IMG/VR virus record: IMGVR_UViG_3300030328_004673
Coordinates: 1 to 38,548 of that record
Origin: a virus
Length of the DNA: 38,548 nucleotides
Strand: one strand, 5' to 3'
Shown: one piece after another, positions 1 through 38,548 of the stretch
Numbering within the stretch: the stretch's first letter is position 1
How the letters are laid out: each line of letters begins with the position of its first letter
The notes under the pieces: model-generated
Databases searched by the model: none
What the model was told of the DNA's origin: nothing
Seen by the model: only the letters and a program-made list of their open reading frames with translations
Translations under genes and position numbers: made by a program

Positions 1-290
1 GACGACCGCTGAATTGCTCCATTTTTCCCCCCTCGCGCATACACGGCAGCTCACGCGTACGCGTTTATTCTGCGCGTGTAGACACGGTTATTGCGCGCGG
101 GCGCGGTTCTACATTTCCCGAGAGGGCGAACAATTTTTTCTAGTCACGGGAGCAAGTCCAACGAGAAAAACAGCAGCGCAAAACCCAACACGATCACAAC
201 TAGCTGTCTCGGTCAAACCTGGATTATTAAAAAACTTATTGACTGCCATTTGTAGTGTGACTAGGTCTTAAGGGCAACCACGGAGAAACC
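1..290. other. Left-end intergenic region, no gene
   Basis: No convincing coding frame is seen here; the 14-271 open frame has no good ribosome binding site and a composition unlike its neighbours. The stretch holds a perfect 12-bp palindrome at 53-64 (ACGCGTACGCGT), GC-rich alternating tracts around 90-108 (GCGCGCGGGCGCGG), and an AT-rich run at 222-240. If the molecule is circular, this joins 38486-38548 to form a divergent control region of about 350 bp between the + and - strand operons. It lies beside the packaging genes, so a packaging site (cos or pac) could be here, but no motif proves it. Confidence 0.6.
239..267 (+). promoter_or_regulatory. Weak sigma70-like promoter candidate for the + strand operon
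   Basis: TTGACT at 239-244 is a good -35 box. With a 17-bp spacer the -10 position would be TAGGTC (262-267), which is poor. It follows an AT-rich stretch and lies 24 bp before the first + strand start codon at 291. The first gene of an early operon needs a promoter here, so context supports the call more than the -10 does. Confidence 0.35.
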
Positions 291-470
291 ATGACCTACT
301 ACGAATCAGCCGAGGGCGAACAAATCACGAAGCAGCGAGCGCTCACGGAGCTTGCCACGCATTGTTGCGACGATCCCGCCACGGTTGCCGAGTTCGAGGA
401 AGTTTGGACCGAGAACCAAGAGAACGATCTGATCGAAGCGACTGTGGTTCTAGAGTTTCTAGGCCACTAA
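291..470 (+). CDS. Small acidic hypothetical protein, 59 aa
   Basis: An ATG at 291 follows the leader ACGGAGAAACC, which is the same ribosome-binding leader found before the next gene at 501. This supports a real short gene opening the + strand operon. The translation begins MTYYESAEGEQ and ends VVLEFLGH; it is acidic and rich in Glu and Ala/Thr, with a CC pair near residue 25 and no membrane segment. No family is recognised. Its stop codon TAA (468-470) is also the start of an AACC repeat array. As the first early gene it might be a host-takeover or regulatory peptide, but this is only position-based inference. Confidence 0.7.
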   Translation: MTYYESAEGEQITKQRALTELATHCCDDPATVAEFEEVWTENQENDLIEATVVLEFLGH

Positions 471-491
471 CCAACCAACCAACCAACCAAC
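469..491 (+). repeat. AACC tetranucleotide array 1 (about 5.75 copies)
   Basis: Perfect AACC units begin inside the TAA stop of the 291-470 gene and end just before the CGGAGAAACC leader of the 501 gene. The resulting mRNA leader has only A and C and would be unstructured. Related arrays lie at 907-938, 3109-3124, 10553-10568 and 11464-11475, all reading AACC on the coding strand. Confidence 0.95.
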
Positions 492-500
492 GGAGAAACC

Positions 501-908
501 ATGTACAAAACCCGAAGCCAATTGCAAAGCCTAAGCTGGGCAAGCCTAAAAGCGGAGCTTAAGCGCCTCGACGAACAAGCCCGACGAATTGACCGCAAGC
601 TAATCAAAGCACAGAATCAGGGGAGCATGGACGAGCTTGATGCAGCGATAGCCGAGCGGGCAGCATGGATGAAAGCCCATCGCCTCGCGCAAGAAGTCGA
701 ACTTGACCACGAGGACGAACGCGAAGAACGGCAACAGCTAATCGGACGAGTGGTGATACTGCGACGGGCAGCCTCGTATGGATGGAGCCGCTATCAGGTC
801 GTCGGAATAGGGATGAAGCCAGGGGTCTTGTTGGTCCAACGTGTACGAGCTAGCGGCGGCCTCCAAGCCACAAAGCAACGACGACACAAAGACTCGTTTA
901 TTTACTAA
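501..908 (+). CDS. Hypothetical protein with N-terminal coiled-coil, 135 aa
   Basis: The ATG at 501 has a GGAGA ribosome binding site 9 bases upstream. Residues about 5-80 are highly charged and helical (RLDEQARRIDRKLIKAQNQ, then EDEREERQQL), typical of a coiled coil. Residues about 80-115 look like a small beta-strand segment (GRVVILRRAASYGWSRYQVVG, shortened here: GRVVILRR and YQVVGIGMKPGVLLVQRV). The C-terminus is basic. No family is recognised. It lies between two AACC arrays in the + strand operon, so co-expression with its neighbours is likely. Confidence 0.75.
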   Translation: MYKTRSQLQSLSWASLKAELKRLDEQARRIDRKLIKAQNQGSMDELDAAIAERAAWMKAHRLAQEVELDHEDEREERQQLIGRVVILRRAASYGWSRYQVVGIGMKPGVLLVQRVRASGGLQATKQRRHKDSFIY

Positions 909-938
909 CCAACCAACCAACCAACCAACCAACCAACC
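907..938 (+). repeat. AACC tetranucleotide array 2 (8 perfect copies)
   Basis: This is the longest array: eight uninterrupted AACC units starting inside the TAA stop (906-908) of the preceding gene. It is followed by ACGAGAGCAAACC and the ATG at 952. Its length and perfection make copy-number change by slippage plausible. It lies outside coding sequence, so slippage would alter the leader, not a protein. Confidence 0.97.
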
Positions 939-951
939 ACGAGAGCAAACC

Positions 952-1755
952 ATGGCACAAGTAACCGCAGACGCGGCAATGTGGACCGGTACAACTACCA
1001 ACCGAAAGACGGGCAACGTGCCCACTATGGCCGTCGGCTCAACTCGAGAGCAAAGCCTAGACTCTTGCGAAGGCTGCCCGATGCGACCCAAAAAGCGCGG
1101 GGGCAATGGCGAGTGCTACGCGCAGAACGGAGGACTAGTGACAAAGGGTCATAGTTCTATGATTCGAGCGGCTGAATCTTTCCGCGAAAAGACAAAGCAT
1201 ATGAGCCGCGAGGAGATTAACGCAATACCAGCACGAAAGCGCAAAGACTACAGCCTACGGACTGCGCTACAACTTGCGGTGAAGACCGCCAAGATGGCCC
1301 GGCTTGGCTCCATCGGCGACCCTGGCGCGCTACCTCTCGACTACATCACCAAGGCAGTTGCCGCCGTTCGCAAAGCTGGACTGGACGCTGTAGGGTACAC
1401 CCACCACTGGCGAGACAAGCCAGAACTCGCCGGGATACTAATGGCAAGTTGCGACGACCTTTCCGAAGTGGACGACGCTCTGGCCCAGGGCTTCAGGGCT
1501 GCAGTGGTCCTACCTTGGGACCATGAGGGCAAGTTCACGACGCCCAACGGAGCAAAGGGTATCGTATGCCCTGCCATGGTGAAGCAGGGACTAACCTGTA
1601 ACGACTGCAGGCTATGCGATGGGTCCAAACGCGGTCCGGTTATCGGCTTTCCTAACCATGGCAAGCACGTGCAACACCTAATTCGAAAGCGAAACAAGCC
1701 TAAGACCAAGGCCAACAAATCACCGACCAATTGGATAGACACGCTCGACATATAG
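952..1755 (+). CDS. Conserved phage cysteine-cluster protein (DUF7227-like), 267 aa
   Basis: The ATG at 952 was chosen over the longer open frame from 841 because it follows a GAGAG leader just after the AACC array; the longer frame would translate the repeat. Cysteines form two groups: C39, C42 and C55 (SCEGCPMR, ECYA) and C206, C216, C219 and C222 (VCPAMV, TCNDCRLC), followed by an IGFPNHG segment near residue 231. From memory this pattern matches an uncharacterised phage family in which SCPL..CYA and CPA..CxxCxLC motifs bracket a helical/TIM-barrel-like middle. The cysteines suggest zinc or iron-sulphur binding. Function is unknown. It is the largest gene of the + strand operon. Confidence 0.75.
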   Translation: MAQVTADAAMWTGTTTNRKTGNVPTMAVGSTREQSLDSCEGCPMRPKKRGGNGECYAQNGGLVTKGHSSMIRAAESFREKTKHMSREEINAIPARKRKDYSLRTALQLAVKTAKMARLGSIGDPGALPLDYITKAVAAVRKAGLDAVGYTHHWRDKPELAGILMASCDDLSEVDDALAQGFRAAVVLPWDHEGKFTTPNGAKGIVCPAMVKQGLTCNDCRLCDGSKRGPVIGFPNHGKHVQHLIRKRNKPKTKANKSPTNWIDTLDI

Positions 1756-1764
1756 GAGGACACA

Positions 1765-1968
1765 ATGAACAAACTTTGGCAACAAGCACGGAAAGAGAGC
1801 GGCCTAGCCCGCTTCGAACGAACAACACGACGCAAGACCTACGAGGGAGGGCGGCTTAAGCTAGCGTACAACGTGCCCGGAACACCGGAATACGGACAAC
1901 GGCACATGCTTGAGGTACTTACCGCGCGTATTTACCGCAAGCTTAAGGAAGACACGACCCCTAACTAA
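1765..1968 (+). CDS. Small basic hypothetical protein, 67 aa
   Basis: A strong TAGGAGGA site lies 7 bases before the ATG at 1765, only 9 bases after the upstream stop, so the gene is translated from the same transcript as the 952 gene. The product is strongly basic (many Arg and Lys, e.g. RFERTTRRKTYEGGRLK and IYRKLKED), without cysteines or membrane segments. A nucleic-acid-binding role is possible from charge alone. No family is recognised. Confidence 0.7.
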   Translation: MNKLWQQARKESGLARFERTTRRKTYEGGRLKLAYNVPGTPEYGQRHMLEVLTARIYRKLKEDTTPN

Positions 1969-1974
1969 CTGAAA

Positions 1975-2076
1975 GACCCGGCCAGCAAACGCCGACCGGG
2001 TCAACCAACGAGCAACCAACCACGATCGCTCGACACACTCTAACACGCATGACTCGTTCACGCGACAGCTAGCTGT
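1975..2076 (+). promoter_or_regulatory. Hairpin plus 12-bp palindrome in intergenic gap
   Basis: The 129-bp gap after the 1765 gene has a 7-bp stem GACCCGG/CCGGGTC (1975-1981 and 1996-2002, 14-nt loop) without a T-run, a degenerate AACC stretch (2003-2021), and the perfect palindrome ACAGCTAGCTGT (2065-2076). A related CTAGCTGT element lies at about 200-207 in the left-end region. It may be a secondary regulatory point that divides the operon. A complete terminator or promoter is not visible. Confidence 0.4.
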
Positions 2077-2097
2077 GTCTCCGAGCTCGGGAGAACT

Positions 2098-2319
2098 ATG
2101 CGCCACTGTTTCGCAACTATCGAACACTACCTACCTAACGACTACCAAGTCACGATGGATATTACCTTTACCATATCTGGTGAAATGGAGGGAACCTACC
2201 TTGAACCACCAGACCCAGGATATATTTCTAACGTTGAGATAAGAGTCGACGGACAACCCTACACATTAAATGAAAATGATTTCAATTCTCTGCTTGACGA
2301 CCTGTGGGAGTGGGCCTAA
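2098..2319 (+). CDS. Hypothetical protein, 73 aa
   Basis: The ATG at 2098 follows GGGAGAACT. An internal ATG at 2155 (MDITFTISGEM) would give a 54-residue product. The product is acidic and ends in a Trp/Leu-rich tail (LLDDLWEWA). The middle looks like beta strands (ITFTISGEMEG, NVEIRVDGQPYTL). No family is recognised. Base composition is more AT-rich than the neighbouring + strand genes, which may point to a separate origin. Confidence 0.65.
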   Translation: MRHCFATIEHYLPNDYQVTMDITFTISGEMEGTYLEPPDPGYISNVEIRVDGQPYTLNENDFNSLLDDLWEWA

Positions 2320-2348
2320 GTCATTAGCAGCCAACGAGGAGAACCACC

Positions 2349-2729
2349 ATGGATACATTCTACAAACATCCAGACCATGACGCCGTCGTCGTTATGCGCA
2401 TGAAGCAAGGCATTACCTGTCTCGACTTCCTCGCTCAAGGACGCAGCCAAATCAAGAAGGCCGGCAACATTACCGGCTACAAGAAACGCAACCCGCAACG
2501 CAAGTACATGTTCGAGTATCTCTTACCGTTCATCCGCTGCGAGGTCATCGCCCAACGTCACGGCAAAGGAGACGGCACGCTGGACCGTGTCACAACCCAA
2601 CGCCTCGTCCATAAGGGGCCTTTCCGTATGCAGTTGTTCGTTCGTGGTCCGGTCGACCTTACCGACCTTGCTTTCGAAGTCGTCGAACACCGCCCTGTCG
2701 CTTTTAACTGGCCTAACCTAGAGGAGTAA
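2349..2729 (+). CDS. Hypothetical protein, 126 aa
   Basis: The ATG at 2349 is preceded by ACGAGGAGAACCACC, a good ribosome binding site. The protein is basic in its N-terminal half (GRSQIKKAGNITGYKKRNPQ) and acidic at the end. A segment around residues 85-110 (RLVHKGPFRMQLFVRGPVDL) echoes one in the 5626-6177 protein (KFVVHKGPVNHPLLTMQLP): both have VHKGP followed by hydrophobic residues. They may share a small domain, but the similarity is short. No family is recognised. Confidence 0.75.
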   Translation: MDTFYKHPDHDAVVVMRMKQGITCLDFLAQGRSQIKKAGNITGYKKRNPQRKYMFEYLLPFIRCEVIAQRHGKGDGTLDRVTTQRLVHKGPFRMQLFVRGPVDLTDLAFEVVEHRPVAFNWPNLEE

Positions 2730-2731
2730 TC

Positions 2732-3106
2732 ATGAACCATAAAATTCCACAGTACACACAACAGATAAACCGACTCTATCTTGAAGGATTAGAGATAGAG
2801 TTAGGGCTACACCCTTGCAACGCGGACCACGTCGAGATCACGGTTCGTCAATCGAAGGAATCACCACATCAAGGCCTGATCGAGACGCCGGACGGCCCTA
2901 TAGACGAGTGCTACTTCGTGGTGGATAAAGCAGCAGCTGCTCTTTTGGAGGATGCTTTCGCCAAGGTAGCCGAGCACTCCCCCCCTCTAACCGACGGGCA
3001 GCGGATGCGAATCGAGGAAGCAAACGGCATCGTTCTGCACGAGTCGCAACGTACCTACACTGACGGAGACAACAACACCTGGGTTCAAGCTTGGGTTCGC
3101 ATTTAA
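2732..3106 (+). CDS. Hypothetical acidic protein, 124 aa
   Basis: The ATG at 2732 comes 2 bases after the upstream stop; the site AGAGGAG lies inside the end of the previous gene, so translation is coupled. The product is acidic, with an alanine-rich helix around residues 70-85 (DKAAAALLEDAFAKVAEHS). The stop at 3104-3106 is followed at once by an AACC array. No family is recognised. Confidence 0.75.
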   Translation: MNHKIPQYTQQINRLYLEGLEIELGLHPCNADHVEITVRQSKESPHQGLIETPDGPIDECYFVVDKAAAALLEDAFAKVAEHSPPLTDGQRMRIEEANGIVLHESQRTYTDGDNNTWVQAWVRI

Positions 3107-3108
3107 CT

Positions 3109-3124
3109 AACCAACCAACCAACC
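3109..3124 (+). repeat. AACC tetranucleotide array 3 (4 copies plus a variant unit)
   Basis: Four AACC units follow the stop codon of the 2732 gene after CT, then a variant AAACC unit and the leader AACGAGGATACAACC of the 3145 gene. The placement between stop codon and ribosome binding site is the same as in arrays 1 and 2. Confidence 0.9.
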
Positions 3125-3144
3125 AAACCAACGAGGATACAACC

Positions 3145-3771
3145 ATGAATAAAAAACTCACCGGCATCGCTGCCTTACTTGCTAAGCGAGTACAGATACC
3201 TACACCTGAACCTGAAGAAACGGAACCCGGACCAACCCAGGCTATCGCCCGTGCTACCAAGTTGACTAACCAGATAGCTAAACTTCAGGAAGACTTAGAT
3301 AAACAACGCGACGTCATCAAAAAGGCAGCCATCGCTGTCGCCGGTAGTCGCGTAACGCACGGCCACAACGATGGCGGAACGCGCGTATTGTTTGACGGCT
3401 GCCACGTCGACGTTAAGCCACCGCTTAACCTATCACTAGGCAGCATCACCGACGACGACTTACGCGCAGCCATGTCGGCTAATGGTGATGACTTCGCAAC
3501 CTTCTTTAAGATTGTCCACACAGTTAAGCCTAAGTCATCGAAGGTCAGCGTCAGTCGAGACTGGGCTGTCGCAACCATTGGCGAGGATGCGGTCAAGTTA
3601 CTTGAACAGCGCATCACCTTTGTGAGTCGGGTGCGAGCGGTCTCGGCAGTCAATAACGTGCGGGCTTCTTTGGCTAAAGAAACAGACCCCGCTACTAAGG
3701 AACTACTGTCCGCCCTGTTTGATGACAAGCCTAGCGTTGCGATTGGTGGCTTCGAGAAGGAGGGCAAATGA
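3145..3771 (+). CDS. Hypothetical protein with coiled-coil, 208 aa
   Basis: The ATG at 3145 has the leader ACGAGGATACAACC; the open frame extends to 3091 but that would translate the AACC array. After a Pro/Glu-rich linker (residues 18-35) a helix follows (TKLTNQIAKLQEDLDKQRDVIKKAA) that looks like a coiled coil. Then comes a beta-type segment (RVLFDGCHVDVKPP) and a helical C-terminal half. No family is recognised. Its stop overlaps the ligase start as ATGA, implying translational coupling to the ligase. Confidence 0.75.
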   Translation: MNKKLTGIAALLAKRVQIPTPEPEETEPGPTQAIARATKLTNQIAKLQEDLDKQRDVIKKAAIAVAGSRVTHGHNDGGTRVLFDGCHVDVKPPLNLSLGSITDDDLRAAMSANGDDFATFFKIVHTVKPKSSKVSVSRDWAVATIGEDAVKLLEQRITFVSRVRAVSAVNNVRASLAKETDPATKELLSALFDDKPSVAIGGFEKEGK

Positions 3772-4271
3772 ACTGCTGGAACAACCCGCCTAAACCTAAA
3801 CCGCTGTTGCCCTATGGTCCGCGTTACCATGAACTTATCTTGAACCCCTCGTGGGTTCTCGAACCTAAGCTTAACGGTCAACGGTGCTTAACCTGGCTGA
3901 CCGAGCAGGGTGTGCGAAGCTTCACCCGTACAGGCAGCCGCTTGTTACGACTAACACAAGCCCTTCGCGGGATGAAGTGGCCCGAGACGTTGGTGCTTGA
4001 CGGTGAGTATTACGAGGGCACGTATCATGTGTTCGATTTGTACCGCGCAGGTGGTAACCTCGACACACGATACCGACAGCTAGCTCACGTGGTTGGTCAG
4101 TTTTCTGCCGACTACCCTATACAAATCATGCCACGTTGGGAGAAGATAGGCGCCTACGAGCGTGCGTTGGACGCGGGCTACGAGGGCATTGTCCTCAAGT
4201 CCCGAGCCCATCTCTATAACATGCCACCATTCAACCAGAAGGATCCGCTTTGGCGGAAGGTGAAACCATGA
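3768..4271 (+). CDS. Minimal ATP-dependent DNA ligase-like nucleotidyltransferase, 167 aa
   Basis: Ligase motifs occur in the expected order: motif I EPKLNGQR with nucleotidyl-acceptor Lys34 and Arg39; motif III VLDGEYY (Glu80); IIIa YHVFDL (86-91); motif IV EGIVLKS (Glu139); motif V WRKVKP (Lys164, Lys166) at the very C-terminus. The protein is only the adenylyltransferase core. The OB-fold domain (motif VI) of full ligases is missing, and the usual KxDG Asp is Asn (KLNG). It may seal nicks with a partner, work on another end, or bind nucleotide only. It overlaps both neighbours by 4 bases (ATGA), so it is translated in a coupled series with 3145 and 4268. A frameshift loss of an OB domain looks unlikely because the next gene starts at once with zinc-finger cysteines. 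Confidence 0.85.
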   Translation: MNCWNNPPKPKPLLPYGPRYHELILNPSWVLEPKLNGQRCLTWLTEQGVRSFTRTGSRLLRLTQALRGMKWPETLVLDGEYYEGTYHVFDLYRAGGNLDTRYRQLAHVVGQFSADYPIQIMPRWEKIGAYERALDAGYEGIVLKSRAHLYNMPPFNQKDPLWRKVKP

Positions 4272-4807
4272 GTAAACTAGAAGCGTGTTCTGAATGTGGA
4301 TCGAAAAACATTTTCTTTCGAGCGATGGCCTGGGTTAATCCTGCCACCTACAAAGTTGCAGAGTTTGAGATCATGGACAACATGAATGTGTGGTGCAACG
4401 ACTGCCAAGGCGAAGTGGAACTGGAAGAGTTCCCCGATGTTCTTCCCTGCGACGACTGTGGCGAGGCTCTTTACTACGACAATGATGATGAAATGTACTA
4501 CCACGTCAAGCAAGGGCATGAATGTTTCTTGCACGGATTCAAGGATGAGTCCGCAACGGGCGCGGCCGGACAAACAATGGCAGGCTGGTTTGTCCGTTCT
4601 AAAGATCAACAATTACTGACAGCAGCAGCTGCTGATTTTATTGAAAAAGTGAGAACGCAAACCGGCGTAACTCCAGTCTCTGAATCTCTCAATAAGGAGG
4701 TAGTTCATATCGACCTTGAGTTTATGCTTAGTGATGCCAAGTTGGCATTGACGGAATTTGATTGGCTAGAAAGCTGGTCACAACAATGGAATATCGAACT
4801 AGAATAG
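4268..4807 (+). CDS. Zinc-ribbon protein, 179 aa
   Basis: The ATG at 4268 overlaps the ligase stop (ATGA). Cysteine pairs C7/C10 (CSECGSKN), C43/C46 (CNDCQG) and C61/C64 (CDDCGEAL) plus H79/H84 suggest one or two zinc ribbons, the first of the Lar/restriction-alleviation or transcript-factor type (CxxCG.K at the N-terminus). Residues about 95-179 are acidic and helical. The tight coupling to the ligase suggests work in the same nucleic-acid process. The exact role is unknown. Confidence 0.75.
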   Translation: MSKLEACSECGSKNIFFRAMAWVNPATYKVAEFEIMDNMNVWCNDCQGEVELEEFPDVLPCDDCGEALYYDNDDEMYYHVKQGHECFLHGFKDESATGAAGQTMAGWFVRSKDQQLLTAAAADFIEKVRTQTGVTPVSESLNKEVVHIDLEFMLSDAKLALTEFDWLESWSQQWNIELE

Positions 4808-4816
4808 GAGGGGAAC

Positions 4817-5173
4817 GTGAGCTTTATACAACTTGAACTTGAGTTCTACAACGTCGCTATACCCGTTGAGTGGGCAGCCTTTGATACGTCAGGTGTGCCC
4901 TTGCTCACACGGCAACAAGCTATTGACGAAACCGACACCCTACTTGAAAGCCACTGCTTTCGTATGACCGACAACATTGAGGACTGGCATGCGTTCGTTA
5001 ACATGCTGATGACGCTGTGTGACGAGGGATACTTGGACAACTCACGATGTATGGAGGCGCTTGGTCCCGTGAACTTTGCCAAGCACCTTGCAGATATTCA
5101 GGCCTGCCCTACCTCTGGTGAGGAGGAATGTTTAGATATGGAATGCCCTATCCACGGAGGTCACGATGACTAA
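4817..5173 (+). CDS. Hypothetical acidic protein, 118 aa
   Basis: A GTG start at 4817 follows the strong site TAGGAGGGGAAC. The product is acidic and ends with a Cys/His cluster (CPTSGEEECLDMECPIHGGH) that could bind one metal ion. The N-terminus is aromatic and hydrophobic (FIQLELEFYNVAIPVEW). No family is recognised. It overlaps the next gene by 8 bases. Confidence 0.7.
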   Translation: MSFIQLELEFYNVAIPVEWAAFDTSGVPLLTRQQAIDETDTLLESHCFRMTDNIEDWHAFVNMLMTLCDEGYLDNSRCMEALGPVNFAKHLADIQACPTSGEEECLDMECPIHGGHDD

Positions 5174-5636
5174 AGAACAACCGTACTACCCGGTCGGCAC
5201 GCGCGTCATTCTACACTATCCATTCGACGTGTTCCCTACTTGCATTGTCGAAGCCGGACAGACTGGCGTGGTCGACGACGTAAGCGAGAAGCACATGTGG
5301 ATTAAATTAGACAACCACCACGAGGGGCTTGATTACAATTCGATTGTTGTTACCGACGACTTTGATTTTGACTTTGGTATTCGTGAGGTTGCTAACAAGG
5401 ACAACCTGTCTGCGGCTTTGGTCACACAGGTAAATCTTGGAGACAACTTGGTTGCGTATCAGATGGTCGTTGGACCACTCGACTGCTATTGGTATCCGCT
5501 GGACGGCAAGCCAACCGCTGCCATATTCCACAAGGACGATTACGACACGCCTCTTATGTGGGTCGACTCACCGTCACTGGATGATGCGCTAGTTAAGTTC
5601 GAGCAACACCTTAGTGAGGCAACTGATGACAATTGA
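5166..5636 (+). CDS. Hypothetical protein with SH3-like N-terminal segment, 156 aa
   Basis: The ATG at 5166 overlaps the upstream stop by 8 bases and has GGAGG seven bases upstream (CGGAGGTCACG). Residues about 5-60 (YYPVGTRVILHYP, CIVEAGQTGVVDDV, MWIKLDNHHEGLDY) resemble a small SH3-like barrel of the kind found in many phage proteins. The rest is acidic with mixed strands and helices. The function is unknown. The end overlaps the start of the 5626 gene by 11 bases. Confidence 0.7.
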   Translation: MTKEQPYYPVGTRVILHYPFDVFPTCIVEAGQTGVVDDVSEKHMWIKLDNHHEGLDYNSIVVTDDFDFDFGIREVANKDNLSAALVTQVNLGDNLVAYQMVVGPLDCYWYPLDGKPTAAIFHKDDYDTPLMWVDSPSLDDALVKFEQHLSEATDDN

Positions 5637-6177
5637 TGAACCCTTTTCTTTACATGTAACTAGACTCGCTCGCCAGGCAGAGACCACACGCTTTAAGGGA
5701 TTGGCCGAGAAGATATGTGAACTCGATAGCGAGAAGCAGCTGAAGGGGCTGGCCATTGAGGCTCCCCGCAAAGACCGCAACGTCAAGGGCTACCTCATTG
5801 AACTTGGACCTGACAAGTTTGTGGTTCACAAAGGACCGGTCAACCACCCACTGCTTACTATGCAGCTGCCTAACGGGAAACACATTTTACCTCCGAAGGT
5901 TGCTGCTAGTCTTGTGAATGTACATCCGTGGACATTGCACCTAACGCTTTATCGACGACGCAGTAAGCCTGTGCTTATGGCTTGTGAGTACGGCTGCTAC
6001 TACCAACGCAAACGTGCTGACGGTAAGTTGGGTCGACGCTTTACACGTGATGGTGATGCGTTCCCTACTAGCATCCGTCTACCTCCAGACCTGCACGATC
6101 GAATACGTGAAGAGCAAGAGTCCTTGAACGACATTGTCGTTACGGCTCTCCGCTATTGGTTCAAACGGAAACGATAA
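5626..6177 (+). CDS. Putative ribbon-helix-helix DNA-binding protein, 183 aa
   Basis: The ATG at 5626 is preferred to the GTG at 5614, because GTGAGG would then serve as its ribosome binding site with a 6-base gap. The C-terminal 38 residues (FPTSIRLPPDLHDRIREEQ, then SLNDIVVTALRYWFKRKR) fit a ribbon-helix-helix pattern: one strand, two amphipathic helices and a basic tail. The N-terminal 140 residues are basic and unrecognised. It is the last gene of the + strand operon and could be a regulator. Its stop lies one base from the 3' end of the opposing tRNA-Asn gene, and no terminator hairpin separates them. Confidence 0.7.
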   Translation: MTIDEPFSLHVTRLARQAETTRFKGLAEKICELDSEKQLKGLAIEAPRKDRNVKGYLIELGPDKFVVHKGPVNHPLLTMQLPNGKHILPPKVAASLVNVHPWTLHLTLYRRRSKPVLMACEYGCYYQRKRADGKLGRRFTRDGDAFPTSIRLPPDLHDRIREEQESLNDIVVTALRYWFKRKR

Positions 6178-6178
6178 A

Positions 6179-6251
6179 CTGGGGCGGTAGGATTCGAACC
6201 TACACCCTTCGGATTAACAGTCCGACGTACTGCCAATTGTACTACACCCCA
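6179..6251 (-). tRNA. tRNA-Asn (anticodon GTT)
   Basis: Read on the - strand, the 73-nt sequence folds into a complete cloverleaf: acceptor TGGGGTG/CGCCCCA (one G-U pair), D stem GTAC/GTAC, anticodon stem TCGGA/TCCGA with loop CTGTTAA (anticodon at + 6216-6218), T stem GTAGG/CCTAC with loop TTCGAAT, discriminator G. The 3' CCA is not encoded (next bases TTT), so host CCA-adding enzyme is needed. It begins 6 bases after the SSB stop, so it is probably processed from the end of the long - strand transcript. G73 is usual for bacterial tRNA-Asn. It marks the convergence point of the two operons. Confidence 0.96.
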
Positions 6252-6257
6252 TCGTTA

Positions 6258-6596
6258 TTAGAAGGGCACCTCGTCATCGAGCTGTCCGGCTGTGGCCGTC
6301 TTTGGTCCCCAAAACTTAATGTCTGACACGTTGACTTCAAAGCTTTGTTGCTTCGTACCGTCACCTTTGGCCCACTCTCTCGACGTCAGGTTTCCGTGGA
6401 GCGAAACGCGCGTACCTTTTAACAGCGACTTCTCTAGTGCTTCCGCTCGTTTGCCCCAAATCGTACAGCGATACCACGTTGTATTGTTTTTGGGGTCACT
6501 GCTAGCCAAACTAAACGACAATAGAAACCCGTTGTCGTATCGCTTGAGCTCTGCATTTCGTCCTAAGTTTCCATCGACATGTACATATGCTGCCAT
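6258..6596 (-). CDS. ssb: Single-stranded DNA-binding protein (SSB), 112 aa
   Basis: The product has a compact OB-fold core (YVHVDGNLGRNAELKRY, FSLASSD, TTWYRCTIWGKRAEAL, KGTRVSLHGNLTSREW) and the typical acidic SSB tip DDEVPF at the C-terminus, which docks host and phage partner proteins. It is short (E. coli SSB is 178 aa) because the linker is nearly absent. The second of two adjacent ATGs (6596) is favoured, since GGAGGA would be too close to the first (6599). The DnaQ-like exonuclease, ERF and RusA upstream make this part of the recombination module. A long hairpin precedes the start. Confidence 0.95.
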   Translation of the reverse strand: MAAYVHVDGNLGRNAELKRYDNGFLLSFSLASSDPKNNTTWYRCTIWGKRAEALEKSLLKGTRVSLHGNLTSREWAKGDGTKQQSFEVNVSDIKFWGPKTATAGQLDDEVPF

Positions 6597-6608
6597 CATT
6601 CCTCCAAA

Positions 6609-6656
6609 GGTGACGAGGGGCGGGGATTGGCAACAACCTAAATACCCCTCGCCACC
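6609..6656 (-). promoter_or_regulatory. 12-bp RNA hairpin just before the ssb ribosome binding site
   Basis: On the - strand RNA, GGTGGCGAGGGG (from 6656 down) pairs with CCCCTCGTCACC (down to 6609) over 12 bp with a single G-U pair and a 24-nt loop. On the + strand the same site is an A-C mismatch, so the fold suits the - strand transcript. No T-run follows, so it is not a normal terminator. It lies between the exonuclease stop and GGAGGA of ssb and could control SSB translation, protect or process the mRNA. Confidence 0.7.
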
Positions 6657-6660
6657 AGGG

Positions 6661-7374
6661 TTAAATTGCTATCAACAATCTCTCGTAGACACGCGCCAAC
6701 AAGCGCACATCCTCTTCGCAATACTCCACAATGAGGTCAAGGTTTCCGTCACGGTATTCATCAAACACCTTGCTTCCGTCCATGCCCTGCATCTTGCTGC
6801 CTACTCCTAAAAATCTTCCAATCGAATCCAACTTGGCTGACGAGCGCCGGCCTCCAGTCGAGCAGTGGGTACGCCACCACTCCAATGTGTCCCATAGGTT
6901 TGACTCCCATGGCTTTTCAAAGCGCAGTAACTGAACCAAGTTTGTTGACCCTGAACGAAGAGCAGCTGCCATAAGTACAGGCGCATCGTACCCCTTGACA
7001 TTGTGTGCTATGACCCTGACCCGTCGCCGGGTTTCACGCAGTAAGCCTTCAGCTATTCGGTCTAGGTCTGCAATAATGTCATGTTGATCGATACGAAGCG
7101 TGCGCACCATGCCTGCGTCGAACAGAACCTCTCCGTGCTTTGTAGTCTCAAGCGTTCCGATGGCGTAGCTACAACAAACAATCTCACAGTTCAAAGGATC
7201 GAACGCCCATGCTCGATACAGTTCCTCTGCCTTGTGCGATTCATACCGAGCTATCTTATCTGGGTCTCGATAGTTGCTTGGAGCCGTACCTTTACCGAGC
7301 TCCTCTATCTCTTCGAGTGTGGCCTCGCGCGGTACCACTTCGAGATCGAAAAAGAACAACACCTCACCACGCAT
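6661..7374 (-). CDS. DnaQ-fold 3'-5' exonuclease, 237 aa
   Basis: The three exonuclease motifs are present: Exo I FFDLEV (Asp10, Glu12), Exo II IAHNVKGYDAPVL (Asn125, Asp130) and Exo III YCEEDVRLLARVY (Tyr218, Asp222). This is the DEDDy type, which uses two metal ions to remove 3' nucleotides. It carries no polymerase domain. The ATG at 7374 is preceded by AAGGGGGTAGTG. In its setting with ERF and SSB, it may trim DNA ends for strand annealing or edit recombination intermediates. It overlaps the upstream small gene by 11 bases. Confidence 0.85.
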   Translation of the reverse strand: MRGEVLFFFDLEVVPREATLEEIEELGKGTAPSNYRDPDKIARYESHKAEELYRAWAFDPLNCEIVCCSYAIGTLETTKHGEVLFDAGMVRTLRIDQHDIIADLDRIAEGLLRETRRRVRVIAHNVKGYDAPVLMAAALRSGSTNLVQLLRFEKPWESNLWDTLEWWRTHCSTGGRRSSAKLDSIGRFLGVGSKMQGMDGSKVFDEYRDGNLDLIVEYCEEDVRLLARVYERLLIAI

Positions 7375-7630
7375 CACTACCCCCTTCTTGGTATGCCCAC
7401 AGCGCACGCTGCGCAGCAATTGCTATGCTCTTTGACAACGCCTCCAGCGCATCCCTTAAGTATTGCCCTCGGGGTGTACAGTGGAAAGTCACATGGACTT
7501 CATCGGAGTTCTTCTGCGGTACTGCCAACACGACGGCGACAGTCTCCTCTCCAATCTTGAAGGTAGTGGCATAGCACACACCAATAGCCCACTCGCTCAA
7601 GCAGACGTCATCATAGCTCTCATCAAACAC
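7364..7630 (-). CDS. Small hypothetical protein of the recombination module, 88 aa
   Basis: A GTG at 7630 is favoured because AGGGAG lies about 11 bases upstream and it overlaps the ERF stop closely (GTGTTTGA); the longer form from a TTG at 7663 is less likely. The product is a mixed strand/helix protein (ATTFKIGEETVAVVLAVPQ, then EALSKSIAIAAQRALWAYQ), without known motifs. Its position between the annealing protein and the exonuclease suggests an accessory role, but the function is unknown. Confidence 0.65.
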   Translation of the reverse strand: MFDESYDDVCLSEWAIGVCYATTFKIGEETVAVVLAVPQKNSDEVHVTFHCTPRGQYLRDALEALSKSIAIAAQRALWAYQEGGSDAW

Positions 7631-8204
7631 CGTGCTTGTCTCCCTGCGTGTCCTTGAGCTCAACCAATTTGTTAATCAAACCAGCTCGTCGCGCTCGGAC
7701 CATCTCCCATGGCTTTGGCCAAGAGCGATTGCGATTCATTGTTTTCATGTAGAAGTCCAAGCTGACACCGTGATCGTGCAGCGCAGTCCAGAACTCAAAC
7801 TGTTCTTCCTCTGACCATGTACACTCGGCGTCGTCACCAGTCGGTGTATGAAAGGTCATGTGGTAGAAGTACTTTTGCGCGCCAGTGCTGGCCTTGTACA
7901 CAGCCTTGTCGCCCTTGTCCCGACCTTCACCCGGAACCATAATGTCAACCTTCTCACCGCTCTTGTGCTGCAGCGTAAACGTGTACATTAAAACAACGTG
8001 GTTGTCGTCCTGCTTAACCACAGATGCACCAGTCGGATACGCTGACAAACCATGCTTTGCCATGGCTGGTTGGTACGCTGCCTTCAGGTCTGCGTCGCTC
8101 GCATAACTGTAGTTCTGGTGTGAATTAAAACCCGTCCGCTTAATGTACCGGACCTCTTCCATGACAGCGACCACTGCCTCGTGCAAGTTGCTATGCTCCC
8201 CCAT
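7623..8204 (-). CDS. ERF-family single-strand annealing protein, 193 aa
   Basis: The N-terminal 120 residues match the ERF superfamily from memory: a helix, then RTGFNSHQNYSYASDADLKAA, a strand (NHVVLMYTFTLQHKSGE), the glycine-rich GEGRDKGDKAVYKASTGAQ and YFYHMTFHTPTGDDAE. ERF proteins anneal complementary single strands in phage recombination and help circularise phage DNA. The C-terminal 65 residues differ from common ERF tails. The ATG at 8204 follows GGGGGTATC. It overlaps RusA upstream by 14 bases, and SSB and an exonuclease follow, which is a standard recombination cluster. Confidence 0.85.
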   Translation of the reverse strand: MGEHSNLHEAVVAVMEEVRYIKRTGFNSHQNYSYASDADLKAAYQPAMAKHGLSAYPTGASVVKQDDNHVVLMYTFTLQHKSGEKVDIMVPGEGRDKGDKAVYKASTGAQKYFYHMTFHTPTGDDAECTWSEEEQFEFWTALHDHGVSLDFYMKTMNRNRSWPKPWEMVRARRAGLINKLVELKDTQGDKHGV

Positions 8205-8640
8205 GATACCCCCATCTAATTGTCACCACTAAATGTGGCTTTTCCTCTTTATCTGCCATCCACTTTTCTACTTCACTACGCCACACACATGCGTCATCCG
8301 TCAGCACATCCGACCAGACCAACGCATCGAGGACCGCCTTCTTAATGTTGTCTGCATCTGGCTTGCGCACATCCAGCTCACGTTCGTTCTCATCCTTCTT
8401 GCGCATACGTGACTTTGGCCGCTTGCGTACAGCCAACACATGCACCTCAACAGGACCACGTAGCGGTAGAGGTACACCCCTAAACGCTTCGTTCGCTAAC
8501 TCCTTTATCATCACCTGATACACAGCCGTTGCGGGGTCCGCGTACATACGTGGGCGTCCCCCTCTACACGTGCACCGAGCTCGAGCTTTTCCCTTTGGGT
8601 CGCCATTAATGCGAAACCAGATTTCATTTTCCGCTGTCAT
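8191..8640 (-). CDS. rusA: RusA-family Holliday junction resolvase, 149 aa
   Basis: The ATG at 8640 follows TTGGAGGCCAATC; the frame is open further but lacks a better start. The protein begins with the RusA-type strand (WFRINGDPKGKARAR) and has the catalytic signature KPDADNIKKAVLDAL at about 93-107 (Asp95, Asp97) and LTDDACV (Asp115/Asp116). RusA cuts four-way junctions and resolves recombination or replication intermediates before packaging. It overlaps the methyltransferase-like gene upstream by 17 bases and ERF downstream by 14. Confidence 0.93.
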   Translation of the reverse strand: MTAENEIWFRINGDPKGKARARCTCRGGRPRMYADPATAVYQVMIKELANEAFRGVPLPLRGPVEVHVLAVRKRPKSRMRKKDENERELDVRKPDADNIKKAVLDALVWSDVLTDDACVWRSEVEKWMADKEEKPHLVVTIRWGYHGGA

Positions 8641-9163
8641 GATTGGCCTCCAACAGTGGTAATCCAACGACGCATGACTCGCGGTTAAATCGTTTCCAAG
8701 CCTGTGAAACCGCGCAAGTGCCTGGGAACAGGTCAACCAGTGTGTCTCCCGGCTCTGCACCCATGAACCGAAACAACCAGTCACAAAAGATTGCCGGCTT
8801 TGCACCGCTCAAGCCTCGCTTAAGCGTAATGTTTGCTGCTACCCAATCACGTACAGTTGGCACATCGCGGCTAAGCTTACGTGCAGGCTTAACGAAGACT
8901 GGCTCCCAAGCATAACCTGGATTGACTCCTGGCTTAAATGAGGCGAACGGCTTTACCCATACACACATTCGCGTACCAGTAGGCAGTAGCGGAATTATGT
9001 ACTTAACTGCATCTAGGTTAGCCCCACTAGAAAGTGCCCAACCATCGTACTGCTCAAGTTGTTTGATCAACTCCTCGTGGTCGACCTCTGCACATTTAGG
9101 ATCATGGCTGTAGTGAATCTTGGCTTGGCCAGGATAAGGAGGATCTGCATAAGCTAGTCGCAT
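8624..9163 (-). CDS. N6-adenine DNA methyltransferase-like protein, 179 aa
   Basis: It has the N-terminal catalytic motif DPPY (residues 7-10) and a C-terminal AdoMet-site-like motif DLFPGTCAVSQAW (144-156), where the usual FxGxG Gly is replaced (PGTCA). The order, catalytic motif first, is that of permuted amino-methyltransferases. It is short and lacks an obvious target-recognition domain. The start at 9163 follows GGGAGGTGCT and overlaps the C5 methyltransferase stop by 10 bases. Together the two would give orphan adenine and cytosine methylation, probably anti-restriction. No restriction enzyme is adjacent. Confidence 0.8.
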   Translation of the reverse strand: MRLAYADPPYPGQAKIHYSHDPKCAEVDHEELIKQLEQYDGWALSSGANLDAVKYIIPLLPTGTRMCVWVKPFASFKPGVNPGYAWEPVFVKPARKLSRDVPTVRDWVAANITLKRGLSGAKPAIFCDWLFRFMGAEPGDTLVDLFPGTCAVSQAWKRFNRESCVVGLPLLEANHDSGK

Positions 9164-9906
9164 AGCACCTCCCGAACACGCTCACCAACGGCGTAGCTAC
9201 ATTGAGGTACAACGGCGTTGCCTAGTCCCCTGTGTCTGTCCATCCTGTGGCGAACCCCATCAGCCACTCGACCCACGTTGGGTTCAGTGCTCCACCACTG
9301 GGCTCCTGATGTTGATCGGGCCACTCGTTTGCTCTTGCCATTCCGTGGAGCGTCAGCCTCACTCGACCAACCCGCCCCTCCTTTCCGCCTTGATTTGAGT
9401 AGAAGCGAGTGGCCGCTGGAGTCGGGAAGATAGGCGATACAGAACCAGCGCTTTCGCAAGTGTGGGGCACCCACGTCGTTTGCGGATAGTATTTGCCATT
9501 CACAATCGTACCCTGCGTCGACCAGTCCACCTGTGATGACGTCAAGGTGTCGAACGACATTTGGCGTGTTCTCCAAGACTGCGACTCGCGGTCGTAACTC
9601 GCTAAGTACTCGCTGAAATTCAAACCATAAACCGGAACGTTCATCACCTAACCCCTTACGTTTACCGGCTACGCTCAACCCCTGACAAGGGAAGCCGCCA
9701 ACAATCACATCAACACGTGGCAGGGTGTCTCGACCTGCCTCCCTCACATCCGTCACGCTTCGATCAGCATCAGGCCAATGCCTCTTCAACACCTTGCGAC
9801 AGTACGGGTTGCTCTCCACCTGCCACACAACACGAGCATTTAGCGCAGTCTCAATGCCGAGCTCAAGGCCACCAATGCCACTGAATAAAGAACCTATTGT
9901 CATCAT
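9154..9906 (-). CDS. C5-cytosine DNA methyltransferase, 250 aa
   Basis: The motifs of the Dcm family are in order: I SLFSGIGGLELG (6-17), IV GGFPCQGLS with catalytic Cys74, VI VLENTPNV (Glu112; ENV is ENT here), VIII GAPHLRKRWF (147-155), IX/X VGRVADGV and GLGNAVVPQ (228-236). The enzyme would methylate cytosine in a specific DNA site. The variable region between VIII and IX is short (about 55 aa), giving a small target-recognition domain. ATG at 9906 overlaps the loader stop (TGATG). Unusually, nearly all of its second half is also open in a second frame that encodes a family-like protein (9222-9644). Confidence 0.95.
   Translation of the reverse strand: MMTIGSLFSGIGGLELGIETALNARVVWQVESNPYCRKVLKRHWPDADRSVTDVREAGRDTLPRVDVIVGGFPCQGLSVAGKRKGLGDERSGLWFEFQRVLSELRPRVAVLENTPNVVRHLDVITGGLVDAGYDCEWQILSANDVGAPHLRKRWFCIAYLPDSSGHSLLLKSRRKGGAGWSSEADAPRNGKSKRVARSTSGAQWWSTEPNVGRVADGVRHRMDRHRGLGNAVVPQCSYAVGERVREVLCD
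9222..9644 (-). CDS. Embedded alternative-frame protein inside the C5 methyltransferase gene, 140 aa
   Basis: In the frame shifted relative to the methyltransferase, an ATG at 9644 with AAGGGG 8 bases upstream opens a 140-residue reading frame. Its sequence resembles, from memory, a phage protein family usually labelled methyltransferase-associated or hypothetical: LASYDRESQSWRTRQ, a TIVNGKYYPQTTWVP segment, PIFPTPAATRF, and near the end GGALNPTWVEWLMGF followed by GWTD. In typical members these read YDP..SSWKT..., WPRSG..RNG, LPTPTA and GG.LNPEWVEWLMGWPIGWTDL. The same DNA gives WWSTEPNVGRVADGV in the methyltransferase frame. So both frames look conserved. Whether it is translated is unknown. 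It could be a target-recognition or anti-restriction partner of the enzyme. Confidence 0.6.
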   Translation of the reverse strand: MNVPVYGLNFSEYLASYDRESQSWRTRQMSFDTLTSSQVDWSTQGTIVNGKYYPQTTWVPHTCESAGSVSPIFPTPAATRFYSNQGGKEGRVGRVRLTLHGMARANEWPDQHQEPSGGALNPTWVEWLMGFATGWTDTGD

Positions 9907-10502
9907 CAGTCGACCATCTTTAGCATTGGTCGAACACCAATCAGAGCAGCTGCTGTTTTGTGCTCAAGCTGTCGGTGTATTGTTTCGACAGCACCTTCGT
10001 ATGCTCCTCGAAATGCAACTCGCTGCGAGGCGATGTGACTTAGATCCATTTTCTTAAAGACCTGCCATCCACCACAAGCTTGGATCCCTCGCCAGGTGGC
10101 CTCATCCACCTCCCACTTGTACTCCGGTGCGGGGAAGTCAACCCATTCCTCGTCGTTGATGTATCGCCGAACGGGCTCACGGCTGCAGCCAGGATGTGCT
10201 GGTGTTCCCAGTCGCTTTGATGCGGCGTCCATGCACGCCGCCCACGCTTGCTCGTACCGAGTCGACACAGGTTGCTGGATACAGCTTCGCAACTGACCCG
10301 GCGTTGGCCAGTAATAACTATCCTTTTTACGGAGATAGACCGTAACTGCCTGCAGCACCTGCTCATCGGTTAAATCCGACAAAAGCATCTGGTACATCTC
10401 CATACTCTCCAGCATGTCAGCGTCCTTTCGCGAAGGTGGACGCACTCCGCAAGCACGTAAACTTGCAAAAGCTTTCGCAATTGTTTCGAGATCAACTGCC
10501 AT
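9906..10502 (-). CDS. Putative replicative helicase loader, 198 aa
   Basis: The ATG at 10502 follows CTAGGAGTAAGAAAA and overlaps the initiator stop by 11 bases. The N-terminal half (AKAFASLRACGVRPPSRKDA, MYQMLLSDLTDEQVLQAV, WPTPGQLRSCI) is like the helical domain of phage loader proteins (G39P/lambda-P-like, where a small helical domain binds the host or phage helicase). It has no Walker motif. The gene lies directly after the origin-binding initiator, the same O-P order as in lambda. I infer that it delivers host DnaB-type helicase to the origin. Confidence 0.6.
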   Translation of the reverse strand: MAVDLETIAKAFASLRACGVRPPSRKDADMLESMEMYQMLLSDLTDEQVLQAVTVYLRKKDSYYWPTPGQLRSCIQQPVSTRYEQAWAACMDAASKRLGTPAHPGCSREPVRRYINDEEWVDFPAPEYKWEVDEATWRGIQACGGWQVFKKMDLSHIASQRVAFRGAYEGAVETIHRQLEHKTAAALIGVRPMLKMVD

Positions 10503-11271
10503 TTTTCTTACTCCTAGCAAGAGCCAAAAGGCTTGCGCCCTGACCCATTTGTGGTTGGTTGGTTGGTTCGTTCATCGGAGCTACGGACTTCGTCGTCGCA
10601 AACTCCCAGTACTCCTCAAATTTGTTTATGATGGTTTGGAATTTTCTGACTATGAAAGCCCCATCTGGCCAAGGCTCCAAACCTCTAAGCTGTCGAGCTC
10701 TAAAGTCCTGCGACGTACTCCACCACTGCAAAACCAGCTTCACATCATTGAAACCGTGCAGACTAATGAGTTCGTTGAGCTTGTTTTTCTGCTTTTTGGA
10801 CCAGCGCATGACCACACCGTTGGCTGCCAGCGCCGAACGAGTAGCCTCCTGAAGTCCGTCAACATCAAGAATTGCTAATTGGGTATTATTACTATCACCC
10901 CCTAAAGGGGGTGTAGTATTAGTATATAAGGTGCGTTCATCCGTCAGCACCACCAACTCGCCGTGAGTTTCACCATTTTGTCCCGGTGGTTTCACGGTGG
11001 TTTCACGGTCGTGTCCCCTTTCTGCTCGTTCTTTAGTTTCTAACTGACTCGAAGTTTCACGGTCGTGTCCCGGTGGTTTCACGGTGGTTTCACCGGTTTG
11101 TCCCACAAGCCGATGGACAAAACGCCAGCCACGATTCCATTTCTTACCGTAGTGCCTTTTGCTTTTACCTGGATGAGTCTTCAGGTACTTCTCGCATAGC
11201 CACTCAGGCCACTCGTCTTTGGACAGATCGAGTGCCGACAGCTCGGCAAATTCTTGAAGCGTAAAATTCAT
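10492..11271 (-). CDS. Replication initiator (lambda-O-like), 259 aa
   Basis: The ATG at 11271 (MNFTLQEF) is the first good start. Residues about 20-60 (WPEWLCEKYLKTHPGKSKRHYGKKWNRGWRF) are basic, and residues about 63-100 are made of repeated GETTVKPPGHDRET units coded by the DNA iterons. The C-terminal part (about 150-230) is helical with WSKKQKNKLNELISLHGFNDVKLVLQWW and FIVRKFQTIINKFEEYWEF, as in phage replication proteins. As in lambda O, origin repeats sit inside the gene and the loader gene follows. A tail segment NEPTNQPQ comes from an AACC array (10553-10568). It should bind the iterons and recruit the host replisome via the 9906 product. Confidence 0.75.
   Translation of the reverse strand: MNFTLQEFAELSALDLSKDEWPEWLCEKYLKTHPGKSKRHYGKKWNRGWRFVHRLVGQTGETTVKPPGHDRETSSQLETKERAERGHDRETTVKPPGQNGETHGELVVLTDERTLYTNTTPPLGGDSNNTQLAILDVDGLQEATRSALAANGVVMRWSKKQKNKLNELISLHGFNDVKLVLQWWSTSQDFRARQLRGLEPWPDGAFIVRKFQTIINKFEEYWEFATTKSVAPMNEPTNQPQMGQGASLLALARSKKNGS
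10553..10568 (-). repeat. AACC array 4 (4 copies, on the - strand)
   Basis: The + strand reads GGTT four times, so the - strand transcript carries AACC four times, coding for PTNQP near the C-terminus of the initiator. It lies about 50 bases before the start of the helicase-loader gene (10502), similar to the intergenic arrays of the + operon. A shorter array (3 copies, 11464-11475) lies in the end of int. Confidence 0.9.
10866..10932. other. AT-rich segment with hairpin beside the iterons (origin unwinding element candidate)
   Basis: An AT-rich stretch (GGGTATTATTACTAT ... TAGTATTAGTATATAAG) surrounds a 7-bp hairpin CACCCCC/GGGGGTG at 10896-10902 and 10907-10913 with loop TAAA, extended by ACTA/TAGT after a one-base bulge. 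In lambda the origin consists of iterons in O followed by an AT-rich region and inverted repeat. The same parts are present here inside the initiator gene. Confidence 0.6.
10967..11104. repeat. Origin iterons: six GTTTCAC repeats in two copies of a 51-bp block
   Basis: GTTTCAC occurs at 10967, 10989, 11000, 11054, 11076 and 11087. Within each block the spacings are 22 and 11 bp, so the sites fall on the same face of the helix. The two blocks (10967-11017, 11054-11104) share near-identical sequence (CGGTGGTTTCACGGTGG, ending GTCCC) with a period of 87 bp. They lie within the reading frame of the replication initiator, so they encode the repeated VKPPGHDRET unit. Confidence 0.85.
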
Positions 11272-11310
11272 TGTGAACGCGCAGCCGACGCGCAAGTGGA
11301 TTCGTACTGG

Positions 11311-11340
11311 TACGTTGTCGAACGTTGTCGTACGTTTGCG
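11311..11340. repeat. Three tandem 10-bp repeats between int and the initiator
   Basis: Units TACGTTGTCG (11311-11320), AACGTTGTCG (11321-11330) and TACGTTTGCG (11331-11340) lie in the 89-bp gap between the int stop and the initiator ATG. A helical-turn period in a non-coding place suggests cooperative protein binding. They lie 59 bp from the putative attP core, so they could be arm-type integrase or excisionase sites; replication-protein sites are another option. Confidence 0.85.
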
Positions 11341-11344
11341 TGTC

Positions 11345-11418
11345 TTCAGAACCTGGAGTTCTAATCAGCCGATTGTTTGCGTTTGCCCAACAGGTTCTGA
11401 ATCCTGTCGGGGGCGCCA
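11345..11418. other. Putative attP: tRNA 3'-end-like core in the 3' end of int
   Basis: On the + strand, 11390-11418 reads as a tRNA T-arm and 3' end: T stem ACAGG/CCTGT, loop TTC-T-GAAT (one extra T), acceptor CGGGGGC, then G and CCA. From memory this is very like the 3' end of bacterial tRNA-Arg genes, a common phage attB site. No 5' half of a tRNA precedes it, so it is not a tRNA gene. An exact 11-bp inverted repeat, TTCAGAACCTG at 11345-11355 and CAGGTTCTGAA at 11391-11401, flanks the int stop codon. Integration at this core would separate int from its last 12 to 19 codons. Confidence 0.55.
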
Positions 11419-12572
11419 CCAATCGCTGATAGCCGCCCTCCTTTGTGACTTAATGGTAATTGTGGTTGGTTGGTTACGCGCAGAGAGCGCGCAGGTGTAA
11501 TGTCTGGAATCAATGCTACAGTTTCAACGAGATTTAATCCAGTTGGATCAAGATAATGTTCGCGAGCGTTGACGGAAAGCCTGTGGCCAACAAGATAATT
11601 CACTGACTCGACATCGGCATTTAATTTTTTTAATCCTGTGATAAAGGTCTTGCGGAAAGCCTTTGAGGGTTGGCCTCGATAGCGCATTTCTATATCGCGC
11701 CGCGTCTCCTCATCATATTCAGCAGCTGCCACCCTATCCCAGACCGCTTTCCAGCGGTGACTTGCCACGCCATTCAGGCCAGCGACTTTACCCTCTCGCA
11801 CACCCCATCCCGCCATGTGCTGGGCTAGGTGTTTCGAGATTGGAATGGTTTTGGCTTCCCTGCCCTGCCTCGTCTTGCTGCCTGGAAGATCTTCTGGCAT
11901 TTCCAGCACGCAGGCATTGAGTCTGAACATGTCCCACGTGAGCGCACAGATCGTAGAGGCCCGCAGGCCCAGGAAACGAGACAGAACGGCTGCACGATAC
12001 ATTTTCTCGCCATTACACTCATGGATAAACTGATCCAACAGCGTCCAAGTGGGTGCATGCGAGGCAGCGATGCCCGCACGTGGCAACTTAATGTGACGTG
12101 GGTGCGGAATCGGGTCACCGATCCAGTTGAACAGATCTTTCCAGCACGTGTGGATGTGACCCATATACCGATAGCGAGTATCGACTCCGAGCTCACCCTT
12201 GATCGTGTTGTAAAATCGTTTGACGTTCATGAGCGTCAACGCACTCGCATCGACGGCTGTTCTCTTACCACGACAGAGCTCTGCAAAGGCATAGAGGACA
12301 CGACGCTTCTCTCGCCACGTCTTAGCCCTCACGTCACCATCAATCGACTCTAGGTACATCTCTATGAGCTCATGTAGCGTCTGGTTTACCGTATCCCTCT
12401 TACGCCAGAAACCTTTTTCATTGAGGCTGCGTTGAATCTCACCTGCCAAAATGATTGCATCCTCATACTCGGCCACAGTTACACTTGGATTTACTCGCTT
12501 ACCAGTGACGTACTCATTCCACCGAATAGCAAAGCTGCCGTTTTTCAACTTGTCTATTCTGGCTTTCGGCAC
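11361..12572 (-). CDS. int: Tyrosine recombinase integrase, 403 aa
   Basis: The GTG at 12572 has GCGAGGTG upstream. The order is N-terminal arm-binding-like domain (1-55), SAM-like core domain (60-165: LHELIEMYLESI, WREKRRVLYAFAEL) and catalytic domain (175-345). The catalytic residues seen are Arg204 (LGLRAST), Arg307 in KAFR (the usual HxxR His is Lys304), His330 (LVGHR) and nucleophile Tyr340 (HYLD). It would insert and excise phage DNA at att sites. The excisionase-like gene upstream overlaps it by 19 bases. The last 15 or so codons overlap a tRNA-like putative attP. A VTNQPQ stretch comes from an AACC array. Confidence 0.95.
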   Translation of the reverse strand: MPKARIDKLKNGSFAIRWNEYVTGKRVNPSVTVAEYEDAIILAGEIQRSLNEKGFWRKRDTVNQTLHELIEMYLESIDGDVRAKTWREKRRVLYAFAELCRGKRTAVDASALTLMNVKRFYNTIKGELGVDTRYRYMGHIHTCWKDLFNWIGDPIPHPRHIKLPRAGIAASHAPTWTLLDQFIHECNGEKMYRAAVLSRFLGLRASTICALTWDMFRLNACVLEMPEDLPGSKTRQGREAKTIPISKHLAQHMAGWGVREGKVAGLNGVASHRWKAVWDRVAAAEYDEETRRDIEMRYRGQPSKAFRKTFITGLKKLNADVESVNYLVGHRLSVNAREHYLDPTGLNLVETVALIPDITPARSLRVTNQPQLPLSHKGGRLSAIGGAPDRIQNLLGKRKQSAD

Positions 12573-12745
12573 GTCGTCACCTCGCGAAACCAGGTGTCAA
12601 CAACCCCTTGCTCCCATCGGTAAGGCGTATTGTTCCCACCAATTTGAACATAAGGCACCTCTTTTGTTTTAACCTCCATAAGCTTGTTAAGCGTATGGCG
12701 AGAAACATTGAGGTGGCGTAAGACTTGGGCCGTCGTCATCCACAT
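12554..12745 (-). CDS. Excisionase-like winged helix-turn-helix protein, 63 aa
   Basis: The product starts MWMTTAQVLRHLNVSRHTLNKLM, an HTH of the MerR/excisionase type, followed by a short wing region (VPYVQIGGNNTPYRWEQGVVDTWF) ending in a Trp-containing helix. Such proteins bend att DNA and direct the integrase towards excision. It overlaps the integrase start and lies just downstream of four repressor operators, so repression in the lysogen would silence both. A role as an early regulator is also possible. A GGGG element is 12 bases from the ATG, so translation may be weak. Confidence 0.75.
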   Translation of the reverse strand: MWMTTAQVLRHLNVSRHTLNKLMEVKTKEVPYVQIGGNNTPYRWEQGVVDTWFREVTTCRKPE

Positions 12746-12763
12746 GCCGACAGTCTACCCCAC

Positions 12764-12862
12764 GCTACTAAACGTAGCAATGTTTTTTTATTTTACGCTA
12801 CAAAACATAGCAGGCTACAGCACATAGCCTCACATTGTTAAAAGCATGCTACTGTCTGTAGC
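12764..12862. promoter_or_regulatory. Four repressor operators before the early - strand operon
   Basis: Four 15-bp palindromes of the form GCTAC-N5-RTAGC occur at 12764-12778, 12797-12811, 12814-12828 and 12848-12862. Centre spacings are 33, 17 and 34 bp. The last overlaps the repressor stop codon. A fifth copy lies at the repressor start (13314-13328). The intervening DNA is AT-rich (TTTTTTTATTTTAC) and should hold the promoter for xis, int and replication genes, but no box pair is clear enough to call. These are very probably the binding sites of the XRE repressor. Confidence 0.85.
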
Positions 12863-13313
12863 GTTCTGCCATCGCCACACAACTTGCCAACATTGCTTCC
12901 CGCATCGCTGGAGCATCCAAATAGGCTTCCGTAATGTGGTTCAAAGCATCGCGTTCAGCATCACTCAACTCCGTTAGGCAGCGAGCTAAGATATGAAAAG
13001 CCATGTGTTTTCCAGTTACAGATTTACGATATAAAAGTTGCAGTAAAGCAAATCTTTCTTTCATCGTTTCAGCCGGTGGAGCAGAATCGGGGACTAGGCG
13101 ATCATCGTCAAGTGGCAGTGGCACTGCCTCTAAGACATAGCCTAATACCTTAAATGCTGCCTCAGCACGATTCAATTTCATTGCTCTAACAGCGGATTCA
13201 AGATGGGAATACCCCTGCCGGGAAACCCCAATCGCATCTGCCATTTCTTTTTGTGAAACGCCGGCTTCCTGCCGAATACGTTTCAATTGATCAATAAGTT
13301 TTTCTGTTGTCAT
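12849..13313 (-). CDS. XRE-family phage repressor, 154 aa
   Basis: An ATG at 13313 is preferred to a GTG at 13340. The N-terminal 60 residues form an XRE HTH (LKRIRQEAGVSQKEMADAIG, then VSRQGYSHLESA). The rest is helical, and no LexA/S24-type Ser-Lys protease domain is present, so RecA-triggered self-cleavage is not expected. An operator palindrome ends directly before the ATG, leaving no ribosome binding site; a leaderless message, like lambda cI from PRM, would explain this. The gene is on the same strand as lysis and early genes, directly after the lysin stop. It probably binds the five GCTAC-N5-GTAGC sites. Confidence 0.85.
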   Translation of the reverse strand: MTTEKLIDQLKRIRQEAGVSQKEMADAIGVSRQGYSHLESAVRAMKLNRAEAAFKVLGYVLEAVPLPLDDDRLVPDSAPPAETMKERFALLQLLYRKSVTGKHMAFHILARCLTELSDAERDALNHITEAYLDAPAMREAMLASCVAMAERYRQ

Positions 13314-13328
13314 GCTACTAAGTGTAGC
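13314..13328. promoter_or_regulatory. Fifth operator, abutting the repressor start codon
   Basis: GCTACTAAGTGTAGC has the same palindromic arms as the four sites at 12764-12862. It touches the repressor ATG (13311-13313). Repressor bound here would block its own gene's transcription or translation start, i.e. autoregulation. Confidence 0.85.
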
Positions 13329-13340
13329 ATATTTGGACAC

Positions 13341-13916
13341 TCACGCCAACTCACTTGCTTTAACAAGGGTAAGTGTAAAGTTGTCACCGTACAGCTTTGC
13401 TGACTCTTCGCAAATTGCAAGAAAATCATCTGCATGCACTTCGTTTGCAAACACAACGCAGCCGGCCGACCACCGACCAACAACAACAGAGTTTGTTCCT
13501 GCGCGATGGACGTTCAAGCCAATTACAGAACTTTCAATTTCGCCGTACGGATCGTGATACTCGTCGCGGTTACCGTCACGATAAACATCAACTGGCTTTA
13601 TTTGAACAAGGCCAGGTTTCCCCTTGTGAAGACCCAACTTGTGGCTTCCACGGTATTGGCCCTCTTTAAGAATCGCGGTACCACTCACTTTCATAGGATG
13701 TTGTAAATAAAATAGCCCAGGATCAGTGGTTGCCGGATACCAGTAGCTTACCCATTTACCCTGACTCTTAAAGGTAATTGTTATAAAGTCATCAAAGGCA
13801 TTGACCTGTGGGGTGATGTCATTGCGGATGGCTACGATATTTACATTGTACTCACCAACTGTAAATGCTTTATGCCCAAGCCTTTTGACGGTTTGTAGCG
13901 GTTCAGGGAGTATCAT
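13341..13916 (-). CDS. Putative endolysin, L,D-transpeptidase-like SxGC protein, 191 aa
   Basis: The motif near the C-terminus, GLNVHRAG (His137) and VGRWSAGCVVF (Cys153), has the His...S-x-G-C arrangement of L,D-transpeptidase-type peptidoglycan enzymes and of phage lysis proteins I recall with VGKWSAGCQV. The N-terminal part has strands (FDDFITITFKSQGKWVSYW) and a GSHKLGLHKGKPGLVQ segment. It should act on the cell-wall peptide cross-links to release progeny. There is no signal peptide, so a holin is needed; two membrane-type candidates lie directly upstream. The ATG at 13916 overlaps the upstream stop by 14 bases. Confidence 0.7.
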   Translation of the reverse strand: MILPEPLQTVKRLGHKAFTVGEYNVNIVAIRNDITPQVNAFDDFITITFKSQGKWVSYWYPATTDPGLFYLQHPMKVSGTAILKEGQYRGSHKLGLHKGKPGLVQIKPVDVYRDGNRDEYHDPYGEIESSVIGLNVHRAGTNSVVVGRWSAGCVVFANEVHADDFLAICEESAKLYGDNFTLTLVKASELA

Positions 13917-14316
13917 TTTTCACCGTTGGTAATGGCACGTTTGTGATTTCCGCCAGCTCCTGCAATTCCAAAGCACGCGTGCCACACATCGAAAGGAAAA
14001 TAGCTGCGACAATAAAAAGGTTGTTGGGCGTAAACAAACTCTGCACCCACCGAGCTCGAGCTGCTTCTTGTTCTCGCTCAAACTCTTCACGACGTTCTCG
14101 GTAAGCGCGAGCTTCATCATCGCGAGTTTGCAAAATTTGCTTGAGTTCAACCTGCGACGTATTGAGGGTAGCAAACCTGTCGCTTGCCCTGTCGTCGATA
14201 TGCTCTAAGGTGAGATGCAACTTTGACAAGTCTGTATTTAATTCGTTTACACTGCCTTCAAGCTTTGCAATGCGCTGACCGTGGGAGGCTAGTGTTCTCG
14301 TCACCTCGTCACTCAC
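13903..14316 (-). CDS. Coiled-coil membrane protein of the lysis cassette (holin or spanin candidate), 137 aa
   Basis: A GTG start at 14316 overlaps the preceding stop (GTGA). Residues 10-90 form a long charged coiled coil (RIAKLEGSVNELNTDLSKLHL..., REEFEREQEAARARW), followed by one hydrophobic span at about 97-113 (LFIVAAIFLSMCGTRAL). The layout resembles XhlA-type hemolysin/holin accessory proteins or an inner-membrane spanin. Its position directly before the putative endolysin supports a lysis role. The topology with the coiled coil in the cytoplasm favours the XhlA-like view; this is inferred. Confidence 0.65.
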   Translation of the reverse strand: MSDEVTRTLASHGQRIAKLEGSVNELNTDLSKLHLTLEHIDDRASDRFATLNTSQVELKQILQTRDDEARAYRERREEFEREQEAARARWVQSLFTPNNLFIVAAIFLSMCGTRALELQELAEITNVPLPTVKNDTP

Positions 14317-14585
14317 GCCGCACCTTTATCTCGTAACTTTTGAAATACTTCTTTTACAAAAATTCCGATAAAGAACCTAATAATCGGGCCGTCGATAGAT
14401 TCGGCAATAGCCCCGAAAGGTTTTGATTCATCGAATTTAATTTTATCGTCAACGAAATCAGCAAGGCGCTTAACAACTAACTTGTGTTTTTGTTCTCCAG
14501 GCAGCTGCTCGCGTGCGAAGTCGAGGACCAACTCTTCTGCTTTGTCACGTATTTCGTCAACATTAATGTTCTTTATTAAACCCAT
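14313..14585 (-). CDS. Small protein at start of lysis cassette, 90 aa
   Basis: ATG at 14585 follows TTGGAGGACTAA. A charged helical N-terminus (VDEIRDKAEELVLDFAREQLPG) is followed by one moderately hydrophobic segment around residues 66-82 (GPIIRFFIGIFVKEVF). It may associate with the membrane and could be the holin, or an unrelated small structural protein. It is translationally coupled to the coiled-coil membrane protein. No family is recognised. Confidence 0.6.
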   Translation of the reverse strand: MGLIKNINVDEIRDKAEELVLDFAREQLPGEQKHKLVVKRLADFVDDKIKFDESKPFGAIAESIDGPIIRFFIGIFVKEVFQKLRDKGAA

Positions 14586-14605
14586 TTAGTCCTCCAATAA
14601 GGTTT

Positions 14606-14636
14606 GTGATGCGACGCCACTGGGGCGCCGCACCAC
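14606..14636 (-). promoter_or_regulatory. 13-bp hairpin between tail fibre gene and lysis cassette
   Basis: On the - strand RNA, GTGGTGCGGCGCC (14636 down) pairs with GGCGTCGCATCAC (to 14606) over 13 bp with two G-U pairs and the loop CCAGT. On the + strand the two G-U pairs would be A-C mismatches. No U-run follows, so it is not a classic terminator. It may be an RNA processing or stability element separating tail and lysis messages. Confidence 0.7.
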
Positions 14637-14667
14637 AGGTCAAGGGGTAGCTCAACCAGATTGTTGA

Positions 14668-16128
14668 TTAGTAAACAGCCCAGAATCCGTAGTTAGAAGC
14701 ACCGTTCCAAACAGCAACAAAAGTTGCTGCAGAGAAAGGTTGATTCAACAAAGCGGAAGCCGATTCGTCAATTTGCTGCTCGGTATCACCAGATTTTACT
14801 GGAGCGCCTGAAGCAGCAGTTGCACCAAGGATGGTTGCTGGGAAACTTGCTGCCCCACTAGAACATTTAATTCGAATACGCTTGCCTTCATCGCCTGAGC
14901 CAGTGATTGCCGGCAAAGAGACAGAACAGGCTGAACCTGAATTTGCTAACACCACGTAACCTGGAAACGACGTCAGCGTCATGTTACCGGATCCAGTAGT
15001 GTGCTTTTGCAGAGGCTCTTGGTGATCGATAATACCGAGGTTACCAGCAATGACTGCAGGAACTTGAGCGTGTTGGATTGCGATCGCGCCAGCGCCAGTT
15101 TTAATAGCCAGTGGGAAGTACTCACCTAAAGGCGCTGCAGCGTTGCCACCAACTGTAGATTCAGCAGCAGAATAACCCTGCATGTATCCGTTGAGCTCAA
15201 CTGATGCAGCAGCAGCTTCACCAGCACCAGAAGCCGACAAACCTGGTCCAGACGCTACAGTAGCAACGTAGTCACCAGTAGTATCCGTACCCATTGCGAC
15301 GCTGTTGGGCTGGATCGTAGCAGCAATACTAATTGCTGCAGTTCCGTCAAAATCTGCGGTACCAGAAACGTCACCAGTCAACGCAATAGCACGAGCTGTA
15401 GTTAGCTTTGTCGCTTGGGCGGAATTCGAAACAGTTGCTGTAATGGTTGCATTTGCAGTTCCGTCAAAAGTGGCAGAACCAGAGGCATCACCTGCCAACG
15501 AGAACGTACGTGTAGCTGCAAGAGCAGTGGCTGTATCAGCATTACCTGTGACGTCACCAGTCACATTACCTACAACGTTACCAGCAAGACTACCCGTTAA
15601 TGCACCACTCAAGGTAGAGGCAGCGACAGCACTTGCTGTAAGGTCATTGACCTGCATATCATAGAACGAAGCGCCTTTTTTCAATTCCATTTTGCTTGAG
15701 CCATTGTACTCAAACGTAATGTCATCACCAGAACCGCCATCAAGTGTAATACCCGACGCTGCTAAAACATCAGCGGTACTGTTGCCTTTACCCATTGTGA
15801 TGTTTTTATCTTCAACATCAAGGTTTTGTGTATTGATAGTTGTTGTTGTACCGTTTACTGTGAGGTCACCACCAACAGTAAGGTTGCTTGGATAGCTAAG
15901 GTTAGCAGCAATTTTTGCAGCAGTAACACAGCTATCTAGCAGCTTAGCTGTAGTGACAGCATCATCTAAAATTTCAGATGTAGCGACTGCGTTAGCAGCG
16001 ATTTCACTAGCAGTGACAGCATCAGCTTGGATTTTTGCAGCATTGATTGCATCATTTGCAATTTTTGCGTTACTAATTGCGCTGTTTTCAATACGAGCGC
16101 CTTGGACACTTTCGAACAAGTAAGCCAT
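14668..16128 (-). CDS. Tail fibre protein, 486 aa
   Basis: The N-terminal 75 residues are five decapeptide-like repeats (NAKIANDAIN, AAKIQADAVT, ASEIAANAVA, TSEILDDAVT, TAKLLDSCVT). Then comes NLTVGGDLTVNGTTTTINTQ, a motif frequent in marine phage structural proteins, and two copies of a unit with TFSLAGDASGSATFDGTAN and IALTGDVSGTADFDGTAA. The C-terminal part (about 370-486) is a beta-rich tip (TTGSGNMTLTSFPGYVVL, ending NYGFWAVY) that could bind the host receptor. There is no chaperone domain. ATG at 16128 follows GAGAGAAAG. It is the best host-range candidate. Confidence 0.85.
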   Translation of the reverse strand: MAYLFESVQGARIENSAISNAKIANDAINAAKIQADAVTASEIAANAVATSEILDDAVTTAKLLDSCVTAAKIAANLSYPSNLTVGGDLTVNGTTTTINTQNLDVEDKNITMGKGNSTADVLAASGITLDGGSGDDITFEYNGSSKMELKKGASFYDMQVNDLTASAVAASTLSGALTGSLAGNVVGNVTGDVTGNADTATALAATRTFSLAGDASGSATFDGTANATITATVSNSAQATKLTTARAIALTGDVSGTADFDGTAAISIAATIQPNSVAMGTDTTGDYVATVASGPGLSASGAGEAAAASVELNGYMQGYSAAESTVGGNAAAPLGEYFPLAIKTGAGAIAIQHAQVPAVIAGNLGIIDHQEPLQKHTTGSGNMTLTSFPGYVVLANSGSACSVSLPAITGSGDEGKRIRIKCSSGAASFPATILGATAASGAPVKSGDTEQQIDESASALLNQPFSAATFVAVWNGASNYGFWAVY

Positions 16129-16144
16129 TTTTTTCTTTCTCTCT

Positions 16145-16465
16145 CTAAAAAATGAGCCAATCTGTGCCAGTTGAACAACAACTAACAGCAGCGTATGACT
16201 CGGTTAAAAAAGCGGTTGCGGCCCCGTCAATGCTTCCGACAATTGTCACGCCGTTGTTCGAGGCGTTGCCAGAATCTTTGATTCGGTAGTACTGGCCAGC
16301 GGGAAGAGGATCAGGAAGTACAACCTGAACCGGGCCGGCTTGCGTATTGACGCTTAGTACAGCGTCTTCGAGGGTGAGGGTTACGGGGGAATGGGAAAAG
16401 TCTACGATTTTGAAAGGAAGAGTACCGCCTGCGGAAGCAGACTGTGGGGGGGGCCATTGCGCCAT
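16145..16465 (-). CDS. Fibre- or tail-associated small protein, 106 aa
   Basis: The ATG at 16465 (MAQWPPPQ) comes 3 bases after the upstream stop, so its translation is probably coupled. The composition is beta-rich, with short strands (FKIVDFSHSPVTLTLEDAVL, GPVQVVLPDPLPAGQYYRI) and GSIDGAATAFLTESYAAVSC at the end, similar to the carbohydrate-type or fibre-tip beta domains seen in the C-terminal part of the 14668 protein (also LPAITG...RIRIKCSSG). It may form part of the fibre complex. Confidence 0.6.
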   Translation of the reverse strand: MAQWPPPQSASAGGTLPFKIVDFSHSPVTLTLEDAVLSVNTQAGPVQVVLPDPLPAGQYYRIKDSGNASNNGVTIVGSIDGAATAFLTESYAAVSCCSTGTDWLIF

Positions 16466-16467
16466 TT

Positions 16468-16881
16468 TTACGACCGAGAGACAGTAAGGCGAGCTCGAAC
16501 CGTCCACGCTCCAGTAGCTGAAGATGGATAAAGCACAGCATAGGGAGCGTGCGTTCTTTTTCCATCTTGTGGATTGCGTTGAAAGTTCGAGGTAAGGGGC
16601 ATTTTGGGCACTAGCGCATCCGCAATAGACACTTGCGTGTCGGACGCTGTAAAGGTTACCGTTCCTGAGTCATACAAAATCGCTTCATCTGGTGCGGGCA
16701 AAGTTACATGGTCGGTTATGACAATTTTTCCTATTGTCATTGCTCCACCAGTTTGCAACCTAGCCTTTACAGTATGCAACCATGAGTAATCTACGATTGG
16801 AACCTTTACGAAAACAGGGTTTTGAGGTGATACTCCATCATTAACGAAGACCAACTCTAATGAGTCAATCGTTTCTGGCAT
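16468..16881 (-). CDS. Hypothetical structural protein, 137 aa
   Basis: The ATG at 16881 is the first start. The sequence is beta-rich (LELVFVNDGVSPQNPVFVKVPIVD, KIVITDHVTL, SGTVTFTAS) with no recognised motif. It lies between the very large internal protein and the fibre-associated proteins, so it is probably virion-associated. Upstream are two copies of the TATGCAAA motif also found before the capsid gene, suggesting that a separate late transcript begins here. Confidence 0.65.
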   Translation of the reverse strand: MPETIDSLELVFVNDGVSPQNPVFVKVPIVDYSWLHTVKARLQTGGAMTIGKIVITDHVTLPAPDEAILYDSGTVTFTASDTQVSIADALVPKMPLTSNFQRNPQDGKRTHAPYAVLYPSSATGAWTVRARLTVSRS

Positions 16882-16891
16882 GTGCTACCCC

Positions 16892-16923
16892 TATGCAAAA
16901 CATTGTAACCGATCTATGCAAAC
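16892..16923 (-). promoter_or_regulatory. Two TATGCAAA motifs upstream of the 16881 gene
   Basis: TATGCAAAA (16892-16900) and TATGCAAAC (16915-16923) lie 23 bp apart in the 50-bp gap between two late genes; on the - strand they read TTTGCATA. The same motif occurs in the other open gap of the late region, upstream of the capsid gene (31432, 31452). A TACAAT element lies between them, but without a good -35. Confidence 0.5.
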
Positions 16924-16931
16924 GATACAGT

Positions 16932-19900
16932 TTAGCGGTTGTAAATCTTTTCCAATCCGCGTTTTTGGGTTTGCAATTCCCTAGCCTTTTCCTCATATTT
17001 TCGCAACTGCGCTTCAGTCTTGCTAGGGATCTCACGTTGCACACTTGTTGCAAGGCTCATTGCGCGCTCCGCTCCACGGTCGGGCCTTGCTGGTAAATCG
17101 ACTGGAGACAAACCGTAAGCGTCGAGGAAGTCAATGTATCGCTCTGCAACTGCAACTGGCTGCATACCACCCATCAGACCGCGCAACCATTGCCATGTTA
17201 AAATGGCTTTTTTGCTGCTATCGTCACCCCTATCAACAAGAGCGTAATAACCAGGAACATCGTCGCCATCTCTGTAGTAGCTATTTAATCGATCAGACTC
17301 ATCTGGTATCCACTCTGGTTCGAAGAGCTGCAAAAACAAATGGCCTATTGGCGTTTTAATAAATGCACGCGGTATCCTGTTGGCATACGGTTCTGTCGTT
17401 CGTATACCATCAAACTCCCCATCTGTGAGAATAGCATGTGTTTTGAATAAACTACCTGGATCGAATGGCATAATCGTAGACGTTTGACCAACAATCGCGT
17501 CAAATGATTCAGCCGTAGTGGGACCACGTACTGTTTTACCGGATTTCTTAGCAGCCAAATCGTGCATTGCTGACAACCCGCCATACGAAGCCAAATTTAA
17601 TAAATTATACGACAGAAACATTGCGTCGGGTATTGATTGACTTGGCGTTAAGTGCATTATTCGTTTGTTTGTTGGACTTTTGTATTCGCCCAATGCAATT
17701 CTGCCTATGTCTTGATCATTAAAATTCATGAACTGCTCTTTTTCAGCATTCAACAAACGTGGTTGTGCTGCGTAAAACCTTGCAGGTAGCGCAATTCGTT
17801 GTGGATTCTTCGCGGCAGCTGTCCAGAACGCATCCATGTTTTTACGTATAAACGTGTAAAACGTAAATACCAACCGACCCCATGACCTCTCGAATGGAGT
17901 CAGGGTGCTGTAATCGTAAAGGCTTTCACGAGCTCGGCGCGCAGCTTGTGCAGGCGCTTCACCTCGTTTTAATGCGTCTAGGAAAGTGCCTACACGAAAC
18001 TGATATTCCAGTGCGTCGTTTGTTTTGCGTAACGTGTCTTGCAAATCTCCAGCGACTCGCTGTGCTGCCTTAAATACGCCGGGCGCTGAACGAAGCATTT
18101 CATCCATGAGGTACTTGCCGTTTTCAATTTTTGCGTAGGTTCGGTTGATGCCGTATTGCTGCGCTACTTCGTGTAGTTCGTCGACACTCCACACGTTGCC
18201 TCTTCCATCAACGAAAGTCGATGCGTCAGGATCTACACCCTTGACCCCACCTCTAGCTTCACGCATTACCATTTTGCCAGTAATCAATGGGTGGCGGAAC
18301 ATTGTTCCAACTGTGCCAGCAACGCGACCACCCTGCGTCATAACAAGTTGTTCGGGCACGGATAAAAGGTTCCCAAGCATGTACCAAGGCTTTACCATCA
18401 AATAGCCAAGCGTCATTGCTTCACGAGAAAACGCTCGCATATTGTCAATTAGTTTTGACCTAGTCATTGCACGCGCGTCTACAAGCCCGAGTTCCCGCAT
18501 TCGACGTATTTCATTTTGTAGCCAAGGCACCATTGTGACGTTGTCTCGACCGGTCGTAAACAGATCGCGAGATTCTAATGGAATCATGCCCTTATTTTTG
18601 AGAACGAACTCGTCCAAGCCTGTTCGCCGCAAATAGTTAAGAGCTCTCGTTTCAGCAACTGTTCCGCCGCCGCTTAATATGCGCTCGATTCTTGCCGGCG
18701 ATGGCTTGGTAACAAGATCTTTTGCAACCTTAATAGCCGGATCATTGGCTTTCAAAGCAAAACCGTTTCGGATTAAGTCCTCTGTCGCTTGCGACATATA
18801 CGTTCGATTTCTTAATTGTAAAACAACGTCAGTTAGCCACTCGCCATATTTCATCCCAGTAGGCGTACCTAAATCTTTAAGTATGGCAGCGGCTTCCTCA
18901 CCAAACACATTAGCAAGGCTTTCATTTGAAACAATTTCCTGAAGATCAATTTCTCGTTGTGGATAAAAAAACTTTTCATAAAGAATGCGCGCTTTTTCAT
19001 CTCGCAACGCACTTATCTTTTCATCAAACGTACCTTGTATGCCGTACAATTCCGGAGAAACCCTACCCGAAACACTACCGCCTTTGACGTCGCCTTTTTT
19101 GCGAGTTGCTTTTATCAACGGCTGAAACAGACTCTGGGCCACAATCTTAGCCTGATAAGTCATGTCTTGATCTAGGCGCGCGAACTCCTGATAAAGTTTT
19201 CTCTTGGCATATGAAAGGTTTTCATTCATCAACTTAACAACGTTATCGCCAAACATTTTGCGCAGCTGCTCGTCATTTGACTTCAAGTACCGACGAATAA
19301 ACTCGGGTTGTTTGACGCCGCCTTTCCCAAGATTGTCTGCTTGTCGCCACGCTTGAACGAGCTGAACCTGTTCGGGTTCGATAATCTTATACTGACGTGC
19401 GTCGTCCATTACTTTGGCAAATACTTCTGTATCGGACAAACCTTGTTTTCGATATTTGTTAATGTCACTTAGCAGGTTTGCCGAGTTTGATGACACTTTA
19501 CGAAACACCTCGTCGAGGGCAATCAGTGCTGGCTTTGTTAACCGAGCTCGGTCAAGGTTCATCACCTTGCCTAGCGTTGCTGCAGTCATTGAGCGCAAGC
19601 CGCTGCGCAAGTTAGCCGGCATCGCTTTCATCAGAGCATTGCCCATGCTGCGGACCAAGCCGGATTTAGGCAGGATCATTTGCTGCGTTGCTGCTCGACC
19701 TGCCATTTTACGAATGACTGCTTCGCGAAACACAGCAGCATCTTCAAGCGTAATAACGTTGTCGTTAATGTTGATTGGTACGTTGTAATCAGTCGCTAGC
19801 TTTTGCATCTTTTGCGCTTCAGCGCTCGACAGCTTTGCTGCATTGACGCCATCGACTTTGACGCGATTTTTTATTGACGCTCGTTCAAGCGGTTCAAGTG

Positions 19901-21602
19901 CAACTCGTACCGTTGATGTGATTTCGTCTGCTTCTTGAGGCGTTACCCACACGTTTGAAGCGATCATTTTTAGCTTGTCGCTACCTGCCCGACGTCTAGC
20001 GACGACCCGATGAGCTTCGCCAATCAATTGCACCAGCGCTTCTTGCTGTGGTGGCAGTTCACTAAGCAGCGGTAAGCCTGTTTTCTGACCAACGTAAACT
20101 GATTCAGCTAACTTCGATGGTTGGTAGGTGATGCCAAATACTTTGTTGATTAAATCAACATCAGGATCAGATGCTTTTGGGCCAGGCGCCAGACCATCAA
20201 TTTGTGTTTTACCGTCAGGCGTCATGGTAACGCGCGTTTTGCCGACTGTTGCCTCGGTCACACCAGGCTTGACTTTTATGTCCGGTCGCAGCGTTTTTGC
20301 ACCAGCACCGCGACGTGCTACCCGTTCAAGTTCTTCGAGATCGACGCCAGCTTCATCGGCTAGTTCCTTCATAATTTGCTGAACTTCGCCAGACTCATCA
20401 CTTACTCGATACGTTTTATTAACTAAACCGCGACGACGCTTGACCATTTCAGCAGCTGCTATATCAATTTCCGTTCCCATTAAATTTCTAAGAACCGCAG
20501 CAACACCTTCGCTAACATTGTCTGCGTTCTTAATTGTAGGCAGCGCTTTGAGTAACTCTGCAGACATGGTAAACGGTTTTGTAGCTGTCGCAAAAGTAGG
20601 AATGCCAGCCGCTAATTCTGCCAGCATTCCAACACTTGTTGCTGTAGAATAAGCATCACCATTTACAAGACCGCGAAAATGATCTAATCCGCTATAGTTA
20701 GGCTTTAAACCCTGGGCTTTCGCTGCAGTCTGAAAATCAGAGACAATGTCATCGCGACGTTTGTACTTTTGTAGGCCGCGATCCCACCATGTTTTGGCAT
20801 CGTAGCCACGCTGCTCGGCAGTAACACCAAGCAACATTTCACCAACAGTGCTGGCTACTTTATCGCCATAAACCTCATTAACATCCGATGCTTCCCCTTC
20901 AACTAGAGACGCATAAGCGTTCATAAGGCCAGACTTTATTACTGCACCCGGTGACGAGCTGAACGGCAAAAGATAGCGAAGATCGACTTCTTGTTTTTCA
21001 ATATCGGGCAGTGATTTTGCTGCTTTTTTAAGTTCTGTGACTGCTTTACTAGTGGTTTGTCCAGCTTTTTCCGGTAGCGGAATACTGTAAAAACCCTCGG
21101 TCAACTGTGGCTGTATTCCTAACTGGCCAATGTTATACAAAATTGCCTGATACCAGCTTTCATTGGGAATAGATAAAGCCTTTTCACCGTATAGCTTTTT
21201 TAGTTCTTCGTTATGAATCTCGTTGAGGCGATTCTCTTGACGCAGCTCATCCTGCTGTTCGTCGGTAAGCGTTGTCGGAATAGGCTGTGGTTTGGCGTAG
21301 CCCTGCTGAATAGTGATAGCTTTAAGGTACTTGTCCCAAAACGTTTTTGGTTGCTGAGGCGAAACGACAATGTCATCACGCTCTTCCTGACGCTCCTGCT
21401 TTATGAGCTCGTCACTTTTTAAGTCTGTGACGCGCTTAACCTGCTCATCTGCATCGAGTTTGTCCTCTGCCATTTCACGAATTGCGAGTTCTGCTTCCGC
21501 AATTTTAGGGTCTAGGGGCTCGCGAGGAAGATCATCAAGCTTTAGTTCGTTGAGCTCAACGCCCTCTCGGCGCATCCGATACAGTTCCTCAAGAGTAGCC
21601 AT
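16932..21602 (-). CDS. Very large internal virion / DNA ejection protein, 1556 aa
   Basis: The ATG at 21602 follows the stop of the previous gene by 1 base. The protein is long, mostly helical and charged, with KR-rich linkers and no tape-measure-like coiled-coil periodicity. A hydrophobic part in the C-terminal third (LGYLMVKPWYMLGNLLSVP) precedes FYTFIRKNMDAFW and a Pro/aromatic C-terminus. I see no lysozyme or transglycosylase motif with confidence. Size and position after the nozzle and paralogous tail genes fit the role of gp15/gp16-like ejection proteins of short-tailed phages, which form a trans-envelope channel for DNA. It is the largest gene in the genome. Confidence 0.6.
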   Translation of the reverse strand: MATLEELYRMRREGVELNELKLDDLPREPLDPKIAEAELAIREMAEDKLDADEQVKRVTDLKSDELIKQERQEERDDIVVSPQQPKTFWDKYLKAITIQQGYAKPQPIPTTLTDEQQDELRQENRLNEIHNEELKKLYGEKALSIPNESWYQAILYNIGQLGIQPQLTEGFYSIPLPEKAGQTTSKAVTELKKAAKSLPDIEKQEVDLRYLLPFSSSPGAVIKSGLMNAYASLVEGEASDVNEVYGDKVASTVGEMLLGVTAEQRGYDAKTWWDRGLQKYKRRDDIVSDFQTAAKAQGLKPNYSGLDHFRGLVNGDAYSTATSVGMLAELAAGIPTFATATKPFTMSAELLKALPTIKNADNVSEGVAAVLRNLMGTEIDIAAAEMVKRRRGLVNKTYRVSDESGEVQQIMKELADEAGVDLEELERVARRGAGAKTLRPDIKVKPGVTEATVGKTRVTMTPDGKTQIDGLAPGPKASDPDVDLINKVFGITYQPSKLAESVYVGQKTGLPLLSELPPQQEALVQLIGEAHRVVARRRAGSDKLKMIASNVWVTPQEADEITSTVRVALEPLERASIKNRVKVDGVNAAKLSSAEAQKMQKLATDYNVPININDNVITLEDAAVFREAVIRKMAGRAATQQMILPKSGLVRSMGNALMKAMPANLRSGLRSMTAATLGKVMNLDRARLTKPALIALDEVFRKVSSNSANLLSDINKYRKQGLSDTEVFAKVMDDARQYKIIEPEQVQLVQAWRQADNLGKGGVKQPEFIRRYLKSNDEQLRKMFGDNVVKLMNENLSYAKRKLYQEFARLDQDMTYQAKIVAQSLFQPLIKATRKKGDVKGGSVSGRVSPELYGIQGTFDEKISALRDEKARILYEKFFYPQREIDLQEIVSNESLANVFGEEAAAILKDLGTPTGMKYGEWLTDVVLQLRNRTYMSQATEDLIRNGFALKANDPAIKVAKDLVTKPSPARIERILSGGGTVAETRALNYLRRTGLDEFVLKNKGMIPLESRDLFTTGRDNVTMVPWLQNEIRRMRELGLVDARAMTRSKLIDNMRAFSREAMTLGYLMVKPWYMLGNLLSVPEQLVMTQGGRVAGTVGTMFRHPLITGKMVMREARGGVKGVDPDASTFVDGRGNVWSVDELHEVAQQYGINRTYAKIENGKYLMDEMLRSAPGVFKAAQRVAGDLQDTLRKTNDALEYQFRVGTFLDALKRGEAPAQAARRARESLYDYSTLTPFERSWGRLVFTFYTFIRKNMDAFWTAAAKNPQRIALPARFYAAQPRLLNAEKEQFMNFNDQDIGRIALGEYKSPTNKRIMHLTPSQSIPDAMFLSYNLLNLASYGGLSAMHDLAAKKSGKTVRGPTTAESFDAIVGQTSTIMPFDPGSLFKTHAILTDGEFDGIRTTEPYANRIPRAFIKTPIGHLFLQLFEPEWIPDESDRLNSYYRDGDDVPGYYALVDRGDDSSKKAILTWQWLRGLMGGMQPVAVAERYIDFLDAYGLSPVDLPARPDRGAERAMSLATSVQREIPSKTEAQLRKYEEKARELQTQKRGLEKIYNR

Positions 21603-21603
21603 T

Positions 21604-23325
21604 TTACTGATCCATCACTTTGCGGATTTGATCCTCTGGCACACCGACCGACCGAAGATACTCTTCTAAAGTCAATCCGTTTTCATCTAGCGCCTTGTCT
21701 AGTTGGTCCATTGACCACGGCAGATTTTCATCCATGTTGGCCAGAACTTCTAAAGCTCGACCTTTTGATTCGCCTAATGGGTAATCAGGTTCATCTGGGG
21801 GATTGGCATTCAACTTTGCAATTTCAGCCATTGACTTTTTCATAGCTGGGGTAACGTCAGGCAGGTCAGGTCGATCTCTCGGATTAGCGCGCAAGTCGTC
21901 AGTATTAGCACTTGACTGTGCCATTTGTGATCGCAAGTCAGGCAAGTCCGGACTAAACGCTTGTTCTAACGCTTCTTCGTCCTCATCCCGAAATTTTAGA
22001 TCACGCAGGTCTTCGCCTTGCTGTTCTGCTTGATATTTTATAAGAGCCTCGGGCGTGAGCGAATCCTCTAACTGAACCCTTTTTTGCTCCTCTGAATTAT
22101 CAACGTAGTTCGGGTTATAAAGTTCTTCTCGTGTGTCTTCTAGCAACTCATCACGAGCTTGATCAATTTCTGCTGTTTCAGCGTTTTCAGCAAATTCCCT
22201 ATCCAATGACTCATCATTAGCTTTTTGTTTCGCTTCATTCTCTGCATCAATTTGAGTATTTAGTTCTACAAGGTTTTGATCTATTTGTGCGTGGTCACTC
22301 GCGACTCTAGCGGGCTCATCATCAAGCAAATCGTACAGCCAATTTTCATCCTCTTGCGTCATTGCAGACGATGCGATTGGTTCCTCAACCACTTCGGTTA
22401 CTGTGCGGTCAGTGCGTCTATTGCCACCAAACAAACGTCCCAGGCGAGTACGAGCCACAGCTCGGCCAGGCAAAGGAGCTCCTACCGCACCGAATGGATT
22501 GTCGTACGCATCAATAATTTCTCGGCGTCGACCTTCCCAATAGTCATCACCCTTTGGCGCCTCTGGCATTGCGAACTGACTTTCAAGTTGCGAACGCATT
22601 TGCCCAGGACGATAGCGAACTAGGTTTTCTGGTACACCTGCGTCTAGCATTTTCTTTTGCAAGGCCTCTTTGTCCTTAATCCCGTCGAGTTGCGTCCATT
22701 TTTCAACGTAATCAGCTACGACACTTAAAGCCTGATTGATTCCGCGACCGTCCCCTGTAAGCGACGCAATACCTTCTACAGGACCTGGACCGCCTTTGTA
22801 GGCATTTGCTAATCGGTCGCGATCGCCAAAGTCGCCCCAAACATCAAGAGGCAATCCACCTTGTTCTACTTGTTGTCGAAGCTTTAAAATCTCTTGTGGC
22901 AACAGGTTAGTTAAATACGTTGCCGCGGCTTGCTCTTGTTTATCATCGGGCTTCATTAAGACATTCTCGCCACCTAGGGCGTTTTCGATTTGACCTTGAA
23001 TGTGATTGAGACGATTAACGAGCAGCTGCTCCTGTGCGTCAGTCAACAGATCTGCATCATCGACAGCTTTATCAATTGCAGTCTCACGATCTTCCAACGC
23101 ATCATCGTAACTGCCTTGATAGCGCATACGTTCACGCTCTAATTGTTGTAGAGCTCTTAGCTTTGCTGTTGGGTCCATTGCCTGGACGCGCATGCGGAAC
23201 AGTTCAGTAGTCCACGGCGTTCGAACCTTCAGATAGTTAGCCATCATAGAGGCAAACTGATTGAAGTTTTTACCTGGAGGCGCCACATAATAAACGTTTG
23301 GCGACAGTTGCTGTAATTCAGCCAT
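21604..23325 (-). CDS. Putative internal virion protein, 573 aa
   Basis: The ATG at 23325 overlaps the upstream stop (TAATG) and has GGAGG. The N-terminal 180 residues are mixed helical (NQFASMMANYLKVRTPW, TDAQEQLLVNRLNHIQGQIENAL). Residues about 300-470 are strongly acidic and disordered-looking (EEPIASSAMTQEDENWLYDLLDD, then TREELYNPNYVDNSEEQKRV; repeated DLPDL and RPDLPDVTP). It probably is packaged in the capsid with the 16932 and 23325 neighbours. No family is recognised with certainty. Confidence 0.6.
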   Translation of the reverse strand: MAELQQLSPNVYYVAPPGKNFNQFASMMANYLKVRTPWTTELFRMRVQAMDPTAKLRALQQLERERMRYQGSYDDALEDRETAIDKAVDDADLLTDAQEQLLVNRLNHIQGQIENALGGENVLMKPDDKQEQAAATYLTNLLPQEILKLRQQVEQGGLPLDVWGDFGDRDRLANAYKGGPGPVEGIASLTGDGRGINQALSVVADYVEKWTQLDGIKDKEALQKKMLDAGVPENLVRYRPGQMRSQLESQFAMPEAPKGDDYWEGRRREIIDAYDNPFGAVGAPLPGRAVARTRLGRLFGGNRRTDRTVTEVVEEPIASSAMTQEDENWLYDLLDDEPARVASDHAQIDQNLVELNTQIDAENEAKQKANDESLDREFAENAETAEIDQARDELLEDTREELYNPNYVDNSEEQKRVQLEDSLTPEALIKYQAEQQGEDLRDLKFRDEDEEALEQAFSPDLPDLRSQMAQSSANTDDLRANPRDRPDLPDVTPAMKKSMAEIAKLNANPPDEPDYPLGESKGRALEVLANMDENLPWSMDQLDKALDENGLTLEEYLRSVGVPEDQIRKVMDQ

Positions 23326-23963
23326 TAGACATCCTCCTCAAGGCCATCTAGAAAATCAATGATACGTTGCGGGTTTTTGCGTATTTCGTTGTCAACACGC
23401 GCGTACATTGCTTGTTGTTCGGGGGTCATGCCTGCTAGTAGGTTGGTCGTTGTCTCTGGAGGCGGAGCAGCAAGCATGGCTAAATCGGCACCAACGCCCT
23501 GCATCAAGCCAAGCATTGCATTTTGACTGTCTGTTTGATAGCCCAACCTTCCTGCTCGCAACGCAGCAATTTCTGCATCAAGTTCACGTCGACGTTGTTG
23601 AGCTCGATTAAGAGCATCCATGTTAAGCAGACGTCTCGCGTCAGTTTCTGTTTTTAGAATTTCAGATGCAGTGTCACGTCGGCTTTCAAGTAAATCAGCA
23701 CCGCTGTTCATTTCAGCGATGCCTAACAGTGAATCGTTTTGGTCCTGCAGTTGACGGCCCCTATTCGCAAGAGGTGACAGTATCTGCGCTTCCTGCATTG
23801 CCTGTTGAGCCTCATTGATGCCGGTACCGTCACGTTCTCGTTCAAGCTTTTTTTGTTCTTCGTCGAGCTCTTCAGCACGCTTTTTGGCTTGTTGTGATGC
23901 CGTAATCGCACCAATACCCTGCGTACCTAAAGAAGCCGCCATTAACGCTAACATTGGGTCCAT
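23325..23963 (-). CDS. Putative internal virion or core protein, 212 aa
   Basis: The ATG at 23963 (MDPMLALMAAS) follows GGGAGGATAAC; an upstream extension in frame is less likely. After a short hydrophobic, glycine-rich N-terminus (LALMAASLGTQGIGAITA) the protein is coiled coil (AKKRAEELDEEQKKLERERD) and helical. The layout, a short hydrophobic segment followed by coiled coil, is usual for small ejection proteins such as P22 gp7-like or T7 gp14-like. It directly precedes two larger internal proteins, so a three-part ejection apparatus is plausible. Confidence 0.6.
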   Translation of the reverse strand: MDPMLALMAASLGTQGIGAITASQQAKKRAEELDEEQKKLERERDGTGINEAQQAMQEAQILSPLANRGRQLQDQNDSLLGIAEMNSGADLLESRRDTASEILKTETDARRLLNMDALNRAQQRRRELDAEIAALRAGRLGYQTDSQNAMLGLMQGVGADLAMLAAPPPETTTNLLAGMTPEQQAMYARVDNEIRKNPQRIIDFLDGLEEDV

Positions 23964-23964
23964 G

Positions 23965-24873
23965 TTATCCTCCCTCTCCGCTTCCAGGAAATGTTTCAAT
24001 AAGTAAGTTTCTTACACCAAGACAAACTTGTAGAACTTTAGGCGAAGCTACACCTTTGTCATACAGCAAGCCTATGTCGTACCAGCCGGCTTGTGTAACG
24101 CTAAACACATCGCAATTTTCAAAGTGACAAACCGGCATATAGCCAACGGCTTTGTCTGGATAAGAGCCTGAATCCACCCAACTTTCAAACTCACTAAGCG
24201 GTTGAGCTCCTGCTCCGTCTTTCCAATTGACAATGTCAATGACTTTTTCTTGCGGATAAATTACCCGTCTTGTGACAGGACGCTCGGTCCAACTTGTATC
24301 ACCAACTTTTTTATACGCTAGAGTAAACGATCCCGCACGACTGCCTGTTGCCACCTGTGGATATGTTGCGACAGGTTGAGACAAGTAAGATGACGCCCCC
24401 TCCGGATCGGCCTGCTCCATCTCGCTCATCACAATGTATTGCCAACTAGCAAACAATTGAACTAGCGTATTAGCCTCGAGGTAAACTCTGCGTCCCATAT
24501 GCGGTACGATGCTTTTCTCATACGGCTGAAGCAACTGCGGATAAATAGTGATCCGTGTTGGTGACGGCATGCCTGTCCATGTATGACACCACGGTACGAC
24601 GTAAGGGCTTTGGACATGAACCGGTGACAAGCGGTCGCCATTTCCGCGACTATCTGAAAACACAGACTGCAGCGACCCGAGCGTTCCATGTATCGGAAAT
24701 CCATAGCTTTCTGTTTTGTACAAATCGATTGTTTCTATCGACCCGTTTACAATGTCAGGAACAATAATTCCGCTATCGACGTATTCACGAGCCGCTTCTA
24801 AGGCTGTGTTTACATCACTTGGAGTCATTGAGTTGCCATTTGCAACTAATGCAAAGGGATTAATAAACGCCAT
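23965..24873 (-). CDS. Tail-associated protein, paralogue 3, 302 aa
   Basis: The ATG at 24873 shares a base with the upstream stop (TGATG). The N-terminus has MTPSDVNTALEAAREYVDSGII, like LTPHEINNTLRQVIGEYNGRLD of the 25532 gene, and the C-terminus GVRNLLIETF is like GPRNLFIRQV. The middle is beta-rich with Tyr/Trp (VVPWCHTWTGMPSPTRITIY). It is the longest of three consecutive related proteins. They may form a spike, tip or head-fibre complex around the tail. The exact role is unknown. Confidence 0.6.
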   Translation of the reverse strand: MAFINPFALVANGNSMTPSDVNTALEAAREYVDSGIIVPDIVNGSIETIDLYKTESYGFPIHGTLGSLQSVFSDSRGNGDRLSPVHVQSPYVVPWCHTWTGMPSPTRITIYPQLLQPYEKSIVPHMGRRVYLEANTLVQLFASWQYIVMSEMEQADPEGASSYLSQPVATYPQVATGSRAGSFTLAYKKVGDTSWTERPVTRRVIYPQEKVIDIVNWKDGAGAQPLSEFESWVDSGSYPDKAVGYMPVCHFENCDVFSVTQAGWYDIGLLYDKGVASPKVLQVCLGVRNLLIETFPGSGEGG

Positions 24874-25529
24874 CACACCACCAATAATTGGCTGCGCTTG
24901 TACTTCATGACATAGAGCAGCGTATGTTGAGGGTTGATTTGACCTACCGTTCGGTATTGAAGATAAAACTTAAGAGAATCTCCAGCCGAAAGCACAATTC
25001 CCGAACTATTGTTGGGGAGGGCTATCATAGTGCTGACCGATCCATGATGGCCAAACACTTCGCTAGAGGCGTAGCCTGTCATAGCTCCACCCACTAAACG
25101 CATGGTTTCATTTATTCCAACAACAACACCGCCACCATTGAGCTCATACGCTAGTCGTATTTGAAATAAAGACCCAGTAGGAATGCCGTGAGGATTTGCG
25201 CCCACAGTACTGTTAAGGTGGACAGTGGCACGCACTACAAGGGCCTCTGCCGATTCCAATAAAATGTCAGAGGTAACAAAACCACTCGGTGGTCCGTAAG
25301 GAATTGTTGACCAACCTGCAGAGGAAATGTTTTGACGTGGTGTTGTGTGCTCTATTCGAGCTGCTAGCGCTGCTACAGGAGCCGCTTGCAACACAGAGCC
25401 ATCAATTCCCTCTTCACGTATGTTAGAGCTGTCTACCTGTGAAGCAGCAAGCGCATTAAGAGGCGTGTTTAAATCACTTACATCTGAAACCTGTCCAACA
25501 GCAGGTGCTATGTAGTTAACTTTTCCCAT
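24873..25529 (-). CDS. Tail-associated protein, paralogue 2, 218 aa
   Basis: The ATG at 25529 follows GAAGAGGTAGTT. The N-terminus has VSDLNTPLNALAASQVDSSNIREEGIDGSVLQ, which keeps the N-T/PL and SxNI patterns of its neighbours. The rest is a predicted beta sandwich (ALVVRATVHLNSTVG, LFQIRLAYELNGGG, DSLKFYLQYRTVG). It is the second of three related genes. Confidence 0.6.
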   Translation of the reverse strand: MGKVNYIAPAVGQVSDVSDLNTPLNALAASQVDSSNIREEGIDGSVLQAAPVAALAARIEHTTPRQNISSAGWSTIPYGPPSGFVTSDILLESAEALVVRATVHLNSTVGANPHGIPTGSLFQIRLAYELNGGGVVVGINETMRLVGGAMTGYASSEVFGHHGSVSTMIALPNNSSGIVLSAGDSLKFYLQYRTVGQINPQHTLLYVMKYKRSQLLVV

Positions 25530-25531
25530 AA

Positions 25532-26173
25532 CTACCTCTTCACCTGCCTGATAAATAAGTTTCTTGGTCCAATCTGGTACGCCGTGGGCGCTACAGCCAC
25601 CATAGCTGCATAAATATATCTGCCAGAACTACCCACTCGTATGTGCATTCCTACGCGATGCTGTCCTGCACCAATCGGCACGTATTGTTTTACGTGTCGC
25701 GATGAATAGGCGTAGGCTGCGCTCATGCCTGACTCGGCAACCACTCGACCATCTACCGTTACAACGAGACTCCACGGGTGGTTGTATGGCTTGTCAGGAA
25801 CTGTCGGTGTTTCAGCATCAATTCCTAACGATTGAACCGTAACAGACCCTTCTATAATCAAGCCGCCATCTGTCGTATTGATCAACATTTCCATTTTGTC
25901 TGTACCAACAGCAGTACGTGGAACAGGGTACATAGTACCGACAGGCTGACCTTTGGACTCAAGCGTAATCGATGAGCTCTCACCGATATAGTCGTAGGAC
26001 GTGGCCGCTTCTGCAGCAAGCTTTACAGCCGGAATAGCCGACTGATTAAAGTTATCTCGGTCTAAACGACCGTTATACTCACCTATTACCTGCCTCAACG
26101 TGTTGTTGATTTCGTGCGGCGTAAGTGGGAGCCCGTCAGTCAACGGCTTTTCTGGTCGGAATACCTTTGCCAT
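25532..26173 (-). CDS. Tail-associated protein, paralogue 1, 213 aa
   Basis: The ATG at 26173 overlaps the nozzle stop (TAATG). The N-terminus is a helical element (LTPHEINNTLRQVIGEYNG, LDRDNFNQSAI) like those found before trimeric beta structures in phage tail proteins. The rest is beta-rich (GLIIEGSVTVQSLG, WSLVVTVDGRVVAES, HRVGMHIRVGSSGRYIYAAMV). It is the first of three consecutive related genes right after the nozzle, so it likely sits at the tail tip. Confidence 0.6.
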   Translation of the reverse strand: MAKVFRPEKPLTDGLPLTPHEINNTLRQVIGEYNGRLDRDNFNQSAIPAVKLAAEAATSYDYIGESSSITLESKGQPVGTMYPVPRTAVGTDKMEMLINTTDGGLIIEGSVTVQSLGIDAETPTVPDKPYNHPWSLVVTVDGRVVAESGMSAAYAYSSRHVKQYVPIGAGQHRVGMHIRVGSSGRYIYAAMVAVAPTAYQIGPRNLFIRQVKR

Positions 26174-28428
26174 TAGACCGCCTTCGGAGTTAGTTTTTTA
26201 ATTTGAGTTGGCGAACGACTTGGTACAACCTCAAGATCATAACTAACGAGAGCAAATCTACCCTCTTCCGATGCCGTGGTACTCAAAGCTGCAAGAGCAT
26301 AAAGGCTTTCAAATGCTTGCAGTGGCGCCGGCCCTGCTGTCGTATCGAGCCGCAATATCGTTGATCGATAGTCTGCGTAAACGCTTTGGCCCCATACACC
26401 TAAAGACCAAAGCAGCTGCTCACGCTCACTGTTTAAATATCGAACGAGCTCACTGCCTACATTGCTAATGGCATTGTGATCTGTAGCCCAGGCTCCTAGT
26501 AACTTTGCATCTAGCCCATAATCAATCACCACTGGCTGATAGTGAATGACCATGGTGCGCTCGTAGCGAGTACCAAAATCCAACCAGGCTGTGTGGTACT
26601 GAGGGTTAACGTTGCGAAGATCACCTAGCGCGTTGCTTGCAGGACTATATAGTAGAACCCCATCAAGGCTGTTTGCAGTGGTCCAAGAGCCTACAAATAA
26701 CCTTTGGTATTCATCATGCGACGACGCAAAACAATTGACCGGGTACCCATCACGAAGAGTCCAAGTGCGGTTGGCGTAGTGATAACATAAACCAAGGTTA
26801 GGTTGACTCTTCCCAATGGCTGGCACCTGAATCCAAACTTCTTGATCTTTATAATTTACGGCTGATTGAACGTTTACAAGATTCTCAACAAATACTTGTT
26901 CTCGCCAAACCTTATCAATCGCCTTGCTAAGGTGAGTTAATTTCGCTTGAGAATCTAAACGCTCTAGCAGGTACACTCCGTTTTCAGAGACAAACATGAG
27001 GCCCATTGGGGTAGCAGCAAACCCATTTGGGGAAGAGCTGCCTATTTCTTCGGTGAGCGTGACTGAACGAAAGCTACCTGGTTCGCCTTGTATTAAATAA
27101 ATACCCCGTTGCTTAAACACAACAAGCGTGTTGTCTGTAGCGAACATGCCTGTAATTTCACCACTGTCACGGTCACCGAGCTGTAGGAAATTTCGAAATG
27201 GAAACTGCTCAACGTAAAGCGGAGCGCTGTAAAACACGCGATCAGGGTACTCACTACATCCAGCCAGAAAACAAGTGCCTTTCATCATTCGGATAAACTT
27301 CGCACCACGAGGAAATGCACCTACGTTTTGCGGATTAAACAACTGACGGAGCTCGGTGTCTGGCTTGTCGTCGACATACATAATGCCAGCGCCGACCTCA
27401 AACGTCTCAATGAGAAAGCATTCAAACTCTTGGGAGTTGACGGTGTTTACAGATTCGTTTTGCGGTTGGTATTGCTGAACACCTAATAACGTTAAAACAG
27501 AATCTTTATAGTCTAATTTATAGTTATAAACGCCACCTGTTTCCTTAGCGTAGTTTGTTTCTGATACGCGAAGGTTTGCAGTCCGATACAAACGAATAGC
27601 TGAAACATTTTCAGGAGCCTCTTCAATTTGAACGCTGATTGAACGCTTGTTTCGTCGGAGCTCATTGCGTCCAGAAACAAATACCAATTCAGACAACGGA
27701 GACTCTTGGCCTAAATCATTAACATAGCTAATTGCATACCCATATCGCCAAAGCGGATTTGGAAATGTGTCACTGTGTGGCGTACCGACGCCACGTTGCT
27801 GGTTCGCCAATACATCACAACCACGAATAGGCGAGGACTGGTCGTCTACATAGACGTCTAATTCGCGATTTACACTCGGATTCCATAGACCAATTGCGCG
27901 TCCTGTTCGATCTTCTTGATCAAAATCAACATTCTGATCTGCAACAATAGGGGGCTTGGGTGCTCGATCAAACCCTATACGTACAACCTTGGTGCCATCC
28001 CATCGGGCCGGCTCGTCATATCCGTTAATAAAATAAAGCCAGCCCCCATTGGCCATGTATTGAGTGCGTGACCAGGGTCCGTCTTTAGTTGTTCTGCCAC
28101 TCACGACCGTGGTTAGTTGATCACCACTGCTTATACTTGGATTCCAATAAGCTAACGTACACTGACCGCTTAGTTGATACTCGACCATAAGGTATCGCCG
28201 AGCTCCGTTGTGCTGTGACCACCAGTGTAGCGTTTCAATCGACAAGCCAGGCTGCGGCAAACCAGCCTCGGTAACTGAAACCACAGGAACCAGTCCGCCC
28301 GACTCCCTCCAGGCACCTCTGGGATCGTGCCGCAAGTTGATCGCCTTGTCGGCATACGGAGCAGTCGCTGACCAACTCTGATCGATACCGAGAGGATTGT
28401 CGACTGATATGATAGAGGTCGTTCTCAC
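26173..28428 (-). CDS. Tail nozzle / tail tubular protein B-like, 751 aa
   Basis: The GTG at 28428 overlaps the upstream stop (GTGA). It begins with NPLGIDQSWSATAPYADKAINLRHDPRGAW. The segments ITGMFATDNTLVVFKQRGIYLIQGEPG, SPNGFAATPMGLMFVSENGVYLL and WTLRDGYPVNCFASSHDEYQRLFVGSW are typical of propeller-like blades in T7 gp12/P22 gp10-type nozzle proteins, from memory. It would form the distal tail tube from which DNA exits. It follows a connector-like gene, as in short-tailed phages. Confidence 0.75.
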   Translation of the reverse strand: MRTTSIISVDNPLGIDQSWSATAPYADKAINLRHDPRGAWRESGGLVPVVSVTEAGLPQPGLSIETLHWWSQHNGARRYLMVEYQLSGQCTLAYWNPSISSGDQLTTVVSGRTTKDGPWSRTQYMANGGWLYFINGYDEPARWDGTKVVRIGFDRAPKPPIVADQNVDFDQEDRTGRAIGLWNPSVNRELDVYVDDQSSPIRGCDVLANQQRGVGTPHSDTFPNPLWRYGYAISYVNDLGQESPLSELVFVSGRNELRRNKRSISVQIEEAPENVSAIRLYRTANLRVSETNYAKETGGVYNYKLDYKDSVLTLLGVQQYQPQNESVNTVNSQEFECFLIETFEVGAGIMYVDDKPDTELRQLFNPQNVGAFPRGAKFIRMMKGTCFLAGCSEYPDRVFYSAPLYVEQFPFRNFLQLGDRDSGEITGMFATDNTLVVFKQRGIYLIQGEPGSFRSVTLTEEIGSSSPNGFAATPMGLMFVSENGVYLLERLDSQAKLTHLSKAIDKVWREQVFVENLVNVQSAVNYKDQEVWIQVPAIGKSQPNLGLCYHYANRTWTLRDGYPVNCFASSHDEYQRLFVGSWTTANSLDGVLLYSPASNALGDLRNVNPQYHTAWLDFGTRYERTMVIHYQPVVIDYGLDAKLLGAWATDHNAISNVGSELVRYLNSEREQLLWSLGVWGQSVYADYRSTILRLDTTAGPAPLQAFESLYALAALSTTASEEGRFALVSYDLEVVPSRSPTQIKKLTPKAV

Positions 28429-29798
28429 GGTCCACCGAATTCAATCTTTGGCTTAAGGATGAAGCTCGTGGCTGTACCCCACAACCCACGACGCGCATTT
28501 GTAGAGCGCGATGTTAAGTATCGACGGCGCATTTTATCAAGCAACGAAGCGCTCATTTTACCGTGATGAGCTGCTAATGCAGAACCGTCTGTTTGCGCAG
28601 CTATTTGCTCAACAACCAAATGGACTAAAAGACTGTGGAACTCCTGTGGAAAATGCGGAACATCTCGGTCTTCCTCTAATAATGGAGGCAAATAATGGTA
28701 ACGAATTGAAAGCTTTATTACCCGATCTGGCTTCGGATAAAGACGAAAGTAATGTGCTGGAAGCGGTTCGGAATATCGTTGGACAAGCAGTTGCTCAACG
28801 ACGCCATCACTCACAGCGGTCACGTCAGAGTTTAGGCCCAACGCGCTCCCAGCGTTAATTCTGTACCAAGCTCCTGGCGCTTCATTTGCCTTTAAAGCTT
28901 GGCGTCTACGATACAACACCTTGTTAGCACCAAAATCAACTAACGGACTAGCAGGGTCACCGATTACAGGAGTATTTGTAAAATTCGTTTGAGTGCTGGT
29001 TTGCGTAATCGACAATGATGCGCTTGGCCCTGTCTCAATTCCAGCCGAAACCCATGTGAACATGTACTCGTATGTGTTGTTTGGAATAAGAGACCCACCA
29101 GCAGATGCTGATAGCGCCACTGTTGAAACATCAGGTGGTCGGCTAAACTGTTGTTGGCCAAACTCCGCACCAAGTTGCGCGTTGTTTGGGCCACCATATT
29201 CAGCCGAGGTCCTATATTCTTGCGCTGTCTGATTTTCTAATACAAATGCGAGAGGCGTACCGTGTTGGTCTTCGTACAACGGACGGCGCTGTTCTTCCCA
29301 TTGAGTCACAGCAGAAAGCGGACCACGCTGATCTTCACGATTAACAATACCCAACACGTCAACACAATCAGGTGGTAAACGCCAACGCTCAAACGATATG
29401 ACTGCAGGCGCACTACCTGTGTGAGTGGACGTCGTCCAATTACGAACCCACGGGCCACCTGCTTCAGCAGAAATAACGCCTATCGTGTGACTTACGCCAT
29501 CAGGATCAGTAATGACTGCACCCTCAAGACCATACGTGTTGTAGGTAGCAGCAAATGCAGCAAGGCTTGCTTTATACGAGCCTGCTGTCCATGCAACATC
29601 GGGGTCAGTAGCAGCGCCCTGGAGGTCAGGCATTACGGTGTAGTCTACGGTTTTCTGTAGAAAATCCCACGCATGACCACTGCAAAGCTGACGGTAGACA
29701 TTATTGATGCGGCGAATAACTGAAGACTCGTAGGACGAGCTCTGTGGATCAAAGCTAAGTGCGTCGGCTATTTCCTGTCGGATCTGTCCGAGGTTCAT
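28425..29798 (-). CDS. Head-tail connector / tail tubular protein A-like, 457 aa
   Basis: The ATG at 29798 (MNLGQIRQEIADAL) has GGGGAC upstream. The N-terminal helix NLGQIRQEIADALSFDPQ and SVIRRINNVYRQLCSGHAWDFLQKTVDYTV recall gp11/gp4-type adaptor proteins that bind the portal, which begin with a similar helical bundle. The middle has an Ig-like beta part (STVALSASAGGSLIPNNTYEYMFTW). The gene starts just after a transcription terminator. It lies between capsid and nozzle genes, the usual place for the adaptor. Confidence 0.7.
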   Translation of the reverse strand: MNLGQIRQEIADALSFDPQSSSYESSVIRRINNVYRQLCSGHAWDFLQKTVDYTVMPDLQGAATDPDVAWTAGSYKASLAAFAATYNTYGLEGAVITDPDGVSHTIGVISAEAGGPWVRNWTTSTHTGSAPAVISFERWRLPPDCVDVLGIVNREDQRGPLSAVTQWEEQRRPLYEDQHGTPLAFVLENQTAQEYRTSAEYGGPNNAQLGAEFGQQQFSRPPDVSTVALSASAGGSLIPNNTYEYMFTWVSAGIETGPSASLSITQTSTQTNFTNTPVIGDPASPLVDFGANKVLYRRRQALKANEAPGAWYRINAGSALGLNSDVTAVSDGVVEQLLVQRYSEPLPAHYFRLYPKPDRVIKLSIRYHYLPPLLEEDRDVPHFPQEFHSLLVHLVVEQIAAQTDGSALAAHHGKMSASLLDKMRRRYLTSRSTNARRGLWGTATSFILKPKIEFGGP

Positions 29799-29806
29799 AC
29801 AAGTCC

Positions 29807-29839
29807 CCAAAAAGAACAGCCGGGCTCAAAACCCGGCTG
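29807..29839 (-). terminator. Rho-independent terminator after capsid genes
   Basis: An 8-bp perfect stem CAGCCGGG/CCCGGCTG at 29817-29824 and 29832-29839 with a 7-nt loop is followed on the - strand by TTCTTTTTG (29807-29816). It lies 36 bases after the decoration protein stop and only 9 bases before the connector start codon. Partial read-through would give much more capsid than tail mRNA. Confidence 0.9.
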
Positions 29840-29874
29840 CCTCAAGCACAAAGGTGAGATACCGGCCTAGATTT

Positions 29875-30318
29875 TTATTCGCACTTCACGTAGCAGGGAG
29901 CCAATAGATCAGCGCCTGTTGCGTTTGCGACAAGAGCATATCCAAGTTGGATTTCGCCAGCAGCGGGCGCGGAAGCCGCAGGCACGCCTGCAGTAGCACT
30001 TGGGATAAGCACATCACCAGCGGCGATACCGTTAGGTACGAGAGCAAAGGCACACACGCCGCGCGTGAGTACTTCAACCCAACCGCCTCCGGATTTATCT
30101 TCAAGCACAACACCAACAGGCATGGGAAGCGCAGCAGAATCAAGAGGCTTGACGCTATTGCCAATGCCAAACGCTGCCCCTGCTGGATCAATACCGACCC
30201 ATTGGCCTGCAAGCAGCACCGTGGCAGCTTCGCTATAAAAGCTGCGCACTTGACAATCGCCGTTTTCTTGTGGGTTAAAAGCAGAATCTTTTAACGAGGC
30301 TGTAAATGATCGTGACAT
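29875..30318 (-). CDS. Capsid decoration (cement) protein, 147 aa
   Basis: ATG at 30318 follows TAGGAGATTTAGA. The sequence is small, Ala/Gly/Val-rich and beta-type (ATVLLAGQWVGIDPAGAAFG, PMPVGVVLEDKSGGGWVEVLTRGVCAFALVPNG). This is the pattern of DUF2190-like head decoration proteins, and the position directly after the major capsid gene is typical. It would stabilise the shell from outside. An alternative is a head fibre base. The terminator after it groups it with the capsid gene for high expression. Confidence 0.75.
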   Translation of the reverse strand: MSRSFTASLKDSAFNPQENGDCQVRSFYSEAATVLLAGQWVGIDPAGAAFGIGNSVKPLDSAALPMPVGVVLEDKSGGGWVEVLTRGVCAFALVPNGIAAGDVLIPSATAGVPAASAPAAGEIQLGYALVANATGADLLAPCYVKCE

Positions 30319-30328
30319 TCTAAATCTC

Positions 30329-31366
30329 CTAGTAGTCGGCGTTCACAACGAGGGCGGATGTTCCGAAGTACCGGCCGACAAGCTGTCCCATGTGGTGCAT
30401 GAAAGCTGCTTTGGTGTCGTAGCCTGGCTGGCTCTGGAACTCGCTTAGCTTGAAGTAGAATCCGCTCTGTCCAACCCATTGGATTTGAGCGTGGTCCAAG
30501 AAGATGTACGAAACATCAGTTGCGCCCATCGCAGAATAATTTGTTGAGTTAGGAAGATCGGTAACTTCGAGCGGAATACCGTTGTAAAACTGAACAAGCT
30601 TTCCGCCATCGAGCTCACTTTCAGTCAGGTACCGCTCTTGCGTTTGAAGCAAATCTTTCATGTTCTTACAAGCTTCAATGGACTGATAACCGCGAATCGA
30701 GTTGCGGCTTGTACCAGCCACACCAGCCAAGCGATTAATGCGAGCAATGATTTCAAAAAGGACAGGCAGGTGGTTTATTGAACCGCCGGCAACATCACCA
30801 TATTGGTTTTGGAAACCAGGAGCGCCTGCATGAAGAGCACGGCTTACATGGTGAATCGTATTTGTTTGAGTTCCTGGGGCTCGGTTCTCAAGAAGACCCG
30901 TTGTGTCGGTAACACCGTTAAGGGTGACCGAATCCGACATGGATGGAACATTACCGAACAGCAACTGCTCCTCGAACTCGGCGCGAAAGCCTTGCTCGGT
31001 GTCCTGTAGGCGGCTCTCTAGAATTGAAACAATCTCTGCTTCACCACGGTTAAGACGCTCTTCGTGGCCAGAAATAACGACAGGACGGATACAATCCATC
31101 CAGCCTTCCCAACCAGGAGTGCCAACAGGCTGAACGGTCATGTTGACAGGCTCATATCCAGTCGAAAGCTGTGTGGTTTGGCTATGACGATTGAAACGCC
31201 AAGAGACGATCATCCGCTCGCCGCCCTGCTGTTCACGCTTTCCCATCTTATCGATGTTGGCAAGTAGCGGACGATTAATGTCAAGCGCATCTACGATCTC
31301 ATCGTGCAGCGCAAAAGCCGTGGTTGAAAGTAGTTGATCGCTAATAGTTAAGTTAGTGGTAGGCAC
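30329..31366 (-). CDS. Major capsid protein (HK97-like, N4gp56/P22-type group), 345 aa
   Basis: A GTG at 31366 is favoured: TAGGAGACTAAAA lies upstream, and the product starts MPTTNLTISDQLL. Conserved-looking features are EIVDALDINRPLLANID, an E-loop-like QGGERMIVSWRF, a spine-type long helix (HEERLNRGEAEIVSILESRLQDTEQGF), and the C-terminal GRYFGTSALVVNADY. Length and the position between scaffold and decoration genes fit the shell protein. A promoter-like sequence and two TATGCAAAC motifs precede the gene. It forms the icosahedral shell around DNA. Confidence 0.9.
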   Translation of the reverse strand: MPTTNLTISDQLLSTTAFALHDEIVDALDINRPLLANIDKMGKREQQGGERMIVSWRFNRHSQTTQLSTGYEPVNMTVQPVGTPGWEGWMDCIRPVVISGHEERLNRGEAEIVSILESRLQDTEQGFRAEFEEQLLFGNVPSMSDSVTLNGVTDTTGLLENRAPGTQTNTIHHVSRALHAGAPGFQNQYGDVAGGSINHLPVLFEIIARINRLAGVAGTSRNSIRGYQSIEACKNMKDLLQTQERYLTESELDGGKLVQFYNGIPLEVTDLPNSTNYSAMGATDVSYIFLDHAQIQWVGQSGFYFKLSEFQSQPGYDTKAAFMHHMGQLVGRYFGTSALVVNADY

Positions 31367-31409
31367 TTTTAGTCTCCTAGACAGGAAATCCAACGAGGTT
31401 ACGTTGCAT

Positions 31410-31438
31410 AGTTTAAGACAGAAAACTTAAATATGCAA
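31410..31438 (-). promoter_or_regulatory. Promoter candidate for the capsid gene, with TATGCAAA motifs
   Basis: On the - strand TTGCAT (31438-31433), a 17-bp spacer and TAAACT (31415-31410) make a fair sigma70-like promoter 44 bases before the capsid GTG. TATGCAAAC occurs at 31432-31440 (overlapping the -35) and 31452-31460, and ATGCAATC at 31461-31468. Repeats at 20-bp distance suggest an activator site. The combination of promoter here and terminator at 29807 would raise capsid and decoration protein levels. Confidence 0.5.
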
Positions 31439-31466
31439 ACCACTTTTCATGTATGCAAACATGCAA

Positions 31467-32390
31467 TCATCTGTATTGCTTTATGCGCTTTGCGTAATCT
31501 CGCTCCATTTCGTCTGGATGCTCGCGGTAATAGCGCATAATTTCAATTGCACTTGCTCCCTCTGGCGGTCCCGATTTTCCTTTGGGGAAACTGGACCCTC
31601 GACCGTTTGCTTGGCGAGCTCGTTTGCGCGATTCGTCTACGCCGTTGGTAGTGCTAGCGCGCTCAACTGTTTCACCGCGCTTTGCCTTGATTAAGACGTA
31701 CGCATCCTCTGCAGAGATTGCGTTGTTCATACTCTTACGCAAATCAACAATTTCTTGTTTTAACTTTACAAAGTCAGGATTTTTCTTAGCAAACGCTTTG
31801 AGCTCAACGACTCTTGCTTCTGTCGCAGCCTTTTGTTTGACCTGATTGTATTCTTCTTGCTGCTTTGAGATGTTTGAATCGAGCTGTTCGAAATAGGTTT
31901 GCATTCGCTTTGCTACTTCTTGCTGAACAAGAAACGCCATACCATCGGGTGTAAAGGGATCTGGTGCTTCGCCTTCAGGCGCCGCTACAGCATTACGAGC
32001 TCCGTCATCTTGAAGCAGCTTATACATACGAAGACGCTCTTCAGACAGCATAGACTGGGCGTCTTCAAGCGAACGTTGTCGCGCATCAAGTTCTGACTCG
32101 CGTTGCCTATAGCCGTCACCTAGCGATGTGCTTTTACGATACATCGCATTGAGGACACGTTGAGCCTCCGGCGAAAGGTTTTCGAGGTCAGCAGCCGAAG
32201 GCTCCCAATTGTCTCCACGAGCATCAAACCGTTTCATCCAGTCGGGTGCATCGTCACCAAGGAGGTCACTCTTAGGTTCCTCTGTTGAGACTTCTTGGGT
32301 TTCTTCGACGGCTTGAACTTCTTCCTTTGCCTCTGGTTCAGGCGTTTCAATTGGTTCAGGAGTTGCAGTTGGTTCTGTTGGTTGTTCCAT
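31467..32390 (-). CDS. Scaffolding protein, 307 aa
   Basis: ATG at 32390 follows the previous stop by 2 bases. The N-terminal 45 residues are Pro/Glu/Thr-rich and very acidic (TEPTATPEPIETPEPEAKEE), a disordered segment. The middle is a long coiled coil (RQRESELDARQRSLEDAQSML, VAKRMQTYFEQLDSNISKQQEE), and the C-terminus is basic (RGSSFPKGKSGPPEG and YRE...AKRIKQYR), as in scaffold proteins that bind capsid protein by a basic C-terminal helix. Position directly before the capsid gene supports it. Confidence 0.85.
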   Translation of the reverse strand: MEQPTEPTATPEPIETPEPEAKEEVQAVEETQEVSTEEPKSDLLGDDAPDWMKRFDARGDNWEPSAADLENLSPEAQRVLNAMYRKSTSLGDGYRQRESELDARQRSLEDAQSMLSEERLRMYKLLQDDGARNAVAAPEGEAPDPFTPDGMAFLVQQEVAKRMQTYFEQLDSNISKQQEEYNQVKQKAATEARVVELKAFAKKNPDFVKLKQEIVDLRKSMNNAISAEDAYVLIKAKRGETVERASTTNGVDESRKRARQANGRGSSFPKGKSGPPEGASAIEIMRYYREHPDEMERDYAKRIKQYR

Positions 32391-32392
32391 GA

Positions 32393-32899
32393 TTACACCA
32401 TTGCGCTAAAGTCTTCGTCGCCTGGCTCTTCAACAGGTGCTGGCGTTGCTTCCGCTTCTGCCACTGGCTGCTGCATCGCTTGTTTGACTTGTTTGTCAGT
32501 AGACATTTTGTTGATCATGTTGGCCATCTTCAGCAGTCCCTCATCGGAGGTCGACTCAACGGCAGGATCGAACGCATACTGCTCGGCACCAGCCATTGCG
32601 GGCACTTGTGCAAAGGCGGTCACCTGTGCGTACAACGGTGCAGGAAGGGCCTCTACGGGCTCTTGTACCTGTACAGGCTCTCCTGCCGGCATCTGTCCAT
32701 CAGACAACTCTGCGATAGCGTCAGCAGCCGTTTTGCCTAACGCATTGACGCGCTTTGGTGACAGCGGCTTTTGGGCCATAGGGGCCTGCCCTACCTCAGC
32801 CATTGCTTGTTCTTGTGCAGCTGCATCGACTTCGGCCATCTTGGCTTCCACGTCGGCATCAGTTGCTTCGGTATATCCCATAGGATCATTTTCCGGCAT
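32393..32899 (-). CDS. Acidic, alanine/proline-rich head protein, 168 aa
   Basis: The ATG at 32899 (MPENDPMGYTEATDAD) follows ATGAGGAGTAGAA and overlaps the zinc-ribbon stop by 14 bases. The protein is acidic and low-complexity (Ala, Pro, Glu, Gln, Met) with a helix near residues 118-145 (DEGLLKMANMINKMSTDKQVKQA). It is located between portal-side genes and scaffold, so it may be a second scaffold or core component. No motif identifies it. Confidence 0.6.
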   Translation of the reverse strand: MPENDPMGYTEATDADVEAKMAEVDAAAQEQAMAEVGQAPMAQKPLSPKRVNALGKTAADAIAELSDGQMPAGEPVQVQEPVEALPAPLYAQVTAFAQVPAMAGAEQYAFDPAVESTSDEGLLKMANMINKMSTDKQVKQAMQQPVAEAEATPAPVEEPGDEDFSAMV

Positions 32900-33377
32900 T
32901 TCTACTCCTCATGCGATTACGCATTGTGTCTTGGCTTTCGTCATAAAAGCCTTTGTCACGTAGTTCTCTAAATTCTCGATAGGCCGGATGCTCTTCATAC
33001 ATCCGATCCATTTTTCGAAGCTTCTCGATTTTTGCGCGGCGATTTTCCGTGTTTTGCCGGGCTATACGCTCATAGTCCACATTGGCACCGTCTAAAGCGA
33101 CAATGCCTTTTTCCTTCATGACCTTCTTACGATGCGCTTTAGAGTGGATGCGCATGTTCAAAGCACGGTCAAAGTACGGATAATGCTTGCCGTAGCCGGC
33201 TTCGTCGCCCAAATCAATCGGTGTTGGTAACTCAATCAATGAAACGAATTGCTCTGCACCACAGTTAGGACAAGTCGGATTGTCGTTGTCGCCCATACCT
33301 ATGAGCTCACCGTTATGCTCCATTACTTCATAACTGGTGTTACAGGACGTACATCGCCTGGAATTAATTAGGGGCAT
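32886..33377 (-). CDS. Zinc-ribbon (FmdB/putative regulatory-like) head-region protein, 163 aa
   Basis: ATG at 33377 follows CAGGAGATTATTA and overlaps the portal stop by 14 bases. The N-terminal ribbon has CTSC (C9, C12) and CPNC (C36, C39) 24 residues apart, as in FmdB-type small zinc ribbons (RCTSCNTSYEVMEH). The C-terminal 90 residues are strongly basic and helical (HRKKVMKEKG, RRAKIEKLRKMDRMYEEH). Similar proteins occur directly after portal genes in some phages. Its work is unknown; nucleic-acid binding during packaging is possible. Confidence 0.7.
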   Translation of the reverse strand: MPLINSRRCTSCNTSYEVMEHNGELIGMGDNDNPTCPNCGAEQFVSLIELPTPIDLGDEAGYGKHYPYFDRALNMRIHSKAHRKKVMKEKGIVALDGANVDYERIARQNTENRRAKIEKLRKMDRMYEEHPAYREFRELRDKGFYDESQDTMRNRMRSRNAGK

Positions 33378-35202
33378 TAATAATCTCCTGTCTCTCAGAC
33401 AAAACCTCGTCCGGCAATTCAGGAGAAGGCACCCGATCTATTTGCGCCACAGCTTGACGAGCAGCTGCCTTGACGTCCTCATCCGCAAGCAAATCGCCTA
33501 ATTCCTCGTCGGACAACACTTCCTCATCCGGCCCTAATTGCGACAACGTGTCCCAGGTAAAGTCATCTGGGAGGTTGTACAGTTCGACCAGGTAGTTCAA
33601 TTGCAACTCTGCCATGCGCTTTGCTTGCGGGGTTACCTCTTGCGAGGTTGCTACGGTGACAAGTTCCATTAGTTGGGTATGAATCGAAATAAATTCTTGT
33701 CGTCGTTGCGCTTCAGCTATGGGAGTGTTTGCAATATCGCTAAGAGACACAGCCCAGTTAGCGCCCAAGAGCTCCACATCAAACTCACGAACCTCGCCGT
33801 GAACACGTACAGAAAACGTTCCTTTCCCGCCCAACGATTCGTACAATACACGCATGTACAGGCGAACCAATCTACTTAACGCTCTGTCCATCCGCTTACG
33901 AAGCTTGCCTAGAGTCGTCTCGGTGTATTGAGACAAGGTGTGAACCTCAGTAGCGGTCGCGTAATTAAGCGCCTTACCCCTCGTAAAGTCAGCGATGCCC
34001 TGTGTTTCAGCTTGATTTTGTCCCAATACACCGAGATAGTCGAATATCGTTTTGCTTACTGGCTGTTGATCCAGCCAACGAGCAACCTGACCGAGCTCTC
34101 CCTCAAACTCAATTTCAGCTACGACTCCGTCTCTCCCCGACATGATTTCATCTAAACTTTCCCCGTCCAATGCGTCTTTTCTCATCAACAGCACGCGAGC
34201 AGCATCTCTTCGGAAAGCATTTGCTAACCATGTTGTGATGAAGTTTCTCTCGCGAGTAATTTGATAAATAGATCCAACCGAGGAAATGCCTTCCATTGGA
34301 AACTCTGGCACATTCTCTAGGACCACTGGAAAAATGGGGGGTGCTGGCGTACCGTCGGCCCATGAATACGGAATGGCTTCATCGTCGCTGACTTGCGTTA
34401 CACCAACAGCGTCACCCGAGCTTTCGTCAATTGCGTAAACACGCATGATTCCCCTTGCATTGGAACCATCTGACGCCTCAAACGTCTCGGTTAAATCATA
34501 CCATTCCAATATCCTGACGAACGCCGGCACACCCTCCCAAGCGTCAGAAGTATAAAAACCATCCTCTAAAACATCTGGCCGTATGATTGGATTAACTCCA
34601 TCAACATCACCATACAGCGCTCGAAATTCCTCGATTGGCATGTAGTACGTGTGCCCGATGTACCTCATAAATCGTGGATTTTGAGCACGACGGTCCATCA
34701 CGAGCTCCCAAGGCGGGATGCACTCCAACCAGATTTTGTCGAACGGACTGTCGCCTAGACGGTCGTCTTCGCCTAGCTTGAATCCGATCTCTGGATACAT
34801 CAGCGCCATTGAAAAGGCTTGGTCCGTCAGAATGTCTGCGTACTGCTCGTTCAAAAAGCGGTCGGCAACAATGCTACACGCAAGTGCAGGGTCACCCGGC
34901 TCGTAGTCTTCAAGATTAGGAGCCTTTCCATAAACGACAGGATCAACGCTAAACGTTGTTCGCATGCCCTTATAAAACAGCCCTGCAACAAACGAGTTTA
35001 CCCACGACTTGACTTGGTTGGTTTCAACCTTGACCGGTCCTACGTCGCGGTCTTCAATACGCCCGCGCGTTCTCCCATACGTCGCCTTTTCCCAAAACTT
35101 GTCTTTGAAAGCGGCCCTATAACGATCCCATTCATTGCGGTTTTGTGAAACCCAGTTTTGATGGTTGCGTACGATTAATTGAATTTCAGCTCGTTCGATC
35201 AC
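33364..35202 (-). CDS. Portal protein, 612 aa
   Basis: The GTG at 35202 overlaps the terminase stop (GTGA). Typical portal features are the N-terminal helical start (RNHQNWVSQNRNEWDRYRAAFKDKFWE), SWVNSFVAGLFYKGMRTTFSVDP, the clip/stem region (ITRERNFITTWLANAFRRDAARVLL), and NQAETQGIADFTRGKALNYATATEVH followed by helices LRKRMDRALSRLVRLYMRVLYESL and an acidic C-terminus. It would form the dodecameric ring through which terminase pumps DNA. Size and position after TerL agree with the call. Confidence 0.9.
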   Translation of the reverse strand: MIERAEIQLIVRNHQNWVSQNRNEWDRYRAAFKDKFWEKATYGRTRGRIEDRDVGPVKVETNQVKSWVNSFVAGLFYKGMRTTFSVDPVVYGKAPNLEDYEPGDPALACSIVADRFLNEQYADILTDQAFSMALMYPEIGFKLGEDDRLGDSPFDKIWLECIPPWELVMDRRAQNPRFMRYIGHTYYMPIEEFRALYGDVDGVNPIIRPDVLEDGFYTSDAWEGVPAFVRILEWYDLTETFEASDGSNARGIMRVYAIDESSGDAVGVTQVSDDEAIPYSWADGTPAPPIFPVVLENVPEFPMEGISSVGSIYQITRERNFITTWLANAFRRDAARVLLMRKDALDGESLDEIMSGRDGVVAEIEFEGELGQVARWLDQQPVSKTIFDYLGVLGQNQAETQGIADFTRGKALNYATATEVHTLSQYTETTLGKLRKRMDRALSRLVRLYMRVLYESLGGKGTFSVRVHGEVREFDVELLGANWAVSLSDIANTPIAEAQRRQEFISIHTQLMELVTVATSQEVTPQAKRMAELQLNYLVELYNLPDDFTWDTLSQLGPDEEVLSDEELGDLLADEDVKAAARQAVAQIDRVPSPELPDEVLSERQEIINAPN

Positions 35203-36797
35203 TGGATCAACCCCAATTCGCGATGACGGACAGCGCGCTTTTCATGTGTGGACAATTGTACCTGGTCACGATAGGATTTTGCAGACTTACTATTCCAGAG
35301 CGCAAGGCAGAGTGCGTCTGCATGATCATCGTGACCATCGCCATCTGCCTGGATGTTCCCGTTTTCTTTCTCTCGCATAGTGATTAACTCACTCACTGTA
35401 ACGGGGCACTTTAAGTCTGCAAAACCGTTATCAATGATGTATGCTGCGTAGTCAAAAACCTCTTGTTTTGAATTCGATGCCTTGCCTCGCTGCATCCAAA
35501 AATCCTTGCCCTTAAAATCTTTCCAAATTCGGCAATTCAATTCTTTAAGTCGTCGCAGGACAGCTTTTCCGTGGTTGTTTCCCTCACACAAAACCCGAGC
35601 TCCGTTGTACCGGATGGACAACTGTGCGCCTATTTCTGCGAATTTTGTAGGTTTTATGCGGTTGCTTCGATACGTGGCCACCTGTCTCAAGTCTTCAGTA
35701 ACCACCTGCCATACTGCGTAATCACCGCCTGTTCCACCTGCTGCGTCACCACCGATGTAGTATCGCTTACCAGGGATGGCTTCTTCCCAGATTAGCATTG
35801 GCCCCTCCATGTCGTGATGACCAGCAGGGATCTGTGCAGCGACTCGATTTAGCTTTTCCACATCAAACCAACTGCCGTCAGCAATGAGAAAAGGCTCTTC
35901 CCAAGTCATGGGATATTCCTTACGAAAGTCTCGCTCACCAATCAGTTCTATTTTGAATCGGCGCCATGCGAGCTGTTCGTCTGTCAGATCGTGGAGCTCA
36001 ACCAATTCAATTTCATCTGACGTAAGCTCAAATCCCTTTTCTGGCTTAAGCTTATAAGTAGGAAAATCACTCCAAGGGAAAAATAGAAACGACCATTGCT
36101 GACTTAGTCGCGCCTTTTTTACCTGCTCGTAGAACACGCCATCCGGCCCGTCCCCCGTACTTTCAATCACAACCCGTGTTTGCGGTGACTCGTGCAGAGT
36201 AGCGTTTGCTGAAGCCCAGACCTGTCGGTCAACTGCAACACCTGACTTAACAGCAGAGCCTTTAGGCCAAAACCCCATCTCGGTTGCGTGCAGACACTGG
36301 TTTGTAAACGACCGCGCCTGACCTCGACCACCAGCCATGTTTTGCCGGAACGTTGCCCCGTTATGAGAGAATCGGATTTCCTGCGAGTTGTCCCTATCTA
36401 ACCCAGGCCGCATGATTTTCGGTAGGCTCATCCAATACTGACGAACCATTTCGTTTACACGACCAGCTGCTCCTGATTCATGGGTCAACGTAAGCAACGC
36501 AAGGGGGTTAGGACTCGTGTACAGCAGCCAAAAAAAGCAAGCTGTAGTGACAGTAGTGCATCCAATCTGTCTTGGTTTAAGCACGCATATTCGCTTCTTG
36601 TCACGGAACGATTTTATAATTCTGACCTGCTCGGGAAACAAACTAGTCAGCCTATTGGTCTTACCGTGCTGGTCAATAATCCCTAGTAACGGAATAAACC
36701 AAAGCGGTTCACGCATTTTTTCACGCATTGACAGCGTTTCATCTTGCTCTTCTGTAAAGGGGTACCAAGGTTTGTCCCTACATGGATGCTTAATCAT
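35199..36797 (-). CDS. terL: Terminase large subunit, 532 aa
   Basis: ATPase part: Walker-A-like LKPRQIGCTT (73-82), and HATEMGFWP (170-178) at the Walker B place. Nuclease part: Asp351 in YYIGGDAAGGTGGDYAVW, Glu405 in VLCEGNNHG and the acidic pair in GHDDHADALCLAL (490-491), the RNase-H-fold metal ligands of terminases. It packages DNA into proheads through the portal and cuts concatemers. The ATG at 36797 overlaps the upstream stop (ATGA). The Walker A motif is of the deviant type seen in many terminases, with no GxGKS. The N-terminal 50 residues are a short extension. Confidence 0.97.
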   Translation of the reverse strand: MIKHPCRDKPWYPFTEEQDETLSMREKMREPLWFIPLLGIIDQHGKTNRLTSLFPEQVRIIKSFRDKKRICVLKPRQIGCTTVTTACFFWLLYTSPNPLALLTLTHESGAAGRVNEMVRQYWMSLPKIMRPGLDRDNSQEIRFSHNGATFRQNMAGGRGQARSFTNQCLHATEMGFWPKGSAVKSGVAVDRQVWASANATLHESPQTRVVIESTGDGPDGVFYEQVKKARLSQQWSFLFFPWSDFPTYKLKPEKGFELTSDEIELVELHDLTDEQLAWRRFKIELIGERDFRKEYPMTWEEPFLIADGSWFDVEKLNRVAAQIPAGHHDMEGPMLIWEEAIPGKRYYIGGDAAGGTGGDYAVWQVVTEDLRQVATYRSNRIKPTKFAEIGAQLSIRYNGARVLCEGNNHGKAVLRRLKELNCRIWKDFKGKDFWMQRGKASNSKQEVFDYAAYIIDNGFADLKCPVTVSELITMREKENGNIQADGDGHDDHADALCLALWNSKSAKSYRDQVQLSTHEKRAVRHRELGLIQ

Positions 36798-37012
36798 TTG
36801 TTACGCCTCCATGCTTCGACCACCCACCGGTCCTCGTCCAAAACCTTCGCCGCGTCCTCAACAGAGCCAGCGCGAACCAGGGCATCGACAGCCCGAGACC
36901 TAGAACAATGGCACCTTTCGCAAACCTGCTCGATACGCTCCTCGGCAATTGGTGTGACGGACACGGAGATTTCGCGCCGCGATAGGAATAGTGGTCCATG
37001 GCTACGCTTCAT
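36794..37012 (-). CDS. Small putative ribbon-helix-helix protein upstream of TerL, 72 aa
   Basis: The ATG at 37012 (MKRSHGPLFLSRREISV) follows an upstream stop overlap of 11 bases; the frame is open further but that start lacks support. REISVSVTPIAEERIEQVC and SRSRAVDALVRAGSVEDAAKVL show one strand and helices as in RHH/CopG domains, with a short C-terminal extension (DRWVVEAWRRNK). It overlaps the TerL start by 4 bases. It could be a DNA-binding small terminase-like partner or a regulator. Confidence 0.6.
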   Translation of the reverse strand: MKRSHGPLFLSRREISVSVTPIAEERIEQVCERCHCSRSRAVDALVRAGSVEDAAKVLDEDRWVVEAWRRNK

Positions 37013-37244
37013 CTCTAAACATCCGAAGAAACTCTTCAGAGCCCCCGTCGCCTTCGCCTTTTGCGTCAGTAAAACTAGCAATACCCTTAATTGCATCTGC
37101 TAAATGGCTAACGCTAATCCGATCTGGCTCGTCTGCGAAACGATATAAAATTGCTCGTCCGATTCCTATTGCAATCTCCTCCGATGTAAGCCCCTTTTTA
37201 GCAGCTAGGTCGCGGATTATTTGCAATGGGTCGTCATTAGCCAT
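37002..37244 (-). CDS. Small hypothetical protein of the packaging cluster, 80 aa
   Basis: The ATG at 37244 (MANDDPLQ) is favoured over a longer frame because it overlaps the upstream stop closely. The sequence is helical (QIIRDLAAKKGLTSEEIAIGIGRAI), with a negatively charged and glycine-rich C-terminal part (SFTDAKGEGDGGSEEFL). No family is recognised. The gene overlaps both neighbours, so it is part of the TerL transcript. Confidence 0.6.
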   Translation of the reverse strand: MANDDPLQIIRDLAAKKGLTSEEIAIGIGRAILYRFADEPDRISVSHLADAIKGIASFTDAKGEGDGGSEEFLRMFRDEA

Positions 37245-37659
37245 CAGACTGGCCTCTTCGCAAAGGAACCAGGTTTTCAGGCAGCTCATGCGAGTACATG
37301 TAGACTGATCGGCCGAGACTATCGAACATTTGGCGCGTTTGCTTCACAGCATGCAGCACCATTCCACGCAATCGGGTCCGGTCATCCATATCTCGGTACG
37401 CCTGACGCCGACATTCTGCCGGCCCCATGTGACTTGCGCTCTGTAAAGCATTCAAGGCGTCTGCAGAGCCGCAATGACGCTGAAATACCCATAAATCTTG
37501 CGTAATACAGCGGGCTTCGACGTAGTTTAGTGAGGTTGGCTCTACACCGTCACAAACATCATCTAACACAGCCTCATACAACTGCATGTATTCGGACACA
37601 CAGTCGAGCTCCTCGGTCAGCAAGACAGCTTCAGGCTTGGCCCACGCCATCAGATCCAT
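37237..37659 (-). CDS. Hypothetical packaging-cluster protein, small-terminase candidate, 140 aa
   Basis: The ATG at 37659 follows AAGGAGGGATCCA, one of the best ribosome binding sites in the window, and overlaps the previous stop by 29 bases. The sequence is all-helical (AVLLTEELDCVSEYMQLYEAVLDDV, RGMVLHAVKQTRQMFDSLGR). Length and fold type fit the oligomerising small terminase subunit. No HTH is obvious, so the other candidate is the 37631 gene. The call rests on position. Confidence 0.45.
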   Translation of the reverse strand: MDLMAWAKPEAVLLTEELDCVSEYMQLYEAVLDDVCDGVEPTSLNYVEARCITQDLWVFQRHCGSADALNALQSASHMGPAECRRQAYRDMDDRTRLRGMVLHAVKQTRQMFDSLGRSVYMYSHELPENLVPLRRGQSDG

Positions 37660-38485
37660 TGGATCCCTCCTTATCCTCTGCAGCCTGGAAACTTGAGCGC
37701 AATGACGTCCAACTGACACCGAACGACTCTGCGATATCTTTCCATTTTTCCCCGGCGCCGCGTAGCATCTTGACTTGGCGGTACTGTGCAGCCGTTAAGG
37801 GCATTGGCCCCTTGGATTTAGCCTGTCCACCGCCGACATATTGCTCTAATAGGTCCAATGCCTTGCGCCGTTGGTCTCGTAAAGCAGGTGGAAGGTACTT
37901 ATGGTCGCCCGTTTCTAGGTATTTAACCATTGTGACGTCAGGCCGACCGTGCCGTTCCATGTGCATGTCGAGCTCTTCGTTCTGAAAGTTGTCAATCACA
38001 CAGTAGGTCAACACCAATTGGTCTATTTCGACCCACTGAAACTGCGTTCGCTGTGGGCTTGGAGCACCACCACCGTAGTTTGAGGGACTAAACTGGAAAC
38101 GGTCCCACTTTTCCGGGTTTGTATTAGGCCCACGGCTCTGTGTTCGCCCCTTTGTAGAGGTGATTGACCATGCCAACACGACCCACTCACCGTTTTTAGT
38201 TAGACGGCGCGTAAATTGAACAGCATCGTGCAAGGCAGCGTTGCACATATTGAAGAAAATGTTCTCGCTAACCTGCCCAACCACTGCGTTTTCAGTGAAT
38301 TTATGCTCAAAATGCCGAAAACGAAACGATTCTGGCTCGCTAAGAACGGCAGCTGGCTCAAAATTACACCGCTCTTCCCAATTTCGTATTGCTTTTTTCA
38401 TGATTTGCACCATGTGCTGACGCCCTGAAATCATAATTTCGTTACTTGGCTCTGAACTATCTGTTGATTCAGCTACATTTATCAT
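37631..38485 (-). CDS. HTH-containing protein, first gene of the late operon, 284 aa
   Basis: The ATG at 38485 follows AGAGGGGCGACAGT; an upstream extension in frame to 38542 is unsupported. The C-terminal 60 residues hold a helix-turn-helix pattern (LTAAQYRQVKMLRGAGEKWK, DIAESFGVSWTSLRSSFQ). The middle (HFEHKFTENAVVGQVSENIFFNMCNAALHDAVQFT) is mixed. It is the first gene on the - strand and faces the left-end operon across the contig ends. It might be the small terminase subunit that recognises the packaging site, or an activator of late genes. The family is not recognised. Confidence 0.55.
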   Translation of the reverse strand: MINVAESTDSSEPSNEIMISGRQHMVQIMKKAIRNWEERCNFEPAAVLSEPESFRFRHFEHKFTENAVVGQVSENIFFNMCNAALHDAVQFTRRLTKNGEWVVLAWSITSTKGRTQSRGPNTNPEKWDRFQFSPSNYGGGAPSPQRTQFQWVEIDQLVLTYCVIDNFQNEELDMHMERHGRPDVTMVKYLETGDHKYLPPALRDQRRKALDLLEQYVGGGQAKSKGPMPLTAAQYRQVKMLRGAGEKWKDIAESFGVSWTSLRSSFQAAEDKEGSNGSDGVGQA

Positions 38486-38513
38486 ACTGTCGCCCCTCTT
38501 GGTCACACTACAC

Positions 38514-38542
38514 CTTTTAACACAGTAGAAATTTTTACACAA
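38514..38542 (-). promoter_or_regulatory. Promoter candidate for the packaging/late operon
   Basis: On the - strand TTGTGT (38542-38537), a 17-bp spacer and TAAAAG (38519-38514) lie 29 bases before the first start codon at 38485. The match is moderate. A 6-bp inverted repeat GTCGCC/GGCGAC at 38489-38494 and 38543-38548 encloses it, which could be a protein site or chance. Confidence 0.4.
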
Positions 38543-38548
38543 GGCGAC

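Follow-up and report, generated by a model that had tools for sequence, protein, structure and literature searches.

An integrase-like gene that ends in a tRNA-like sequence

The last codons of a putative integrase gene in the window analyzed here, a 38,548-nucleotide stretch that makes up the viral record IMGVR_UViG_3300030328_004673, resemble the 3' end of a tRNA gene, which raises the question of whether the attachment site of this phage lies within int and, if so, what integration would do to the integrase. The int gene (11361-12572, minus strand) has 403 codons, and its product matched the PHROG integrase family (E value 4.4e-19); the match to Pfam PF00589 was weak and only below the threshold. 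Motifs of the catalytic type were read by eye at GLRASTIC (202), KAFRKTF (304), GHRLS (329) and HY340LDP, and from these motifs and from what is generally known of the family we take Tyr340 to be the catalytic tyrosine. In Int itself, motifs with R, GH and Y can be made out, but the HxxR box reads KxxR, with a lysine in the first position. About 63 residues follow the presumed Tyr340. A sequence search of the PDB returned no match for Int, and a structure prediction from the single sequence gave a mean pLDDT of 37, which is too low for use. Judged by its sequence, the gene appears to encode a divergent, tyrosine-integrase-like protein, and the phage is temperate-looking.

The tRNA-like stretch (11390-11418, plus strand) reads ACAGG-TTCTGAAT-CCTGT-CGGGGGC-G-CCA. 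A T-stem of 5 bp without mismatch closes an 8-nt loop and is followed by the 3' strand of the acceptor stem, the discriminator G and CCA. The T-loop of a normal tRNA has 7 nt, and the extra T sits at position 11398 in the tRNA alignment used. The stretch covers codons 385-394 of int, ahead of the stop codon at 11361, and this putative attP core thus lies in the last codons of the gene, as an earlier note on this DNA had read it, extra T included. A scan of both strands for the T-arm/acceptor/CCA layout found it at this sole site in the window, and the mean number of matches in 200 Markov shuffles was 0.0. The 20 bp at 11399-11418 (plus strand) are identical to the 3' ends of bacterial tRNA-Arg genes, so that a core shared exactly with a tRNA 3' end adjoins int.

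The genome collection was searched with the pattern AGGTTC-N(1-2)-AATCCTGTCGGGGGCGCCA, which allows the loop with or without the extra base. The core without the extra T, AGGTTCGAATCCTGTCGGGGGCGCCA, was present in 35 bacterial contigs, and all 35 contigs carrying the pattern have a normal 7-nt T-loop. When ARAGORN was run on 19 of the 35, it called a tRNA-Arg ending at the core in 16, a tRNA-Pyl in one and no tRNA in the other two. The bacterial tRNA genes ending in the 11399-11418 sequence on which the earlier proposal depended do exist, and most of those scanned are tRNA-Arg genes. Their anticodons are CCT (in Kushneria, Salipiger, Lamprocystis and several deltaproteobacterial or myxococcal records) and TCT or CCG elsewhere. 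A shorter form of the core, with one mismatch allowed, was found in 50 of the 369 genomes of the class to which Kushneria belongs, and the same form read backwards as a control had no match among the genomes listed. The core also occurs inside a tRNA gene in two viral contigs.

Repeats lie on both sides of the core. Two tandem pairs, ACGCGCAG-N3-ACGCGCAA (11277-11295, plus strand, on the side away from int) and ACGCGCAG-N3-GCGCGCAG (11476-11494, plus strand, at about codons 360-366 in the int tail), are the only two occurrences in the window of RCGCGCAR-N3-RCGCGCA and share the same orientation; the expectation was 0.09, for a pattern that was picked after the repeats had been seen, and the single 8-mer RCGCGCAR is not rare (14 found versus 9 expected). 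From their sequence and position, the pairs are candidate arm-type sites for Int. Three 10-bp repeats with a period of 10, GTACGTTGTC, GAACGTTGTC and GTACGTTTGC (11310-11339, plus strand), are possible protein-binding sites. An 11-bp inverted repeat with 100% identity, TTCAGAACCTG (11345-11355) and CAGGTTCTGAA (11391-11401), flanks the int stop codon, and its right arm overlaps the core and takes in the extra T. The earlier note had reported both the 10-bp repeats and the inverted repeat, and both are present, though the latter is near chance for an 11-nt inverted repeat in the whole window (0.5 expected) and has little weight alone. The int message is also predicted to fold unusually strongly at its 3' end (11335-11425, minus strand; z -4.3), with two hairpins, one of 9 bp around the T-stem and a second one at the stop codon.

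Predicted consequences of integration for Int

Four elements come directly from the sequence analysis: the identity to tRNA, the placement of the core inside int, the repeats around it and the proteins predicted for the junctions. The true role of the site as attP, the place of strand exchange, the host and any effect on Int are what we infer. Adding to these elements the location of the site next to a possible xis and to an HTH gene that has operator-like palindromes, and the resemblance of the core to the attP cores of two actinophages (see below), we consider it probable that 11277-11494 is the attP with which a tyrosine integrase targets the 3' end of a tRNA-Arg gene, and that the change which integration would make in the int tail is a tolerated by-product.

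According to this proposal, the core and one arm pair would be written into an extended C-terminal tail of int itself. Strands would be exchanged most likely within 11399-11418. The phage copy of the 3' end would thereby restore the tRNA gene, and the body of int would become joined to the antisense strand of that gene. If attP lies in int, a change of the Int C-terminus on integration follows directly: codons 392-403 (QNLLGKRKQSAD) would be replaced by RTC and then by more residues encoded antisense along the tRNA. The earlier note had the int of a lysogen reading into host DNA; a new tail is indeed predicted, and it is more exactly an antisense reading of the tRNA, so that its first part should be nearly the same in any host that has this tRNA.

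The junction proteins were predicted by joining the body of int to 37 core-bearing sequences, i.e. the 35 genome loci and the two viral contigs. In all 37 the frame was open and started with RTC in place of QNLLGKRKQSAD, which would be the kind of C-terminal replacement known from Mx8-type integrases; these are predicted junctions, no lysogen having been seen. The tails are at least 11 codons long, with some frames reaching the edge of the DNA used, and past their first residues they are recognizably alike in most cases (the Kushneria example is RTCDLPLRRGPLYPAELRG). Both forms of Int would probably be active, since the presumed catalytic domain ends before the tail, and integration would alter activity modestly at most; the change of tail would then be a by-product of the compact packing of int and attP.

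The viral, phage and genome collections yielded no prophage, no lysogen junction and no closely related integrase. The searches for relatives of the integrase, run without a positive control and hence of little weight, returned none at the cut-offs used in IMG/VR, phage records and GTDB genomes, and none in the genomes of the two classes to which Kushneria and Salipiger belong (274 gammaproteobacterial and 289 alphaproteobacterial).

The extra T counts against the proposed attP, since it interrupts the identity midway along the tRNA-like stretch and leaves an 8-nt loop, and two other explanations of the stretch draw on it. The T might be an assembly or sequencing error, with int in fact reading on: it is a single inserted base seen in one virus record, and the T-loop has the normal 7 nt once it is removed. 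Without it, however, int would have 455 codons and would extend past 11271, where the next gene starts, which suggests, short of proof, that the T is real, and the T belongs to the 11-bp inverted repeat, itself near chance when taken alone; we regard an error as unlikely. Alternatively, the tRNA-like piece might be a relic or a decoy, with the working attP elsewhere, as the unusual T-loop and the failure to find junctions could indicate. Such a relic would have to have kept 20 bp of exact identity and a paired T-stem where int ends, flanked on either side by repeats, and the window contains no second tRNA-like 3' end of this layout to take its place, which makes this explanation improbable. 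If strand exchange occurs where we place it, an exchange 3' of the T would leave the 7-nt loop of the host in the rebuilt tRNA; ARAGORN tolerates the 8-nt loop and is for this reason no decisive guide to whether the extra T would damage the rebuilt tRNA.

The earlier note went further and saw in the tail change a possible built-in switch. Whereas its attP-like core within int is well supported in silico, its functional switch is not. For a switch, the free-phage tail QNLLGKRKQSAD and the prophage tail starting with RTC would have to differ in the activity, stability or site preference that they give to Int. The Mx8 integrase provides a precedent, its altered form being reported as less active or of changed specificity, and a tail that begins with RTC in 37 out of 37 junctions and stays similar through most tRNAs has a predictable start that could be selected. 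Against this, just 12 of the 403 residues change and neither tail was seen to be conserved in any relative. An effect on Int is doubtful because the change is small and lies about 50 residues past the presumed Tyr340; an effect of the tail change on activity is possible but not supported, and we think that a functional switch is unlikely.

Comparison with known systems and frequency of the layout

Attachment sites within an integrase gene have been described for very few elements (PMC4701971), and the layout proposed here for attP and int is rare but already known, Myxococcus phage Mx8 being the established case. According to PMC6070905, PMC4701971 and PMC4383910, which cite Tojo 1996 and Magrini 1999, attP lies in intP and integration alters the C-terminus of IntP, replacing 112 C-terminal residues by 13, with the altered IntP being less active or changed in specificity. 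The earlier note had drawn its parallel with phages that carry attP in the repressor gene; as Mx8 IntP illustrates, the idea is already known for integrases themselves too. As in Mx8, the attP proposed here is inside a tyrosine integrase gene that would gain a new 3' end on integration. In contrast to the 112 residues exchanged for 13 in Mx8, with a reported effect on activity, only 12 residues would be swapped here, past the presumed catalytic domain, and the two phages are likened by layout.

Other elements share parts of this arrangement. Streptococcal ICEs inserted in rumA (PMC4701971) also have their att site in the integrase gene and a C-terminus that is changed by integration, but they use a serine integrase and a protein-coding gene as target. 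The suicidal archaeal integrases of the SSV type (PMC8371274) have the att site within the integrase gene as well, but in them integration splits the gene in two, whereas here the last codons alone would change; the present integrase does not fit this suicidal type, its core coming after the presumed catalytic domain. In the actinophages RP3 and VWB, the annotated attP core shares about 90% identity with the core described here in its tRNA form and lies near the 3' end of int, although outside the int ORF.

The frequency of such arrangements was surveyed in genomes of the classes of Kushneria and Salipiger, from which 140 stretches with matches to the integrase family were taken. In 12 of the 140, selected by eye among the frames listed, an int-like gene and a tRNA gene converge, with the end of the former 13-119 nt away from the tRNA 3' end; this is the orientation predicted for the phage, and convergent int and tRNA genes are therefore ordinary. 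None of these 12 pairs overlapped, and no int frame across the core was seen in the survey. An ORF overlapping a tRNA-Val gene at locus L163 was discarded, since it looks like a spurious frame rather than an integrase. At another locus (L088, 4-741, minus strand), a frame that by eye resembles the end of a serine recombinase terminates in RTRQDSNLWPLPSEGSALSS over a tRNA-like match, and it is perhaps another integrase frame that runs antisense into a tRNA.

If the proposed attP is correct, this further phage case, in which the target is a tRNA, would be evidence of a recurrent layout. It also offers a simple way of asking whether such Int tails matter. The new tail would be the antisense of a conserved tRNA and hence predictable, and the same would hold for any integrase of this layout.

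Gene order around the putative attP

The genes on both sides of the putative attP are on the minus strand. Upstream of int, a small HTH protein of 63 amino acids that resembles an excisionase (12554-12745; HTH_17 below the cut-off, PHROG excisionase/regulator with an E value of 9.8e-5) is encoded by a gene that overlaps the start of int, and it is preceded by a gene for an HTH_3 repressor-like protein (12849-13340). Five exact GCTAC-N5-RTAGC palindromes are present in this region (within 12764-12862 and 13314-13328), four of them between the HTH_3 gene and xis (12764, 12797, 12814 and 12848) and the fifth where the HTH_3 gene begins (13314); from sequence and placement, they are likely repressor operators. 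On the other side, the first gene beyond attP (10492-11271) encodes a protein of 259 amino acids to which no function was given, and past it genes for a methyltransferase, RusA, ERF, an exonuclease and SSB and a tRNA-Asn gene follow on the same strand. The tRNA-Asn(GTT) gene of the phage (6179-6251, minus strand) has no encoded CCA and is located where plus- and minus-strand genes meet.

This gene order suggested a further idea, compatible with the proposed attP and additional to it: attP would lie between xis-int and the recombination/replication cluster, so that in the prophage the cluster would be parted from the xis-int promoter region, which the repressor would control, and excision would reconnect the two. 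The genes for HTH, xis and int, then attP, then the genes from the 259-amino acid protein to SSB, succeed each other on the same strand, four operator-like palindromes are directly upstream of xis, and a consensus scan, which is a weak method, listed no promoter or terminator from the int stop codon to 11278. In Tn916, integration parts the transfer genes from their promoter and circularization reconnects them, as was shown experimentally (PMC11658703). The phage would share this separation from a promoter by hypothesis alone; Tn916 is, moreover, a conjugative element that integrates into AT-rich regions, whereas the target of the phage would be a tRNA gene. On the other side, the 259-amino acid protein gene may have a promoter of its own in 11272-11398, and the repressor of a lysogen may silence everything anyway. 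We hold such control through gene order to be possible, with somewhat less than an even chance. A double switch, in which integration would at once reset the Int tail through the antisense tRNA and cut the replication and recombination genes off from a repressor-controlled xis-int promoter, with excision restoring the circle and ending the cut-off, appears improbable.

Among the other proteins of the window, no relatives were found for the major head protein and the portal, the terminase had distant matches alone, and the methyltransferase had generic relatives alone, the loci of which matched no other window protein. An open frame of 1556 amino acids without a Pfam or PHROG match extends over 16932-21602 (minus strand). 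Tandem AACC runs, which are far above chance in the window, occur on the plus strand at 469-491, 907-939 and 3105-3132, and on the minus strand at 10552-10572 and 11464-11475, in the 3' parts of minus-strand genes.
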